Below are positions 1 through 64,000 of a stretch of 64,000 bases of DNA, in pieces; positions within the stretch are counted from its first letter, which is position 1, and every line of letters begins with the position of its first letter. This stretch comes from Hyphococcus sp. (GTDB lineage: Bacteria > Pseudomonadota > Alphaproteobacteria > Caulobacterales > Parvularculaceae). Position numbers and translations under genes: made by a program. The notes under the pieces are model-generated. The model saw only the letters and a program-made list of their open reading frames with translations. It made no database searches and had not been told where the DNA came from. The DNA is taken from contig JABDJK010000008.1 of NCBI GenBank assembly GCA_013002535.1, positions 1 through 64,000 on the forward strand, written 5' to 3'.

Positions 1-127
1 GCGTGAATATGTATTCAGTCATCATTTTCTTTAGGCCAAACGGCGGCCTCGGTTGTTGTCTAACGCGGCGGTGCAGTTATAACCGTTCAAAATTTAAATG
101 AATAATTCGGAAAAGGCGTCTTGCACC

Positions 128-1321
128 ATGAACATCCACGAATATCAGGCCAAGCGCCTCTTAAAAGAATTTGGCGCGCCGATCTCTGAAGGCCGCGCAG
201 TTTATAAGGCGTCAGAGGCTGAAGCGGCGGCGAAAGAACTGCCGGGACCGCTTTATGTGGTGAAAGCGCAAATTCATGCGGGCGGACGCGGCAAGGGGAA
301 ATTCAAGGAATCGCAAGCGGGCGAGGGCGGCGGCGTGCGCCTTGCAAAATCAACCTCACAAGCCGCGCAGTATGCGAAAGAAATGCTGGGCGCGACCCTC
401 GTCACCAAACAGACTGGTGATGAAGGCAAACAAGTCAACACCATCTACATCGAAAACGGCTCGGACATTGAAACGGAGCTTTATCTCTCGGCGCTGGTCG
501 ATCGCGCCAACGGACAGGTCGCATTCATCGTCTCGACCGAAGGCGGCATGAATATCGAGGAAGTCGCCGAGGAAACGCCGGAAAAAATCGTCACTGTTCA
601 TGTTGATCCGGCTACAGGCTGCATGCCGCACCATGCGCGCGCGGTGGCGGCGGCGCTTGACCTCGACGGCGCGGCGGCGAAGCAATGTGGGAAGCTGATC
701 CCGCTTCTCTACAAAGCGTTTACGGAAAAAGACATGAGCCTTTTGGAGATCAATCCCCTCATCGTCACGAAAGGCGGCGATCTCCTGGTGCTCGACGCCA
801 AAATGGGTTTTGACCCAAACGCATTATTCCGTCATCAGAATATTCTGGAAATGCGCGACAAGTCCGAAGAAGACCCGATGGAATTAAAGGCGTCGGAATT
901 TGATCTATCCTACGTCAAACTGGACGGGAATATCGGCTGCATGGTGAACGGCGCTGGGCTCGCCATGTCGACCATGGACATTATCAAACATTATGGCGCC
1001 GAACCGGCGAATTTTCTTGATGTCGGCGGCGGCGCCACCAAAGAAAAAGTCACCGAAGCCTTTAAGATCATTACCACCGACCCTGCGGTGAAAGGCATTC
1101 TCGTCAATATTTTTGGCGGCATCATGCGCTGCGACGTTATCGCCGAGGGCATTGTTGCGGCGGTGAAGGAAGTCGGCCTTGACGATCCGCTGGTGGTGCG
1201 CCTTGAAGGCACCAATGTCGAAAAGGGCAAGGAAATATTGTCGAACTCCGGCCTGAAGATTACCGCCGCCGATGACCTGGAAGACGCCGCGCAAAAAGTC
1301 GTGAAAGCGGTGCAAGGGTAG
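128..1321 (+). CDS. sucC: Succinate-CoA ligase (ADP-forming), beta subunit
   Basis: TCA-cycle enzyme subunit that, with SucD, converts succinyl-CoA to succinate while phosphorylating ADP or GDP in the cytoplasm. The 397-residue product has the normal length. The N-terminal half is an ATP-grasp domain with the glycine-rich loop AGGRGKGKF at residues 51-59; the C-terminal half is the CoA-ligase fold with the GGGATKEKV stretch. An in-frame ATG 30 bases upstream would add ten residues, but MNIHEYQAK is the family's usual N-terminus, so the ATG at 128 is chosen. Unusually, sucD does not follow directly: it lies 4 kb downstream beyond six unrelated genes. The 127 bases before the start hold no gene. 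Confidence 0.97.
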
Positions 1322-1477
1322 GCTGACCCAAGCCACTCGGGAATGACCCGCGCGACCTGGTTTGCGAAGTAGTTAATAGAATTTTTTCGCGATGTGCGAT
1401 AAGTTAAGGGCGCGGCGCAGATTCCGGTAAGCTAGCGATACGCTGCGAGTGAAGAAGTTGTGTGGCGGGAGCGTTCG

Positions 1478-3223
1478 ATGGACCGGCATGAAATCATCGC
1501 AAAATTGAAGACGCCGAAATATTACTTGCCCATTGGCGGCGCGCTAATTCTACTTTTCGGCGCCATCGCGGCGATATTTCTTTTCTACGCTGGTTACGCC
1601 ATCGGCCGTTACGAAGTCGGCCCATTCAAAGATGCTCAGCGCGGTGAGTATAAAATTTTTGGAACGCGTCTTGAGGAAGCTGGTCGCGACGCCGTCAAAA
1701 CCGGTTGGCTGGAAAACACCGATCAACTGACCTCGATATTTTTCAAGCTCGACGTGTCAGCCGGTGAAATCCCGGTGTCGCGCGAAGGTTCGGGTGGCGG
1801 CATCACCTCGTTCGGCAATGATATATTGCTGGTTGCGCATACAGGCGAGATTTTTGCGATAGGCAGCGCAAGTGATTACCGCAAAGTGAATATCGCCAGG
1901 CCTGACACCGGCTATGAACAATACAAGGCCGCCGCCGAGGGGCGCTTTTCCCATTTGCGCCACGCCGTCCATTATTTTCGCGTCAATGATATTCTCCATA
2001 TTGATGAGGGCCAATTGCGCGGGCTGGCGCTGTCATACACTTACTGGGATGACGCCGAGAGCTGTTACGGCAATGCGGTCTCATTCCTGCCAATCGATAA
2101 TTCGGTTTCATCCATCGATCACGTAACGGCCAGCGCCGATGATTGGCGCGAAATTTTCAGAACATCGCCTTGCCTTCCCTTGAAAGAACGGGTGCGCGCC
2201 ATGGAAGGCCACATGGCCGGCGGGCGCATGGCGTTTCGGGCGCCGGCGTCGCTGTTTTTGACAAGCGGCGAATATCACTGGGATGGCATCTTTGCGCCGG
2301 AAGCTCTATCGCCCGTCAGAGACGCCGATTACGGCAAAGTTATCGAAATCGATCTGGCGTCCGGGGATGCCCGGCACGTGTCCCTCGGCCACCGCAACAT
2401 GCAAGGGATTTTATTCGAGCCTGACGGCGACCTCTGGGTCGTTGAACATGGCGAGCGCGGCGGCGATGAGCTAAACCTCATTGTCGATGGCGCCGATTAT
2501 GGCTGGCCGCGCGAGACCTTGGGTACGCAATATTCCGGCCTGCCATTGCCGAACATTGTCTCCTACGGACGCCACAATACATTTCAGGAGCCTGCCTATG
2601 CATGGCTTCCGTCGATCGCGACGTCGAACATGACGTTGATCGAAAACTTCCATGAAAGCTGGGACGGTGATTTTCTGGTGGCGTCGCTCGCCGGGCAGAA
2701 GCTCGTTCGTGTGCGGGTCCGGGACAATAGCGTGCAATTCGCCGAAGAGATCGAAGTGGGCCAACGCATCCGCTATGTTCATCAGCATAATGATGGCCGC
2801 ATCGTCATGTGGACCGACGATCACTATATTGCATTTCTTGAGCCGGCGCGGGTCGATGCAACGCAAGAATTTATTGAGAGCTTTATTGCAAGCGCCGAAT
2901 GGGAAGGATCAGTTAAGACCGCGCTCCAGGATGCCGTAGCAGAATGCGGCCTTTGCCATTCCTTCCGCCCGGACGAGCATCGCGCCGGACCCGCCCTTGG
3001 GGCCATTGCCGAGACCCGTATCGGGGCGACGAACTGGGACGGGTACAGCGCGGCGATGGCGAGCAAATCCGGAAAATGGGACCAGGAAACGCTGGCCGCG
3101 TTTCTCGATAATCCTGACGCCGTGGTTCCAGGCACGTCCATGCCGGATCCAGCGCTTGATGACCCGGCGACGCGCGAAGCCATGGCGGAATTACTGCTGG
3201 CCATCCGCAATCACATCGAATAA
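1478..3223 (+). CDS. Membrane-anchored PQQ-type sugar dehydrogenase fused to cytochrome c
   Basis: Probable periplasmic soluble-glucose/sorbosone-dehydrogenase-type beta-propeller oxidoreductase with its own electron acceptor. Visible parts of the 581 residues: basic N-terminus, one membrane helix at about 17-41, a propeller domain with the family signature HGERGGDELN followed by YGWP, and a C-terminal cytochrome c domain with CGLCH at 490-494 and a likely axial Met near 555 in GTSMPDP. The ATG at 1478 is preceded by GGCGGGA; a GTG at 1460 is a weaker alternative. Substrate is not predictable, and PQQ use is inferred from family membership. The gene sits between sucC and a thioesterase gene and starts the block that splits sucC from sucD. 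Confidence 0.8.
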   Translation: MDRHEIIAKLKTPKYYLPIGGALILLFGAIAAIFLFYAGYAIGRYEVGPFKDAQRGEYKIFGTRLEEAGRDAVKTGWLENTDQLTSIFFKLDVSAGEIPVSREGSGGGITSFGNDILLVAHTGEIFAIGSASDYRKVNIARPDTGYEQYKAAAEGRFSHLRHAVHYFRVNDILHIDEGQLRGLALSYTYWDDAESCYGNAVSFLPIDNSVSSIDHVTASADDWREIFRTSPCLPLKERVRAMEGHMAGGRMAFRAPASLFLTSGEYHWDGIFAPEALSPVRDADYGKVIEIDLASGDARHVSLGHRNMQGILFEPDGDLWVVEHGERGGDELNLIVDGADYGWPRETLGTQYSGLPLPNIVSYGRHNTFQEPAYAWLPSIATSNMTLIENFHESWDGDFLVASLAGQKLVRVRVRDNSVQFAEEIEVGQRIRYVHQHNDGRIVMWTDDHYIAFLEPARVDATQEFIESFIASAEWEGSVKTALQDAVAECGLCHSFRPDEHRAGPALGAIAETRIGATNWDGYSAAMASKSGKWDQETLAAFLDNPDAVVPGTSMPDPALDDPATREAMAELLLAIRNHIE

Positions 3224-3233
3224 ATCGGCTCCC

Positions 3234-3650
3234 ATGTCCGATTTCAATTTCACGCACCCGTTGCGGGTTCGCTGGGCCGAATGCGATGCGCAAGGCATCG
3301 TCTTCAACGTCAATTACTTTCTCTATTTCGATGTCGCTATGACGGAGTATTTGCGCAACCTCGGCGCCTTGACGGAAATTTTTGAAGAATTTTTCACGGT
3401 TCACGCTGAAGCCGATTACAAGGCGCCGGCGCGGTTTGATGAAGAGTTGGAGATCGGCGTTCGCTGCGCTAATCTCGGCCGGACATCAATGACCCTCGCC
3501 ACAGAAATTCGCCGCGGCGACGAAATCCTGACGACCGGCAAGTTGGTTTATGTCCATGCGGATTCAAAAAGCCGGGAGAAATCGCCCTTGCCGGATAAAT
3601 TCGCCGCAGCCATTCTGGCGCATGAAAATACGCCGCCGGAGCGCACATGA
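3234..3650 (+). CDS. Acyl-CoA thioesterase, hotdog fold (4HBT/YbgC-like)
   Basis: Small 138-residue hotdog-fold protein likely to hydrolyse acyl-CoA thioesters in the cytoplasm. The N-terminal motif VRWAECDAQGIVFNVNY is the 4HBT active-site signature (Asp in AECDAQG plus the following Val-Asn-Tyr). The start ATG at 3234 lies 10 bases after the stop of the dehydrogenase gene; a longer in-frame reading begins inside that gene and lacks family similarity. Its stop overlaps the start of the cupin gene (ATGATG/TGA), so the two are probably translationally coupled. A second, separate YbgC homologue sits in the tol cluster at 53176, so this one is not the tol-linked protein. Confidence 0.82.
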   Translation: MSDFNFTHPLRVRWAECDAQGIVFNVNYFLYFDVAMTEYLRNLGALTEIFEEFFTVHAEADYKAPARFDEELEIGVRCANLGRTSMTLATEIRRGDEILTTGKLVYVHADSKSREKSPLPDKFAAAILAHENTPPERT

Positions 3651-4012
3651 TGCGAAAAATAAACATCCCGTCATCGTTTGATAAAATACCCGAACCGTGG
3701 TCGCCGCATGTTGCCGCCAAGGTAAACGGCCAGGAAGTGCGCCTCGCAAAAATCGATGGCGCATTCGAATGGCATTCCCATGACGGTGTCGATGAAGCAT
3801 TTTTTGTCATCAAAGGCGGGTTCAACATGCGCTTTCGCGACAAAGATGTCGCCATGGGCGAGGGCGATATGATTGTCGTCCCCGCTGGCGTTGAGCACAT
3901 GCCCGATGCGCAAAATGGCGAATGCTGGATCATGATGATCGAGAACGCCGGCACGGTAAACACTGGCGATATTGTCTCCGAGCGGACGAAGACAGATTTG
4001 CCGGAGTTATAG
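3647..4012 (+). CDS. Cupin-domain protein
   Basis: 121-residue single-domain cupin. The first cupin motif is visible as WHSHDGVDEAFFVIKG (two His and a Glu as metal ligands), and the second as EGDMIVVPAGVEHMP with the last metal-binding His. Such proteins are small metalloenzymes or binding proteins; no substrate can be inferred. The start overlaps the thioesterase stop by four bases, and the next gene begins about 28 bases on, so the three plus-strand genes probably form one transcript with the dehydrogenase. Confidence 0.8.
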   Translation: MMRKINIPSSFDKIPEPWSPHVAAKVNGQEVRLAKIDGAFEWHSHDGVDEAFFVIKGGFNMRFRDKDVAMGEGDMIVVPAGVEHMPDAQNGECWIMMIENAGTVNTGDIVSERTKTDLPEL

Positions 4013-4039
4013 TTGAGCGCCAATAGTTTGGAGCGCCTT

Positions 4040-4582
4040 ATGCGCAAAATCTGTTATCATGTGGCGACGACGCTCGACGGATTTATCGCGCGTGCGGACG
4101 GATCGATCGATGGATTTCTTCCCGGCGGCGATCACGTGGAAGACTACCAATCATCGCTGGCCGAATATGACACCGTCATTATGGGTCGGTGCACTTATGA
4201 ATTCGGGTATGATTATGGATTGGAGCCTGGCGCGCGCGCCTATCCGCACATGCAGCACTACATTTTTTCGCGCACGCTCAATGTTGAGGCAGCCGAAGGC
4301 GTGCATATTGTCGGTGAAAATTGGTTAGAGAAAATTGATGACCTGCGAAATGGCGAAGGCGCCGACATTTATCTGTGCGGCGGTTCGGTTTTTGCGGGAT
4401 GGCTGCTGGATCAACGACGGGTGGATCGTTTGAAGTTGAAACTCAATCCGGTCGTTTTCGGCGCTGGTCTGAAATTGTTCTCAACTGAAAAAACGAACTT
4501 CGCAGGTTTCAAGCTGACAAATGTCAAGCGATATGAAAGCGGCGTCATGCTGCTCGATTATGAGTTAACCGGGAACAGATGA
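4040..4582 (+). CDS. Dihydrofolate reductase-like protein (RibD C-terminal family)
   Basis: 180-residue protein of the DHFR/RibD C-terminal superfamily, probably an NADPH-dependent reductase. Visible features: VATTLDGFIAR at the N-terminus, DTVIMGRCTYE in the middle, and LCGGSVFAGWLL, the nucleotide-binding Gly-Gly motif. The start ATG at 4040 has GGAG at 4030-4033; a TTG at 4013 directly after the cupin stop would extend the protein by nine residues and is less likely. This family (often called YyaP/YwjB-like) is usually uncharacterised and should not be taken as the housekeeping DHFR. Confidence 0.8.
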   Translation: MRKICYHVATTLDGFIARADGSIDGFLPGGDHVEDYQSSLAEYDTVIMGRCTYEFGYDYGLEPGARAYPHMQHYIFSRTLNVEAAEGVHIVGENWLEKIDDLRNGEGADIYLCGGSVFAGWLLDQRRVDRLKLKLNPVVFGAGLKLFSTEKTNFAGFKLTNVKRYESGVMLLDYELTGNR

Positions 4583-4612
4583 GGCTGCGAACGCCACCGA
4601 ATATCTCTTTGA

Positions 4613-4828
4613 TCACTTATGGTGCAGCCATATCCATGCAAAAACCAATAACGCAATGACAACGCCTTCATAGGGGCATAGATTACCGACGCGATAAAAG
4701 GGAAGGTATTGATCCAATCCATGGCGATCGATGATAAATTCAGCGACCAGAATCCAGGCGATAAAGAATACGCCGAGGCTCGCGAACTTTACGATAAACG
4801 GGAGTTGGTCGAAGGTGATTTCCGTCAT
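4613..4828 (-). CDS. Small two-helix membrane protein, unknown function
   Basis: 71-residue protein with two hydrophobic segments, at about residues 10-31 and 54-68, ending in LHHK. I do not recognise the family. The start is supported by AGGAAG (minus strand) about eight bases before the ATG. It is divergent from the MerR regulator at 4880, with only 51 bases between them, and its start region overlaps an open frame upstream of that regulator, which argues that the regulator begins downstream. Gene placement suggests it could be the regulator's target. Confidence 0.55.
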   Translation of the reverse strand: MTEITFDQLPFIVKFASLGVFFIAWILVAEFIIDRHGLDQYLPFYRVGNLCPYEGVVIALLVFAWIWLHHK

Positions 4829-4858
4829 GGGTCAAGACTTCCTAATAGCGACAAAGCC

Positions 4859-4892
4859 GTCCTGCCAGGTCAAGCGCACTTGAAGTCAAGAG
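4859..4892 (-). promoter_or_regulatory. Possible MerR-type operator/promoter
   Basis: The divergent region contains a dyad TCAAG-N4-CTTGA at 4870-4883. On the minus strand it is preceded by a -35-like TTGACT, with the dyad in a 19-base spacer, the architecture of MerR-family promoters, and it would fire toward the small membrane protein gene. The matching -10 (CAGGAC) is poor. The dyad overlaps the assumed TTG start of the regulator, so autoregulation is possible. Confidence 0.35.
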
Positions 4893-5251
4893 CGGCCCGC
4901 GGGCTTTCTATCGGCGAGCTTGCAAAACGCGCAGGCGTTCGCCCGTCGGCAATCCGCTATTACGAAGCCGAAGGGATTATGCCGGCGCCGTCGCGCGTTT
5001 CCGGTCGTCGCATATACGCGAACGCCGATGCTGAGCGCCTTATGAAAATCGTTGCGGCACGCCATCTCGGATTTTCTATCGGCGATTTGCGGGCGCTGAA
5101 GAATGCTACTGCCGCGGACCTAAAAAGTGCGGCGCAGATGCGCGCAAGCCAACTACGCCAAACGATTTCAGCGCTCGCCGACAATGCGGCGCGCCTCGAC
5201 GGCCTCGCGTATTGTCGGTGCGATGACGGAGAGCCTTGTGTTCTGACCTAG
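4880..5251 (+). CDS. MerR-family transcriptional regulator
   Basis: 123-residue regulator with an N-terminal winged-helix domain beginning GLSIGELAKRAGV and continuing SAIRYYEAEGIMPAPSR, which is the MerR recognition region, then a coiled dimerisation helix and a short tail with three cysteines (C-R-C then a Cys six positions on). No in-frame ATG lies close to the domain. TTG at 4880 is chosen because it leaves a normal-length N-terminus, follows an AGGT at 4867-4870, and avoids the divergent small gene; an upstream start at 4709 would add a 57-residue stretch of unlike composition. It is not the SoxR of the window (13648), and the Cys spacing differs from SoxR. Confidence 0.7.
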   Translation: MKSRAARGLSIGELAKRAGVRPSAIRYYEAEGIMPAPSRVSGRRIYANADAERLMKIVAARHLGFSIGDLRALKNATAADLKSAAQMRASQLRQTISALADNAARLDGLAYCRCDDGEPCVLT

Positions 5252-5333
5252 ACCAAGCGAGGCGGTTGCCGAACGCAGCAGTGACCTTTAAGACCGTCCA
5301 AAATCTTCGACCACGCAATCCAGGCGCACCTTT

Positions 5334-6233
5334 ATGTCCATCCTCATCGACAAGAACACCAAAGTCATTTGTCAGGGCATGACCGGCTCAACCGGGACAT
5401 TCCATACCGAACAGGCGATCGCCTATGGCACCAAGATGACGGCGGGCGTAACGCCGGGCAAAGGCGGCCAGACCTGGAAAGGCGGAGAGGCGGCGAACGG
5501 CGCGGAATTGCCAATTTTCGACACCGTCGCTGAGGCTCGCGACAAGGTCGGGGCCGATGCGTCCGTGATTTACGTGCCGCCGCCCTTTGCTGCGGATTCC
5601 ATTCTTGAAGCGGTCGCGGCAGAAATCCCTCTTGTGATCTGCATCACCGAAGGGATTCCGGTGCAAGATATGGTGACGGTCAAGCGCGCATTGTGCGGAA
5701 CCAAGACCCGGCTCATTGGCCCGAATTGTCCGGGCGTCATAACGCCCGATGAATGCAAAATCGGGATCATGCCCGGCCACATCCACCGCAAGGGCCATGT
5801 CGGGATTATCTCACGATCAGGCACGCTCACCTATGAGGCGGTGCATCAGACCACCATGGCCGGGCTCGGTCAGTCGACTTGCGTTGGCATTGGCGGCGAC
5901 CCGGTCAAAGGGACAGACTTTATCGAAGTCCTCGACCTGTTCCTCCATGATGATGACACTCATTCCATCATCATGATTGGTGAAATTGGCGGCTCAGCAG
6001 AAGCGGACGCCGCGCGTTTTCTGGCCGATCATGAAATCAAAAAGCCGACTGTCGGATTTATCGCCGGGGTTACCGCGCCGCCGGGCCGGCGGATGGGCCA
6101 TGCTGGCGCGCTCGTTTCGGGCGCGGATGATACGGCGGCGGCAAAAATTGAGGCGCTGAAGGCCGCCGGGGTCGCAGTTTCGCCGACGCCCGCCGCCATG
6201 GGACGCACGCTTGTCGAAATTCTCAAAAAATAA
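5334..6233 (+). CDS. sucD: Succinate-CoA ligase (ADP-forming), alpha subunit
   Basis: Partner of SucC; it binds CoA and carries the phosphohistidine intermediate. The 299 residues have the usual length. The CoA-binding Rossmann domain opens with [21 protein letters not shown], and the GHAGALVSG motif puts the active-site His at about 256. ATG at 5334 matches the family N-terminus. It lies 82 bases after the MerR regulator and about 100 bases before sucA, so it probably joins the sucA-sucB-lpd transcription unit rather than that of sucC. Confidence 0.97.
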
Positions 6234-6336
6234 ATCATGTATATGCTACAATCATGCTGTTTTGTGATTGAAACGGCGTCCAGTTGGCGTATCTACATCG
6301 ACTATCGCTGAACGCTAGAATTTGTCGGGTTTACCT

Positions 6337-9288
6337 ATGGCGGATGACGGGCCTCCCCCCGGATCGGGACGAGACATTGACGAGGGGATATTTTCGTCCG
6401 GCAACGCAGAATATCTTGAAAGCCTCTTTGATCAATTCCTGAAAAATCCGAATTCGGTCTCGCCCGAATGGCGGGCGTTTTTCGAATATGAGGGCGGTCC
6501 CGCAAACGGCGCGGCCTACGCCGAAGGACCGAGCTGGGCGCGCGAAGACTGGCCGCCAAAACAAAATGGTGAACTCACCGCCGCCATGGACGGCAATTGG
6601 GGTGCCGTCGAGAACGACATCAAAGGCAAGATTGAAAAGCGTCAACCATCGGCCGATTCCGATTACGTTCAGCAAGCGACGAAGGATTCGCTGCACGCAT
6701 TGATGTTAATCCGCGCCTATCGCATTCGCGGTCATCTTATCGCTGATCTTGACCCGTTGGGTTTGCAACACACAGACGTCCACCCGGAACTTGATCCGGC
6801 GACGCTTGGGTTCACGGAAGCCGATTACGACCGACCGATTTTTCTTGATCATGTCTTAGGGATGGAGACCGCGACGCTGCGCGAAATCCTCGCCATCTTG
6901 CGTCGCACTTATTGCGGCACGTTTGCTGTCGAGTTCATGCACATCACCAATCCGGAGCAGAAAGCCTGGCTGCAGCAAAGAATTGAAGGTCAGGACAAGG
7001 ACATTTCGTTTACGCGGCAAGGCAAACGCGCGATCTTGAAAAAATTGATCGAGGCGGAAGGCTTTGAGAATTTTCTCAATACCAAATACACCGGCACAAA
7101 GCGCTTCGGCCTCGACGGCGCCGAAGCCATGGTGCCGGCGCTTGAACAAATCATCAAACGCGGCGGCGCATTAGGCGTTAAAGAAATCATTTTCGGCATG
7201 CCGCACCGCGGACGCTTGAATGTGCTGGCGGCGGTGATGGGCAAGCCCTACCATCATATCTTTCATGAGTTTCATGGCGGCTCGGTTACGCCGGAAGACA
7301 TTGGCGGGTCCGGTGACGTTAAATATCACCTTGGCGCTTCGTCCGACCGGGAATTTGACGGCAACACAGTCCACCTGTCGTTGACCGCAAACCCGTCGCA
7401 TCTGGAAGCGGTAAACCCGGTGGTGCTCGGCAAGGCGCGCTCCAAACAGGACCGGATTGAAGCGCCAAATCTCGACACACCGCGCACCCATGTTTTGCCG
7501 CTGTTGCTGCACGGCGATGCGGCGTTTGCAGGTCAGGGGATCGTTGCCGAATGTTTCGGTCTTTCCGGTCTTCGCGGCTATTCCACCGGCGGGACCATTC
7601 ACTTCATCGTCAACAACCAAATTGGCTTTACGACGAGCCCGCAATTTGCGCGCTCTTCGCCCTATCCGTCTGATGTTGCGAAAATGGTCGAAGCGCCAAT
7701 CTTCCACGTCAATGGCGACGACCCGGAAGCGGTGGTGCACGCGGCAAAAATTGCGACGGAATTCCGCCAGCAATTCGGCGCCGACGTTGTCATTGACATG
7801 TTCTGCTATCGCCGGTTTGGCCACAATGAAGGCGACGAGCCGAACTTTACGCAGCCGCGTATGTACCAGAAAATCAAAAATCAGCTGTCTAGCCGGGAAA
7901 TTTATTCAAAAAGGCTCGTTGACGAGGGCCTCATCACCGCAAAAGACGGCGAAGATGAGCGCTTGCGCTTTCGTGATTTTTTGCAAAATGAATTTGATGC
8001 TGCGGGAGCCTTCAAACCGAACAAAGCGGACTGGCTCGACGGGCAATGGTCTGGCTTCGTGCAACCCATTGACGATGACCGGCGCGGCGACACTGCGGTG
8101 GAGATTGAAACGCTGAAACAGATCGGCGAAGCACTGACGACTTATCCCGACAATTTCAAAATCCACAAAACGCTGGCGCGGATCATCGATCAAAAGGCCA
8201 AGAACTTTAAAAAAGGCGCCAATCTCGACTGGGCGACGGCGGAAGCGCTGGCGTTCGGGACGTTAATCCAGGATGGCTTTGGCGTGCGCCTCTCCGGGCA
8301 GGATTCGCGCCGCGGCACCTTCTCACAACGTCATGCTGTGTTCATTGATCAAAAAACGGAGAATACCTATACGCCGCTCCGTCACCTGGCGGACGCGAAT
8401 GCTACTTTCGAGGTTCATGATTCAAACCTCTCTGAATTTGCGGTGATGGGTTTTGAATATGGCTACTCCCTGGCCAACCCAAAATTTCTTGTCCTTTGGG
8501 AAGGTCAGTTCGGCGATTTCGTGAACGGCGCCCAGATTATCATTGATCAGTTTATTTCGTCGGGCGAGCGCAAATGGCTTCGCATGTGCGGGCTGGTGCT
8601 GCTTTTGCCCCATGGCTATGAGGGGCAGGGCCCTGAGCACTCGTCGGCGCGGCTGGAGCGTTTCCTCCAACTTTGCGCCCAGGACAATATGCAGGTTGCG
8701 AACTGCACGACGCCGGCTAACTATTTTCATATTTTGCGGCGGCAAATGCGCCGGAATTTCCGCAAGCCGCTCATTTTGATGACGCCGAAATCATTGTTGC
8801 GTCACAAGCGCGCCGTATCGACGCTGGAGGAAATGGGGCCGGGATCATCTTTCCATCGGGTCCTCTGGGATGATGCGGAATATCGGCCCGGGTCTTCGGT
8901 GAAACTTGTTTCGGATGCAAAAATCAAGCGCGTCGTCTTGTGTTCCGGTAAAGTCTTTTACGACCTCTTCGAAGAACGGGAAAATCGCGGCCGCGATGAT
9001 ATCTATCTGATGCGGGTGGAACAGCTCTACCCTTTCCCGGCGCATTCCCTGATCAAGGAGTTGCAGCGTTTCAAACATGCTGAGATGATCTGGTGTCAGG
9101 AAGAACCGAAAAATATGGGGGCGTGGTTCTTTATGGAGCCGAACCTTGAATGGACACTCCAGCAAATTGGCGCGAAGCACAAGCGCGCGAAATATGCGGG
9201 CCGCGCTGCGTCTGCGTCACCGGCGACGGGTTTGATGAGTCGTCATTTGGAAGAACTGGAACAGCTTCTCGAGGAAGCATTGGGATAG
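6337..9288 (+). CDS. sucA: 2-oxoglutarate dehydrogenase E1 component
   Basis: Thiamine-diphosphate E1 of the 2-oxoglutarate dehydrogenase complex; it decarboxylates 2-oxoglutarate and succinylates the E2 lipoyl group. About 983 residues, normal for the family. The N-terminus carries the E2-binding motif NAEYLESLFDQFLKNP, followed by IRAYRIRGHL, the HRGRLNVLA and RFGHNEGDEP motifs of the ThDP-binding half, and the C-terminal transketolase-like domain with LLPHGYEGQGPEHSSARLERFLQL. ATG at 6337 is preferred; a TTG at 6322 would add five residues and no strong Shine-Dalgarno decides between them. sucB follows after a 99-base gap that holds an inverted repeat. Confidence 0.97.
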   Translation: MADDGPPPGSGRDIDEGIFSSGNAEYLESLFDQFLKNPNSVSPEWRAFFEYEGGPANGAAYAEGPSWAREDWPPKQNGELTAAMDGNWGAVENDIKGKIEKRQPSADSDYVQQATKDSLHALMLIRAYRIRGHLIADLDPLGLQHTDVHPELDPATLGFTEADYDRPIFLDHVLGMETATLREILAILRRTYCGTFAVEFMHITNPEQKAWLQQRIEGQDKDISFTRQGKRAILKKLIEAEGFENFLNTKYTGTKRFGLDGAEAMVPALEQIIKRGGALGVKEIIFGMPHRGRLNVLAAVMGKPYHHIFHEFHGGSVTPEDIGGSGDVKYHLGASSDREFDGNTVHLSLTANPSHLEAVNPVVLGKARSKQDRIEAPNLDTPRTHVLPLLLHGDAAFAGQGIVAECFGLSGLRGYSTGGTIHFIVNNQIGFTTSPQFARSSPYPSDVAKMVEAPIFHVNGDDPEAVVHAAKIATEFRQQFGADVVIDMFCYRRFGHNEGDEPNFTQPRMYQKIKNQLSSREIYSKRLVDEGLITAKDGEDERLRFRDFLQNEFDAAGAFKPNKADWLDGQWSGFVQPIDDDRRGDTAVEIETLKQIGEALTTYPDNFKIHKTLARIIDQKAKNFKKGANLDWATAEALAFGTLIQDGFGVRLSGQDSRRGTFSQRHAVFIDQKTENTYTPLRHLADANATFEVHDSNLSEFAVMGFEYGYSLANPKFLVLWEGQFGDFVNGAQIIIDQFISSGERKWLRMCGLVLLLPHGYEGQGPEHSSARLERFLQLCAQDNMQVANCTTPANYFHILRRQMRRNFRKPLILMTPKSLLRHKRAVSTLEEMGPGSSFHRVLWDDAEYRPGSSVKLVSDAKIKRVVLCSGKVFYDLFEERENRGRDDIYLMRVEQLYPFPAHSLIKELQRFKHAEMIWCQEEPKNMGAWFFMEPNLEWTLQQIGAKHKRAKYAGRAASASPATGLMSRHLEELEQLLEEALG

Positions 9289-9297
9289 AAAGACAAT

Positions 9298-9366
9298 AGT
9301 GAGTATTGATTAGTCAGTAGTGAGAGTGGCGAGCTTTTTCTACTCACTAATCACTACTTACTCACT
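9298..9366. repeat. Imperfect inverted repeat between sucA and sucB
   Basis: Two 27-base arms (9298-9324 and 9340-9366) rich in the words AGTGAG/CTCACT are imperfect reverse complements around a short GC-containing loop ending in a T run. The element is much more AT-rich than the flanking genes and could form a hairpin in the sucA-sucB mRNA. It may be an mRNA-stabilising or dispersed palindromic element; no second copy is visible in the window. Confidence 0.6.
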
Positions 9367-9387
9367 GAACGAAATGAAGGAAAAACC

Positions 9388-10884
9388 ATGTCCACCGAAA
9401 TTCGCGTCCCAGCACTGGGCGAGTCGGTAACCGAGGCAACGATCGGCAAGTGGCTCAAAGCTGAAGGCGATGCGGTCAGCGCCGATGAGCCTGTGGTTGA
9501 GCTGGAGACTGACAAAGTCTCGATTGAGGCGCCGGCGCCGACAGCTGGTGTTTTGTCAAAGATTTCTGCGAAGGAAGGCGACACGGTCGAAGTTGATGCG
9601 GTCCTCGGCGTGATCGAAGCAGGCGAAGGCGCCGCCGCCAAGCCTTCCGCAGAGAAAGAAGATCCGGCGCCGGCCGCAGCGCCAGCGAGCAGTGCCGGCG
9701 GCGAAGACATTGAAGTTGTCGTGCCGTCGTCCGGCGAAAGCGTCACCGAGGCCGACATCGGCGAATGGTTCAAAAAAGTTGGCGACGCTGTTTCGGCAGA
9801 TGAACCGATTGTCAGCCTTGAGACCGATAAAGCGGCGATGGATGTGCCCGCGCCTGCAAGCGGCGTTATCAAGTCGATCGCAGCAAAGGAAGGCGACACG
9901 GTAGAGGTCGGCGCGCTCCTTGCGGTCATTACCATAAGCGATGCGCCAGCTGCAGAAGCAAAAACCAATGGCGCAGCGGCGCCGGCCAAGTCTTCGGCGC
10001 CCGCCAAATCCAGCGAAAGCCTTTCCCCCGCGCCGCGCCGGGTCGTCGCTGAACGCGGTCTTGATCCGTCAACGATCAAAGGCACCGGAAAAGACGGACG
10101 CATCACCAAGGGCGATGCGTTGCAAGCCGAAAAAAGCAACACGCGCCCCGCGACGCCGCAGGTCAGAGCGCCCCGCGAACCGGGTGAGCGCGAAGAGCGC
10201 ATTAAGATGTCGCGCATGCGGCAGACCATCGCCCGCCGCCTGAAAGAAAGTCAGGACACGGCGGCGATGCTGACGACGTTTAACGACGTCGACATGACCG
10301 CGGTGATGGATTTGCGTAAACAGTACAAGGAATTATTTGAGAAAAAGCACGGCATCAAACTTGGCTTCATGTCGCTCTTTGCGAAGGCTTGCGTCCACGC
10401 GCTGAAGGAAGTGCCGGAAGTCAACGCCGAGATCGACGGCGATCACATCATTTATAAAAATCATTATGACATCGGTGTTGCTGTCGGTTCCGACAAAGGT
10501 CTTGTCGTGCCGGTGGTGCGTGATGCGGATCAATTGTCGCTCGCCGACATTGAATTGACCATCGCCGATTATGGCCGCCGCGCGCGATCCGGCGATCTAA
10601 AACTGGAAGAAATGCAGGGCGGGACGTTCACGATTTCCAATGGCGGGATTTATGGATCGCTTCTGTCAACGCCGATTTTAAACCTGCCGCAGTCAGGCAT
10701 TCTCGGCATGCACCGCATCGAAAAGCGCCCCGTCGTTGTTGACGATCAGGTTGTCGTTCGCCCGATGATGTATCTCGCGATGTCCTATGATCACCGCATC
10801 GTTGACGGTAAAGGCGCGGTCACATTTTTGGTGCGCGTCAAAGAAAATCTAGAAGACCCACAGCGGCTGCTTCTTGACCTTTAA
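9388..10884 (+). CDS. sucB: 2-oxoglutarate dehydrogenase E2 (dihydrolipoyl succinyltransferase), two lipoyl domains
   Basis: Core succinyltransferase of the 2-oxoglutarate dehydrogenase complex. The 498 residues hold two lipoyl domains in tandem: the first with [10 protein letters not shown] (lipoyl Lys at about 43) and the second with [10 protein letters not shown] (Lys at about 148). They are joined by Ala/Pro/Glu-rich linkers, followed by a peripheral-subunit-binding domain ([23 protein letters not shown]) and the catalytic domain with SYDHRIVDG (His near 469, Asp near 473). The well-studied E. coli SucB has one lipoyl domain, so the extra one is notable. A clear AAGGAAAAACC precedes the ATG. 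Lpd follows 11 bases on. Confidence 0.96.
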
Positions 10885-10895
10885 GGAATATTCCA

Positions 10896-12290
10896 ATGTC
10901 AGAATCTTTTGACGTCGTCATTATTGGCGCCGGACCCGGCGGTTACAACGCTGCGATCCGCGCCGGACAGTTGGGTCTGAAAGTCGCGATCATCGAAAAG
11001 CGTGACAATCAAAAGCTCGGCGGGACCTGTCTCAATGTCGGCTGCATACCGTCAAAAGCGCTCTTGCATGCGTCGCAACTTTATGAGGCGGCGGAAAAAG
11101 ATTTCGAGGGGCTTGGCATCAAGACCGGCAAGGTTTCGCTCGATCTGGATCAAATGCTGAAGCAAAAAGACGCCGCCGTTGAGGGGCTGACCAAGGGCGT
11201 TGAGTTTTTGATGAAGAAAAACAAAGTCGAGACGTTTTTGGGGGCTGGAGAGATTGTTGCGCCGGGAAAGGTCAAAGTCGGCGACAAAACGTTTAAGACT
11301 AAACACATTGTTATCGCCACGGGCTCGGAAGTGACGCCCCTGCCGGGCGTCGAGATAGACGAAGAAAAGATCGTCTCCTCGACTGGCGCTCTGGCGCTGA
11401 AGTCCGTGCCGAAACATCTCGTCGTCATCGGTGGCGGCGTTATTGGGCTGGAGCTTGGCTCCGTATGGCGACGTCTCGGCGCGGAAGTCACCGTCGTTGA
11501 GTATCTAGATCGAGTGCTTCCTCCCATGGACGGCGAAGTTTCAAAACAATTCCAGCGCATCCTCAAAAAACAGGGGATGAATTTCAAACTATCGTCGAAA
11601 GTGACCGGTGCAGAGAAACTGAAAACCAAAGTAAAGCTGTCGATTGAACCCGCGGCTGGCGGCGACGCTGAGACAATGGATTGCGACGCGGTGCTTGTCG
11701 CTATCGGTCGCCGACCCCATACGGATGGTTTGGGCCTTGAGGCGGCCGGCGTCAAAACCGACAAGCGCGGCTTTATTGAGACCGATCACTTTAAAACATC
11801 AGTAGACGGCATATGGGCGGTCGGCGATGTCACGCATGGGCCGATGCTCGCCCACAAGGCGGAAGAAGACGCCGTCGCTTGCATCGAGTTGATCGCTGGC
11901 AAACCCGGTCATGTGAATTATGAGACCGTACCGAATATTGTCTACACTTATCCGGAAGTCGCAAGCGTCGGTAAAACCGAAGAAGAATTGAAAGAGGCGG
12001 GCGTTCAATACAAGACTGGCAAATTTTTATTTGCAGCAAATTCCCGCGCGAAAACCAACCACGAAACCGACGGTTTTGTAAAAATCCTCGCTGACGCCGA
12101 GACAGACAAACTGCTCGGTTGTCACATTGTCGGCGTGGAGGCGGGTGAGCTGATCCAGGAAACGGTGTCGGTTATGGAATTCGGCGGCGCTTCGGAAGAC
12201 ATCGCGCGTACCTGTCACGGGCATCCGACTCGGTCAGAGGCAGTTCGCCAAGCGGCTATGGGCGTCGAAGGCTGGACGATGCAGTCTTAA
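10896..12290 (+). CDS. lpd: Dihydrolipoyl dehydrogenase (E3)
   Basis: FAD flavoprotein that reoxidises the dihydrolipoyl groups of E2 with NAD+. 464 residues. Visible: N-terminal FAD-binding GAGPGGYNAA, the redox disulfide in GGTCLNVGCIPSK (Cys45 and Cys50), NAD-binding GGGVIGLELGSVW, FAD-binding TSVDGIWAVGDVT, and the C-terminal dimer motif CHGHPTRSEA with the catalytic His. The 11-base gap after sucB contains AAGGAA, so the gene is co-transcribed with sucA-sucB and is most likely the E3 of this complex, though E3 may be shared with other 2-oxoacid dehydrogenases. Confidence 0.97.
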   Translation: MSESFDVVIIGAGPGGYNAAIRAGQLGLKVAIIEKRDNQKLGGTCLNVGCIPSKALLHASQLYEAAEKDFEGLGIKTGKVSLDLDQMLKQKDAAVEGLTKGVEFLMKKNKVETFLGAGEIVAPGKVKVGDKTFKTKHIVIATGSEVTPLPGVEIDEEKIVSSTGALALKSVPKHLVVIGGGVIGLELGSVWRRLGAEVTVVEYLDRVLPPMDGEVSKQFQRILKKQGMNFKLSSKVTGAEKLKTKVKLSIEPAAGGDAETMDCDAVLVAIGRRPHTDGLGLEAAGVKTDKRGFIETDHFKTSVDGIWAVGDVTHGPMLAHKAEEDAVACIELIAGKPGHVNYETVPNIVYTYPEVASVGKTEEELKEAGVQYKTGKFLFAANSRAKTNHETDGFVKILADAETDKLLGCHIVGVEAGELIQETVSVMEFGGASEDIARTCHGHPTRSEAVRQAAMGVEGWTMQS

Positions 12291-12360
12291 AGGTGAATGC
12301 GCCCTATTTTGCGATAAGCAGGCTTGTCGTTGCGGCCCGCGTCACTCCATCATTGTTTTC

Positions 12361-12993
12361 ATGAACGCCGAGACCGATGCATCATCGGAAAAATCAAAAA
12401 CACCGCTTACGGACATTATCGACGACATCGTCGCTGATGCGCGCGACGGCGCGCTGACCCTTGGCGACATACTCGATGACCTCGGCGACCGGTCTTATGG
12501 ACCGTTGTTTTTTGTGATGGGCCTAATCATCCTAACACCCATCGGCGCTGTTCCGGGCGTGCCGATTATCATTGGCGCCGTGTTGATCATTCTCTCGGCG
12601 CAATTCGTCATCGGCCTGCGCCACCCCTGGATGCCGGCCCGGTTTCGGCGGCTCTCGGTCAGCGTTGAGAAAGCCATCTCAACGCGAGAAAAGGTCCGGC
12701 CGTTCCTGCGGTTTGTCGACCGGTTTGTTGACGAACGACTTTGCTGGGTTGTTTCAAAACCGCTTCGCATCTTTGCCGCCGTCGCAATCGTATTCTTATC
12801 GCTGACGATGATCCCGCTGGAATTCGTTCCGTTTGGGGTCGCCGCGCCCGGCGCAGCGATCACCGCTTTTGGGCTCGCCATTGTCGCGCGCGACGGGCTC
12901 GTCATGCTCATCGCGCACGGATTTGTGGCGGCGACGATCTATCTCGTCACCACGGCCTGGTCGATGTTTATCGCGGCGATCACAGGTAGCTGA
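12361..12993 (+). CDS. ExoD-family membrane protein
   Basis: 210-residue integral membrane protein of the ExoD family, named for a rhizobial exopolysaccharide locus; the biochemical role is unknown. After a polar N-terminus (TLGDILDDLGDRSYGPLFFVMGL is the family signature, residues about 38-60) come four hydrophobic segments, with PTPIGAVPGVP-like loops typical of the family (TPIGAVPGVPII here) and a second LEFVPFGVAAPGAAITAFGLAI repeat. It follows lpd by 70 bases on the same strand and ends 14 bases inside the convergent VOC gene. Confidence 0.82.
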   Translation: MNAETDASSEKSKTPLTDIIDDIVADARDGALTLGDILDDLGDRSYGPLFFVMGLIILTPIGAVPGVPIIIGAVLIILSAQFVIGLRHPWMPARFRRLSVSVEKAISTREKVRPFLRFVDRFVDERLCWVVSKPLRIFAAVAIVFLSLTMIPLEFVPFGVAAPGAAITAFGLAIVARDGLVMLIAHGFVAATIYLVTTAWSMFIAAITGS

Positions 12994-13363
12994 CGACTTC
13001 AATTTCGATATCATCGTCGTCATAGAAATAAAAGCGCCGTCCAGGCTCATAATCGCCGTGGTTAAACGTTTTGTAGCCGGCAGCTTTGATGCGTTCATCC
13101 ATCGCGTCGATGTCATCAACGACAACAGCAATATGATTGAGCCTGCCGACCATTTCGTAACCGCCGGGTTTTTCTTTACTTTCCTTCGTTGAAGAATAAA
13201 GCGCGACGTACTGATCGTCCGTCCCGACATGATAGGTGTAGCCGCCATTTATGGCTTCGCCATGCCAGCGCACTTTCCAGCCGAAGAGTTCGCAGTAAAG
13301 TTTCGCTGATGTTCGGGAATCGCTGACCGTTACATTGACGTGTTCGAGCTTTGCGGATGTCAT
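12980..13363 (-). CDS. VOC-family (glyoxalase/dioxygenase fold) protein
   Basis: 127-residue vicinal-oxygen-chelate protein. The two beta-alpha-beta modules are visible: LEHVNVTVSDSRTSAKLYCELFGW at the N-terminus and GRLNHIAVVVDDIDAMDERIKAAGY in the second half, with FYFYDDDDIEIEVVSY at the end carrying the last metal-ligand Glu position. His8, His near 77 and the C-terminal Glu are plausible metal ligands. The gene is preceded by AGGAGACAGGCG on the minus strand, which is the entire gap to a 58-codon open frame at 13376-13552; that frame lies downstream of a SoxR operator. It is therefore likely to be redox-stress induced. Substrate unknown. Confidence 0.8.
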   Translation of the reverse strand: MTSAKLEHVNVTVSDSRTSAKLYCELFGWKVRWHGEAINGGYTYHVGTDDQYVALYSSTKESKEKPGGYEMVGRLNHIAVVVDDIDAMDERIKAAGYKTFNHGDYEPGRRFYFYDDDDIEIEVVSYL

Positions 13364-13375
13364 CGCCTGTCTCCT

Positions 13376-13552
13376 TTACCAGTTTGCCAAAAAAACAGGC
13401 TTGTCAGCGGCCCTGCCGGAATTTCCTGCGAATTCACCGCCTTCGCGCATACCGTAGCGATCGGACCAGCCGAAATAACCGCCTATTGTAGATTCTGCGG
13501 GCAAGAATGCCTCTCGCTGCAGCCTGCGATATGAAAAAATGACATGAAACAT
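13376..13552 (-). CDS. Small 58-residue protein in SoxR-box operon, unknown function
   Basis: This short open frame was found by reading the minus strand between the VOC gene and soxR. It encodes 58 residues beginning MFHVIFSYRRLQREAF, with a central GGYFGWSDRYGMREGGEF and ending PVFLANW; it is soluble, aromatic- and Arg-rich, with no cysteine or membrane helix. GGAG lies eight bases before the ATG, and the stop codon is followed at once by the AGGAGA that serves the VOC gene, so the two are tightly linked. A SoxR operator with a minus-strand promoter lies 42 bases upstream. I do not recognise the family. The coding call rests on ribosome-site spacing and operon geometry. Confidence 0.6.
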   Translation of the reverse strand: MFHVIFSYRRLQREAFLPAESTIGGYFGWSDRYGMREGGEFAGNSGRAADKPVFLANW

Positions 13553-13587
13553 GGGGTTTTCTCCTTTTCTTGGAATTTCTTGCGCAA

Positions 13588-13621
13588 GCCTACGACCTCA
13601 AGTTAACTTGAGGTCAAGCAT
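13588..13621 (-). promoter_or_regulatory. SoxR operator with minus-strand promoter
   Basis: A perfect 22-base palindrome at 13594-13615 has the core CCTCAAGTTAACTTGAGG, identical to the SoxR box of the E. coli soxS promoter as I recall it. Read on the minus strand it gives -35 TTGACC, a 19-base spacer (the stretched spacing used by SoxR/MerR activators) and -10 TAGGCT, about 35 bases before the ATG of the 58-codon gene. The plus-strand equivalents (ACGACC and AGCATT) are poor, so the activated promoter faces the small gene and VOC gene; SoxR could also repress or control its own gene from here. Confidence 0.88.
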
Positions 13622-13647
13622 TTTTTTAAAAAAATTTGGAGGCGAGA

Positions 13648-14118
13648 ATGGCGAAAAAACTAGAGGTATGGATCGCAATCGGCGATCTCGCAGTGCGAAC
13701 CGGCGTCGCAGTTTCCGCGCTCCGATTTTACGAGGAAAAGGGGTTGATCCATGCGCGGCGCAACGAAGGCGGTCAGCGAAGATTTTTGAAGTCGGACATC
13801 CGCCGCGTATCCTTTATTTTAATTGCGCAGCGCCTCGGGTTTTCACTGGAAGAAATTGGCGCCCAGTTAAACGGCTTGCCCGATGACCGCACGCCTACAA
13901 AAAAGGACTGGCAAAATATCTCGAAAGGATTTCGCAAAGAAATTGACGCGCGCATTAATGCGTTGTCGTTAATGCGCGAAAAACTGACGGGGTGTATCGG
14001 CTGCGGATGTCTGTCGCTCAAAACGTGCGGGCTTTATAATCCAGGCGACGAGGCAGCGGCGAAGGGCGCTGGGCCAAGATATCTGATGGGGGACAAACCG
14101 AAACGGGCAAATTTGTAA
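13648..14118 (+). CDS. soxR: Redox-sensitive transcriptional activator SoxR
   Basis: 156-residue MerR-family sensor with a [2Fe-2S] cluster that activates targets when oxidised by redox-cycling compounds or superoxide. Residues 9-60 form the winged helix (IGDLAVRTGVAVSALRFYEEKGLI); the cluster ligands form the exact SoxR pattern C-X2-C-X-C-X5-C at residues 116, 119, 121 and 127 (TGCIGCGCLSLKTC), followed by the typical LYNPGD tail. ATG at 13648 is chosen because GGAGG lies at 13637-13641; the TTG at 13636 overlaps that site. In most non-enteric bacteria SoxR controls a small local regulon, and here the divergent 58-codon/VOC pair is the obvious target. Confidence 0.95.
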   Translation: MAKKLEVWIAIGDLAVRTGVAVSALRFYEEKGLIHARRNEGGQRRFLKSDIRRVSFILIAQRLGFSLEEIGAQLNGLPDDRTPTKKDWQNISKGFRKEIDARINALSLMREKLTGCIGCGCLSLKTCGLYNPGDEAAAKGAGPRYLMGDKPKRANL

Positions 14119-14142
14119 ATGATCCAGACGCAAGACCGAATT

Positions 14143-14238
14143 TTGTCATTGCCGGATTTATTCCAGCGATCTACGGCAACCATTTGAAATGCCTTCGCCT
14201 AGCGTCCTGGATTCCCGGAACAAGTCCGGGGATGACAA
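14143..14238. repeat. Dispersed palindromic element, variant 1
   Basis: Two arms, TTGTCATTGCCGGATTTATT at the left and a matching inverted arm ending GGGGATGACAA at the right, enclose about 40 bases. Such GTCAT-CCGGA palindromes recur in intergenic DNA of many alphaproteobacteria, and related elements occur here at 41383 and 53055. No gene is visible in the element. Confidence 0.6.
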
Positions 14239-14298
14239 CGTCGCGTTCATGCGCGCTCTCAACCTCGACTTCTGCGAGACAATCGTTATTGATCGCCC

Positions 14299-14565
14299 AT
14301 GGATATTGCCATCAATCAGTCTGACCTTGTCGGCCTTGTCGGTGTTTTTTTCGTCGTCGGCACCTATTTCTTGAGCCAGGTCGGGCGGATGAAAGTGGAC
14401 GAACCGCTTTATCCGGCGCTCAACGGCGTCGGCGCGCTCTTTATCCTTTTTTCGCTGGCCTATACGTTCAACACAGCGTCTTTCGTGATCGAAATGTTTT
14501 GGCTTGTGATCTCGATCGTCGGGCTCTTCCGCGCACTCAAAAAAAAGCAATCGGATCCGGAATAA
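14299..14565 (+). CDS. Small membrane protein, CBU_0592-like family
   Basis: 88-residue protein with three hydrophobic stretches (about 10-28, 40-57 and 60-78) and a charged end KKKQSDPE. The pattern DLVGLVGVFFVVGTYFLSQ, then PLYPALNGVGALFILFSL, resembles the uncharacterised CBU_0592-like membrane family. Function unknown. It stands alone between a palindromic repeat and the peptide transporter; ATG at 14299 follows ATCGCCC without a strong Shine-Dalgarno. Confidence 0.65.
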   Translation: MDIAINQSDLVGLVGVFFVVGTYFLSQVGRMKVDEPLYPALNGVGALFILFSLAYTFNTASFVIEMFWLVISIVGLFRALKKKQSDPE

Positions 14566-14806
14566 CCGCGAAGTCACGGTTTGTTCCCTCCGCGATCCAT
14601 GAAATCGCCACATTCAAGGTCTGATTTGGCCGACAATTCGCGCAAACGCGCTGGATTTAGGCGATAATTTCTGGATTTTCCGCCGCCATCCGGCATAGAG
14701 TGCGCGCTAATTTTGCGCTTGAATTGCTCCAGGGAGGAGCGTGCGGGCGCAGGGGCAATTAACCAACGGATCCAGCCAGTAGAGCGGGCCGTTCGAGGGA
14801 GCAAAT

Positions 14807-16597
14807 ATGAGCGACGCAGCATCAACGGCAAGCGATACGTCATTCTTCGGCCATCCAAAAGGATTGGCCATCTTGTTTTTTACAGAAATGTGGGAGCGCT
14901 TTTCCTATTACGGGATGCGCGGTCTTTTAATCATTTATCTGACCCAGCATTTCCTGTTTTCTGATGAACGCTCCGCCGTGATGTACGGCGCCTATACGGC
15001 GCTGGTGTATGTGATGACCATCGTCGGCGGCACGCTTGCCGACCGTTACCTCGGTCAGCGAAAGGCGGTGACCTTTGGGGCGATCTTGTTGGTGCTCGGT
15101 CACTTCGGCATGGCGTTTGAGGGGTCGGGATCAAAAGAGCTTCTGACGTATAACGGTCAGGAATATCAGGTCACGCTCGACGGGCGCGGCGGCGACGCAA
15201 ACCAGTTCATCGTCTCGGATTTAGGACAGTCGCAAATTTCGTTCAATGACGGCGCAACGCAAATGCTCATCGCTGATCCGGCTGCCGTTGGCCTGCCTGC
15301 TGAGATCGCGACGGCGGATTACACTACGCGCATCGAAAAAGAAGAGATGTATGTCTACATACTTTATCTATCGCTTGCGTTGATCATTGCCGGCGTAGGC
15401 TATCTGAAAGCAAACATCTCGACGATTGTCGGTGCGCTCTACAATCTCGAAGACCCGCGCCGCGATTCCGGTTTCACGCTCTTTTATATGGGCATTAATC
15501 TCGGCTCGTTCTTGTCGTCTATCTTTTGCGGCTATCTCGGCATCGTCTATGGCTGGAAGTATGGCTTCGGGCTCGCCGGTTTCGGCATGTTGCTTGGCCT
15601 ACTCGTCTTTATATGGGGTCAAAAACACCTCGGCGGCAGGGCCGATCCGCCCAGTGAAGCGAAGTTGAAGCAATCGGTTCTCGGCCCGCTCAATGTTGAG
15701 ATGATGTGTTACCTCGCCGGCATTGCGATCATCGCTGTATCAATGCTTCTAGTGATGAATGCTGAGCTAATCCCTGACTGGTTCGTTCTCAGTCTCGGCA
15801 TTGGGGTGTTCATATTCCTCGTAGGATACTCATTCATGAAACTTCACGGCGAAGAGCGTAGCCGGATGTGGGCGGCGATTTATTTCGTGTTAGCTCAAAT
15901 TCCGTTCTGGGCGCTTTTCGAGCAAGCCGGTTCTTCGCTGAACCTGTTTACAGACAGACTGGTGGACCGCACCATGTTCGGCTGGTCAGTGCCGGCGCCG
16001 GTGTTCCAGTCGTTAAACGCCGGCTTCATTTTCCTGTTTGCGCCGCTCATCGCCTGGATGTGGATCGCCTTGGCTAAAAAAGGTCGCGAACCCTCAACGC
16101 CGGTCAAATTTTCGCTTGGCGTTTTCGGGGTCGGGCTTGGCTTTCTCGCGCTGGTCGCGGGCATGAAGGCGAGCGGTTCAGCTGGGATGACCGCCGTTTA
16201 CTTCATTTTCCTAGTTTACTGGATTCACACCATGGCGGAATTGATGCTGTCGCCGGTTGGTTTGTCCGCCGTCACCAAAATGGCGCCGGCGCGGGTCGTC
16301 GGCATGGCGATGGGTTCGTGGTTCCTTTATTCCGGTCTATCGAATTACCTCGCGGGTATTATCGCGCGCGGAACGGGGGCCGAAACCATTGGCGGTCAGT
16401 TGACCGACGTCGCTGCTGCCAAAGCGACTTATGTCAGCGTTTATACAAACGTCGGTTACGTCGCGATGGCGATTGGTGTTGGCATGCTTATCATTTCGCC
16501 GCTCATCAAAAGCTGGATGAAGGTCGATACCTTGAAAGGCTCCGGCCTTGCTGTTGACGAACACGAGGTCGAACACCCGGTGGCGGCGACGACCTAG
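14807..16597 (+). CDS. Proton-dependent oligopeptide transporter (POT/PTR family)
   Basis: Inner-membrane symporter importing di- and tripeptides with protons. 596 residues with about 12-14 helices. The POT proton-coupling motif ExxER is visible as FTEMWERFSYYGMR at residues about 25-38, and the signature GYLKANISTIVGALY followed by FTLFYMGINLGSF lies mid-protein. An unusually long polar loop of about 90 residues (around 105-190) follows the third helix. AGGGAGC precedes the ATG. The gene ends in a strong intrinsic terminator at 16626 and appears monocistronic. Confidence 0.93.
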   Translation: MSDAASTASDTSFFGHPKGLAILFFTEMWERFSYYGMRGLLIIYLTQHFLFSDERSAVMYGAYTALVYVMTIVGGTLADRYLGQRKAVTFGAILLVLGHFGMAFEGSGSKELLTYNGQEYQVTLDGRGGDANQFIVSDLGQSQISFNDGATQMLIADPAAVGLPAEIATADYTTRIEKEEMYVYILYLSLALIIAGVGYLKANISTIVGALYNLEDPRRDSGFTLFYMGINLGSFLSSIFCGYLGIVYGWKYGFGLAGFGMLLGLLVFIWGQKHLGGRADPPSEAKLKQSVLGPLNVEMMCYLAGIAIIAVSMLLVMNAELIPDWFVLSLGIGVFIFLVGYSFMKLHGEERSRMWAAIYFVLAQIPFWALFEQAGSSLNLFTDRLVDRTMFGWSVPAPVFQSLNAGFIFLFAPLIAWMWIALAKKGREPSTPVKFSLGVFGVGLGFLALVAGMKASGSAGMTAVYFIFLVYWIHTMAELMLSPVGLSAVTKMAPARVVGMAMGSWFLYSGLSNYLAGIIARGTGAETIGGQLTDVAAAKATYVSVYTNVGYVAMAIGVGMLIISPLIKSWMKVDTLKGSGLAVDEHEVEHPVAATT

Positions 16598-16625
16598 GCG
16601 GTTCAAGTTCGCGTACTAGCAAGAG

Positions 16626-16654
16626 CCCGGCGGGTTTCCCTCGCCGGGTTTTTT
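16626..16654 (+). terminator. Intrinsic terminator of the peptide transporter gene
   Basis: CCCGGCG and CGCCGGG form a seven-pair stem with loop GGTTTCCCT, followed by six T. The same stem and loop recur at 17483. Confidence 0.9.
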
Positions 16655-16807
16655 CAATGGGCGCCAAAATAACAGCAATAACAAATACCGTTTACCCGCT
16701 ATGAGTGAATCCTTGCTGATGTTTTGGCCTATTCGTCAACGCGTCACGAATTGACACGGTCGTACCGGTCCAATATTGTCCTTATACGTTGGCTATTTGG
16801 GGGTAAA

Positions 16808-17449
16808 ATGAAAAAGCAATTTGTTTCGATGATTGCAGCTTCGTGCATGTTGGCGGGCGCGAATGCGTTTGCATTGACGGTTTCTGAAACTGCTGAATTT
16901 TCGAATGAGCTTTTATTGACGTCTGAAAACATTGGCGCCCTGGATGCTGGCGTAAACACGATTTCAGGATCGTTGGAAGGCTTTTGTTTAGTCAGAATTC
17001 CTCCGTCAGGAAATTCATGTACAGGTTCCGGGCTTGTCGAATCTGATTTCGCCGACGCCATGATTTTTGAGCTCGGATCGGGGCAGGCGATCGTCGCTGC
17101 GGAACTGGAAGTTACGAATCTAACAGCGCCGGACGGTTTGTCGATCGGACTGATCTCACGGACAGATTCTCCGGTTTTCGGGCTGGACGGTTTGAACCCT
17201 GAATTGTTCACCAATATCCTTGTGGCAGAGGGTATTCGGGTGCTCATTTTGCCGGGTGAAGTCATCGGCGATCTTTTCGGTATGAGAGTGGAGGTCGACA
17301 GCTCCTCTACAGGCGACTTTTCTCTAGACTGGACTGTTCGCTTAACAGTTGAGGACACCGCGCCGGAAATTCCACTGCCGGCCGCATGGATATTGTTTAT
17401 GGGCGGCGTTGCCGGAATGACGGCGATGCGGCGTCGGAAAGAAAATTGA
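16808..17449 (+). CDS. VPLPA-CTERM (PEP-CTERM-type) secreted protein
   Basis: 213-residue exported protein. Residues 1-22 form a signal peptide (MKKQFVSMIAASCMLAGANAFA), and the C-terminus has the tripartite sorting signal of the VPLPA-CTERM class: IPLPAAWILFMGGVAGM followed by the basic RRRKEN. In this class an exosortase-type protease processes the tail at the inner membrane; no exosortase is in the window. The middle is an acidic, Ser/Thr-rich sequence without recognisable domain and with one CxxxxxxxxxC-like pair. ATG at 16808 with GGGGG upstream is chosen over longer frames. The gene is flanked by two near-identical terminators. Confidence 0.78.
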   Translation: MKKQFVSMIAASCMLAGANAFALTVSETAEFSNELLLTSENIGALDAGVNTISGSLEGFCLVRIPPSGNSCTGSGLVESDFADAMIFELGSGQAIVAAELEVTNLTAPDGLSIGLISRTDSPVFGLDGLNPELFTNILVAEGIRVLILPGEVIGDLFGMRVEVDSSSTGDFSLDWTVRLTVEDTAPEIPLPAAWILFMGGVAGMTAMRRRKEN

Positions 17450-17482
17450 TACGAATATTTTCGCGACATGGTGAATCAAAGT

Positions 17483-17513
17483 GCCCGGCGGGTTTCCCTC
17501 GCCGGGCTTTTTT
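17483..17513 (+). terminator. Intrinsic terminator after the VPLPA-CTERM gene
   Basis: GCCCGGCG and CGCCGGGC pair around loop GGTTTCCCT, followed by a T run. Stem core and loop match the terminator at 16626. It lies 30 bases before the Shine-Dalgarno of the adenosyltransferase gene. Confidence 0.9.
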
Positions 17514-17542
17514 GTAGACTGAGTGCAAAGAAGGAAATTTTC

Positions 17543-18106
17543 ATGAGCAACCGTCTTACAAAAATCGTGACCCGCGGCGGTGATAAGGGGGAGACATCTC
17601 TTGGCGACGGCAAGCGCGTTCCGAAAGATGATCCGCGCATCGCGCTCATTGGCGAAATTGATGAGCTCAATTCCTGGATCGGAGTTGTCCTGTCGCACAG
17701 TCCGGGCGCCGAAGTTCAAGGCGTGCTGCAGGGCGTACAGCACGACCTTTTCGATCTCGGCGGCGCGCTTTCCATGCCGGGCGCCCCGCTATTATCAGAC
17801 GCGCATCTCGCTCGCCTTGATGAAGCATCAGCGGCGTTGAATAAAGGCCTGCCGCCCGTGACGGAATTTATTTTGCCCGGCGGCGCCCCGTTATTGTCAT
17901 GGCTTCACATCGCCCGAACCACCGCACGGCGCGCGGAACGATCAATGGTTTCATTCGTTCGCGGTGACGCCGCGGCGGCAATGGCGGTCAAGTATTTGAA
18001 CCGTCTGTCGGATTATCTTTTCATTGCGGCAAGGTTTGAGGCGCGGCGCCTGAGCATTTCAGAAACTTTGTGGCGCAAGGAAGCGAGTATTCAATCGGAG
18101 GATTGA
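17543..18106 (+). CDS. Cob(I)yrinic acid a,c-diamide adenosyltransferase, PduO type
   Basis: Transfers the adenosyl group of ATP to cob(I)alamin to make adenosylcobalamin. 187 residues. The ATP-binding N-terminal motif TRGGDKGETSLGDGKRV and the later signatures GEIDELNSWIGV, RTTARRAERS and KYLNRLSDYLFIAAR are all present and complete. AAGGAA at 17531 fixes the ATG at 17543; the longer frame from 17468 runs through the terminator and is rejected. It is convergent with the B12 import operon, overlapping the end of the ATPase gene by 16 bases, and the two units together cover corrinoid import and activation. Confidence 0.94.
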   Translation: MSNRLTKIVTRGGDKGETSLGDGKRVPKDDPRIALIGEIDELNSWIGVVLSHSPGAEVQGVLQGVQHDLFDLGGALSMPGAPLLSDAHLARLDEASAALNKGLPPVTEFILPGGAPLLSWLHIARTTARRAERSMVSFVRGDAAAAMAVKYLNRLSDYLFIAARFEARRLSISETLWRKEASIQSED

Positions 18107-18879
18107 GGCTGCGAAAGCGGTGAGAGTGAGAGCCGTGCGGCGCCGCTTTTCACGTCAAATTTTCCGCGCACACTGAAAACATTGCGCAATAATTCTTCCG
18201 TCATTACGTCTTCGGGCGCCCCGTCGCCGACAATTGCGCCCTTGTCTATGACAAGAATTTTCGTTGCGTATCGCGCCGCGAGATCAAGATCATGGAGGGC
18301 GGCGATGACAAGCCGTCCATTTGCCGCTTTTTTTTGTAGAAGCGCCATAACCGAAAGTTGATGCGCCGGGTCAAGGGCGGCGGTCGGCTCATCGGCAATC
18401 AGGACCGGCGTCTTCCCGGCGAGCGCCCGCGCGAAATGGACCCGCGCCAACTCACCGCCTGACAAGGTCGCTGCGGACCGGTCTGCGAGATGTTGAACGC
18501 CGGCCTCCGTCATTGCGCTTTCAACGACTGCGCTGTTTGCAGCGCGCGCGTCGCCGCCGCCATAGGCGAAACGCCCGAGGGCGACAATCGCGCGCACCGG
18601 CATCGCCCAATAAACCGGCCGTGATTGCGGCAGATAACTGAGGCGCCGCGCGCGCTCCATTGGCGACAGCGCGGTGATGTCATTGCCGAAGAGTTTCACC
18701 ATGCCGGCGTCAACGCAGAGCAATCCGGCGGCGGCGCGCAGCAAGGTCGATTTCCCGGCCCCGTTCGGGCCTATAACGGCGATAAATTCGCCCGAATTTG
18801 CGCAGAAACTCGCCCCACGCAAAATTTCGGCGCCGTCAATTTTGACGCTGATATCTTTGATGGATAGCGCCGCGTTCAT
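18091..18879 (-). CDS. btuD: B12/iron-siderophore-type ABC transporter ATPase (BtuD-like)
   Basis: 262-residue ATPase powering the importer. Walker A GPNGAGKSTLL at about 37-47, signature TLSGGELARVHFARAL and Walker B VLIADEPTAALD are intact, followed by the switch His in ALHDLDLAARYA. It is the last gene of a four-gene minus-strand operon and starts within the stop of the permease gene (four-base overlap). The family (FepC/BtuD/HmuV) cannot by itself tell B12 from haem or siderophore; the cobalamin riboswitch ahead of the operon makes corrinoid the likely cargo. HmuV-like features cannot be excluded. Confidence 0.88.
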   Translation of the reverse strand: MNAALSIKDISVKIDGAEILRGASFCANSGEFIAVIGPNGAGKSTLLRAAAGLLCVDAGMVKLFGNDITALSPMERARRLSYLPQSRPVYWAMPVRAIVALGRFAYGGGDARAANSAVVESAMTEAGVQHLADRSAATLSGGELARVHFARALAGKTPVLIADEPTAALDPAHQLSVMALLQKKAANGRLVIAALHDLDLAARYATKILVIDKGAIVGDGAPEDVMTEELLRNVFSVRGKFDVKSGAARLSLSPLSQPQSSD

Positions 18880-19877
18880 GCCGCCATCCTTTTCGTCGTG
18901 GCGGCAACCCAGACAAAGCCTGGCGCGCCGATAAGCGCGGCCGCGACACCGAGCTTTAACTCCTGATCAAACGGCAGAATGCGAACAAACAAATCCGCAG
19001 CCAGCAAAATAATGCCGCCAAGCAACGCGCTCGGCGCAATCAGCCGCGCAGGATCGTGTCCGACAAAGGGCCGGATCAAATGTGGGGCGACGATGCCGAC
19101 AAAACCAATGGCGCCCGCCAGCGATACAGAGGCGCCGACAAGAACCGCAGCCCCGGCGATAATCATTATGCGCACGCGCTTTAAGTCGGCCCCGAGGCTC
19201 GCCGCCGCGTCCTCGCCCAGCGTCAAAGCACGAAGCCCGCGCGCGGCGAAAGCGATGAAGGCAAGGCCAATCCCAACAAAAGGCAGCGCGATGGCGAGAT
19301 CGCGAAAGCTTCGGTTGGCGACAGTGCCGAATAGCCAGTTGATGAGATCAGACAAGGCAAACGGGTTCGGCGACATATTCATCACCAGCGAGGTCAAGGC
19401 GCCGGCGAAGGACGACAGACCAACGCCGATCAGGATCAGCCGCGCAGTGGACACGCGCCCGGCGCCCAGCAAGTAAAGCGCCGCGGTGGCGCCAAGGGCG
19501 AACAAAATTGTCGCGGCTGGGACAACCCAAAATCCCAGCATGGCGACGTTAAAATAGATAACGATGACGGCGCCCAGCGCCGACGCCGCCGATACCCCGA
19601 GAACGCCGGGGTCGGCGAGGGGATTGCGTAACAAACCCTGCAGCGCCGCGCCCGCCGCGCCGAGACTGGCGCCAGCGATGAAAGCGGCGAGGGCGCGCGG
19701 CAATCTGATTTCGCGAACGATCATCGCTTCCGGGGTATCAGCCCCGGTGAACAATCCAGTGAGAATCGATGAAGGCGACAGCGTCGCTGATCCTAACAAC
19801 AGGGAAACGAAGACCAGCCCAAGCGATGTGAAAGCGAGGCCGGATAAAACGCGCCAATCTTTTGCGACAGCGTTCAT
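18876..19877 (-). CDS. btuC: B12-type ABC transporter permease (BtuC/FecCD family)
   Basis: 333-residue inner-membrane permease of the FecCD family with about nine or ten helices. Family motifs are LPRALAAFIAGASLGAAGAALQGLLRNPLADPGVLGVSAASALGAV at the N-terminal third (signature for this family) and GFVGIVAPHLIRPFVGHDPARLIAPSALLGG, the ATPase-coupling loop, in the C-terminal third. Its ATG overlaps the stop of the binding-protein gene, and its own end overlaps the ATPase start. It should form a homodimer with two BtuD-like ATPases. Confidence 0.9.
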   Translation of the reverse strand: MNAVAKDWRVLSGLAFTSLGLVFVSLLLGSATLSPSSILTGLFTGADTPEAMIVREIRLPRALAAFIAGASLGAAGAALQGLLRNPLADPGVLGVSAASALGAVIVIYFNVAMLGFWVVPAATILFALGATAALYLLGAGRVSTARLILIGVGLSSFAGALTSLVMNMSPNPFALSDLINWLFGTVANRSFRDLAIALPFVGIGLAFIAFAARGLRALTLGEDAAASLGADLKRVRIMIIAGAAVLVGASVSLAGAIGFVGIVAPHLIRPFVGHDPARLIAPSALLGGIILLAADLFVRILPFDQELKLGVAAALIGAPGFVWVAATTKRMAA

Positions 19878-20704
19878 TGCTCAAAATCCTTGGCGGCGTT
19901 GGCGATCGCTTCGGCGCCGTCAACAGCGAACCACGCGGCGCAGGAAAGAATATCGGCGCTCAAATTTACGGTCGGTGTTTTGGCGAACATATCTGCAAAA
20001 GCAGGATGTCGTCCCGCCGACCAGTGGTTGGATTTCTCGGCGCCAGCGTCAAAGAACCCGGCGACGACAAAACCCGGCGGCGATAAGACCAAATTTTCGA
20101 CTGATAGCGACGGCCAGTACGACAGGCCCATCACCGCCGCCCCGTTCTTCAGCCCCGCGGCTTCGATCATGGCGTGGATCATGGTTTGATCGCCCGCCGT
20201 GACGCCGCCGGGCGTTACATAAAGCGCGCTTTGGTCGTCGATTTCGATTTCTCGCAAGCGCGCGAGCCGCGCATTCATTTCTTCGATGAGCGCGTCGCCG
20301 CGCGCCTCTTGCTCAAGCGCAGCCGCGGCGATGCGGATCGATTGCGCGACGCCTTTAAAGTTTGTTGGAAAACCAATGGAAACAACTTCTGCGCCAAAAC
20401 GGCCGAAGGCGTTTTCCGCCTCGGTCCCGCCGCCCCATTGCCGCAAAACGACATCTGGCGCCAGCAACAGAACTTCCTCTGTTCGCGGACGAACTTGTCG
20501 ATGTTCTCGCGCTTCATCGCGCATATAGGAATCGGCCTCGTCGGCGCCGGGAGAGACGGCGATGATCTGTTCCGGGTCGGCGAGTTTTAAAAGATATTGA
20601 TCCGCGCAATAATCGAGCGATATGGCGCGTGGCTTGGCGGCGGCGCTGGAAATCAATGCGGCTGAGAAAATTATCGCCGCCAGATATTTAATAAGCCATC
20701 TCAC
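19874..20704 (-). CDS. btuF: Periplasmic corrinoid-binding protein (BtuF-like)
   Basis: 276-residue periplasmic substrate-binding protein of the helical-backbone class that delivers substrate to the BtuC/FecCD permease. Signal peptide at 1-23 (hydrophobic helix ending SSAAA), then AISLDYCADQYLLKLADPEQIIAVS and the second lobe with GLSYWPSLSVENLVLSPPGFVV. The DYCADQYLL start of the mature protein is typical of cobalamin-operon members of this family. Its ATG overlaps the end of the receptor gene by four bases, so expression is coupled to the receptor. Substrate assignment rests on the riboswitch. Confidence 0.85.
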   Translation of the reverse strand: MRWLIKYLAAIIFSAALISSAAAKPRAISLDYCADQYLLKLADPEQIIAVSPGADEADSYMRDEAREHRQVRPRTEEVLLLAPDVVLRQWGGGTEAENAFGRFGAEVVSIGFPTNFKGVAQSIRIAAAALEQEARGDALIEEMNARLARLREIEIDDQSALYVTPGGVTAGDQTMIHAMIEAAGLKNGAAVMGLSYWPSLSVENLVLSPPGFVVAGFFDAGAEKSNHWSAGRHPAFADMFAKTPTVNLSADILSCAAWFAVDGAEAIANAAKDFEQ

Positions 20705-22500
20705 AGGCGAACCCGCACGCCGCCATAGGCCGAGCGTCCGGGCTCCGCGTATCCTGAAACATCCTGATAGGTTTTATCGCCAATATTCTCAACGCGCCCG
20801 AAGATTTCAATTTGTTCTGTCAGTGCAAAACTGCCGCGCAGATCGACACGTGTGAAACTGTCATTGGATGTCGGGAAATCATTTTCGTCGCCATTGACGA
20901 TTAGAGACGCCGCGAGGGACAGGCGCTCAACCGGCGATAGGATAACGCTGGCCCCGCCCTGGTGTTTCGGCTGGCGCAATAGCTGCGTGCGCGTTCCTAC
21001 GTCAATCGCATCAATCAGACTGTAATGCGCGGTTGCGGAAAACCATTCAGCCGCTTGCCATTCCGCTTCGACCTCAAGTCCGCGCGAACGCGTTTCGTCG
21101 ATGTTGAAATAGCCGCTGCCGGCGAAATCAAAATCGATCTGGTCAGTGACGCGGGTATAGAAGAATGTGGTCTGTAGGCGCGCGTTTTCAATCGGGTGCA
21201 ACTCTACGCCAACATCAAAACCGTTCGCGCGTTCGGGGCTCAAATTCGGGTTGGGGATAAACCCGAATTGATCGAAGTTCAGCTCAAACAGGGTCGGTGC
21301 GCGAAAACCCTGTCCCCAGCTGCCGCGGAAAACCACTTCCGGTGCGACTTGCCACGCTGCAGAAACTCGCGCCGTTGTAGCGCCTTCAAAGTTTGAGTAC
21401 TCGTCGCGCCGAACGCCGCCGGAGACGGTTAGCGTGTCGCTCGCGCGCGCTTCAAGGAGCGCGAAGGCGGCCCCGTTGCTGGCGCTCTCATCAACGCCGG
21501 AAACATCGACGGAAAATCGTTCGACTTCCACGCCGGCGATGAGCGACAAACGCTCCGACAACGCGATGTCGGTAATATAATCGGCGCTGAGCCGGTCGCC
21601 GGTCGCGGCGAAAATTTCAAAACCGGCATCGACATTGTTCCTGTCGATGGCGGTGAAGGAAACTGTAAAAACGCCGTCAGCCCGCGCCGCATCATGGGCG
21701 AGGCTGGCGACGACGGCGTAGTCTTGCGTGTTTTCAACGGCGTCGGCGTCACCGAGAGAAAAATCCGGTGGGGGGAAACCGTCAATCTCGGCGCGGGAAT
21801 CACTGACGCGGGCGTTCACTTGCCCGCGCCAAGTCTCATCCAGTTTCATGCCGCCCGCCAGCGACGCGGCGATTGAACGAAATCCATCATCCTCGGTTCC
21901 AACTGCGGCGCGTGAGAACCCATTGGTGTGAATGCCGGAGACTGTGAGGCGTGAGAAATTTTCATCGTCCCCCAGTGACAAATTCGCGCCGCCGCGCACC
22001 GTGCCGAACGATCCGCCCTCGGCGAAGGCGGAAACGCCGGCGTGTCTATTCGTCGTGATGGAAATGACGCCGCCGATGGCGTCGGCGCCGTAAACAAGGC
22101 TTTGCGGCCCGCGCAAAACTTCGATGCGGTCAATATCGACAACGTCGAGATTGGCGAAGTTAAACCCGCCTTGCGGTGCTGACGGATCATTCACAACAAC
22201 GCCGTCAACCACCACCAGCGTTTGCCCGCTGCCGGCGCCGCGAATGCGCGCGCTGGCGACCCCGCCAATGGACGAGTTGCGCGCGATGGAAACCCCAGTG
22301 GTGTCGCGCAACGCGTCGGCGACGAAATTATATTGCCGCGCTTCGATCTCTTCAGCGGTTATGATCGAGACAGAGGAGCCGGTTTGCGCGGCAAGGCGCG
22401 GGGTTCGCGTGGCCGAGACGATGATTTCTTCGGCGGCGGCAAAATCCGGGGCGAGGCCGACGGATAAAAATAGGGCGGGGAATAATTTGATGGTCTCCAC
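20701..22500 (-). CDS. btuB: TonB-dependent vitamin B12 receptor (BtuB-like)
   Basis: 599-residue outer-membrane receptor that takes up cobalamin with TonB-ExbBD energy. A short signal peptide is followed by a TonB box at about residues 24-32 (EEIIVSATRTP), the plug domain (SVSIITAEEIEARQ to RIEVLRGPQSLVYGADAIGGVISITT) and a 22-strand barrel ending in an aromatic-terminated strand (GGVRVRL). The start is GTG with GAGGAG seven bases upstream; no better ATG exists. It heads the operon btuB-btuF-btuC-btuD, each junction overlapping by four bases, and is preceded by a cobalamin riboswitch, which supports B12 over other TonB substrates. Confidence 0.92.
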   Translation of the reverse strand: METIKLFPALFLSVGLAPDFAAAEEIIVSATRTPRLAAQTGSSVSIITAEEIEARQYNFVADALRDTTGVSIARNSSIGGVASARIRGAGSGQTLVVVDGVVVNDPSAPQGGFNFANLDVVDIDRIEVLRGPQSLVYGADAIGGVISITTNRHAGVSAFAEGGSFGTVRGGANLSLGDDENFSRLTVSGIHTNGFSRAAVGTEDDGFRSIAASLAGGMKLDETWRGQVNARVSDSRAEIDGFPPPDFSLGDADAVENTQDYAVVASLAHDAARADGVFTVSFTAIDRNNVDAGFEIFAATGDRLSADYITDIALSERLSLIAGVEVERFSVDVSGVDESASNGAAFALLEARASDTLTVSGGVRRDEYSNFEGATTARVSAAWQVAPEVVFRGSWGQGFRAPTLFELNFDQFGFIPNPNLSPERANGFDVGVELHPIENARLQTTFFYTRVTDQIDFDFAGSGYFNIDETRSRGLEVEAEWQAAEWFSATAHYSLIDAIDVGTRTQLLRQPKHQGGASVILSPVERLSLAASLIVNGDENDFPTSNDSFTRVDLRGSFALTEQIEIFGRVENIGDKTYQDVSGYAEPGRSAYGGVRVRL

Positions 22501-22522
22501 GTGACGACTCCTCTAGCGCGAT

Positions 22523-22580
22523 GGCCGGTTAGCGAGATGTCGTCACGACGGGTGTCCGCTCCTCGCGCGCTAACCCGGCC
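22523..22580 (-). promoter_or_regulatory. Hairpin between riboswitch and btuB start (likely expression platform)
   Basis: On the minus strand, GGCCGGGTTAGCG at 22580-22568 pairs with CGCTAACCGGCC at 22534-22523 in a long GC stem. Its loop holds GTGACGAC (22546-22539), the exact complement of GTCGTCAC (22508-22501) lying between the Shine-Dalgarno and the GTG start. No T tract follows, so control of translation start is more likely than termination. This is inferred from sequence pairing only. Confidence 0.5.
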
Positions 22581-22595
22581 GCGAAAAGGACGACG

Positions 22596-22756
22596 CGACG
22601 GCAGGTCTCCTGGCTTGCGGAGGTAATCACGTCTCGCCGCCTTCCCGGTGATAAACACCAGTGGCTTTTGGCGGGACGCCGATCCGCTCACAGTTGCGGG
22701 CACAGCCGCGGATTTTAACCGCGTTCCCTATTCTCCCTCATCCGAGGGCACCGTCG
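22596..22756 (-). ncRNA. Cobalamin (AdoCbl) riboswitch
   Basis: The leader of the btu operon carries the conserved cobalamin-aptamer words in order on the minus strand: GGGAA then CGCGGTTAAAATCCGCGGCT, GCCCGCAACTGTGA, AAGCCACTGG, CACCGGGAAGGC and the B12-box-like AAGCCAGGAGACCTGCC. An outer stem CGACGG/CCGTCG closes the element at its ends. Adenosylcobalamin binding normally lowers expression of B12 uptake genes. It lies between the M28 peptidase stop (22795) and btuB, 95 bases before the start codon. Confidence 0.95.
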
Positions 22757-22794
22757 AAATTTTCTCTAGGCTTTTAAAGTGTCGTGATCAATCA

Positions 22795-24150
22795 TTAATC
22801 CCCAAAACTGCCCGCCGCGCCGGGGAACACCACCGGGCTTTCGGCGCCGTTTTTGGCCACTGATGAAACGCCGAAATAGTAATTGTCGATGACAACGTTA
22901 TTTAGCGTGAATTCGTCAACGTCGCCGACAAAGCGCGACCATTGCCATTGCGGCTGGTCGGTGAGGCGCCAGTGAACGCGGTAGCCGGCGAGGTTTCGCG
23001 CGGCGCGCCCTTCCGCTCTGGTCCATTTCAGCGTTGTTGAGGGCTCGACCGCGCCCTCAATTTCTACATTCGCCGGGAAGGGCGGCGCTGCGGCCATGCC
23101 CGCCAGTGACACAACGTTCAGTGCAGTGAGCTTTCGCGCGTAATCGAAGTCGACATGCTCCAGCGTATCGCCATAGTCGACGCCGTCTTCGGTGCGCAGA
23201 TCCTGGTGTTGCTGCGTATAGTTTTCATGGGCCTCCATAATTCTGACGCCCGCGAACCCGGCCTGGTTGAACGGGCGATGATGACCGCCGCGGCCAAACC
23301 GGTCGAGGCGATAGACCATCATGACGTCAAGATTGAGGATGTAATCGTCCGCCATCTTGTCGATGTAGCGCGCAAGATTGCGCGACGGCGAGTCCACTTC
23401 GCCGCCGGTAAAGCGGCGCCGGCGCGCGTCTTCTTCTGTTTCAACAAAGCGCGTGCCTTCGGAAAAAACCCGCGCCGTAGAATTGTCGATGACGCCGTCA
23501 ACGCCCTTGATGTTGCCGATCATGTCGTTGTTAAGGACGGCTTTGATGCGCCAGTCATTCTCGATCGCGTGGGCGGCAACGATCTTGCCGCCGAACAATC
23601 CCTGTTCTTCTCCAGACAAGGCGGCATAGGCGATAGATCCGTCGAATTTGTGTTTCGACAAAACTCGCGCGGCCTCCAAAACGCCGGCAAGGCCAGAGGC
23701 GTTGTCGTTTGCGCCGGGGCTGTCGGAGGTTCCGTCGAGCGGGTCAGTGACGCGCGAATCGATGTCGCCGCTCATCATCACCAGGCGGTCGGGATCGCGC
23801 CGACCGCGCTGGATGGCGACGACGCTGACGACTTCGGTGCGTTCCGGAATGCGGCGCTCGCCCTCGACGAAGTCAGAGACGTACATAACCTCAAGGCATC
23901 CGCCGCAATCATCCGAAATTTTTTCAAATTCTGCTTTGACCCAGCGCCGGGCCGCGCCAATGCCGCGGGTCGCCGATTCGGTCTCAGACAAGGTGTGCCG
24001 TGTGCCGAAATTCACCAGCGTCTCAACGTCGGCGGCGATTCTATCTGCGGAAACAGCATCGTGGAGCGCATACAGCGTTTCATCGATTTCCCCAGCCTGG
24101 GTCTGCGAAATTACCGCAGCTGCGGCGGCGATGATTCCAAACTTGCGCAT
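22795..24150 (-). CDS. Secreted M28-family aminopeptidase with Fn3-like tail
   Basis: 451-residue exported peptidase of the M28 family. The ATG at 24150 gives a signal peptide (MRKFGIIAAAAAVISQTQAG); a longer frame from 24207 places 19 residues before it and is rejected. The catalytic region shows MMSGDIDSR, SPGANDNASGLAG, ALSGEEQGLFGG, LNNDMIGN and FGRGGHHRPFNQAGF. Zinc ligands Asp, Glu, Asp and His are in place, but the usual first ligand His of GHxDS is an Asp here. The last 95 residues look like a fibronectin-III domain (LKWTRAEGRAARNLAGYRVHWR). Substrate is unknown, probably peptides in the periplasm. Confidence 0.85.
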   Translation of the reverse strand: MRKFGIIAAAAAVISQTQAGEIDETLYALHDAVSADRIAADVETLVNFGTRHTLSETESATRGIGAARRWVKAEFEKISDDCGGCLEVMYVSDFVEGERRIPERTEVVSVVAIQRGRRDPDRLVMMSGDIDSRVTDPLDGTSDSPGANDNASGLAGVLEAARVLSKHKFDGSIAYAALSGEEQGLFGGKIVAAHAIENDWRIKAVLNNDMIGNIKGVDGVIDNSTARVFSEGTRFVETEEDARRRRFTGGEVDSPSRNLARYIDKMADDYILNLDVMMVYRLDRFGRGGHHRPFNQAGFAGVRIMEAHENYTQQHQDLRTEDGVDYGDTLEHVDFDYARKLTALNVVSLAGMAAAPPFPANVEIEGAVEPSTTLKWTRAEGRAARNLAGYRVHWRLTDQPQWQWSRFVGDVDEFTLNNVVIDNYYFGVSSVAKNGAESPVVFPGAAGSFGD

Positions 24151-24405
24151 AATTAGGCTATCCCTGTTCAACCGTTTTAAATCAGCGGGGTTGTTGCAAA
24201 GCAGCAACCCTTTGACTGTAAATGCGCACGACTCTTGCCGACTGACCGCCGTTCAGGCAACATCATTAACGATTAATTATGGAATTCGGTTAAATCCGGT
24301 GGTAAATGCGCTATATTGCCCGGGATTGGCCGATGGGATGTATATGAGTTGAATGGCCGGTCGGCGGATTGGTCGCCTTTTTGATCCACCTGAGGAGGGG
24401 AAAAA

Positions 24406-25566
24406 ATGAAGTTGAAGACAACATTGCTAGCAGCAGCAGCCACAATGGCGATTGCACCTGCAGCGAACGCTTATGAGGGGCTTTATGGCGCGATCGGCGC
24501 TGGCCTCAATTACATGCAACCTGACCGCGACCTGAGCAACGATGCTCTAGGCTCCGCCGCCGGACCGCTTGTCTTTGACACCGATCAGGACTTTGACAAT
24601 GGCATCGGCGTTTACACAGCGCTTGGTTATGCCTGGGGCAATGATTGGCGCACGGAATTGGAATTTTCCCACCGTAACAATGACGTCCGTCACATTACAT
24701 CTGACCCTGCCGGCTACAGCGGCTTCCCTGCCGGAACTGTTGGCGGCGACGTTCGCACTTATGCGTTGATGTTGAACGTTCTTCGCGATTTTGATTTTGG
24801 CGAAGGCAATCCGGTCAAGCCGTATATTGGCGGTGGCGTTGGCTTTGCTGACGTTGGCTTCAATATCACCGGCAACAATCCTGCTGGTGCGCCTGTCAGC
24901 CCATCGACAATCGCATTCGGCCCGAACCGTCGCATGTTTGCATACCAAGGTATCGCTGGTTTGGCGTTCCCGTTGGCTGAACAGCTCGCTCTGGACGTTT
25001 CATATCGCTTCTTCGGCACGAAGAAAGTTGCCTATAACGCAGTCATCAACGGCGCAGCCGGTCAGGTTGAAGCCGGTTACCACACGCACAGCCTGTTCGC
25101 AGGTCTGCGTTGGAACTTTGGCGCAGCAGCTCCGGCAATTCAGTACAAAGATTGCTGGGACGGCTCGAGCGTACCAATGACATCTGAGTGCCCGCCGCAA
25201 GTCGTGGACACGCCGGACGTTGATCTCGATCCGATCGAGTTCACGGTTTACTTCGACTACGACAAGTCGAACCTGACACCGCAGGCATCTACGCTGGTTC
25301 AGGAAGCGTCGTCACGCGCGTTGCAGAACGACATCGACACCGTCGTTGTATCAGGCAACACTGATACGTCGGGTTCTTCTGCTTACAACAAGCTCTTGTC
25401 TGAGCGTCGTGCGCGCGTTGTACGCGATGCATTGATCGCAAATGGCGTCCCGGCGGATTCAATTCGCACGGAAGCTTATGGCGAGGACAACCCAGCCAAA
25501 CCTACCGCTGACGGTGTTCGTGAGCCGCTGAACCGCCGTTCAGAAGTTGTCATCAGCTTCGAATAA
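24406..25566 (+). CDS. OmpA-family outer-membrane protein (beta-barrel plus OmpA domain)
   Basis: 386-residue outer-membrane protein. Signal peptide (MKLKTTLLAAAATMAIAPAANA) is followed by an eight-strand-type barrel of about 220 residues (EGLYGAIGAGLNYMQP to HSLFAGLRWNFG), a Cys-containing linker and a C-terminal OmpA peptidoglycan-binding domain: FTVYFDYDKSNLTPQA, VVVSGNTDTSG, YNKLLSERRARVVRDALIANGVP and LNRRSEVVISFE. AGGAGGGGAAAA gives strong translation initiation. It is monocistronic, with its own terminator at 25589. The codon pattern is noticeably biased to frequent codons, as expected of an abundant protein. Confidence 0.93.
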   Translation: MKLKTTLLAAAATMAIAPAANAYEGLYGAIGAGLNYMQPDRDLSNDALGSAAGPLVFDTDQDFDNGIGVYTALGYAWGNDWRTELEFSHRNNDVRHITSDPAGYSGFPAGTVGGDVRTYALMLNVLRDFDFGEGNPVKPYIGGGVGFADVGFNITGNNPAGAPVSPSTIAFGPNRRMFAYQGIAGLAFPLAEQLALDVSYRFFGTKKVAYNAVINGAAGQVEAGYHTHSLFAGLRWNFGAAAPAIQYKDCWDGSSVPMTSECPPQVVDTPDVDLDPIEFTVYFDYDKSNLTPQASTLVQEASSRALQNDIDTVVVSGNTDTSGSSAYNKLLSERRARVVRDALIANGVPADSIRTEAYGEDNPAKPTADGVREPLNRRSEVVISFE

Positions 25567-25588
25567 GCGATAAGCATAAAAATATTAA

Positions 25589-25621
25589 ACCGGCGCGAGA
25601 ATTTCTCGCGCCGGTTTTTTT
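25589..25621 (+). terminator. Intrinsic terminator of the OmpA-family gene
   Basis: ACCGGCGCGAGA and TCTCGCGCCGGT form a 12-pair stem with a three-base loop, followed by a T run. Confidence 0.95.
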
Positions 25622-25685
25622 ATGCGCAGAATTTGCGTCGTGCGATGAGATCGCCGCCGGCGACCCATGCCGCGCAAATTATTTT

Positions 25686-26309
25686 TTACGTGCTATAAAG
25701 TTTGAAAAATGCGCGAACGCCCTGGTCGACTTGTTTCGCAATGGCGGCCGGAAGGTCTTTAGGCGCGGCGCCCATCAACAATCTTGTGTGAAGCGGTTCA
25801 GTAATAAGTACGCCCAATTGCCACAGCGCCGCTTTCGGATCGTCGATATCGAGGGAGCTGTTTTCAGCGATCTTGGCCAATAGCGGCGCGCATTGATCAA
25901 CCATCCATTGCGGACCGTGCTCCATATAGGTGCGGCCAATTTCGGGTGTCCGCTCCGCTTCAAAAGCGGCAATCCGTCGAAGCGACAACGCGTCCGGTTG
26001 AAATAGCCCTTCAACGAACTGGATGCTCAGCGATTTTATGAATTCCTCCGCCGGCACCGTCGGATCAATTTCCGCCATGTTAACTGGGACAAGACTTTTG
26101 CAGGTTTGCTCAATTGCGGCGCCGAACAATTCTTCCTTCGAGCGGAAACGGTTATAGACCGTCCGCTTGGAAACGGACGCGGTCAGCGCAATCTCGTCCA
26201 TACTCGCCGCGTCAAAGCCCTTGGTCAGGAACATCTTTCGCGCCGCGCCGACGATGGCCGCAGTTTTTTTGTCGCTGAAAAATTCAGCTTCTAAAGTCGG
26301 AGAAGTCAT
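25686..26309 (-). CDS. TetR/AcrR-family transcriptional regulator
   Basis: 207-residue repressor-type regulator. Residues about 14-60 form the TetR DNA-binding domain (AIVGAARKMFLTKGFDAASMDEIALTASVSKRTVYNRFRSKEELF); the rest is the variable ligand-binding and dimerisation region (TetR_C, AefR-like), with no predictable ligand. It is a lone gene; the divergent neighbour is the class A penicillin-binding protein at 26481, 171 bases away, and the convergent one is the OmpA-family gene. No clear operator palindrome was found. Confidence 0.88.
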   Translation of the reverse strand: MTSPTLEAEFFSDKKTAAIVGAARKMFLTKGFDAASMDEIALTASVSKRTVYNRFRSKEELFGAAIEQTCKSLVPVNMAEIDPTVPAEEFIKSLSIQFVEGLFQPDALSLRRIAAFEAERTPEIGRTYMEHGPQWMVDQCAPLLAKIAENSSLDIDDPKAALWQLGVLITEPLHTRLLMGAAPKDLPAAIAKQVDQGVRAFFKLYST

Positions 26310-26480
26310 TCAAAATCTTTTTGCGTGCTGCCCATCCGCCCAATTTGGCGCCCTTTTACAAGTATAGCCCTAAATTCGCTATTGCTGGCAAGGAAAAGCA
26401 GAGGATTTGCAGCCGGCGCGGTATGCGAAGTTAATAGGGCCGTTTACCTCCTGTTAACCCTGCGGTTCGATCCATGAATT

Positions 26481-28361
26481 ATGGCAAAACCGAAAAAACG
26501 AAAGCGCAGAAAAAAGGCGCGGCCTAAAAAACGCACCCGTTCGCTTTATCAGCGCATGGTGATCGATGCGGGCGTCGTCTGTTTGACGGCGCTTATCGGC
26601 GCGGCGGTTCTGTTTATATATGTCGCACGGGATTTACCGGATACGGGCAACCTCTGGAGCAGCGACAGCGCGCAGCGTATTACGCTACTTGCTGATGACG
26701 GTTCGCCGTTGCTTGTCCAAGGCGCCGGGTTTGGTGAGCCAATCCGTCTCGCCGAATTGCCGGTCCATTTGCCAGAAGCAATTCTGGCGGTCGAGGATCG
26801 CAATTTCTATCACCATTTTGGCGTCAATCCCGTTTCAATTTTGCGCGCGCTATCGGTGAATGCGCGCAGCGGCGAAATCGTGCAGGGCGGTTCGACCATT
26901 ACGCAGCAATTAGCGAAGAATGTTTTTTTGTCGCCTGACCGAACCTTCAAACGCAAATTGCAGGAACTCTTGTTGGCGTTCTGGCTGGAACAGAAGTTTT
27001 CAAAACAGGAAATTCTGACACTCTATCTCAATCGCATATATTTCGGCGCCGGCGCTTACGGCGTTGACGCGGCGAGTTACCGTTATTTCGGAAAATCTGC
27101 GCGAAACGTTTCCGTTAGCGAAGCCGCTATCCTCGCTGGACTGATCAAGGCGCCGTCACGTTACGCACCGACGAGCAACCCTGTTACTGCCGGAAAACGC
27201 GCAAGGTTAGTAATTGATCAAATGGTCGATGCAGGATTTCTGACCCGACAAGACGCTGACGCAGCCGTTAGAGAACCGGTTGCCCTTGCGGGATCGCCCG
27301 ATGCGGCGGCGCCATATTTTGTGGATTATGCGTTGCAGGAAGCGCGAAAACTCGCAAGCGGCATTGATGCAAATCTGATCGTGCGAACCTCGTTCAATCG
27401 CAACACACAAATCTCCGCAGAAATGGGTTTGATCGCCGGTGTTGCGCTCGCACCTGACGACCTTAAGGACGTTCAAACGGCGTTGGTAATTCTCGATGGC
27501 GAGGGTGCGGTAAAAGCGATGATCGGCGGGCGCGATTATCGCGAAAGTCAATTCAATCGTGCAACGCAGGCCCGTAGGCAGCCAGGGTCGGCGTTCAAGC
27601 CAATCGTTTATCTTGCGGCGTTGAACGTCGGGTATGGTCCTAATGATATTGTTCTGGACGCACCTGTCTCGATCGGCGCCTGGTCGCCGGCAAACTACAA
27701 CGACAAATATTTTGGTGAGGCGACATTGCGCGACGGCCTGGCGCGATCCATGAACGCTGCGGCTGTTCGCGTTCAAGAACACGTTGGGCGTGATCAGGTT
27801 CGACAAGCCGCGCGCGACCTTGGGTGGACGGGCGCCTTGAACCCGGGACCTGCGCTCGCACTCGGCACAGACGCGATTTCACCTTTGCAACTCGCGGGGA
27901 TTTATGCGCCTTTCATGAATGGCGGGTTCCGGATTGCGCCGCACGTTGTTGAGCGAATTGAAACAGACAGCGGTGAGCTTATCTATGAGCGAAAGGGCGC
28001 CTTTATCGAACAAGCGATTGCGCCAAGTGTCGCTAGGAAATTGGACGAGATGCTTCAGGCTGTGGTTGAAACCGGCACCGGCGGCGCCGCTGAAATTCCG
28101 GGATATCGCAGCGCTGGCAAGACTGGCACCACGCAGGACAATCGCGACGCCTGGTTTGCGGGCTATGCCGGCAATCTTGTTGGCGTTGTATGGGTCGGTC
28201 ATGACGACAATTCGCCGATGGACGGGGTTACCGGCGGGCGCGCGCCCGCGTTGATTTGGCGCGAAGCTATGGCCCGCGCGTTGCCGCCGATTGCAATTGC
28301 GACCTTGGCGGCGCCGACAAATGACCCGATCGCGGAGATTCTAGCGCCGGACATGAACTGA
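26481..28361 (+). CDS. Class A penicillin-binding protein (PBP1A-like)
   Basis: 626-residue bifunctional peptidoglycan synthase. Lys/Arg-rich cytoplasmic tail (1-25), one membrane helix (about 30-52), GT51 transglycosylase with catalytic Glu105 (EDRNFYHHFG), QGGSTITQQLAKN and KQEILTLYLNRIYFGAGAYG, then the transpeptidase with SAFK (Ser370, Lys373), SMN (423-425) and KTGT (547-550). All catalytic motifs are intact. At 626 residues it is shorter than E. coli PBP1A and lacks a large insert. It has no operon partner; the next gene is convergent four bases on. Confidence 0.93.
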   Translation: MAKPKKRKRRKKARPKKRTRSLYQRMVIDAGVVCLTALIGAAVLFIYVARDLPDTGNLWSSDSAQRITLLADDGSPLLVQGAGFGEPIRLAELPVHLPEAILAVEDRNFYHHFGVNPVSILRALSVNARSGEIVQGGSTITQQLAKNVFLSPDRTFKRKLQELLLAFWLEQKFSKQEILTLYLNRIYFGAGAYGVDAASYRYFGKSARNVSVSEAAILAGLIKAPSRYAPTSNPVTAGKRARLVIDQMVDAGFLTRQDADAAVREPVALAGSPDAAAPYFVDYALQEARKLASGIDANLIVRTSFNRNTQISAEMGLIAGVALAPDDLKDVQTALVILDGEGAVKAMIGGRDYRESQFNRATQARRQPGSAFKPIVYLAALNVGYGPNDIVLDAPVSIGAWSPANYNDKYFGEATLRDGLARSMNAAAVRVQEHVGRDQVRQAARDLGWTGALNPGPALALGTDAISPLQLAGIYAPFMNGGFRIAPHVVERIETDSGELIYERKGAFIEQAIAPSVARKLDEMLQAVVETGTGGAAEIPGYRSAGKTGTTQDNRDAWFAGYAGNLVGVVWVGHDDNSPMDGVTGGRAPALIWREAMARALPPIAIATLAAPTNDPIAEILAPDMN

Positions 28362-28365
28362 GACG

Positions 28366-29094
28366 TTACGGATTAACGCCGTAGGAAAACAGTTTTGCGC
28401 CATTGGCGTTAAACCAGCTTTCAGCCGCGCGGGCGTTAACGCCGAGGGCGGCGACCTGGCGCCAAAAGGCGGGCGAGTGGTTCATGTGCACAAGATGGGC
28501 GCATTCGTGAGCGACGACATATTCCATGATTTCCGGCGGCGTTAGAATTAAACGCCACGAGAAACACAGAACACCGTCAGACGAGCATGACGCCCACCTT
28601 GTGCGCGTATCGCGGATACGGATTTTGCTTTCCGGCTTCTGCAGCTGCGCACAAAATCGAACGACATGTTGTTCCAGATCGGCTCTCGCCTGTCGCTTCA
28701 GCCATTCAGTGACGCGGCGATTGATATGTTCCGCAGCGCCGCCGACCTCGATCATCGGTTGATCGCCTAATGAACAAATACGGACCGGCGTACGTGGGCC
28801 GCCTTTTTGAATAATTTCGTGCTTGACGCCACGAAGCGGAATACTCGTCCCTTCGCCAAACGGTATTGCCGCCAGTCCCTTATTTAGTTCTTTCGCGATC
28901 CACTGCGTGCTTTCCTTTGCGAATTTTACAGCATCGCCAAGCGTGCGTTGCGACGGCGCCGTCGCGAGAATTTCCCCAATTATCGGGTCTACCTTTAAAA
29001 TCAACCGCTTGGCGCGCCGGTTGACGCGCGCTTTCAACCGCACAGGCCGACCATTGACGTCGATATGCGTAGAAAAGAATTTCTGTGCGGCCAT
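28366..29094 (-). CDS. YgjP/SprT-like zinc metallopeptidase
   Basis: 242-residue protein of the M48-like YgjP (DUF45) family. The zinc motif HExxH is visible as VVAHECAHLVHMNHSPAFW (His196, Glu197, His200), and the upstream IRIRDTRTRWASCSSDGVLCFSWRLILTPPEIMEYV is diagnostic of the family. The ATG at 29094 follows GGA closely; a TTG at 29121 is possible. Cellular role is unknown. It is divergent from mutS across about 124 bases and convergent with the PBP gene. Confidence 0.85.
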   Translation of the reverse strand: MAAQKFFSTHIDVNGRPVRLKARVNRRAKRLILKVDPIIGEILATAPSQRTLGDAVKFAKESTQWIAKELNKGLAAIPFGEGTSIPLRGVKHEIIQKGGPRTPVRICSLGDQPMIEVGGAAEHINRRVTEWLKRQARADLEQHVVRFCAQLQKPESKIRIRDTRTRWASCSSDGVLCFSWRLILTPPEIMEYVVAHECAHLVHMNHSPAFWRQVAALGVNARAAESWFNANGAKLFSYGVNP

Positions 29095-29218
29095 TTCCGG
29101 AATCACTACAAATAACGTCAATCGGCGGCATCGCAGAATAGAAATGCGAATTTGCGTTTTGCGAGTATGACGGCTTTACTGAATATTGGAACGAAAAAAA
29201 TTGTTGAATTTTTTTTAG

Positions 29219-31936
29219 ATGAATAAGCCTGCGACGATTGCGAAGCCAACGACGCCGATAAAAAGCGATGGCGCCAAACTGACGCCAATGATGGCGCAAT
29301 ATCTTGCGATCAAAGAAACTGCGCCGGGTGCGCTGTTGTTTTATCGCATGGGAGATTTCTACGAGCTTTTTTTTGATGACGCGGTAAAAGCCTCGGCGGC
29401 GCTTGATATTACACTCACCAAACGCGGACAACATAAGGGTGATGATATCCCTATGTGCGGCGTCCCGTTCCACGCATATGAGTCCTATCTGGCAAAGCTT
29501 ATCAAAGCTGGTTTCAAAGTCGCTATCTGTGAACAAATGGAGCCGCCGGAAGAAGCCAAGAAACGCGGATCAAAATCTGTCGTGCGGCGAGAGATTGTAC
29601 GCACGGTCACGCCGGGCACGATTATAGAAGACTCGTTACTCGACACGCGTTCAAATAATTATCTCGCGGCGTTGGCGATCTTGCGAAGTGGGCGTGAGGC
29701 TGCGCTTGCTTGGGCGGACGTTTCGACCGGCGAAACGTTTGTACGTTCAACATCTCTTGAAAATGCGCTTTCTGATTTGGCGGTAATTTCGCCTCGTGAA
29801 GTGATTGCACCGGTGTTGAGCGAGTTGCCTGATTGGAACGAGGCGATGTCAGCGAGTATGACGGCGTCGCAATTTACCCTTCAATCGATGGGGCAGTTCG
29901 ATGCAACCGCTGGGCGCCGCCGTGTCGAGGAAATATTTGAAGTAGCCTCAAGTGATGGATTTGGCGAATTCTCTCGCGCGGATTTTGCGGCGCTTGGGGC
30001 TTTGCTCGCCTATATCGAGCTAACCCAGGCTGGTCGCATGCCGGCGCTGCAGCCGCCGAAGAAAACTACGAACGCCGACACGATGATTATCGATGCGGCG
30101 ACGCGCAGCTCGCTGGAACTGACGGAGGTTCAGTCCGGCGGCAAAAAAGGATCGCTGTTGTCATCGGTTGATCGAACCGTCACGGGCGCGGGCGCAAGAA
30201 TGCTTGCAGAGCGTTTGTCTGCGCCGCTTACGGATCCCGCCATGATCAATGCGCGATTGGAATGCGTCTCTTATTTCAATGACAATTTCGATTTGCGCGA
30301 TAAAGTGCGCGCGTACTTAAAAAGCGCGCCCGACGTTGCGCGCTCTGTGTCGCGTTTGTCTTTGCGTCGGGGCGGGCCGCGTGATCTTGCCGCTGTTCGG
30401 GACGCATTGGAAAGCGGGCGCAAGCTGGCGAGCATACTCACCGGTGAGACTGCGATAGCGCCGCTGCCGGATCAATTAGCGAACGCCTCAATTGCTCTCG
30501 AAGATAAAAATGGTGAGGGGTTTTCTCATCTGTTTACGCGTTTGCGCGAAGCGCTGGCGGGTGATCCGCCAATGCTGGCGCGTGACGGTGGGTTTATTGC
30601 AAAAGGGTTCGATCCGGGTCTGGATAAAGTGCGCAGTCTGCGCGACGATTCACGGCGCGTCATTGCCAGCCTTGAAACATCTTATCGTGAGCGGACCGGC
30701 GTAAAAGCGCTGAAAATTCGTCATAATAATGTTTTGGGGTATTTTGTTGAAACGCCGCCGTCCCATGGCGATAAGCTCATGGCCGGCGAACACTCCGAGT
30801 TTTTCATTCACCGCCAGACACTCGCGAGCGCCGTCCGCTTCACGACCGGGCAATTGGCTGATCTCGATAGTAAAATCTCACGTGCGCGCGATGAGTCGTT
30901 GGCGCGCGAATTGGAAATTTTTGACGAACTCGTCAGCGATATCGCGGAGCGCCACAATGCATTAATGCTGCTCGGCGCGGCGCTTGCCGAAGTCGACGTT
31001 TACGCCGCATTGGCGGCGCTCGCCGCCGATCAGGGTTTCACGCGTCCAATTGTTGATTGTTCGATTGCGTTCAAAATTGTCGGCGGGCGCCATCCCGTAG
31101 TCGAAGAGGCGCTGCAAAAAGCTGGCGACGCCGCGTTCGTGCCTAACGATTGCGTCCTTGGCGATGATGAAACGACGGCGCTCTGGCTGCTCACTGGACC
31201 GAACATGGCCGGAAAATCGACGTTTCTCCGCCAGAACGCATTGATTGCCATTCTCGCCCAGGCTGGGTCATTTATTCCGGCGTCCGAGGCGCATATTGGC
31301 GTCGTTGATCGCGTCTTTTCGCGTGTGGGTGCGTCCGACGATCTCGCACTTGGGCGCTCGACCTTCATGGTTGAAATGGTGGAAACGGCGGCGATCCTGA
31401 ATCAGGCGACGGAGCGCTCTCTCGTTATTTTGGATGAGATCGGACGCGGGACATCGACGACCGACGGGTTATCGATTGCCTGGGCGAGCGTCGAACATCT
31501 CCACAATAAAATTCAATGTCGCGGATTGTTCGCGACGCATTTCCATGAATTGACAGCGCTCGAAGAACAATTATCGCGATTGGCTAATATGTCCGTTGAG
31601 GTGCGTGAGTGGAAAGGCGATGTCGTGTTTTTGCACAATGTTGTCAAAGGCGCAGCAGATCGATCTTACGGTGTCGCTGTTGCAAAACTCGCAGGATTGC
31701 CGAGATCAGTTGTAAAGCGTGCAGAGAGCGTTCTGAAATTTCTCGATGATGACAAGAATTCTAGTGAGGAGTTGCCGTTATTTGCGGCAGCGCCCTCAGA
31801 GCCGTCGCAAGAGGTGATGGAAGAACCGTCTGCGGTAGAACGTCAACTAGCCGATACAGACGTCGATGCGCTTTCACCGCGCGCCGCGCTTGATTTGCTT
31901 TATGAACTGAAGTCTCTGGCGACAAAAGAAAGTTGA
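29219..31936 (+). CDS. mutS: DNA mismatch repair protein MutS
   Basis: 905-residue mismatch sensor and ATPase. The mismatch-reading Phe-X-Glu is present as GDFYELFF (Phe47, Glu49), Walker [14 protein letters not shown] starts at about 660, Walker [21 protein letters not shown] follows, and the ATPase arm with [12 protein letters not shown] is complete. The C-terminal region is full length. An AT-rich leader precedes the ATG. It heads the mutS-glnD-murJ-trpS run common in alphaproteobacteria; glnD begins 16 bases after its stop. Confidence 0.97.
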
Positions 31937-31952
31937 CGGGTCAAATTCATTT

Positions 31953-34670
31953 GTGACCAAATCTTCAAAAGATAAATTCAGAGATCAAAAATTCGATCCG
32001 AATATATTCTCGGCGTTGCTGTCAAAAGCGGTCGAGGCAGAGGCGGCGGGACAGAAGCATGGCGCCGTTGGCGCGCTTTTGCGCGATGCGGCCCGTGATA
32101 TTCGTAGCGAAGCGATTGCCGTGTCAACGAGAGGCGATAAAATTGCGTCACGAATTTCTGACCAGACTGACGCCGCCCTTACGTCGCTATTTTCTCATAA
32201 CACGACGCTGAAAAACGACTTCGCGATTTGCGCGGTTGGCGGTTACGGGCGAAAAAAGCTGTCGCCTCACTCTGATATTGATTTGCTTTTCCTACACGCC
32301 GAGGGCGCGGACGATAACACAATGGAGGCCGTCAATTTCGCGATTTATCCGCTTTGGGACAGCGCGGTGAAAATCGGGCACAGCGTTCATACCCCAAAAA
32401 GCGGTGTGGCTTTTGCGAAAGATGATATGATCGCCCGCACAGCGTTTCTGGACGCGCGATTTCTCTTTGGTGATGAAAAACTTTTCAAAGAGTTCACTGA
32501 GAATTTTGATAAGCTCCGTCGCCGCACGAAAAACCAGTTTGTTGATGCGAAACTGCGCGAACAAGATGAGCGTCAGATAAAGGCCGGCGAGACTCGCTAC
32601 GTAGTTGAACCCGACGTAAAGGACGGAAAGGGCGGGTTGCGGGACCTGCAAACATTGTCCTGGCTCTACAAATATGTTTTTGGCGGCCCGATCAGAGAAA
32701 CGAAAGCGGCGCGCAAAATTCTTGATGCCGCGGAGATTCACTCGCTCGATAAAGCAGAGCGCTTCTTGTGGTCGGTGCGGGTTCAACTGCATGATTTGCG
32801 CGGCCGCCCCGACGAAATATTGAGTTTCGACATTCAACCCGCGGTGGCGGAACGGCTCGGTTACGCTGACCGTCCCAACATGACTGCGCCAGAGAGATTG
32901 ATGAAACACTATTTTGTCAACGCCGTTGAGGTCGGTCGGCTCACGCGGGTTTTGTGTGCAAAATTGGAAGAAGAACGCACAAAACGCCTGCCGCACTTTC
33001 CAAAACTATTGCCGAAGGCATTACAAAGCGATGAGGCCCCGGGCAAACCCAATTTGCGTATCCGAAACGGCCGTCTTGACTTCGAAAGTGCTGCCAAGGC
33101 GCGCCGCAATCCGCGCGATTTGTTCAGATTGTTTCGCGCCTATTCGAAAAACCCGAAAATTGATTTCCACCCCAATGCGCTCGCGGTGGTAGCCGAGCAA
33201 GTACCCTCCATTGTTACAGAGGTGCGCAAAGATCCAACCATCGCAACGCTGTTCAACGCGATTTTGACCAAATCCGCCGATCCGGTTCGAGTGCTTCGTG
33301 TGATGACGGAAACCGGGCTCTTGGGAAAATATATTCCGGCCTATGGATCGATTGTGGGGCGCATCGATTACGGACTGTATCGGCGATATACGATAGACGA
33401 GCATGTCTTGCGCGCAATTGGCATTTTAAATTCACTGCGTGATGGATCGCTCGACGCGGAACATCCCATCACCACGGGCATCGTAAGGGGCAGAATAGAC
33501 CCACTGATATTTTTTCTTGCAGTTTTGCTGCATGAGTCGATCTGGACGGTCACAGATAAGAATGTATCAGCCTGCGATAAGCTGGTTCAGCGGATCACTA
33601 AGCGGCTCGGCCTCAACAAAGACGATGCCGCATTGGTTGGGTGGGCGGCCGCAAACCATCTGTTGATGATGCGGACAGGAGAGCGGCGAAACCTGACCGA
33701 TTCCCATGCCATTGGACGGTTTTGCGAGGCAATAGGCGATCGCGAGAGATTGGACATGGCGATTGTTGTCTCGGTCTGTCATCTGCGCGTCGTCGGCCAT
33801 CATACGTGGGATGATGTAAAACACCGCCAGCTCACTGAAATTTATCAGGCGGCGTCTGTTTGGTTTGAGAAGGGGCCGGCGGCGCTTGATGAACGCGTGG
33901 CGGAACGTGCGATTGCGGCGCTCGAAGAAACCAAGACACGCCTCGCGGAATGGTCGCGCGAGGACCGCGACGCATTTCTCGGCAGTTTAACAGATACAAT
34001 GTTGCGCGCGGTTGAGCCGGAAATACTCGTACGGTTCGCCCACCTCGCTAAAGCTGCGGCCGACGATAAGGCTAACGCCGCCGTCACCATCACGCCGCGT
34101 TTGGGCGGTCTTGAATGCGTCGTTTACGCCGATGACCGCGCCGGTCTTTTGGCTGATTTGGCCGGAGCCGTCGCCGCAAAGAGTTTGAGCGTGCGTTCCG
34201 TGCAGGCGCTGACGACAGACGACGGCAAAGTTTTCGATGTCTTCGTCGTCCAGTCGGTTGATGGTTCGCCGATCGAAGATATCTCGCAAATTCGGCGTCT
34301 TCACGAGGCGATGCTTTCGGCCGCACGGCAATCGCCCCAAAAACCCCCTCGTTTTTCTCGCCGTCTTGGCGACCGACGAGCGATGTTCTCGGTCGAGCCG
34401 GTCGTGCGTATAGAAGAAGATGCTGCGCTTGACGCTACCGTCGTCGAGACCGAGGGCCTTGATCGGCCGGGCCTACTCCATGAGTTAACGTCCGCTTTGC
34501 ATCGCCAGGACATAACAATTGCTTCGGCGCATATTTCCACTTATGGCGAACGGGCGGTCGACGTGTTTTATTTGCGCGATAAAGGCGGAAAAAAGATCAC
34601 GACCGCCAATAAATTGGCGAAAATCAAGGCGACGCTCCTCGACGTGGTTTCTGCTGGCTCCGGCGGGTAA
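31953..34670 (+). CDS. glnD: PII uridylyltransferase GlnD with degenerate HD domain
   Basis: 905-residue nitrogen-status sensor that modifies PII proteins. GTG start. The nucleotidyltransferase domain is intact (AVGGYGRKKLSPHSDIDLLFLH; GGYGR 96-100, Asp108 and Asp110; VVEPDVKDGKGGLRDLQTL). Two C-terminal ACT domains are intact (DDRAGLLADLAGA and LDRPGLLHELTSALH). The HD domain between them, which removes UMP in the well-studied enzyme, keeps His484, His527 and His569, but the HD pair is HE (Glu528), the GDHS-type loop is replaced by WTVTDKNVSAC, and the last metal Asp is His610. Removal activity may therefore be lost. It shares the mutS transcript. Confidence 0.93.
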   Translation: MTKSSKDKFRDQKFDPNIFSALLSKAVEAEAAGQKHGAVGALLRDAARDIRSEAIAVSTRGDKIASRISDQTDAALTSLFSHNTTLKNDFAICAVGGYGRKKLSPHSDIDLLFLHAEGADDNTMEAVNFAIYPLWDSAVKIGHSVHTPKSGVAFAKDDMIARTAFLDARFLFGDEKLFKEFTENFDKLRRRTKNQFVDAKLREQDERQIKAGETRYVVEPDVKDGKGGLRDLQTLSWLYKYVFGGPIRETKAARKILDAAEIHSLDKAERFLWSVRVQLHDLRGRPDEILSFDIQPAVAERLGYADRPNMTAPERLMKHYFVNAVEVGRLTRVLCAKLEEERTKRLPHFPKLLPKALQSDEAPGKPNLRIRNGRLDFESAAKARRNPRDLFRLFRAYSKNPKIDFHPNALAVVAEQVPSIVTEVRKDPTIATLFNAILTKSADPVRVLRVMTETGLLGKYIPAYGSIVGRIDYGLYRRYTIDEHVLRAIGILNSLRDGSLDAEHPITTGIVRGRIDPLIFFLAVLLHESIWTVTDKNVSACDKLVQRITKRLGLNKDDAALVGWAAANHLLMMRTGERRNLTDSHAIGRFCEAIGDRERLDMAIVVSVCHLRVVGHHTWDDVKHRQLTEIYQAASVWFEKGPAALDERVAERAIAALEETKTRLAEWSREDRDAFLGSLTDTMLRAVEPEILVRFAHLAKAAADDKANAAVTITPRLGGLECVVYADDRAGLLADLAGAVAAKSLSVRSVQALTTDDGKVFDVFVVQSVDGSPIEDISQIRRLHEAMLSAARQSPQKPPRFSRRLGDRRAMFSVEPVVRIEEDAALDATVVETEGLDRPGLLHELTSALHRQDITIASAHISTYGERAVDVFYLRDKGGKKITTANKLAKIKATLLDVVSAGSGG

Positions 34671-34721
34671 ACCCCGTTAACCGGGTACAAACCCCGGCAG
34701 AACGAGAAACAGCCGCATCGG

Positions 34722-36317
34722 ATGAGCAGAAGAATTTTCAAATCTCTGGCGACCGTCAGCGGCATGACCATGTTCAGCCGGGTGCTCGGCTTTGTTCGCC
34801 AGATTTTGATTGCCGGTGTGATTGGCGCCGGCGGCAATCCTGTCGCGGACGCTTTCTGGGCGGCGTTCCGTTTGCCGAATATGTTTCGCAGACTCTTCGC
34901 AGAAGGCGCCTTTCACGCAGCCTTCATTCCCCTGTTTCAGGGAAAGCGTGTCGATGAAGGTGACGCTGCAGCAAAAAAATTTGCAGAAGAGGTTCTGGTC
35001 GCGCTTATCTTTATTCTGACGTTGCTCACCGCGCTTGTTGAGCTTGCGGCGCCGCTCTTTGTCTATTTGATCGCGGCTGGTTTTGAGAGCGATCCTGAAA
35101 AATTTGCGCTGACGACGCTCTATACGCGGATCATGTTTCCCTACCTCATGATGATGTCGCTGGTCGGTCTGATGAGCGGCATGTTGAATTCGCTCGACCG
35201 GTTTGCAGCGTCCGCCGGCGCGCCGCTGGCGCTCAATGTCTGTTTGATCACTGCGATCGTTTTGTTCGCAAACGCCGAGACCGAAATTACAGGGCAAGCC
35301 GCGGCCTGGGCTGTATTTGCTGGCGGCCTCGTTCAGCTCGCGATCGTCACCTATGGCGCTGCACGTCAGGGATATTTCCTTAAACTGCGGATGCCCAAGC
35401 TAACGCCGGGCGTAAAACGGCTGCTCGCTCTGGGGCTGCCTGGGTTTATCAGCGCGGGCGCCGTTCAAATCAATTTGATTGTCGGCACCAATATTGCGAG
35501 CCGCGAACCAGGCGCCGTTTCGTGGCTGATGAACGCCGACCAACTTTACCAATTGCCGCTTGCCGTTATCGGCATCACTCTTGCGGTGGTTTTGCTGCCG
35601 ATGCTGTCAAAACGCGTCAAGGAAGGCGATGAAGAAGGAGCGGCGCGCGCCATCAATCGTTCGCTGGAAGTATCGGCGCTGTTATGTTTTCCAGCGGCTG
35701 CGGCATTCATCGTTATGGGCGCGCCGATTTGTGAAGCGCTTTTCCGCGGGCTTGCAACTGATGCGTTATCGCTGTTCGGCGCGCGGGAATCGAAATTTAC
35801 CGAACACGACGTCGCCATGACTGGGGCGGCGCTCGCGTTATTTGGATGGGGTCTTCCTGCTTTCGTCTGGCACAAAATATTCTCGCCCGCGTTTTTCGCC
35901 CGTGAGGATACAAAAACGCCGATGCGGTTCGCGTTAATTTCAATTGCAGCCAACACCGTACTTGCGCTGGTTCTGTTTCCGCGTTTTGGATTTTTGAGCG
36001 TCGCCTTCGCGACTGCGTTTGCAGCATGGTTGCAGGTCGCGCTTCTCGCCATTGAACTATACCGCCGCCGGCAATTCCAGCCGGGTGGACGGCTGGCCGC
36101 ACGGCTGTTCCGGATTGTTGCGGCGTCCGGCGCGCTGGCGGCGTTTCTCTATTTCAGCCTGCCGCATCTTGATGCGGCCTCAGCGATGTTATGGAACCGT
36201 CAATGGCTTGCAATCGTGCTGCTTGCCGGCGTTGGGTTCGTTTTCTACGTCTTCGCCGCATTGCTGGTTGGCGCCGCGCGTCCATCTGATTACAAGACCA
36301 TCACTCGCGGATCGTAA
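34722..36317 (+). CDS. murJ: Lipid II flippase MurJ (MviN)
   Basis: 531-residue inner-membrane protein of the MOP superfamily with about 14 helices, translocating lipid II for peptidoglycan synthesis. The MurJ signature MFSRVLGFVRQILIAGVIGAG, ADAFWAAFRLPNMFRRLFAEGAFHAAFIPLF is plain near the N-terminus. ATG at 34722 matches the usual N-terminus (MSRRIFKSLATVSGMTM). It lies 51 bases after glnD and 19 before trpS, within the shared run. Confidence 0.95.
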   Translation: MSRRIFKSLATVSGMTMFSRVLGFVRQILIAGVIGAGGNPVADAFWAAFRLPNMFRRLFAEGAFHAAFIPLFQGKRVDEGDAAAKKFAEEVLVALIFILTLLTALVELAAPLFVYLIAAGFESDPEKFALTTLYTRIMFPYLMMMSLVGLMSGMLNSLDRFAASAGAPLALNVCLITAIVLFANAETEITGQAAAWAVFAGGLVQLAIVTYGAARQGYFLKLRMPKLTPGVKRLLALGLPGFISAGAVQINLIVGTNIASREPGAVSWLMNADQLYQLPLAVIGITLAVVLLPMLSKRVKEGDEEGAARAINRSLEVSALLCFPAAAAFIVMGAPICEALFRGLATDALSLFGARESKFTEHDVAMTGAALALFGWGLPAFVWHKIFSPAFFAREDTKTPMRFALISIAANTVLALVLFPRFGFLSVAFATAFAAWLQVALLAIELYRRRQFQPGGRLAARLFRIVAASGALAAFLYFSLPHLDAASAMLWNRQWLAIVLLAGVGFVFYVFAALLVGAARPSDYKTITRGS

Positions 36318-36336
36318 ATAACACAAAGAGAATTCA

Positions 36337-37353
36337 ATGACCGGCTATCAAGGGCCAGAGCGCGTATTGTCTGGCATCCAACCATCGGGCGGAATGCATA
36401 TCGGGAATTATCTCGGCGCCATTAGAAAATTTGTCGATCTCCAACATGAATATGAATGCTATTTTTGCGTGGTCGACATGCACGCGATTACCGTTTGGCA
36501 AGACCCGAAAAAACTGCGTGAGCAAACATTTCATATTGCGGCGAGTTATCTCGCGGCGGGTGTGGACCCAAAGGTTGCGGCGATATTTCATCAGTCCGGC
36601 GTGCGCGCCCATGCGGAACTTGCCTGGATATTCAATTGCGTCGCGCGGCTCGGCTGGCTCGAACGGATGACCCAGTTCAAAGACAAGGCCGGCAAAGACA
36701 AACAGCGCGCGTCTGTTGGACTCTATACTTATCCCGTTCTTCAGGCGGCGGACATTCTTGTCTACCAGGCGACCCATGTTCCGGTCGGCGAGGACCAAAA
36801 ACAACATCTGGAACTTTCGCGCGATATTGCGGCGAAGTTCAATCATGATTTCAATCAGCCAGATTTCTTTCCGCTGCCCGAACCGCTGATTAAGGGGCCT
36901 GGCGCGCGCATTATGTCCTTGCGTGACGGAACGGCAAAAATGTCGAAGTCTGACGCGTCGGCAAATGGCTGCGTTTTTCTGACCGATGATGCGGACGCAA
37001 TCGCAAAGAAAATCAAGAAAGCGAAATCTGACCCTGATCCTTTGCCATCGGAGCCTGCAGGATTGGAAGGCCGCCCCGAAGCGGCAAACCTTGTCGGGAT
37101 TTTCTCTGCGTTTTCGGGCCGAAGCGACGAAGAGGTATTAAAGGAATTTGGCGGGCAAGGATTTGGCGTATTCAAACCAGCGCTCGCAGATCTTGTCGTC
37201 GAAAAAGTCGGGCCAATCAGCGCTGAATTGAACCGCCTCGAAAATGATCCCGGCTATCTGCAGGGCATTTTAACAGATGGGGCTGAGCGCGCGTCGGCCG
37301 TCGCCGATCCGGTCGTCAAGCGCGTTAAGGAAATTGTCGGGTTTCTTATTTGA
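36337..37353 (+). CDS. trpS: Tryptophanyl-tRNA synthetase
   Basis: Class I aminoacyl-tRNA synthetase charging tRNA-Trp. 338 residues, normal length. HIGN at residues 21-24 ([16 protein letters not shown]) and KMSKS at 201-205 are intact, with the tryptophan-pocket sequence DMHAIT between them. AAAGAGAATTCA precedes the ATG. It closes the mutS-glnD-murJ-trpS run. Confidence 0.97.
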
Positions 37354-37457
37354 TTTCTGCCGGTTTAAACGCCTTGGCTGCGGTCGCCTTTTCTCATTGT
37401 TAACGCTTCCGGGCCAGTTTCGTCCTGTCCAAAAGAATTCGCAGGCAACTGGCGGCA

Positions 37458-38522
37458 ATGACAGCGCGCGACACGATAAAATCTCTGGAAGAGGCCTTTG
37501 CGGGCGGCGTCCGAAAGGCGCACCCGCGCCTGTCAATTATTGCGCCTTGCTACAATGAGGCCGCGACCATTGATGCGTTTTATTATGCGCTAAAGACAGT
37601 ACTCGGCGATCTTTCGCTGACGCCGGAGATCATTTTTGTTGATGACGGCAGCGAGGACGAAACCCGCGCGAAGCTGGCGAGGTTCGCCGACAAGGACGCC
37701 TTAGTCAAGGCGCTTTTCCTGTCGCGCAATTTTGGCAAAGAAGCGGCGATGTCCGCGGGACTTGATCACGCCACCGGCGATGCTGTCATCGTCATCGACA
37801 CTGATCTGCAGGATCCGCCGGAGGTCATTCCCGAATTTGTCGAGAAATGGCGAGAAGGTTTTGACGTCGTTTACGGTAAACGCGTTGATCGCCAGTCCGA
37901 TACTTTCTTAAAGAGGTTTACGGCCGGGAAATTTTATTCGCTGTTCAATTCAATGTCTGGCGTCAAAATTCCTGAGAACACTGGCGACTTTCGATTAATG
38001 GACAGGCGCGTCGTTGAAGCGATCAAGCAGCTGCCAGAACGCTCGCGCTTTATGAAAGGGCTATTCGCGTGGGTTGGATACAATTCAACCGCCGTCGAAT
38101 ATGTCCGCCCTGAGCGCAATGCCGGATCAAGCAAATTCAACTACTGGAAGCTCTGGAATTTCGCACTTGACGGTTTTGTCAGCTTTTCGTCGGCGCCGCT
38201 TCGCGTCTGGAGTTATGTCGGCGCCGTGGTCGCCAGTTTCGCATTTCTATACGCTTCAGCGATCATTATCAGCGTGTTGCTTACGGGCATAGACTTGCCC
38301 GGCTACGCGTCATTATTGACGTTCGTTCTTTTTCTCGGCGGCGTACAGATTTTGTCGATTGGCGTTTTGGGCGAATATATTTCGCGGCTCTTTATCGAAG
38401 TAAAACAGCGCCCGGTCTATATCGTTGACCGGGTCATCGAAAGTTCCAAAGCGAAACCACACGCAATCAATGGCGACGCGGCGGCAGATCTCGCGGAAAA
38501 CGAGGCGAGCGGCGCGGCTTAG
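37458..38522 (+). CDS. Membrane-bound family 2 glycosyltransferase (GtrB/DPM1-like)
   Basis: 354-residue GT2 enzyme, probably transferring a sugar to undecaprenyl phosphate. The N-terminal domain begins LSIIAPCYNEAATIDAFY; the acidic motifs are IFVDDGSEDETRAK and VIDTDLQDPPEVIP, followed by GDFRLMDRRVVEAI. Two hydrophobic helices lie at about 252-275 and 285-310, placing it in the GtrB/ArnC/DPM1-like branch. It follows trpS by 104 bases on the same strand. Sugar and acceptor cannot be assigned. Confidence 0.9.
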   Translation: MTARDTIKSLEEAFAGGVRKAHPRLSIIAPCYNEAATIDAFYYALKTVLGDLSLTPEIIFVDDGSEDETRAKLARFADKDALVKALFLSRNFGKEAAMSAGLDHATGDAVIVIDTDLQDPPEVIPEFVEKWREGFDVVYGKRVDRQSDTFLKRFTAGKFYSLFNSMSGVKIPENTGDFRLMDRRVVEAIKQLPERSRFMKGLFAWVGYNSTAVEYVRPERNAGSSKFNYWKLWNFALDGFVSFSSAPLRVWSYVGAVVASFAFLYASAIIISVLLTGIDLPGYASLLTFVLFLGGVQILSIGVLGEYISRLFIEVKQRPVYIVDRVIESSKAKPHAINGDAAADLAENEASGAA

Positions 38523-38635
38523 CTGCAACTCACTGAATTTATTACATTAAAAATTTTCCGCGCGGGAATGAACCGGTTTGCGCGCTGCCCCGACTTATTC
38601 TCTATAAGGCAGGCACGTGAACGGATTGATGCGCC

Positions 38636-39205
38636 ATGCGCCGCAGTGAAGAACGCATATTTGACGAATTTCTTGCGGCGTCCGCACGAGCTGGCGACCG
38701 GTCATCGTTTGAACGATTGGCGAAGCGCTGGCAACCAAAACTGCTCGGCCATGCGTACCGCCTTACCGGTGAAGCAGAGTTCGCCCGCGACGTAGTGCAG
38801 GACGCGTGGACGGATATTGCCCGCGGTCTATCGCGGCTTGACGACGCGGCGGCGTTCCCGGCTTGGGCGTACAGAATTGTCTCGCGCCGCGCCGCCGACA
38901 GCATTCGAAAGAAACAGCGCGAGCGCAGCAAAATGAACGCTTATGCCACGGAGCCGGAAAAGGCTGATGGACAAGCTGCGCAAATGGAATTCAAGGCCGA
39001 TGGCGGGCCATTGGGCGAAGCGATGAATGCGCTGCCGCCAGAACAACGCGCCGCTATCGCGCTTTTTTACAAAGAGGATTTCAGCATTGCGGAAATTGCT
39101 GCGGCGCTGAGTGTTCCGGCGGGAACCGTCAAAACACGCTTGATGCATGCGCGGCGAAAATTGCGCGCCGCTTTGGAAGGAGAAAGTGAAAATGAACGAT
39201 CTTGA
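38636..39205 (+). CDS. ECF-family RNA polymerase sigma factor
   Basis: 189-residue sigma-70 family protein. Region 2 is visible as SFERLAKRWQPKLLGHAYRLTGEAEFARDVVQDAWTDIARGL, and region 4 as LPPEQRAAIALFYKEDFSIAEIAAALSVPAGTVKTRLMHARRKLRAAL, the helix-turn-helix for the -35 element. The stop overlaps the start of a small membrane protein gene by 14 bases, which likely encodes its regulator or partner. No ECF-type promoter was identified in the preceding 113 bases. Confidence 0.92.
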   Translation: MRRSEERIFDEFLAASARAGDRSSFERLAKRWQPKLLGHAYRLTGEAEFARDVVQDAWTDIARGLSRLDDAAAFPAWAYRIVSRRAADSIRKKQRERSKMNAYATEPEKADGQAAQMEFKADGGPLGEAMNALPPEQRAAIALFYKEDFSIAEIAAALSVPAGTVKTRLMHARRKLRAALEGESENERS

Positions 39206-39566
39206 TAGACAAATCGAAGAAGCGCTTGATGCTGAAGACCGTGCGTTACATCGCGAGTTCGGAGAACAAGGCTTGTATGCCCAATGGTTCGGCGTTTATC
39301 GCGGCAAGCAGGCGTGGATCGCGATCATCGTAACAATTGTTTCGTTTGTGGCGGCGATGATTGCATTTTATTCAATATATCGCGCCGTGGGCGCTGGCGA
39401 TTTTGACACTGCTGCGCCTTGGGCAGCGGCTGCGACGGTATTGCTTTTGATGGTTTCATTTATGAAAATTTGGTTCTGGATGCGGATGGAATCAAACCGC
39501 GTTATTCGTGAAGTAAAGCGCCTGGAGCTTCAAATTGCCCGCCTGAACATGGCGCGGGCGGCCTAA
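39192..39566 (+). CDS. Membrane protein paired with ECF sigma factor (DUF6768-like)
   Basis: 124-residue protein with acidic N-terminal helix ([35 protein letters not shown]), two membrane helices at about 42-64 and 74-92, and a C-terminal amphipathic stretch rich in Arg/Glu ([20 protein letters not shown]). Sequence and context resemble the DUF6768 family that accompanies ECF sigma factors. GGAAGGAGAA before the ATG supports the start. Whether it acts as an anti-sigma factor is inference; it lacks a recognisable zinc-binding anti-sigma motif. Confidence 0.7.
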
Positions 39567-40459
39567 AACGTTGCCGCGAATAATTCCTGGTTCGGGCCAA
39601 AACCGGCGCGCTTCATGCCGTCGGAATTCCACGCAAAGGCGACATTGCCGGTTGATGAAACGGCAATGACGCCGCCGTCGCCGCCGAGCCGGCCAACATC
39701 TTTGATAAGGTCGGCTGTTGCCTGGTTAAGGTTGGCGCCTTGGAATCGAACCCGTGAAGCTACGTCCTGGGCGCCGCCGGCAAGAATGAAATATTCGCCA
39801 AGTCCGGTGCAGGAGGCGCCGACAAATTCATCGGCCCAGGTGCCCGAACCGATCAACGGCGTGTCGCCGACGCGGCCTTCCAATTTTCCAAAAACACCGC
39901 CTGTTGAGGTCGCGGCGGCAATCCGGCCCTCGCTATCGAGGGCGACCGCGCCGACGGTGCCGTGACCTAGCTCGGCTTGCGTCATTTCTTCCGGCTCAAC
40001 GCCAACTGGCACTACGTAGTAGCGCTCCGGATCGGTAACGAATTCAAATCCGCGATCGCGGCAAAAATTTTCAGCGCCGCGTCCGGCGAGCATGACATGG
40101 GGCGTATCGTCCATAACAGCGCGCGCCGCCTTGATCGGATTTTTAAGGTGCGCGACCGCGGCAATCGAACCAGCATTGCGTTTTAGCGTGCCGATCTCGC
40201 TCGCCATGATCGAGGCGTCGAGTTCTGCGTAGCCGGCTTTGTTCGGCGGCGAGCCTTTGCCGGCAATGTAAAGACCGCTGTCTTCCATTTGCGATACGAG
40301 GTGGTCGACGACATCGACAGCGTTTTTCCCAGCCTCGAGATCAGCGCGTCCGCGCGTCGCGAGTTCGTAGAGGTGTTTTTCAGCCTTGGAATAGTCGCGG
40401 CCGGCGCGCGCGCCGGCGCCGCCATGAATTGCCAGGGCAATATTTGATTTACGGGCCAA
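39563..40459 (-). CDS. Isoaspartyl peptidase/L-asparaginase (Ntn hydrolase)
   Basis: 298-residue class 2 asparaginase-type precursor that self-cleaves before a catalytic Thr. [11 protein letters not shown] at the N-terminus and [24 protein letters not shown] with the nucleophilic Thr are diagnostic, followed by [15 protein letters not shown] that forms the beta subunit's substrate pocket. The start is TTG with GGAGAATTAGT upstream. The end overlaps the preceding convergent gene by four bases. Substrate may be isoaspartyl dipeptides, asparagine or both. Confidence 0.9.
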
Positions 40460-40567
40460 ACTAATTCTCCAAAACTATCCAGGGTCATAGTAAACCGTTG
40501 CGCCGCCTAGCCAACCGGATAATGAGCCCCTATGACATCGCGCGGGTCACAATAACCGGAGCTAGCT

Positions 40568-41290
40568 ATGACGCGCCTCGCGCTAATCCGCCATGGGCAA
40601 AGCCAATGGAACCTTGAAAACCGCTTTACCGGATGGGTCGATGTTGATCTGACCGATAAAGGTCGCGCCGAAGCCGAAAAGGCCGGCGAGTTGCTGGCGG
40701 CGGAAGACGGCGAATTCTCCGCTTGTTATACATCAGTTCAAAAGCGGGCGATCCGCACCCTTTGGATGGTCCTCGATAAAATGGACCGCATGTGGCTGCC
40801 GGTGACGCGCGACTGGCGATTGAATGAGCGTCATTATGGCGGGCTGACGGGTCTCGACAAAGCCGAGACCGCGGAGAAACACGGCGCCGATCAGGTGAAA
40901 ATCTGGCGACGCAGCTATGATACGCCGCCGCCGCCGCTCGAAGCCGACAATCCGCACGATATGTCGAATGATCTGCGTTATCGCGCACTCGGCGTCACGG
41001 TTCCAAAATCCGAATCATTGAAATTAACGCTCGACCGGGTGACGCCGTGTTTTGACGCGGAGATAGCGCCAAAATTGAACGACGGCAAATCGCTGATCAT
41101 CGCGGCGCACGGAAATTCATTGCGAGCGCTTGTGAAACTTCTGATGAACGTTTCCGACGACGACATCGTCAATCTGGAAATCCCGACAGGCAATCCGCTC
41201 GTCATGGATTTTGAGCCGGGCACGGTCAACCCGACTGCTGTTCGATATCTCGATGAGAGCCGTGCGCAATCGCTTCCGCCAATTCCGTAA
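40568..41290 (+). CDS. gpmA: 2,3-bisphosphoglycerate-dependent phosphoglycerate mutase
   Basis: Glycolytic enzyme interconverting 3- and 2-phosphoglycerate through a phosphohistidine. 240 residues. The catalytic site is LIRHGQSQWNLENRFTGWVDVDLT (His9), and ERHYGGLTGLDKAET, DTPPPPLEADNPHD and AAHGNSLRALVKLLMNVSD (second His) are in place. GGAG precedes the ATG. It is a single gene, not in the tkt-gap-pgk cluster 1 kb away, but part of the same pathway. Confidence 0.96.
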   Translation: MTRLALIRHGQSQWNLENRFTGWVDVDLTDKGRAEAEKAGELLAAEDGEFSACYTSVQKRAIRTLWMVLDKMDRMWLPVTRDWRLNERHYGGLTGLDKAETAEKHGADQVKIWRRSYDTPPPPLEADNPHDMSNDLRYRALGVTVPKSESLKLTLDRVTPCFDAEIAPKLNDGKSLIIAAHGNSLRALVKLLMNVSDDDIVNLEIPTGNPLVMDFEPGTVNPTAVRYLDESRAQSLPPIP

Positions 41291-41382
41291 GTAGCGGCGA
41301 GCGATCTGAAATACTGTCGAATGATTTTGGAACGAACATTGTCCTCCCTAACTCTCTCAACTCAGAAATGAATTAACCTGGT

Positions 41383-41462
41383 GTCATCCTCGGGCTTGTC
41401 CCGAGGATCTGATGTAAATGCGCCTCAGGCCAGCGATCCTCGGAATAAATCCGAGGATGACC
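41383..41462. repeat. Dispersed palindromic element, variant 2
   Basis: Two hairpin units, GTCATCCTCGGGCTTGTCC to CCGAGGATC and GATCCTCGG to CCGAGGATGAC, face each other around a short spacer. The ends GTCATCC/GGATGAC and intergenic location match the palindromes at 14143 and 53055. It lies between gpmA and zapA, in 235 bases without a gene. Confidence 0.65.
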
Positions 41463-41525
41463 AATTACATCAAGAATCAATTGCAATAGCACTTGTCTAT
41501 AAAAAGCAGGAGAACGCGCAATTTC

Positions 41526-41855
41526 TCAATTCGTTTCGAACCGGCTTGATATTTCTTCGACCCGAGCGACGGCGGCCTCTATTGCGCGGCCTGCAGCGCC
41601 GACCGTGTCATCATCGAGTTTATCGGCCGCGTTCTCATAATCTTTAGCGCGTGCTTTAGCTTCGAACAGTTCATCGCAAACCGTGAGCGCTGCGAGCAAC
41701 ATCAAGCGCGCGTCGCCAATCTGGCCAAGATCGTGCGTCAAATCAGTTACATGGCGATCGAAATAGGCGGCGAGATTTAATAGCCGATCTTCCTGCCCGT
41801 CCTCGCAGGTAATTTTATAGTCGCGTCCATTCACCTGAATTACGACATGGGCCAT
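41526..41855 (-). CDS. zapA: Cell division protein ZapA
   Basis: 109-residue FtsZ-associated protein that bundles FtsZ and stabilises the Z ring. The N-terminal domain VVIQVNGRDYKITCEDGQEDRLLNLAAYFDRHVTDLTHDLGQIGDARLMLLAALTVCDELFEAK is the ZapA fold, followed by a coiled coil to the end. Stop and start overlap with the next gene upstream by one base (41855). It is the second gene of a minus-strand pair divergent from tkt, the arrangement usual for alphaproteobacterial zapA loci. Confidence 0.9.
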   Translation of the reverse strand: MAHVVIQVNGRDYKITCEDGQEDRLLNLAAYFDRHVTDLTHDLGQIGDARLMLLAALTVCDELFEAKARAKDYENAADKLDDDTVGAAGRAIEAAVARVEEISSRFETN

Positions 41856-42118
41856 TACGCACTACTCGCTTTTTTGTCGTTATCGTCGGCGCCGGCGGGG
41901 TCGTCATCGGTCTCTAACAGCCGGTGCAACTCCTTGATTGAGATGGAAAGATCACGCGCTGCTTCTTCGGTGTGCTCGCGCGCTACGCGCGCCTGTTTGT
42001 GCGCGGCCATCAACTGGTCGGTTTTTGCGGCGCTTTTGTCAGCGCCGCCTTCTATTCGCCCTTCCAGATCATCAAGGGCTTCGGCAAGGTTCAAAATTGC
42101 TTTTTCAAGAACTGACAT
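41855..42118 (-). CDS. DUF4164-type coiled-coil protein beside zapA
   Basis: 87-residue protein, mostly one helical coiled coil with a short acidic tail (LLETDDDPAGADDNDKKASSA). Its position directly upstream of zapA and divergent from tkt matches the DUF4164 gene seen in alphaproteobacterial zapA loci. The ATG at 42118 is chosen because the family-like MSVLEKAILNLAEALDDLEGRI begins there; the frame remains open for 110 codons upstream into non-coding DNA and is not used. Function unknown, probably division-related by context. Confidence 0.72.
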   Translation of the reverse strand: MSVLEKAILNLAEALDDLEGRIEGGADKSAAKTDQLMAAHKQARVAREHTEEAARDLSISIKELHRLLETDDDPAGADDNDKKASSA

Positions 42119-42120
42119 AG

Positions 42121-42271
42121 CGGTCTGCTTTTCAGAGAATCGGAATATCGGTGCGCAGTGTGAAGGGCTGCGTCGATTCTGTCCAGCATTGGCGTTGTCG
42201 ATGCGGTTCGCCGCCCTTGACCCTGTGCGTCGCGCAATGCATGAAACGCCGGTAAATTTCCGGCTTTTTTT
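42121..42271 (+). ncRNA. ssrS: Candidate structured RNA, possibly 6S RNA
   Basis: Between the DUF4164 gene and tkt the plus strand carries no coding frame but ends in an intrinsic terminator at 42248-42271 that stands before tkt. The transcript it would end is about 150 bases and folds into a long hairpin: TGCGCAG/CTGTGCG (42152 and 42223), AAGGGC/GCCCTT (42163 and 42213) and GCGTCGA/TCGATGC (42170 and 42198), with internal loops. Length, shape and linkage to zapA fit 6S RNA, which sits beside zapA in many proteobacteria. The call is not proven by a covariance match. Confidence 0.45.
42248..42271 (+). terminator. Intrinsic terminator before tkt
   Basis: GCCGG and CCGGC pair around a seven-base AT loop, followed by seven T. 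It reads out on the plus strand 25 bases before the tkt start, so it must end a separate upstream plus-strand RNA. Confidence 0.8.
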
Positions 42272-42295
42272 GAGCAAAACAGGAAAATTCCAGAC

Positions 42296-44281
42296 ATGAC
42301 AGCAACCGGGGTCGGCACCGCAGAAATCCGCAAAATGGCGAATGCGATCCGCGCTCTTTCCATGGATGCTGTGGAAAAAGCAAAATCCGGTCACCCGGGC
42401 ATGCCTATGGGCATGGCCGATGCGGCGACGGTTTTGTTTTCGCAGCACTTAAAATTCGACGCGAGCGATCCCGCCTGGCCAGATCGCGACCGGTTCGTTT
42501 TGTCCGCTGGTCACGGGTCGATGCTGATCTATTCGCTGGCCTATCTCCTCGGCTATGACGGCATGTCTGTCGACGAGATCAAGAATTTCCGACAGCTCGG
42601 CTCAAAAACGGCGGGCCACCCGGAATATGGTCACGCACCGGCGGTTGAAACGACGACGGGCCCCTTGGGGCAAGGGCTCGCGAACGCTGTCGGCATGGCC
42701 ATGGCGGAAGCGCATTTGGCGGCAAGATACGGCGGCGAGCTCGTTGATCATTATACCTACGCAATAGCCGGCGATGGTTGCCTCATGGAGGGCCTAAGTC
42801 AGGAAGCGATTGCGCTTGCCGGGCACTTGAAGCTGAAAAAACTGATCGTCCTTTTTGACGATAATGAAATCTCCATCGATGGGCCGGTCTCACTCTCCGA
42901 CAGCACCAACCAGATCATGCGATTTGAGGCGTCCGGCTGGGCGACGACGCGCGTTGACGGCCACGACCCTGAAGCCGTGTCTAACGCGATAGAGGCTGCG
43001 AAAAATTCTGATCGGCCGACATTGATTGCCTGCCGCACGGTGATCGGTTTTGGCGCCCCAACCAAAGCGGGCACGGCGTCAAGTCACGGCGCGCCCTTGG
43101 GCGCGGGCGAAATTGCCGGCGCCCGAAAAGCCATTGACTGGCCGCACGCGCCCTTTGAAATACCGGAAGACATTCTGATCGCCTGGCGCGATGCTGGCGT
43201 GCGCTGTCGCGCAGAACGCGAGGCTTGGGAAGACCGCCTCGCCGGAAATGGCAAATGCAAAGCAATTCGCAACGCATTCGCGGGTGATTATGCGGCTGAC
43301 CTTTCTGCCGCGATCCGCAACTATTCAAATGAAACGGCGGCGTCTCCTCAAAAAGTTGCAACCAGAAAAGCCTCAGAGCTGGCGCTTAATATCGTCAATG
43401 AAGTTATCCCGGAAACAATCGGCGGTTCGGCGGATTTGACCGGTTCAAACAACACCCGCACAAAAGACCTGGGCGTTTATGACGCTGATAATTATGCGGG
43501 CCGATACGTCCATTACGGCATTCGCGAACATGGCATGGCGGCGGCCATGAATGGCATGGCGCTGCATGGCGGCGTCGTTCCCTATTCCGGCACATTTATG
43601 GCGTTCACGGATTATTGCCGGCCTGCTATCCGCTTATCGGCGCTGATGGGTCTGCGTGTCGTCTATGTGATGACACATGATTCTATTGGTCTTGGCGAAG
43701 ACGGCCCGACGCACCAACCGGTTGAGCATCTGGCGAGTTTGCGCGCAATGCCGAATTTGAATGTCTTTCGGCCATGTGATGCAGTGGAGACAGCCGAGTG
43801 CTGGGAGCTTGCGCTGATCAATATAGCGACCCCATCTATTATTGCGTTAAGCCGCCAGGGCGTTGAGCAAATGCGCGTCGAACCGTCGTCCGAAAATAAA
43901 TGCGCGAAGGGCGCCTATGTTTTGGCCGGTCAGGGCGACCACGACGCGACCATCTTTGCGACGGGAACAGAAGTTGAGATTGCGATGGCGGCGCGTGCTG
44001 CATTGGCGGATGACGGTGTGAAAGCACGCGTCGTGTCAGCGCCGTCTTTTGAGCTTTTTGCAGGGCAATCCGCTGACTACCAAAACAAAATTCTTGGCGA
44101 CAAACCGCGCGTCGCCATTGAGGCGGCTGTCAGGCAAGGATGGGACACGTTCTTGCGTCCCGACGATTCGTTCATCGGCATGTCAGGTTTTGGCGCATCA
44201 GCGCCCGCTGGCGATCTTTACAAGCATTTTGGCATAACCGCGGCGAACGTCGCCTCGGAAGTTAAACGATTACTCGGTTAG
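42296..44281 (+). CDS. tkt: Transketolase
   Basis: 661-residue thiamine-diphosphate enzyme moving two-carbon units between sugar phosphates in the pentose phosphate and Calvin-type pathways. The ThDP motif starts at [24 protein letters not shown] at the N-terminus, TGSNNTRTK and [19 protein letters not shown] in the pyrimidine-binding domain and [28 protein letters not shown] are all present. AGGAAAATTCCAGAC precedes the ATG. It opens the tkt-gap-pgk-fba run. Confidence 0.96.
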
Positions 44282-44292
44282 GAGACGAAGAG

Positions 44293-45300
44293 ATGGCGTT
44301 GAAAGTTGCAATTAATGGGTTTGGTCGCATCGGGCGATTGGCGCTTCGGTCTATGATCGAAACCGGCCGCAAGAATATCGATGTGGTTGCGATCAACGAT
44401 CTCGGCCCGGTGGATACGAACGCGCATCTTGTCCAGTATGATTCTGTGCACGGTAAATTTCCGAATGAAGTCAAAACGACAACGGACACAATTGATGTTG
44501 GGTCAGGTCCGATCAAGGTATTCGCTGAGCGCGATCCAAAACAACTGCCTTGGGGCGATCTGGACGTTGACATTGTTTTTGAATGTACGGGCATTTTTGC
44601 GTCGAAAGAAAAAGCGTCAGCTCACCTCGACGCCGGCGCCAAGCGCGTTCTCGTTTCCGCGCCGGCATCGGGCGCTGACAAGACGATCGTCTACGGCGTT
44701 AATCACGGCAGCCTGACCTCGGCAGACACTGTTGTCTCAAACGCGTCATGCACCACCAACTGTCTCGCGCCCATGGCGAAAGTATTGCATGAGACCGTTG
44801 GCATTGAACGCGGCTATATGACTACGATCCACTCCTATACGGGTGATCAACCGACCCTCGATACCATGCATAAAGATCTTTATCGCGCGCGCGCCGCCGC
44901 GACGAACATGATCCCGACATCGACCGGCGCCGCCAAGGCTGTTGGTCTCGTGCTGCCGGACCTGAATGGGAAACTTGATGGTTCTTCCATCCGCGTTCCA
45001 ACGGCAAACGTCTCTGTTGTCGATCTTGTCTTCACACCGGGCCGCGATACGACAGTCGAGGAGATCAATAACGCCGTCATCGAAGCAGCAAATGGCCCGT
45101 TGAAAGGTGTACTGGCATACACCGATAAACCGCTGGTCTCCTCAGACTTCAATCATGACCCGCACTCGTCGACCTTCGCGCTCGGTCAAACACAAATTCT
45201 CGAAGGCAAACTTGTGCGTGTTCTTTCGTGGTACGACAATGAATGGGGCTTCTCGACCCGCATGTCCGACACCGCCCTTGAAATGGCGAAACACATCTAA
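44293..45300 (+). CDS. gap: Glyceraldehyde-3-phosphate dehydrogenase (type I)
   Basis: 335-residue phosphorylating GAPDH. NAD-binding NGFGRIGRLALRSM, the catalytic SNASCTTNCLAP (Cys153), and the YDNEWGFSTRM C-terminal signature are intact. GGAGACGAAGAG precedes the ATG, 11 bases after tkt. It links glycolysis with the pgk gene 12 bases downstream. Confidence 0.97.
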   Translation: MALKVAINGFGRIGRLALRSMIETGRKNIDVVAINDLGPVDTNAHLVQYDSVHGKFPNEVKTTTDTIDVGSGPIKVFAERDPKQLPWGDLDVDIVFECTGIFASKEKASAHLDAGAKRVLVSAPASGADKTIVYGVNHGSLTSADTVVSNASCTTNCLAPMAKVLHETVGIERGYMTTIHSYTGDQPTLDTMHKDLYRARAAATNMIPTSTGAAKAVGLVLPDLNGKLDGSSIRVPTANVSVVDLVFTPGRDTTVEEINNAVIEAANGPLKGVLAYTDKPLVSSDFNHDPHSSTFALGQTQILEGKLVRVLSWYDNEWGFSTRMSDTALEMAKHI

Positions 45301-45311
45301 CGAAGGCGATC

Positions 45312-46538
45312 ATGGCGCGTTTCAAAACACTTGATGATCTTGATGTCGCCGGCAAGCGCGTCATCGTACGCGTTGATTTCAACGTGCCGATGAAGGACGG
45401 CGAAGTCACCGACAAAACGCGCATCAATCGCGCTTTGCCGACCATTCAGGAATTGTCAAAGCGCGGCGCCAAAGTTTTGGTGATGTCCCATTACGGACGA
45501 CCTGGCGGCAAACATGATCCGGCGCTTTCGCTAAAGCCAGTCTCACAAGCCCTTAGCCACAAACTTGGCGGGCCCGTCGAATTCGCAGAAGATTGTATCG
45601 GCGACCCGGTGCGGATCGTCGCAAAGCAACTTGTCGATGGCGATGTAGCGGTGCTCGAGAACACCCGTTTTCACCATGGCGAGGAGCGCAATGATCGTTC
45701 ATTCGCTAAGGCGCTCGCCGAATATGGCGATCTCTATGTGAATGACGCGTTTTCAGCCGCGCACCGCGCCCATGCTTCGACGGAAGGCATCACGGAGTTT
45801 CTTCCCGCCGCTGCCGGCCTGGCGCTGGAACGCGAACTTGATTATCTCGCTTCGGCATTATCTGAACCGGTGCGCCCATTGATGGCGGTCGTTGGCGGCG
45901 CCAAAGTCTCGACCAAGATTGCGCTTCTCTTAAACCTCGTAACAAAAGCTGACTTGCTTGTTGTCGGCGGCGGCATGGCCAACACGTTTTTGTTCGCACA
46001 AGGCCGCGATGTCGGAAAATCGCTTTGCGAACCAGACCTCGCTGATACGGCGAAAGAAATCATTGAACAGGCCGCCGCGCAGAATTGCGAACTTGTTCTC
46101 CCGGTCGATGTTGTCGTCGCAAAAGAATTCAAAGAGGGCGCCGAGCGCGAAGTTGTCGCCATTGACGCGGTAAAGTCTGACGACATGATCCTCGATTTGG
46201 GTCCAGACAGCGTCGATCTCATCGCCGAAAAAATTGAGGCCGCAAAAACAGTTGTCTGGAACGGGCCGCTTGGCGCGTTTGAGACGCCGCCTTTCGACAC
46301 GGCGACGGTGGAGGCTGCCCAGTTTGCAGCAAAACGCGTCAAGGAAGATGAGCTTGTGGCAGTTGCTGGCGGCGGCGATACCGTTGCGGCGCTTAATCAC
46401 GCAGGCGTCGTTGATGATTTTACCTATGTCTCGACCGCGGGCGGCGCGTTTCTCGAATGGCTAGAGGGCAAAACCTTGCCCGGCGTCGCGGCGCTCGAAG
46501 CGTCGGCGGCTAAACACAAAGAAGAAGACGAAGGATAA
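45312..46538 (+). CDS. pgk: Phosphoglycerate kinase
   Basis: 408-residue glycolytic kinase transferring phosphate from 1,3-bisphosphoglycerate to ADP. RVDFNVPMKDGEVTDKTRI, LMSHYGRPGGKHDPALSL-type substrate region, VLENTRFHHGEERND, VVGGAKVSTKIALL and NGPLGAFETPPFDTATV are all visible. The gene lies 11 bases after gap and three before fba, so the run is one operon. Confidence 0.96.
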   Translation: MARFKTLDDLDVAGKRVIVRVDFNVPMKDGEVTDKTRINRALPTIQELSKRGAKVLVMSHYGRPGGKHDPALSLKPVSQALSHKLGGPVEFAEDCIGDPVRIVAKQLVDGDVAVLENTRFHHGEERNDRSFAKALAEYGDLYVNDAFSAAHRAHASTEGITEFLPAAAGLALERELDYLASALSEPVRPLMAVVGGAKVSTKIALLLNLVTKADLLVVGGGMANTFLFAQGRDVGKSLCEPDLADTAKEIIEQAAAQNCELVLPVDVVVAKEFKEGAEREVVAIDAVKSDDMILDLGPDSVDLIAEKIEAAKTVVWNGPLGAFETPPFDTATVEAAQFAAKRVKEDELVAVAGGGDTVAALNHAGVVDDFTYVSTAGGAFLEWLEGKTLPGVAALEASAAKHKEEDEG

Positions 46539-46541
46539 AAA

Positions 46542-47573
46542 ATGGATCTCGTAGCTTTAAACAAAGTTGCAGTGGCGATGGCCGCGCCTGGCAAAGGCAT
46601 TCTGGCTGCGGATGAATCATCAGGCACGATAAAGAAACGTTTTGATTCAATAAATGTCGAATCGACGCAAGATAACCGCCGCGACTATCGCGAATTGTTG
46701 TTCCGCACGACGGACGCCATGCGCGACAACATCTCCGGCGTTATTCTGTTCGACGAAACCATCCGCCAAAAGGCCGCTGATGGAACGCCGCTTGTCAAAC
46801 TGATCGAAGATGCGGGCTCAATTCCGGGCATTAAGGTCGATAAGGGCGCGCAAGCGCTCGCCGGGGCCCCCGGCGAGAAAATAACTGAGGGTCTCGACGG
46901 GCTGCGTGATCGCCTCAACGAATATTACGATCTTGGCGCGCGCTTCGCAAAATGGCGTGCGGTCATCGACATTGCCGGCGCGGAGATCCCATCGAGTTAC
47001 TGCATTTCAACAAACGCTCATGCGCTGGCGCGCTATGCGGCGCTTTGCCAGGAAGCAAACATTGTTCCGATCGTTGAGCCTGAAGTATTGATGGACGGCG
47101 ACCATGATATCGACCGTTGCTATGACGTTACCGAGTACACGTTGAAAGCATTGTTTGACGAACTCTACGCGCAGGATGTTGCGCTGGAAGGGACGGTCCT
47201 GAAACCGAACATGGTGATCTCGGGCAAGAAGTGTAAAAAACAGGCAGGCGTTGAAGAAGTAGCCGAAAAAACCGTGCGGTGTTTTCGTGAGAGCGTGCCG
47301 GCTGCGTTGCCATCGATTGTTTTTCTATCCGGCGGCCAGTCCGATGAAGAGGCAACGGCCCACTTGAACGCGATGAATGCCAATTATAGCCAAATCATGC
47401 CGTGGGCGCTTTCATTCTCTTACGGCCGCGCGCTCCAAGCGGCGCCGCTGAAGGCCTGGGGCGGAAAAGCAGATAATGTCGATGCCGCGCAGGCTGCGTT
47501 CGCGCATCGCGCGAAGATGAACGGCCTCGCCACCAAAGGTGAGTGGAACGACGGCCTCGAAAAAGCGGCGTAA
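46542..47573 (+). CDS. fba: Fructose-bisphosphate aldolase, class I
   Basis: 343-residue Schiff-base aldolase cleaving fructose 1,6-bisphosphate. The class I pattern is clear: GILAADESSGTIKKRFDSI at the N-terminus, KWRAVIDIA with a catalytic Lys, PIVEPEVLMDGDHDI, and the Schiff-base Lys (about 221) in TVLKPNMVISGK. Class II zinc-aldolase motifs are absent. It is the last gene of the tkt-gap-pgk-fba run, three bases after pgk, with a terminator at 47612. Confidence 0.95.
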   Translation: MDLVALNKVAVAMAAPGKGILAADESSGTIKKRFDSINVESTQDNRRDYRELLFRTTDAMRDNISGVILFDETIRQKAADGTPLVKLIEDAGSIPGIKVDKGAQALAGAPGEKITEGLDGLRDRLNEYYDLGARFAKWRAVIDIAGAEIPSSYCISTNAHALARYAALCQEANIVPIVEPEVLMDGDHDIDRCYDVTEYTLKALFDELYAQDVALEGTVLKPNMVISGKKCKKQAGVEEVAEKTVRCFRESVPAALPSIVFLSGGQSDEEATAHLNAMNANYSQIMPWALSFSYGRALQAAPLKAWGGKADNVDAAQAAFAHRAKMNGLATKGEWNDGLEKAA

Positions 47574-47611
47574 CAAACACAAAAATGTTTAAAAACGAAT
47601 TTTAGCCCGCA

Positions 47612-47637
47612 CCGCGCGCCCCGGCGCGGCCTTTTTT
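47612..47637 (+). terminator. Intrinsic terminator of the tkt-gap-pgk-fba run
   Basis: CCGCGC and GCGCGG pair around a six-base GC loop, followed by CC and six T, 39 bases after the fba stop. Confidence 0.85.
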
Positions 47638-47764
47638 CATTAAATCGAAAAAATTTTCGCCGACCCTCTTGTAAGCATCGCACGAGCGCGTACATTCAAG
47701 AGGTAAACTGGTCAGTGTAATATTGTAATATCACATCGACCGCCGAAATTGACAGGATTGTGTA

Positions 47765-48619
47765 ATGGAAGCTGACGCTGCGAAATTTCTGGGCGATGTG
47801 GCGCCCGAAGACATGGTCTGGATTGACGGTTACGCGACGCCGCCTGATACGCCAATTCGGCCATTCCACGCATTGTTTTCGACCCTGAAGCTCGTCACCA
47901 ATAAAGAAGACACCCGACAGGTTTTCGAGATCATCCAGGCGCTTTCCGGCAATTCCGGCAAAAAGCTTTTCAAGCGCTTTGTTTCAACGCCCTATGGCAA
48001 GAAAGTTATCGACCAGCCGGTTAGGCTCGAAGAAATTCTCGGCGACCGCGAGGCCTTGCGCAAATTGCCTGAGGGCAGCCTCGGCCGAGTCTATCTGAAT
48101 TTCATGGAAGGTGAAGATCTGACGCCCGACGGTTTGCTCGACGCTGCCGAAGAAGCGGGCATCGATTTTCGCGGCGAAACTGACTTCGAAGATTTTCGTC
48201 GTTTGTTCCTGCACCTCGATGTCAGCCACGATCTCTGGCATGTGCTTACCGGTTACGGTCGCGACGCGCTTGGTGAGCTTTGCAATCTTGTCTACACGCG
48301 CCAGCAGACTGAAAACCCGGGCTTCAAATTAATCGTTATGATTGGCTTCGTTGCGCAAAAATTGGAGCAACCGCGCCAACCCATCCAGAAGGCGTTGGCC
48401 GAAGCCAAGCGCAATGCCAAAGCAACAAACTGGGTTCTGGAATATGACGTCGAGGAACTTCTACCGCTGCCGCTTGATGAAGTGCGTCGGCGCCTAAACA
48501 TCGCGGAGCCAAAAATCTACAATGCGATCCCGCAAGAGATAAAAGACGCGCTCTTGCAGCCGAAAATTAAGAAAACGCAAAGCGAACGGGAAAACGGTCC
48601 CGCGATTGCAACAAGTTAA
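47765..48619 (+). CDS. Coq4-family ubiquinone biosynthesis protein
   Basis: 284-residue protein of the COQ4 family, needed for coenzyme Q biosynthesis in eukaryotes and found in alphaproteobacteria. The family's metal motif HDxxH-x11-E is complete: His155, Asp156, His159 and Glu171 in LDVSHDLWHVLTGYGRDALGE. ATG at 47765 follows AGGATTGTGTA. It lies between the fba terminator and thiE with its own AT-rich leader. The role as a Q-complex organiser or hydroxybenzoate ring decarboxylase/hydroxylase is inferred from family work. Confidence 0.86.
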   Translation: MEADAAKFLGDVAPEDMVWIDGYATPPDTPIRPFHALFSTLKLVTNKEDTRQVFEIIQALSGNSGKKLFKRFVSTPYGKKVIDQPVRLEEILGDREALRKLPEGSLGRVYLNFMEGEDLTPDGLLDAAEEAGIDFRGETDFEDFRRLFLHLDVSHDLWHVLTGYGRDALGELCNLVYTRQQTENPGFKLIVMIGFVAQKLEQPRQPIQKALAEAKRNAKATNWVLEYDVEELLPLPLDEVRRRLNIAEPKIYNAIPQEIKDALLQPKIKKTQSERENGPAIATS

Positions 48620-48661
48620 GCGCGGCTCGATTTTTTATCCGCGTACTATATAAAACGCGCG

Positions 48662-49309
48662 ATGGATCACCGTTCACAATTATATCTGATCTCACCACCC
48701 GCTATCGACGATGTTGATGAGTTTGCAAAGGATTTTCGTCTGGCGCTCGGCGGCGGCGGTGTCGCTTGCTTTCAATTGCGATTGAAAAATGCTCAAGGCG
48801 TCCGGGCAACGCACGAGCACGTTTTGCGGATCGCCGGGGCGTTGTTGCCGATTGCTCGCGAGCATGATGTGGCATTCTTGATCAATGACGACCCAACTCT
48901 TGCGGCAAGCGCCGGCGCAGACGGCGTGCATATCGGCCAATCGGATACAGGTTACGAGGACGCGCGCGATCTCCTCGGCGCCGACGCGTCAATCGGGGTC
49001 ACCTGTCACAATTCGAAACACCTCGCTTTGGAAGCTGGCGAAAAAGGCGCGGATTACGTTGCCTTTGGCGCCTTTTTTCCGACCCAAACCAAAGCGACCG
49101 AATATGAGGCGAGCCCGGCGCTGATCGAATGGTGGGTCAACGCTACGACCGTTCCTTGTGTCGCAATAGGCGGGATCGCGCCGGAGAACTGTGCGCCTTT
49201 GGTGCGGGCCGGGGCAGACTTTCTTGCGGTATCAAGCGCCGTCTGGCGGCGCGAGGGCGGCCCCGGCGAAGCGGTGAAAGCCTTTCACGACGCTATCGGC
49301 GCGGCTTAA
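48662..49309 (+). CDS. thiE: Thiamine-phosphate synthase
   Basis: 215-residue TIM-barrel enzyme joining HMP-PP and HET-P to form thiamine phosphate. Visible: QLRLKNA (family LR-K motif), FLINDDPTLAASAGADGVHIGQSD, GVTCHNSKHLALEAGEKGADYVAFGAFFPTQTK and AIGGIAPENCAPLVRAGADFLAVSSAVW. Start ATG at 48662 lies 42 bases after coq4. It supplies ThDP, the cofactor of Tkt and SucA in this window, though the genes are not one operon by proof. Confidence 0.92.
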   Translation: MDHRSQLYLISPPAIDDVDEFAKDFRLALGGGGVACFQLRLKNAQGVRATHEHVLRIAGALLPIAREHDVAFLINDDPTLAASAGADGVHIGQSDTGYEDARDLLGADASIGVTCHNSKHLALEAGEKGADYVAFGAFFPTQTKATEYEASPALIEWWVNATTVPCVAIGGIAPENCAPLVRAGADFLAVSSAVWRREGGPGEAVKAFHDAIGAA

Positions 49310-49413
49310 CCAAATAACGCATTGCGCCCCTTAGCAGCCCGGCGTCAGCGGTATGCGCTTTGCAACGGTTGGTCAGCGTAACGATTTTCGCTGATTTTAA
49401 GGAGCCCCCGCCA

Positions 49414-49554
49414 ATGAAACCGACCATTCTCATCATTTTTGGCAGCGTCGCCATCGTCGCCGCCGTCTTTTCCGCCGCAATCCTTGAAGGCTCGGTCAAC
49501 GCACACCAGAATGAGATTTTGAAATCTCGAGGCGAGGTCGCTCAAGCTCAATAA
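49414..49554 (+). CDS. Small 46-residue exported or membrane peptide
   Basis: 46-residue product with one hydrophobic helix (residues 4-24, ILIIFGSVAIVAAVFSAAI) and a polar tail ending EVAQAQ. TAAGGAG at 49398-49404 is ideally placed nine bases before the ATG, which favours this start over one at 49360. It lies 25 bases before the Sel1 protein's start and may share its transcript. No family is recognised. Confidence 0.6.
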   Translation: MKPTILIIFGSVAIVAAVFSAAILEGSVNAHQNEILKSRGEVAQAQ

Positions 49555-49579
49555 TTGAGAGCTGGCGATAGGTGTGAGC

Positions 49580-50569
49580 ATGTTGAACCGGTTACGGCAA
49601 ACATCCATACTGACTGTGATTGTGACGTATGCTGCGCTGGTGTCGCTAGCGCATGCAAGCGATGTCCAACCATCCCTGCAGGAAGCAATTGAAAAACTTC
49701 TCGCGTCAGAATTTGCCGCCGCCCACAAGATTGCCGCGCCAATAGCCGCCGCAGGCGAACCGGACGCACAACATCTAATTGGATACATTTATGAACGCGG
49801 GCTTGGCGTCCAGAGGGATGTAATGCGCGCGATTGACTTATATGCGCGCGCGGCCGCCGGAGGCCATGCCGACTCGCAATTTGCCCTTGGCGAATTGGCT
49901 TTCACTGGGGCATTTGCAAAACAGGACGATGCGAAAGCCTTCGCCTGGTACAAGCGCGCCGCAGAAAATGGTCACACCCGCGGGCAGACCAGACTTGGTT
50001 TCATGTACGCAAACGGCCTCGGTGTCGATCCCGACCCGGCAAAGGCAAAAGAATTGTTCGAGACGGCAGGCGCTGCCGGCGACCCCGAAGCGCAATATAA
50101 TCTCGGCGCAATCTATTTAAGCGGCGCCGGCGTCGCCGTTGACTACAAAAAGTCCGCTGCATGGTTTGAGCAGGCTGCAATTCAGGGTCACCCGGGGTCG
50201 CAATACAATTTAGCACTGCTCTATGATTCACCATTTCTCGGCGAGCCCGATATCCAGAAAACGGCAAAGTGGATGGGTGAAGCGGCAAAAGCCGGCATGC
50301 CGGCGGCGATGGTCGCGGTTGGTTTATTGACACACAACGGCGTCATTGAAGCAGACAGACATCCCGCCGACTGGTTTGAGGCGGCGGCGGAACTTGGCGA
50401 CGCGCAAGGCAAGTTTCTCTATGCGGTTGCGCTTTCCAAAGGCGATGGTCGCCTGAAAGACAAGGCCGAGGCGAAGCGGCTCATCACTGAAGTGATCGCG
50501 CTTGGCGATGAACTGGATTCGGACCTGCGGACGAGTGCGGCGGCGCTCGCCAAAGAGCTCGGCGCCTGA
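49580..50569 (+). CDS. Secreted Sel1-repeat protein
   Basis: About 329 residues. Signal peptide (MLNRLRQTSILTVIVTYAALVSLAHA) followed by a run of Sel1-type TPR repeats, each about 36 residues (QHLIGYIYERGLGVQRDVMRAIDLYARAAAGGHADSQFALGELAF, TRLGFMYANGLGVDPDPAKAKELFETAGAAGDPEAQYNLGAIYLSG). Such repeats act as protein-interaction scaffolds; no partner can be named. GTG at 49574 is an alternative start. It precedes ruvC by 64 bases on the same strand. Confidence 0.85.
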   Translation: MLNRLRQTSILTVIVTYAALVSLAHASDVQPSLQEAIEKLLASEFAAAHKIAAPIAAAGEPDAQHLIGYIYERGLGVQRDVMRAIDLYARAAAGGHADSQFALGELAFTGAFAKQDDAKAFAWYKRAAENGHTRGQTRLGFMYANGLGVDPDPAKAKELFETAGAAGDPEAQYNLGAIYLSGAGVAVDYKKSAAWFEQAAIQGHPGSQYNLALLYDSPFLGEPDIQKTAKWMGEAAKAGMPAAMVAVGLLTHNGVIEADRHPADWFEAAAELGDAQGKFLYAVALSKGDGRLKDKAEAKRLITEVIALGDELDSDLRTSAAALAKELGA

Positions 50570-50632
50570 TCCTAATCCCAGACAGTTAAAGATTCCCGTT
50601 TCGTTCTCACGCGAACACCCTATCATGGCGCC

Positions 50633-51133
50633 ATGAACGATGTGATTCGCATAATCGGGATCGATCCGGGCTCCGCCGTCACTGGCTGGGGCGTCGTCGA
50701 CAGCGCCGGTTCGACCCTGACCTATGTGGCGTCCGGCGTCATCGATGCGCGCGCTGGCGCGGCCCACTCCGAAAAACTGGCGAAGATTTTTGTAGGGCTC
50801 AATGGCGTTATGGCTGAATATGGACCAGCAGAGGCTGCGGTCGAGGAGACTTTCGTCAATGCCAGCCCGCGCGACGCGCTGGTGCTGGGCCAGGCGCGCG
50901 GCGTCGCGCTGTTGGCGCCGGCGGCATTGGGGCTTGAGGTTGCAGAATACGCGGCAAATACCGTGAAAAAATCCGTCGTCGGGCGCGGTCACGCAGACAA
51001 GCGCCAGGTGCAGACCATGGTGAAAGTGCTCCTCCCGAAATGCGGGAGCCCGAAAGCGGACGAGGCCGACGCTCTCGCCGTCGCCATTTGCCACGCGCAT
51101 CACCGTACGGTGCAAAAGAGGATTGCGTCATGA
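50633..51133 (+). CDS. ruvC: Crossover junction endodeoxyribonuclease RuvC
   Basis: 166-residue Holliday-junction resolvase. [17 protein letters not shown] carries the first catalytic Asp, and the acidic EETFVN and [16 protein letters not shown] residues complete the site. Stop overlaps the ruvA start by four bases. It begins the ruvC-ruvA-ruvB operon. Confidence 0.96.
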
Positions 51134-51756
51134 TCGGACGTTTGAAAGGAACCGTCGCCGCTATCGGTGAGGAAACACTACTGATTGACGTTGGCGGCGT
51201 CGGTTACGAAATTTTCGGGTTTCCGCGACTGCTCGAACGGCTCGTCATCGATGAGCCGGCGACGCTCTCTATAGAGACTATTGTGCGCGAAGACTTCATC
51301 AAGCTTTATGGGTTTGAATCTGAAGCGGAACGCCAGTGCTTCCGGCTTTTGCAATCGGTGCAAGGGGTTGGCGCGAAGCATGCGTTAGCGCTTTTACAGA
51401 TTTTGCCGCCAGCTGATCTTTATGATGCTGTCGCGGCGCAAGATGTTACCGCGCTTAGCCGCGCCCATGGCGTCGGCAAAAAAATTGCACAACGCATCGC
51501 GACAGAACTGGAATCAAAAGTCGGCTCGCTTGCCGCCGCCGGCATGGTCAATCCGTTCGTCAAGAAGGCGGCAAAAGTCGGCGCAGTCGCGCCGGGCGCC
51601 GATGCGCGCGCCGACGCAGTCTCTGCGCTTGCCAATCTCGGTTATGACGGGGTTGACGCGCGGCGCGCCGTGGCGCTGGCTGCGGAAAGCAAAGAGGCTT
51701 CAGCGGACGTTGAAGAACTGATCAAGACAGCCCTTAAAGAATTGGCGGCGGCGTGA
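51130..51756 (+). CDS. ruvA: Holliday junction DNA helicase subunit RuvA
   Basis: 208-residue junction-binding subunit. OB-fold N-terminal domain ([31 protein letters not shown]), two HhH motifs ([20 protein letters not shown] and [19 protein letters not shown]) and the C-terminal RuvB-contact helix bundle are present. Overlaps ruvC by four bases and ruvB by one (TGATG). The longer frame from 51040 lies in ruvC and is rejected. Confidence 0.96.
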
Positions 51757-52787
51757 TGGCTGAACCTGCATTTAATGACGAGCGACTGATCGAGCCGGAG
51801 CGAAAGCCCGAAGACGCCGATGCGGCTTTGCGTCCGAAGCGCCTTGATGAATTTGTCGGCCAGCGCCAGGCGAAGGATAATTTACGCGTCTTTGTGGAGG
51901 CCGCGAAGGTCCGCGAAGAAGCGCTCGATCATGTGCTCTTTCACGGACCGCCGGGCCTCGGCAAGACGACGCTGGCGCAGATCGTCGCCAATGAATTAGG
52001 CGTCAATTTTAAGTCGACTTCCGGGCCGGTGATTACAAAGCCCGGCGATCTTGCGGCGCTCCTTACCAATCTTGAAGCCGGCGATGTCTTGTTCATCGAT
52101 GAAATTCATCGCTTAACGCCCGCCGTTGAAGAAGTGCTCTATCCGGCGATGGAGGACTATGCGCTGGACCTCATGATCGGGGAGGGGCCGGCGGCGCGTT
52201 CGGTCAAGATTGATCTCCCGCGGTTTACGCTGATCGGCGCGACGACACGCTCTGGGCTCCTTGCAAAACCGTTGCTCGATCGCTTCGGCATTCCTGTGCG
52301 GCTTGATTTTTATACCCATGAAGATCTGCGCCGCATCGTCATGCGCGGCGCCAACAAACTTAACGCGGCCATGTCCGACGACGGCGCGATGGAAATTGCG
52401 CGGCGCTCGCGCGGAACGCCCCGGGTCGCCGGGCGATTGTTGCGCCGGGTGCGCGATGTCGCGACGGTCGAGGGCTCCGGCCGCATTGACGAGGGCGTTG
52501 CCGATAAGGCGTTAAAGCGCCTTGAAATTGACGCGTTGGGTCTCGATCCCCTCGACCGGCGCTATCTTCGTCTGATTGCGGAGCATTTTGGCGGCGGCCC
52601 CGTCGGCGTTGAAACCCTTGCCGCGTCCCTCGCTGAAGCGCGCGACGCCGTCGAAGATGTGGTCGAACCGTTCTTGTTGCAGTGCGGTCTTATTCAACGA
52701 ACGCCGCGCGGGCGGGTGCTCTCCGCGACCGCCTGGACGCATCTGGGATTACAAGCGCCGAAGGGAACCGGCCCGGCGTTGTTTTGA
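51756..52787 (+). CDS. ruvB: Holliday junction ATP-dependent helicase RuvB
   Basis: 343-residue AAA+ motor of branch migration. Walker [20 protein letters not shown] at about 65-83, Walker [11 protein letters not shown], sensor GATTRSGLL and the arginine-finger region with the C-terminal winged helix ([22 protein letters not shown]) are intact. ATG at 51756 overlaps the ruvA stop; GTG at 51753 is an alternative. Last gene of the ruv operon. Confidence 0.97.
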
Positions 52788-52877
52788 GCAATCCGTTAAC
52801 CATTCACCCCTTGTCAAAACCGAAAACGCACTCCAAACTCTAAGGTCATGTTCAACGAATTGAGAGGAGGTGATCTG

Positions 52878-52955
52878 ATGTCGAGTGATTTCTTGGGGCC
52901 GAAAGGGTCTAGCGGATTGTCGGTCGCCTCGGAGCAGCCTTTGGGGCGCGGCTAA
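52878..52955 (+). CDS. Tiny 25-residue peptide gene with near-ideal Shine-Dalgarno
   Basis: Between ruvB and ybgC, AGGAGGTGAT at 52865-52874 precedes ATG 52878 and opens a 25-codon frame: MSSDFLGPKGSSGLSVASE then QPLGRG and TAA. A second in-frame ATG at 52848 would give 35 residues, with the AGGAGGTGAT read as codons; the Shine-Dalgarno placement favours 52878. The message ends in a strong terminator at 52991. Peptide is soluble, Ser/Gly-rich; no family is recognised. An untranslated structured RNA is the main alternative. Confidence 0.5.
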   Translation: MSSDFLGPKGSSGLSVASEQPLGRG

Positions 52956-52990
52956 CGCAACACTGAGTCTTTCGGCTTAAGGACTCACGG

Positions 52991-53027
52991 AAGGGCTGCG
53001 GCAATCCCGCAGCCCTTTTGTTTTTTT
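52991..53027 (+). terminator. Intrinsic terminator after the tiny peptide gene
   Basis: AAGGGCTGCGG and CCGCAGCCCTT form an 11-pair stem, followed by a T-rich tail. A smaller hairpin TGAGTC/GACTCA lies just upstream between the stop codon and this stem. It separates the ruvB region from ybgC and the tol genes. Confidence 0.95.
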
Positions 53028-53054
53028 GAGGAATTCGAAACCACGATTCTTTTC

Positions 53055-53154
53055 GGTCATCCCCGTGCAGGCGTTGATCCAGCAAAGAAGATTTGACGGG
53101 CGTTGCCCGACTTTATTTAATTGAACTGAATTCCTGCTTTCGCGGGAATGAGCG
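53055..53154. repeat. Dispersed palindromic element, variant 3
   Basis: GGTCATCCCCGTGCAGGCGTTGATCC at the left (shown here as arms 53055-53080) and an inverted arm with GAATTCCTGCTTTCGCGG then GAATGAGC at the right face each other. End words and hairpin layout resemble the elements at 14143 and 41383. It fills most of the gap between the terminator at 53027 and ybgC. Confidence 0.6.
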
Positions 53155-53175
53155 GTTTAGAGCGAGCACTGATTA

Positions 53176-53571
53176 TTGCCTGAAAAATTCATCCATCCCG
53201 TTCGCATCTATTATGAAGACACCGATTTTTCCGGCGTCGTCTATCATGCGGCGTATTTGAAATTTTTTGAACGCGGGCGCACGGAAGCGCTGCGCGCGGC
53301 GGGGGTGCATCATTCCAAAATGTTACAGCGAGACGAACCGCTCGTCTTCGCGGTTCGCAAGATGACAACCGAGTGGATCGTCCCGGCGCGTATTGACGAT
53401 CTGATCGAGGTCCGAACCGAGTTCACCGGCGCGAAAGCCGCACGGTTTTTCCTCTCGCAGGAAATCTGGCGCGAAAAAACACTCCTGGCGCGCGCAGAAG
53501 TTGAGGCTGCCTGTATGAATATGTCGGGCCGGCCGCGCCGCCTTCCGCAAGATATCCTGAAACGCTTTTGA
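53176..53571 (+). CDS. ybgC: Tol-Pal-associated acyl-CoA thioesterase YbgC
   Basis: 131-residue hotdog-fold thioesterase. IYYEDTDFSGVVYHAAYLKFFERGRTEALR is the YbgC signature with the catalytic Asp in EDTD. It begins with TTG at 53176; no ATG fits. It is the first gene of the ybgC-tolQ-R-A-B-pal order, but 253 bases separate it from tolQ, so tolQ may have its own promoter. Its link to the Tol system is positional and known from other bacteria; the exact role is unclear. Confidence 0.88.
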   Translation: MPEKFIHPVRIYYEDTDFSGVVYHAAYLKFFERGRTEALRAAGVHHSKMLQRDEPLVFAVRKMTTEWIVPARIDDLIEVRTEFTGAKAARFFLSQEIWREKTLLARAEVEAACMNMSGRPRRLPQDILKRF

Positions 53572-53585
53572 GCGGCGATTTCGTG

Positions 53586-53601
53586 TTAAAGCCTTGTTAA
53601 C
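53586..53601. promoter_or_regulatory. CtrA-type binding box upstream of tolQ
   Basis: TTAA-N7-TTAAC (TTAAAGCCTTGTTAAC) matches the full consensus of the alphaproteobacterial cell-cycle regulator CtrA. It lies in the 253-base ybgC-tolQ gap, 224 bases before the tolQ start. The match alone does not show binding; the sequence is simple enough to arise by chance. Confidence 0.45.
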
Positions 53602-53824
53602 CGGCATTAAACTTTCGAAATTCCCCGAATTCGGGCGCCGCCGGGCCGTTTCTTCGCCCAATTTTCACATCATAGGGATTAAAGACCGGCCTATTCGGTG
53701 TTAACCATGCGTGGAACCCCGCGCGGCGCCTTGCCGGCGCGTGCGGGAGCATTTGCGCGTAAGCGCGCGTCTTTTAACTGTTGTGTCCGAAAGTACGGGC
53801 CGTTTCAGGGGATAGAAAAGAAAA

Positions 53825-54535
53825 ATGGAAACTGAAATTGCGACAGCCGCCATTGGAGGCGAGTTCAGCCTCTGGGGCCTGTTTTTCCAAGCGGACCCGG
53901 TCGTCAAAGCTGTCATGGGGATCCTCGTCATTTCATCGCTCTGGTCCTGGGCGGTCATTATCGACAAGTCGATGACCTTCGGGCGCCTAAAGCGCAAAGC
54001 CAACAAATTCGAAGACCAATTCTGGTCGGGCAAGCCTCTCGACGATCTTTATCGCAAGATGGGCGACAAAGCCGATCATCCGATGGCGCGTGTCTTTACG
54101 TCCGGTATGGAAGAATGGTCGCGCTCGAAAGATACCGGTCGTACAGAAGCGCTGGTTGTCGGCGCCAAGTCGCGCATAGAAAAAGTCATGAACGTTGCAG
54201 TCTCGCGCGAACTTGAAAAAGCTGAAAGCAATCTCGGCGTTCTTGCAACGGTCGGTTCGGCAGCGCCGTTTATCGGCCTTCTCGGAACAGTCTGGGGCAT
54301 CATGAACGCATTCCAGGCGATCGGCGTAACCAACGACACCAACCTTGCGGTTGTGGCGCCGGGCATCGCCGAGGCTTTGTTTGCGACAGCCCTTGGTCTT
54401 CTTGCCGCCATTCCGGCGGTTGTCGGGTACAACCGGTATTCTGCGGCGCTTAATTCGTATGCGGTGCGTCTGCAAGGGTTTGCCGATGAGTTCTCCGCAA
54501 TCCTGTCGCGTCAGTTTGATGAGCGGGGCCGCTAA
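53825..54535 (+). CDS. tolQ: Tol-Pal system proton channel subunit TolQ
   Basis: 236-residue MotA/ExbB-family inner-membrane protein with three helices (about 24-45, 137-160 and 176-200). LGVLATVGSAAPFIGLLGTVWGIMNAF and LAVVAPGIAEALFATALGLLAAIPAVVGYNRY are the family signatures. With TolR it converts the proton-motive force into movement of TolA. ATG at 53825 follows GATAGAAAAGAAAA. Its stop overlaps the tolR start (TAATG). Confidence 0.95.
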   Translation: METEIATAAIGGEFSLWGLFFQADPVVKAVMGILVISSLWSWAVIIDKSMTFGRLKRKANKFEDQFWSGKPLDDLYRKMGDKADHPMARVFTSGMEEWSRSKDTGRTEALVVGAKSRIEKVMNVAVSRELEKAESNLGVLATVGSAAPFIGLLGTVWGIMNAFQAIGVTNDTNLAVVAPGIAEALFATALGLLAAIPAVVGYNRYSAALNSYAVRLQGFADEFSAILSRQFDERGR

Positions 54536-54963
54536 TGGTTGGTTCAGTCGCCGGCGGCAGGCACAAGCCGGGCCGCACGAAACCGATGGCGGAAATCAAC
54601 GTGACGCCAATGGTCGACGTCATGCTGGTGCTCCTGATCGTTTTCATGGTCGCCGCGCCTCTGTTAACTGCGGGCGTCGCTGTTGACCTGCCGGAAACCG
54701 CGGCTGAGCCGATCACGGACACGGGCGAGCCCCTGACGGTGACGGTGTCGGAGGACGGCACCATCTATGTGCAGGATACGGTCGTTGAATATGAGAACCT
54801 TGTCCCGCATCTCGAAGCGATTGCGACGGCGGGTTACGATCAACGCATATTCATTCGCGGCGATCAAAACCGCGCCTATGGCGACGTTGTTCGCGTCATG
54901 GGCCGGATCAACGCCGCCGGTTTTCGCAAGATCGGCCTCGTCACCGATCCTGAAATTAATTAG
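54535..54963 (+). CDS. tolR: Tol-Pal system protein TolR
   Basis: 142-residue ExbD/TolR-family protein with one membrane helix at about 24-44. The proton-path Asp is in INVTPMVDVMLVLLIVFMVAAPLL, followed by the periplasmic domain with DGTIYVQD and RIFIRGDQNRAYGDVVRVMG. It overlaps tolQ by one base, and tolA starts 43 bases downstream. Confidence 0.95.
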   Translation: MVGSVAGGRHKPGRTKPMAEINVTPMVDVMLVLLIVFMVAAPLLTAGVAVDLPETAAEPITDTGEPLTVTVSEDGTIYVQDTVVEYENLVPHLEAIATAGYDQRIFIRGDQNRAYGDVVRVMGRINAAGFRKIGLVTDPEIN

Positions 54964-55005
54964 CGGCGCAACAACGAACGATTTGAGGGAAGGGCCGCCA
55001 GTACC

Positions 55006-55845
55006 ATGCGTTTTGGCCTTTTAATTTCATTCCTGCTGCATATCGCAGTCGTCGGCGCGGCGTTTTTGGACCTGCTGCCGATCTGGCCGCGTCAGAATAC
55101 GATTATTGAGCCATACATTCCGCTCGAGCTGATTGCCGAGGCCGAGCTAGATCTGATGACAAGCGTCCCGGCCGCAGCGCCGGCGCCGGTCGAGGAAGAA
55201 CCGGAGCCGGAGCCCGATTTGCCGGAAGAGCCGGTTGAAGAAGAGCCGCCTGCGCCTGTTAAAGAACCGGAGCCGGAACCCGATCCTGCGCCCGTCGAAC
55301 CAGAGCCTGAGCCCGCGCCTGTTGTCGAGGACGAGCTGGAAGAACCTGAACCGACGCCAAAGCCGGAGCCGGAAAAGCCGGAAGAGCTCGATCTAGCCGC
55401 GCTTTCCAAGCTCATCGACAAAGAGCGAGAGACCGAACAACAACAACAAAGACAAACGCCGAGCCAGGTCACCGAAGAAGCCGAAACGCCCCGCGAAGCC
55501 GTTGGCGCCGGCGACCGCCTGACCGCGAGTGATGAAGCGAAGATGCGCGCCGCAGTTGAGCGCTGCTGGAATGCGAGCGCGATTATCGGCGCGCCCGAAC
55601 CGGAAAAACTTGTCGTCGTGATTGAAATGGAATTGAATCGCGACGGCACACTTGTTTCGGCGCCCAAGGTTGCCAATTCCCTGCAAATCAATTTGTCTGG
55701 AAACCGGTTCTGGAAAGTTGCCGAGCAGGCGGCGTTGCGCGCTGTGGTCAGCTGTGCGCCCTATGATTTTTTGCCGCCGGACCGATATGCGACGTGGCGT
55801 GAATTCAGATTGAATTTCGACCCCAGCCAGATGGCGGGATTTTAA
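55006..55845 (+). CDS. tolA: Tol-Pal system spanning protein TolA
   Basis: 279-residue protein anchored by an N-terminal helix (about 1-25) and crossing the periplasm. Residues about 60-130 are a Pro/Glu-rich low-complexity rod, followed by a charged Gln-rich segment and a C-terminal TonB/TolA-like domain ([34 protein letters not shown] to FDPSQMAGF) that contacts TolB and Pal. The usual alpha-helical TolA rod is replaced here by the Pro/Glu repeat, as in TonB-like forms. It sits between tolR and tolB. Confidence 0.9.
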
Positions 55846-55881
55846 GTTTTATTTTCGGGGGCCCCGAAAGAGAGTGACGAC

Positions 55882-57204
55882 ATGAAGAACTTGTTTGTTT
55901 TTATAGCTATTATCATCACGAGCTTGGCAAGCGCCAACGCGCGGGTCACGATCGATATCACCCAAGGCAATGTCGACCCAATGCCGATCGCGGTGCCCGA
56001 TATTATCGGCGCGACGGAGCCAATGGCGTCCCTCGGCCGGGACATCACGAGCGTCCTCATTGACGATTTAAACCGTTCGGGGCTTTTCAAAGTCATTGAT
56101 CAGCGCGCTTACATCGAAAAACCGGCGAGCGTGAATGTTCGCCCGACTTTCGCCAACTGGCGGATTATTAATTCGCAAGTGCTGGTCGTCGCCGAAATCG
56201 AAGAGTTGCCGGACGGGCGCATTCAGGTCGCAACCCGCGTCTGGGATATTTATTCCGACGAACAGCTCGGCGCTGTCGCCTACAAAACGCCCGCCGACAA
56301 TTGGCGCCGGGCCGCGCACAAAGTCGCGGACTTTGTTTACAAAACACTGACCGGCGAGGAAGGCTATTTCGACACCCGCGTTGTCTTTGTCTATGAGTCG
56401 GGCCCGAAGGAGAAACGCGTTAAACGGCTGATGATCATGGATCAAGACGGCGCCAATCCGGTGCCGCTAACTGACGGGTTGAATTATCAGGCGCTGACGC
56501 CGCGCTTCTCACCGACGCAGCAGCAGATCACCTATATGGCGATGTTTGATGATCGTCCGGGTCAGGTTTATCTTTTCAATATTGAAACCGGCGAACAGGA
56601 GCAACTCGGCACGTTTCGCGGCATGACGTTCGCGCCGCGATTTTCGCCCGACGGCCGCGAAGTTTTGATGTCAGTAGAACGGGGCGGCAATTCCGACGTC
56701 TTTAAAATGGACCTCTCGACGCGCCGCCTCACTCGCCTCACGGATCACCCCGCGATCGATGTTTCGCCGTCTATGTCGCCGGACGGACGTCGGATCGCCT
56801 TTACGTCCGACCGCGGCGGCTCACAACAAATTTATACGATGAATGCCGACGGCTCGAACCAGAAGCGCATCACCTTTGGTGAGGGCCGTTACCAGACCCC
56901 GGTCTGGAGCCCGCGTGGCGATCTCATTGCTTTTACGCGCCAGTATAAAGGCCGCTTTTACATTGGCGTCATCCGGACTGACGGAACCGGCGAACGGCTT
57001 TTGACCGAAAGCTATCTCGATGAGGGGCCGACCTGGTCGCCTAATGGGCGGGTCTTGATGTTCTTCCGGGAAACACCCGCGCGCCGGGATGGCGCCGGCG
57101 GGACGGCGTCCCTGTGGTCGGTGGACCTCACAGGCCGAAATTTGAGAAAATTGCGCACTCCGGGAGACGCGTCTGACCCGGCGTGGTCGCCGTTACTGCC
57201 TTGA
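55882..57204 (+). CDS. tolB: Tol-Pal periplasmic beta-propeller TolB
   Basis: 440-residue periplasmic protein. Signal peptide (MKNLFVFIAIIITSLASANA), N-terminal alpha/beta domain, then a six-bladed WD40-like propeller with repeats such as TPRFSPTQQQITYMA, APRFSPDGREVLMSV, DVSPSMSPDGRRIAFTSDRGGSQQIYTMNADGS and TPVWSPRGDLIAFTR. It shuttles between TolA and Pal. 36 bases after tolA; the next gene pal follows 304 bases later. Confidence 0.95.
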   Translation: MKNLFVFIAIIITSLASANARVTIDITQGNVDPMPIAVPDIIGATEPMASLGRDITSVLIDDLNRSGLFKVIDQRAYIEKPASVNVRPTFANWRIINSQVLVVAEIEELPDGRIQVATRVWDIYSDEQLGAVAYKTPADNWRRAAHKVADFVYKTLTGEEGYFDTRVVFVYESGPKEKRVKRLMIMDQDGANPVPLTDGLNYQALTPRFSPTQQQITYMAMFDDRPGQVYLFNIETGEQEQLGTFRGMTFAPRFSPDGREVLMSVERGGNSDVFKMDLSTRRLTRLTDHPAIDVSPSMSPDGRRIAFTSDRGGSQQIYTMNADGSNQKRITFGEGRYQTPVWSPRGDLIAFTRQYKGRFYIGVIRTDGTGERLLTESYLDEGPTWSPNGRVLMFFRETPARRDGAGGTASLWSVDLTGRNLRKLRTPGDASDPAWSPLLP

Positions 57205-57508
57205 TTTCTGGTGATTTCATCGGATTTTGTAACAGAAATTTCATTCTCGGCCCGTAACGGCCGCGCTTGATCGGGCGAACGGACAGGGTTACGAGAAAGG
57301 AACTGGTTAAATTTAATGGTTTAGCCACTACTGATTGGAAAGATCGGGCCTGTAATAATCCTCCCCGGATTTTCACGCGCCCGGGGCGCGCTGATCAGAT
57401 CGAGGAAGAAAATGGCGTAGGCGGGGCCGCCGTGAATTTGCCCTGCGGAAAAACAAGACTTCTGAGCCGGATGATCCGGATAACTGGGGAAGTGGAGCAA
57501 GAGAGATT
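57205..57508. other. 304-base gap between tolB and pal, no gene seen
   Basis: The stretch holds no frame with a ribosome site and recognisable protein. An 81-codon TTG frame (57267-57512) runs out into the pal start and looks spurious. The region has short GC palindromes such as CCCGGGGCGCG but no T-tailed terminator. It presumably carries the pal promoter and leader, ending in an untranslated stretch before the AAGAGAG of pal. Confidence 0.5.
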
Positions 57509-58015
57509 ATGAAAACGTTGATCAAATTAGCGGGGGTTGCTGCGTCACTGGTGCTGTTGTCGGCCTGCGCCTCAAGCAATGGACCGGACCTTGATGCAAC
57601 GGCTGGCGCCGATTCCGGCGTTGCTACCGGACCGGCGGGACCCGTACCGGGCAGCCAGGCAGATCTTGAAGAAAGCGCTGGACACCGCGTCTTCTTCGCA
57701 ACTGATCAGTACACGTTGACGCCGCAAGCACAGTCAACATTGCAGCGTCAGGCCGCATGGCTTCAGGAATATCCTGAGACGCGCATCAAAATTGCCGGCA
57801 ATTGCGACGAGCGCGGCACACGTGAATATAACTTTGCGCTTGGCGCACGCCGCGCGGAAGCAGCGCGCGCTTACCTCGTCAGTCTTGGCGTTGATGCATC
57901 GCGCATAGAAACGGTTTCTTACGGCAAGGAGCGTCCGCTCGATCCGCGCTCTACACAGGACGCATGGTCGCTGAACCGTAATGGCACGACGACAATAGCC
58001 GCTGTTGGTTCCTAA
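57509..58015 (+). CDS. pal: Peptidoglycan-associated lipoprotein Pal
   Basis: 168-residue outer-membrane lipoprotein that ties the outer membrane to peptidoglycan. Lipobox LSAC at about 17-20, then a Gly/Ala linker and the OmpA-like domain (HRVFFATDQYTLTPQAQSTLQRQAAWLQ, IAGNCDERGTREYNFALGARRAEAARAYLVSLGV). GAGAGATT precedes the ATG at 57509. It has its own terminator at 58046, so pal is a short unit apart from cpoB. Confidence 0.95.
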   Translation: MKTLIKLAGVAASLVLLSACASSNGPDLDATAGADSGVATGPAGPVPGSQADLEESAGHRVFFATDQYTLTPQAQSTLQRQAAWLQEYPETRIKIAGNCDERGTREYNFALGARRAEAARAYLVSLGVDASRIETVSYGKERPLDPRSTQDAWSLNRNGTTTIAAVGS

Positions 58016-58045
58016 CACCGACGGCGCTAAATCGTAAAAAATAAT

Positions 58046-58077
58046 AAGCGCGCCGCATAAAACCGGCGCGCTTTTTT
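58046..58077 (+). terminator. Intrinsic terminator of pal
   Basis: AAGCGCGCCG and CGGCGCGCTT pair in a ten-base stem, followed by a T run. Confidence 0.92.
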
Positions 58078-58194
58078 CGTGACAGGCAAGCGGCGCCACA
58101 GTTTGGTCGCGAAGTTGAGGCAGATTCAATGCTGGCGCCGTCTCTCAGGTTTGTTACATTAGCGGCGAAAAAAAGAATTCGTAAGGTGATGATT

Positions 58195-59031
58195 ATGATG
58201 GGTCGAAAGTTTAAACTGATTGCCGCAGGCGGCATTGCCGTTTTCGCTGTTCAGGCGCCAGCTTTTGCCGGGACGAAAGACGATGTGCGTGACCTTCAGG
58301 CGCGAATGGCTGTCGTCGAACAGGCGGCGACGGCGCAAAGTCGATCGACTGTGAAGATCGCCGAGCTAGAAGCGCAGATTCAGGCGCTCACCGGGCAGAT
58401 TGAAGAGCTGACCTTCCAATTGGATCAGGCGTCTTTGCGCCTCGATTCCATGAGCGCAGTGCTCGCTGGCGAATCGCCGACGAGCAATGCCGGCACGCCC
58501 TATCTCGATGCCAGAGGCGGGCCAGTTGACCTTACCCCGCGTGATCCTATAGCCGATGCACTGGCGCAATCGGACGCATCAAAACAAGGGCAAGCGCCGG
58601 GCCAGGCGCTGGGCAGATCGACAGGCGGCGCCGTTGAATTACCGCTCGATGCAAATGCTGCGTTTGATTACTCCATGGGGTTTCTTTTAAAGGGCGATTA
58701 TCAGTCGGCGAAAAGTGCGTTCCAGCTTTATGTGGACGCATTCCCCAATCATTCGCGCACGCCGGACGCTCAATTCCGTCTTGGCGAAATACATCTTGCG
58801 TTAAAGGAAAATGCGGCGGCGGCAGACGCCTTTATCAAACACATTCAGCAATTCCCAAATGATCCGCGCTCACCGGAGGCCTATCTAAAATTGGGAACGG
58901 CGTTTTCCGGTCTCGATAAACCAAGCGAAGCTTGCACGGTTTTCAAGACGATGAAGTCGAAATTCCCAAATGCCGACAGTGCGGTGCGTGAGCGCGCTGA
59001 CCTGGAAATGGCGCGCATCAATTGCTCGTAA
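58195..59031 (+). CDS. cpoB: Cell-division coordinator CpoB (YbgF)
   Basis: About 278-residue periplasmic protein. Signal peptide (MGRKFKLIAAGGIAVFAVQAPAFAG), N-terminal coiled coil for trimerisation (KDDVRDLQARMAVVEQAATAQ through FQLDQASLRLDSMS), a disordered linker, and three C-terminal TPRs (YSMGFLLKGDYQSAKSAFQLYVDAFPNHSRTPDAQFRLGEIHLALKENAAAADAFIKHIQQFPNDPRSPEAYLKLGTAF). It links Tol activity with peptidoglycan synthesis. ATG 58195 is placed eight bases after AAGG; 58189 and 58198 are close alternatives. Confidence 0.88.
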   Translation: MMGRKFKLIAAGGIAVFAVQAPAFAGTKDDVRDLQARMAVVEQAATAQSRSTVKIAELEAQIQALTGQIEELTFQLDQASLRLDSMSAVLAGESPTSNAGTPYLDARGGPVDLTPRDPIADALAQSDASKQGQAPGQALGRSTGGAVELPLDANAAFDYSMGFLLKGDYQSAKSAFQLYVDAFPNHSRTPDAQFRLGEIHLALKENAAAADAFIKHIQQFPNDPRSPEAYLKLGTAFSGLDKPSEACTVFKTMKSKFPNADSAVRERADLEMARINCS

Positions 59032-59038
59032 GGCGACA

Positions 59039-60361
59039 TTGAAACGCGCAGGCGACGTTCATCCGCTAACGGACGAAGAATTTGCGCGTGCTTGCGACGA
59101 AATAAATCTCAATGAACAATTTGCGGTTGCCGTTTCCGGGGGCCGTGACTCGATGGCCCTGGCGCAGCTCGCGGCGGCATTCGTGAAATCGCGCGGGCTA
59201 AAAGCAACAGCCTACACTGTTGATCATGGACTGCGAGCGCAATCGGCAGCAGAAGCAAGGCAGGTTGCTGAGTGGTGTAACTTAATTGGTCTTCGTCACC
59301 GGACGCTGAATTGGGTCGGCAAAAAACCAACGTCTGGCGTTCAGGAGGCGGCGCGGAACGCGCGGTATTTTCTGCTGGCGCGCGCCGCAGAAGAAGATGG
59401 GATCGGCGCCATCCTTACCGGCCATAGCGCCGATGATGTCGCAGAAACATATCTAATGCGGCGAGAGCGCAGTAACAGCGCGGCCAGTCTTGCCGCCATG
59501 CGGTCAGAAATTAGTATAGCGGCCGCTGCCGGCGAGCCCATCAGAATGTTGCGGCCGCTATTGAGTGTGTCGCGCGATGAGTTAACGGCGACAGTCAAAG
59601 CGCGCGGTCAGGGATTTATCGACGACCCGTCAAATGAGGATGCTTCCTATGAACGTGTTCGCATTCGTCAGCGATTGCGCGAGAAAGGCGCTAAGGAAAC
59701 GACGTCACTGGTTGCGGATGCGACCGAAGCGCGCGGGTCGGCCGAAAAACACCGACAGTTTGAATTGAATTTGTTCAAACATACCGGCGGTTGTTTTTAC
59801 GCCTGGGGCGGAGCGTCGATTAATGCGCGCTTGTTCGCTGAAGCGCGCCGTGATTTCGCCAATGCCATGTTTCGGCGTCTGCTACGTGCAGTGTCTGGCG
59901 AGGACCATCCGCCAGCTATGGATGCGACAATGCGCGCTGCGGCGGATATCCTGCGCGGCAAGACGGCAACGTTGAGCGGCGCAATCGCTGCGCCGAAAGG
60001 CGATAAAATATGGGTCTATCGCGAGCCCGCCGCATTACTAGGGCGTGCGGGCGTCGCGCCCATCCTCGCGCAGAATTTATCCGATGCAAAACCAATCTTC
60101 TGGGACCGGCGGTTTATTATTGCGGCGCGCGACCGGTCAGAAAACATGCGAGTTTTGCCGCTCGGCGCAAAAAATAAAGGCATTGAGAAATTGTTATTTT
60201 ATGCGCCCCGAATGGCCCTCCAGTCTGTCCCCGGTATTTTCGACGAAACGACATTGATTGCCGGGCCAGCGCCCTTATCTCCTTGGGTCAATGGCATTAA
60301 TATTCGAGCATTGGCGCAAGAGCGATTTTCGGGCGAAATTATCAGATTTTCTGAAGTTTAA
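59039..60361 (+). CDS. tilS: tRNA(Ile)-lysidine synthetase TilS
   Basis: 440-residue ATP-pyrophosphatase-type enzyme that converts C34 of the CAU-anticodon isoleucine tRNA to lysidine. The PP-loop is VAVSGGRDSMALA, followed by YTVDHGLRAQSAAEARQV, GHSADDVAETYLMR and DDPSNEDASYERVRIRQRL. The start is TTG with TAAGG at 59029-59033, overlapping the cpoB stop; a 23-residue longer frame from 58970 lies inside cpoB. The C-terminal tRNA-binding domains are present. Confidence 0.88.
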   Translation: MKRAGDVHPLTDEEFARACDEINLNEQFAVAVSGGRDSMALAQLAAAFVKSRGLKATAYTVDHGLRAQSAAEARQVAEWCNLIGLRHRTLNWVGKKPTSGVQEAARNARYFLLARAAEEDGIGAILTGHSADDVAETYLMRRERSNSAASLAAMRSEISIAAAAGEPIRMLRPLLSVSRDELTATVKARGQGFIDDPSNEDASYERVRIRQRLREKGAKETTSLVADATEARGSAEKHRQFELNLFKHTGGCFYAWGGASINARLFAEARRDFANAMFRRLLRAVSGEDHPPAMDATMRAAADILRGKTATLSGAIAAPKGDKIWVYREPAALLGRAGVAPILAQNLSDAKPIFWDRRFIIAARDRSENMRVLPLGAKNKGIEKLLFYAPRMALQSVPGIFDETTLIAGPAPLSPWVNGINIRALAQERFSGEIIRFSEV

Positions 60362-60472
60362 CGGGGATTTAGCGCCGGCGCCCATGGCGCTGCGCTTTCT
60401 TAACGCCTATTTGATAGAAATATCGCCGCCGTCATTTTCGTTATGGTGCGGCTGCGCTGGAAGGAACTTGGA

Positions 60473-62401
60473 ATGAATAGACGCAATCTTCTCGTATGGG
60501 GCCTCGTAATTGCCTTCTTCCTCATTGCGCTGCAGATGTTTGAATTCCAGCCGGGCGGCGAGACAGAACCGACGGAGCTGAATTATTCAGAATTCGTCCA
60601 GAAAATTGATGCTGGCGCTGTCAAGGAAGCGACGGTTTCCAAAACCGAAGTGACCGGCACATTGGAAGACGGCGCTGAGTTTCTCACCAACATTACCGAA
60701 GACGGCCAGGCCGATGTCGCTGATCGCCTGAATGCAGCCGGGGTTTTGACGACCATCGAAAAGGAAGAGGAGCTGCCGCTTTTGGTTTCCTTCTTTTTCA
60801 ACATTCTACCGCTTTTGATTTTCCTCGCCTTTTTCTTGATCGTCATGCGCCAGATGCAAGGCGCCGGCGGCAAGGCCATGGGTTTTGGCAAGTCGCGGGC
60901 GAAACTTTTGACCGAACGTCAAGGACGCGTTACATTTGATGACGTCGCTGGCATCGATGAGGCCAAAGAAGAACTCGAAGAAATTGTCGAGTACTTAAAA
61001 GACCCAATGAAATTCCAGCGCCTAGGCGGTAAAATTCCTAAAGGCGCTCTTCTCGTTGGCCCTCCAGGCACAGGCAAAACATTGCTTGCGCGCGCCATCG
61101 CCGGTGAGGCCAATGTTCCGTTCTTTACGATTTCAGGATCTGACTTCGTCGAAATGTTTGTCGGCGTTGGCGCAAGCCGCGTGCGCGACATGTTCGAACA
61201 GGCGAAGAAAAATGCGCCTTGCATCATTTTCATTGATGAGATTGATGCGGTCGGCCGCCACCGCGGCGCCGGACTAGGCGGCGGCAATGATGAGCGTGAG
61301 CAAACGCTCAACCAGTTGCTCGTTGAGATGGACGGTTTTGAATCCAACGAAGGCATCATTTTGATCGCTGCAACGAACCGCCCTGACGTTCTCGATCCCG
61401 CGCTGCTGCGCCCCGGCCGTTTTGACCGTCAGGTCGTTGTGCCAAACCCCGACGTGGTTGGCCGCGAGAAAATTCTGCAAGTTCATGTTCAAAAAGTCCC
61501 ACTGGCGCCGGATGTAAATATTCGCACGATTGCACGCGGGACGCCCGGTTTCTCCGGCGCGGACCTTGCGAATCTCGTGAACGAAGCGGCGTTGCTCGCG
61601 GCGCGGCGCGGAAAGCGTTTCGTGACTGCGAAAGAATTCGATGACGCCAAAGATAAGGTCATGATGGGTTCGGAGCGCCGCTCCATGGTCATGACCGAAG
61701 AAGAAAAAATGCTGACCGCCTATCATGAGGCCGGTCATGCGCTCGTTGCGCTAAAGGTGCCAGGCAATGACCCGGTGCACAAAGCGACAATCATCCCGCG
61801 CGGGCGGGCCCTCGGCATGGTCCAATCGTTGCCTGAACGCGATCGCTATTCCATGAGCCTTGAGCAAATGAAAGCGCGCATCGCCATGGCCATGGGCGGG
61901 CGCGTCGCCGAAGAATTGAAATTCGGCAAGGAAAAAGTCACGTCCGGCGCGTCATCGGATATTGAGCATGCGACCAAAATCGCGCGCGCCATGGTGACGC
62001 AATATGGGCTTTCGGAAAAGCTGGGGCCCATCGCTTATGCCGAAGACGAGGGCGAGGTGTTCCTTGGACAATCTATTGCGCGGTCAAAATCGATTTCCGG
62101 CGATACCGCGAAAGTCATCGAGGAAGAAATCAGACGCTTTGTCGTCGACGGTCATGAACTGGCGCGCAAGATCCTGACGGACTTTAACGACGCCTGGGAA
62201 GCGATTGCGCAAGGGTTGCTTGAGTTTGAAACCCTCACTGGCGAGGAAATCGCGCAACTTATCAAAGGCGAGAAAGTCGTTCGCGAAGACCCGTCTGACA
62301 AGCCGGATCAAAAACCGCCTTCGTCCGTGCCGACAGCCGGCGCGCCAGCAAGCGGCAAAAAGCCGGGCGGAACCGGCGGTATGGAGCCTGAACCGGCATA
62401 A
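60473..62401 (+). CDS. ftsH: ATP-dependent zinc metalloprotease FtsH
   Basis: 642-residue membrane AAA+ protease removing damaged and regulatory membrane proteins. Two helices flank a periplasmic domain (about 6-26 and 106-126). Walker A GPPGTGKT begins at about 196, then [25 protein letters not shown], Walker [16 protein letters not shown], second region of homology and the zinc site HEAGH (418-422). The tail is acidic, Pro-rich ([19 protein letters not shown]). AAGGAA precedes ATG 60473. It ends in the terminator at 62434. Confidence 0.97.
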
Positions 62402-62433
62402 AGCCGCCGCTTTCTCGACAATAAATTCATGTT

Positions 62434-62465
62434 AAAAGCCTTCCCAAACGGGAAGGCTTTTTTTT
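62434..62465 (+). terminator. Terminator of ftsH; right arm holds the next gene's Shine-Dalgarno
   Basis: AAAAGCCTTCCC and GGGAAGGCTTTT form a 12-pair stem with a four-base loop and a T run that ends immediately before ATG 62466. GGGAAGG in the right arm (62450-62456) is the only Shine-Dalgarno-like sequence for the next gene, nine bases before its ATG. Confidence 0.9.
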
Positions 62466-63431
62466 ATGAGATATTGTTTTGTACTGATAGCTTTTTTGTT
62501 GGCTGCTTGCTCGAGTGCGGGGCAAGCAAAAACCGCCATGGAGTCTACGATCGACAGGAAGGCTGCGGCGCTGGAAGCCGCTGAAGCATGGGCGGAGCGG
62601 CAGCCCCATTGGGTTGAGCCGTTTGAACCATTCCGCATTATCGGCAATCTTTATTATGTGGGCACGCAAGGATTGGCGGTTTATCTGATCACCGACTATA
62701 TTGGGCATGCAATTAGTGGCGCGGAATACGCTGCGGTTGTTATCGACGGCGGCATGGCCGGTAATGAACAAATTATAATCGATAATATTGCCAAGCTCGG
62801 GTTTGACATTAAGGACGTAGTATACCTTCTGAATACCCACGCACACTTCGATCATTCAGGCGGTTTGGCGAAATTGAAAACGGCCAGCAATGCGGAGCTC
62901 ACAGCAGCAGAGGGCGACGTGTCAGCGCTTGAGGGTGGTTTTTATTTAGGATTCGAACAACAAACCGAATATTTTGCGCCGCCGGTCACCGTAGATAAAT
63001 CATTTAAGAACGACGAAGACCTCCTGATATTCCCGATTGGGAATGCTGCTTTAACGGGAGTAGTTACTCCCGGCCATTCGCGCGGCTGTACGTCATGGCG
63101 TCTCAGCATTGAGGATAATGGCGAAGAACACGAAGTTCTCATTTTCTGTAGCGCGACCGTCGCGCTAAACAGCCTTGTGCCCAAACAATATGACGGCATT
63201 GTCGGTGACTACCGCTATACGTTCGAAACAACCAAGGAATGGAAGCCAGACGTGTTTCTCGCAAACCATCCGGAAGTGTTTTACATGAAGGAAACCCGTG
63301 AGAAACAAAAAGCCGGCGACCCGCTTGCCTTTGTCAACCGCGGCGCGTTTCAAAGATATATCCGCGCGAAAGAGCGCGCGTTTGAACGCGCGCTCGTGGA
63401 ACAACAGGCGGCGGCTTCCGACCAGGAGTGA
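62466..63431 (+). CDS. Subclass B3 metallo-beta-lactamase-like lipoprotein
   Basis: 321-residue MBL-fold protein. N-terminal lipoprotein signal with lipobox LAAC (Cys15) in LIAFLLAACSS. The zinc ligands of the B3 class are complete: His125, His127, Asp129 and His130 in NTHAHFDHSGGLAKLK, His204 in TPGHSRGCTSW and His268 in LANHPEVF. Pattern and length match B3 beta-lactamases, so carbapenem hydrolysis is possible but unproven; other MBL hydrolases share the fold. It lies at a downstream position abutting the ftsH terminator, with no separate promoter visible, and codon use looks like its neighbours. Confidence 0.82.
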   Translation: MRYCFVLIAFLLAACSSAGQAKTAMESTIDRKAAALEAAEAWAERQPHWVEPFEPFRIIGNLYYVGTQGLAVYLITDYIGHAISGAEYAAVVIDGGMAGNEQIIIDNIAKLGFDIKDVVYLLNTHAHFDHSGGLAKLKTASNAELTAAEGDVSALEGGFYLGFEQQTEYFAPPVTVDKSFKNDEDLLIFPIGNAALTGVVTPGHSRGCTSWRLSIEDNGEEHEVLIFCSATVALNSLVPKQYDGIVGDYRYTFETTKEWKPDVFLANHPEVFYMKETREKQKAGDPLAFVNRGAFQRYIRAKERAFERALVEQQAAASDQE

Positions 63432-63443
63432 TTGGAAATAAAG

Positions 63444-64000
63444 TTAGTCGACATCAATGCCAGACCGGTCTTCTATGGCGCCGGCAAATGCCCAGCCGCC
63501 GAATGTTTCGGAGACAGCCGCGATGATTTCATTCTCGCCCTTTTCTAACTTAATACCTATCATATCCAGAAACCCGACTGTGCCGAGAAACCGATAATCA
63601 CGCGCGCGCCAGCCTGCGTTTCCGGCGAACACAAGTTCATCATTCACGTACAACCGAACGCGGTCGCTGTATCCGAACTTCATTTCTTTGATCTGATCTT
63701 TATCAGATCGAATAATTTTTCGAACAAAAACCGTGTCTGCATTTTCAACGCTATCGGCGAGACGCGCGAGGTTTGCGATGCCGTTGGTTTCGGCGTTGAG
63801 GGGTTGCCACCCGATGTTTTTGGTTGATGATTTTCTAAGTGTGGTCACCCCTTGCAGGTCTGGCTCTGCGAACGGTTTAGATACTTGCCATGTATCAATG
63901 ACGCCTTTGGGCAAAGATTTTGGATCCTCGGGGACGCCAACGATACCGTCGCCTTCGTTCAACGGTCGCACCGAGAAATTTGAAAAGCGCGCATCAGCGC
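63444..64000 (-). CDS. C-terminal part of a secreted-type protein, cut by the window edge
   Basis: Open frame on the minus strand that enters from beyond the window's right end; the visible 185 codons have no reliable start (a GTG lies at 63971, but the frame is open upstream). The part seen reads as a beta-rich domain (ARFSNFSVRPL, GYSDRVRLYVNDELVFAGNAGWRARDYRFLGTVGFLDMIGIKLEKGENEIIAAVSE) resembling a lectin-like or galactose-binding module. Function is unknown. It is convergent with the beta-lactamase-like gene, 12 bases apart. Confidence 0.6.
   Translation of the reverse strand, partial: ADARFSNFSVRPLNEGDGIVGVPEDPKSLPKGVIDTWQVSKPFAEPDLQGVTTLRKSSTKNIGWQPLNAETNGIANLARLADSVENADTVFVRKIIRSDKDQIKEMKFGYSDRVRLYVNDELVFAGNAGWRARDYRFLGTVGFLDMIGIKLEKGENEIIAAVSETFGGWAFAGAIEDRSGIDVD

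Follow-up and report, generated by a model that had tools for sequence, protein, structure and literature searches.

The locus lies in the window, that is, the whole 64-kb stretch of DNA analysed, which comes from a marine bacterium of the genus Hyphococcus. A SoxR box sits there between a plus-strand soxR gene and a minus-strand pair made up of a small gene and a VOC-fold gene. The features are the following.

12361..12993, plus strand: ExoD-family gene, left edge of the unit (PF06055, 7e-45)
12980..13363, minus strand: VOC-fold gene P0002, 127 codons (PF00903)
13376..13552, minus strand: small gene P0001, 58 codons, ATG start (homologues at the same place, coding test, pN/pS)
13587..13617, minus strand: SoxR-type promoter (TTGACC 13617-13612, 19-nt spacer, TAGGCT 13592-13587)
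13594..13615, no strand: SoxR box, perfect 22-base palindrome GACCTCAAGTTAACTTGAGGTC (from the sequence)
13648..14118, plus strand: soxR (P0003), divergent, ATG start (TIGR01950, CX2CXCX5C motif)
14299..14565, plus strand: P0005, 88 codons, right edge of the unit (adjoins exoD where the unit is absent)

The regulator gene P0003 scores 193.8 bits against TIGR01950, above the family cut-off of 116.9 (E=1.1e-57). It is divergent from the minus-strand pair, as given in the initial annotation. The protein carries, as CIGCGCLSLKTC, the cluster motif CX2CXCX5C of SoxR. The 18-base core of the palindrome (13596-13613) is letter for letter the box between soxS and soxR in E. coli K-12, and this 18-mer has a single match in the window at up to 3 mismatches, with 0.01 expected. 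The palindrome lies between promoter hexamers spaced 19 nt, as in a SoxR-controlled promoter, and this layout is also present at three homologous loci. The perfect 22-base palindrome, its identity to the soxS box and the minus-strand promoter with 19-base spacing, all proposed initially, are thus confirmed by the sequence, the comparison with E. coli and the recurrence of the layout. The promoter is absent from a generic sigma-70 scan, which covers 16-18 nt spacers only. SoxR activates 19-nt-spaced promoters when redox-cycling compounds oxidise its cluster. The E. coli soxR-soxS pair has the same layout, with soxR facing its target, an identical 18-base box and a 19-nt spaced promoter; its target is the regulator SoxS, whereas a small protein and a VOC protein would be the targets here. 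Reading the palindrome as an intrinsic terminator instead (a stem, then a T-run on the plus strand), as reported by a terminator scan at 13594-13615, is extremely improbable in view of its exact match to the E. coli box beside a true soxR, the retention of a TTGA promoter string at 115 of 117 soxR loci and the lack of a T-run in the homologous genome G013.

The 16-base core of the box has one site within 2 mismatches in the whole genome (an assembly of 116 contigs), namely this box with zero mismatches, a result that is weak alone since a reversed control pattern also gives one place. A looser box pattern yields 18 matches versus 8 for its control, which leaves room for weaker SoxR targets; among these matches, only the box of the window is mismatch-free. 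In the 116 contigs of the assembly, no strong SoxR site was seen besides the promoter of the unit. In the homologous genomes G013 and G015, the second sites fall inside reading frames. Elsewhere in the window, at 4869-4889 on the minus strand, the weaker SoxR-box-like sequence TTGACTTCAAGTGCGCTTGAC shows 2 mismatches to the loose pattern and may be a chance occurrence.

The distal gene of the pair, P0002, matches the glyoxalase family PF00903 with E=2.7e-14 (54 bits, gathering score 20.6), and both the Pfam score and the fold place it among VOC proteins. Foldseek matches of its predicted model (pLDDT 81.7) are SMU.1112c, TnmS3 with riboflavin, FosX and glyoxalase I, with E-values of about 1e-7 to 1e-6 and 20-22% identity. 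FosX, glyoxalase I and the antibiotic-binding proteins TnmS1/TnmS3 are indeed similar to it in fold and length, at about 20% identity. Over the 89 soxR-linked VOC proteins gathered in the surveys described below, H8 and H77 are invariant (89/89), E120 and E122 are found in 88 of 89 (one gap), and N10, W29, R32, W33 and H45 are likewise conserved in 89/89. Two histidines and a glutamate are presumably the metal ligands of VOC proteins, which makes H8, H77 and E120/E122 candidates. No NCBIfam cut-off is reached for FosA/FosX or glyoxalase I (best score 31.5 bits versus 165), and thus the substrate cannot be named. The protein may be a metal-binding enzyme, or a binding protein, for redox-active or electrophilic small molecules.

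The small gene P0001 is preceded by a Shine-Dalgarno sequence AAGGAG (13566-13561), 8 nt before its ATG. Only 12 nt separate its end from the VOC start, and the AAGGAG of the VOC gene (13376-13371) overlaps its stop codon by one base, in agreement with the 58-codon frame, well-placed Shine-Dalgarno and 12-base gap initially described. The same description held the frame to be too short for most gene callers. This does not stand, as 58 codons are not below their usual minimum; that of Prodigal is about 30 codons. The frame may therefore already be annotated as a hypothetical protein.

Homologous frames lie between a SoxR box and a VOC gene, with soxR divergent, in three other genomes of Hyphococcus/'Marinicaulis' type (G013, G015 and G001), where the boxes have 1 or 2 mismatches to the 18-mer. 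The conserved small frame predicted to occur in relatives is thus present in all three of the other genomes of the genus in which soxR was found. Start, ribosome site and stop keep their positions at 4/4 loci, with a Shine-Dalgarno at the stop in each case, and the gap to the VOC gene is 12 nt in the genome of the window (G000), 14 in G013, 13 in G015 and 14 in G001. All four proteins have in common the core GYFGW[ST]DR[YF]G[MI]R, and three of the four a C-terminal F.AN[YW] ending. In a nucleotide-level alignment, the changed codons of frame 0 have a mean BLOSUM score of 0.79 versus -0.39 +/- 0.24 in shuffled columns; none of 2000 column shuffles reaches the frame 0 score and the remaining five frames are negative. 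The pN/pS ratio is 0.48-0.66 for the whole frame and 0.06-0.26 for the core, the latter range being biased low because the core was picked for being conserved.

These data bear on whether the 58-codon frame could be a chance frame inside a long 5' leader. Its carriers number only four genomes, the proteins are weakly alike outside the core (37-40% identity to P0001 over the full length) and the whole-frame pN/pS is moderate, all of which would suit such a reading. Against it stand the coding test, the retention of start, ribosome site and stop and the low pN/pS of the core, so that a chance frame is very improbable and already largely refuted. The comparison of genomes shows the small frame to be a genuine coding gene.

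No known family could be assigned to its product. P0001 has no Pfam or NCBIfam family at E up to 1, the four homologues have no PHROGs match at E up to 0.1, and a profile of the four finds nothing in the PDB at E up to 5; the G013 homologue has no match among plasmids and no Pfam family either. No similarity to DUF1127 or another known small-protein family was found in Pfam, NCBIfam and PHROGs, and the predicted fold is of low confidence (pLDDT 52). The two-gene unit facing soxR with an undescribed small protein, as initially proposed, therefore holds with respect to Pfam, NCBIfam, PHROGs, the PDB and plasmids. A resemblance between the small-protein block FGWxxRY and the VOC block FGWxxRW, at residues 27-33 in both proteins of the window's genome, was considered as possible mimicry and does not convince: per sequence, between 18 and 128 of 1000 shuffles are as good, as are 754 of 20000 for an 8-mer and 11302 and 9430 of 20000 for two 12-mer versions, and the HH-suite probability is 0.9%.

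A search with P0001 in 100 genomes, that of the window included, gave some match in 49 at E up to 1, and below E 0.01 only its own genome, G013, G015 and G001. With the profile of the four proteins, for which at most 22 first-look candidates were scored per genome, 299 genomes of the order returned the same four and three marginal matches (G062, G165 and G270), and 289 genomes of the class returned the window's own and one marginal match (G458). The four marginal matches were rejected, with no SoxR box within 4 mismatches at their loci. No relative was confirmed when 84,980 species genomes were first scanned with P0001. A DNA pattern of the core gave 14 matches over the same 84,980 genomes. 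Three of these are the loci already described, each 0.1-0.2 kb from its box, in two Marinicaulis sp. (placed under Hyphococcus by NCBI) and a Parvularculaceae bacterium. Two others (L059 and L060) were discarded, their frames of 1015 and 20 codons being 1.4-1.9 kb away from a 4-mismatch box, and the other nine have no SoxR box. Within the reach of these searches, which are weak for a protein of 58 residues, the small-protein family appears narrow.

The setting of soxR was then compared over the order, where soxR is present in 117 of 299 genomes at the threshold used, the divergent side being taken for all 117. A VOC gene occupies this side in 82 of the 117; in two more genomes (G058 and G250) the lack of one is uninformative, as the contig stops within 280 nt. 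With VOC starts extrapolated from tblastn, 77 of the 82 VOC genes begin 28-137 nt from the box, the four that follow the small gene 226-238 nt and that of G037 291 nt from it, and only these last five loci have a space of over 200 nt before the VOC gene. The soxR-VOC pair is thus the common arrangement in the order. In 77/82 the VOC gene follows the box within 137 nt, which leaves no room for a gene of the size of the small one. The latter is therefore an addition specific to its lineage and no general part of soxR loci, and the VOC protein as a rule does not require it. Across the 117 loci, 0 to 7 bases separate the best box match from the E. coli 18-mer. TTGA adjoins this match at -35 in 115, and 87 combine TTGA with TA at a -10 spaced by 19 nt. 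In the class sample, soxR was found in 27 of 289 genomes, of which 25 are new and seven of these 25 face a VOC gene.

In a tree of the 89 VOC proteins (82 plus 7), which rests on few columns and has many unresolved forks, the four proteins linked to the small gene form one group (98/84). Its nearest neighbours belong to another family (G099, G186, G103 and G150), with the VOC gene 53-55 nt from the box (99/69). This pattern would fit one gain of the small gene in the Hyphococcus lineage.

Other loci show further frames on the divergent side of soxR. In G037 (L035), an exact SoxR box is followed by a 62-codon frame, then by the VOC gene at 291 nt; this frame was rejected as a distant homologue, as 133 of 1000 shuffles score as well, and its VOC protein is not placed beside those of Hyphococcus in the tree, on a weak branch. 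G549 (L262) is the class-sample locus with the VOC gene at 204 nt and an in-frame N-terminal extension: the VOC frame is open 56 codons further upstream, beginning 42 nt past the box. Either an extension fused to the VOC protein takes the position of the small gene here, or the start is set too far upstream. The extension scores 4.8 bits against the small-protein profile, equalled by 5 of 1000 shuffles, and homology is not claimed: the score rests on a 15-column match ending DG-FGW, in one of seven frames tried. In G077 (L080), a 51-codon frame lies under the SoxR box, and its last 39 codons resemble the start of a flavoprotein-like frame of G246 (LAMIRGSVRANRFCD versus LALIYGSAREDRFCD); it is perhaps a decayed reductase gene. 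Three genomes of a related genus (g2), G028 (L041), G049 (L042) and G059 (L043), have a different small frame under the SoxR box, of 40, 68 and 36 codons respectively, and no VOC gene was found there. The frames of G028 and G049 have WW..IGRMG.LGLPWK in common, and only these two genomes match this type of frame below E 0.005 among 249 of the order; the frame of G059 has WWWGLLNLARLGFPPMK, with a hairpin-like stretch right after it.

Within the genus, soxR is found in 4 of 28 genomes and the VOC gene in the same four, as is the small gene. Since 11 of the 28 assemblies are under 90% complete, some absences may be gaps. The unit is bordered on the left by exoD, whose 3' end overlaps the convergent 3' end of the VOC gene, and on the right by P0005, which has no Pfam family and appears membrane-embedded by eye. 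These two flanks are adjacent, with aligned ends 60-134 nt apart, in nine genomes of the genus without the unit (G023, G014, G004, G025, G022, G005, G009, G008 and G002). The comparison covers 13 loci, four with the unit and nine without; the other 15 genomes of the genus have distant ExoD matches only. The soxR, small and VOC genes look like one insertion between exoD and P0005, which both gain and repeated loss would fit. A 29-base palindromic stretch at 14208-14236 was rejected as a repeat: the stretch has a single occurrence in the window, and its 23-base core is found at one place in the genome at up to 2 mismatches.

We favour, with moderate confidence, the reading of this locus as a SoxR-controlled divergent unit in which oxidised SoxR switches on a coupled small protein and a metal-binding VOC protein. 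SoxR, with its 2Fe-2S cluster, would bind the box between the hexamers spaced 19 nt. Its oxidation by redox-active compounds would remodel the promoter and give one mRNA with both genes, whose translation would be coupled, the stop and the VOC Shine-Dalgarno overlapping or touching. The VOC protein would act on, or bind, redox-active or electrophilic small molecules in a metal-dependent manner. The small protein, with its GYFGWTDRYGMR block, would be an accessory specific to the Hyphococcus lineage, acquired there between the promoter and the VOC gene, and would most likely act as a protein together with the VOC protein or in the same response.

The tight junction between the two genes can also be read differently. 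The gap of 12-14 nt from stop to start and the Shine-Dalgarno at the stop, found at 4/4 loci, would equally suit a frame that is mainly a cis-acting leader, its translation setting that of the VOC gene by coupling or attenuation and the peptide itself having little function. In the genome of the window, a hairpin that includes the last codons of the small gene moreover hides the VOC Shine-Dalgarno. Clear in G000, this hairpin is seen only in part in G001 and is weak in the other two genomes, G013 and G015; the four local folds are not significantly more stable than shuffles (z -0.87, 0.82, 0.99, -0.83), nor is the whole leader (z 1.14), and no Rfam family is matched. A structured leader was rejected on these grounds, the hairpin over the VOC ribosome site not being conserved. 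The best conserved part of the frame is besides a 12-residue protein block in its middle, with synonymous changes, and a mainly cis-acting role looks unlikely, while keeping a real chance of being right.

The small protein could also be an independent stress peptide that has its own target (a membrane, a regulator or another enzyme) and shares only the promoter with the VOC protein. The small frames of g2, placed under a SoxR box with no VOC gene found, suggest that a small protein may by itself be a target of SoxR. Alphaproteobacterial small stress proteins of the DUF1127 type, of about 50 residues, act through contacts with other proteins, according to the accessible part of the source (PMC12501420). 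P0001 is of similar size but has no sequence similarity to DUF1127 by Pfam, nor to any other family, and its gene is tightly linked to the VOC gene at 4/4 loci. Independence from the VOC protein is a serious minority reading, which we consider rather improbable on this evidence. A broader proposal, which we regard as doubtful and put forward speculatively, is that SoxR promoters repeatedly receive newborn small proteins: the 58-residue protein would have become an obligate partner or modulator of the VOC protein in Hyphococcus, and elsewhere unrelated frames would come first (G037) or replace the VOC gene (G028, G049 and G059). If this is true, the one strong SoxR promoter of the genome has only two products, of which the small protein is one.

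In Streptomyces coelicolor, as far as the accessible part of the article goes, the genes under direct activation by SoxR are few and code for oxidoreductases, a monooxygenase, an epimerase/dehydratase and an ABC transporter (PMC4146615). As here, there are few direct targets instead of a global regulon; a VOC protein and a conserved small protein are both missing from the targets given in that part (PMC4146615). Among the literature matches listed, which mostly leave subscription papers outside their scope and are accessible in part, no paper describes a unit of soxR, small gene and VOC gene, nor was a soxR-facing VOC protein as the common SoxR target of these bacteria found described. The accessible part of PMC13210998 names soxR and soxS, and no soxR-VOC unit was found in it.

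The SoxR divergon as such is already known, and the new part is the small protein without known relatives beyond close kin. A detoxification-type enzyme and a small protein of no assigned role both appear to be under this stress switch. SoxR targets outside enteric bacteria reveal how a cell responds to redox-active compounds. At the level of the order, the survey (82 of 117 loci) points to the soxR-facing VOC protein as the common SoxR target of these bacteria. The unit itself offers a new candidate effector of this response, a small protein without known relatives, placed with a VOC protein under one strong predicted SoxR site.
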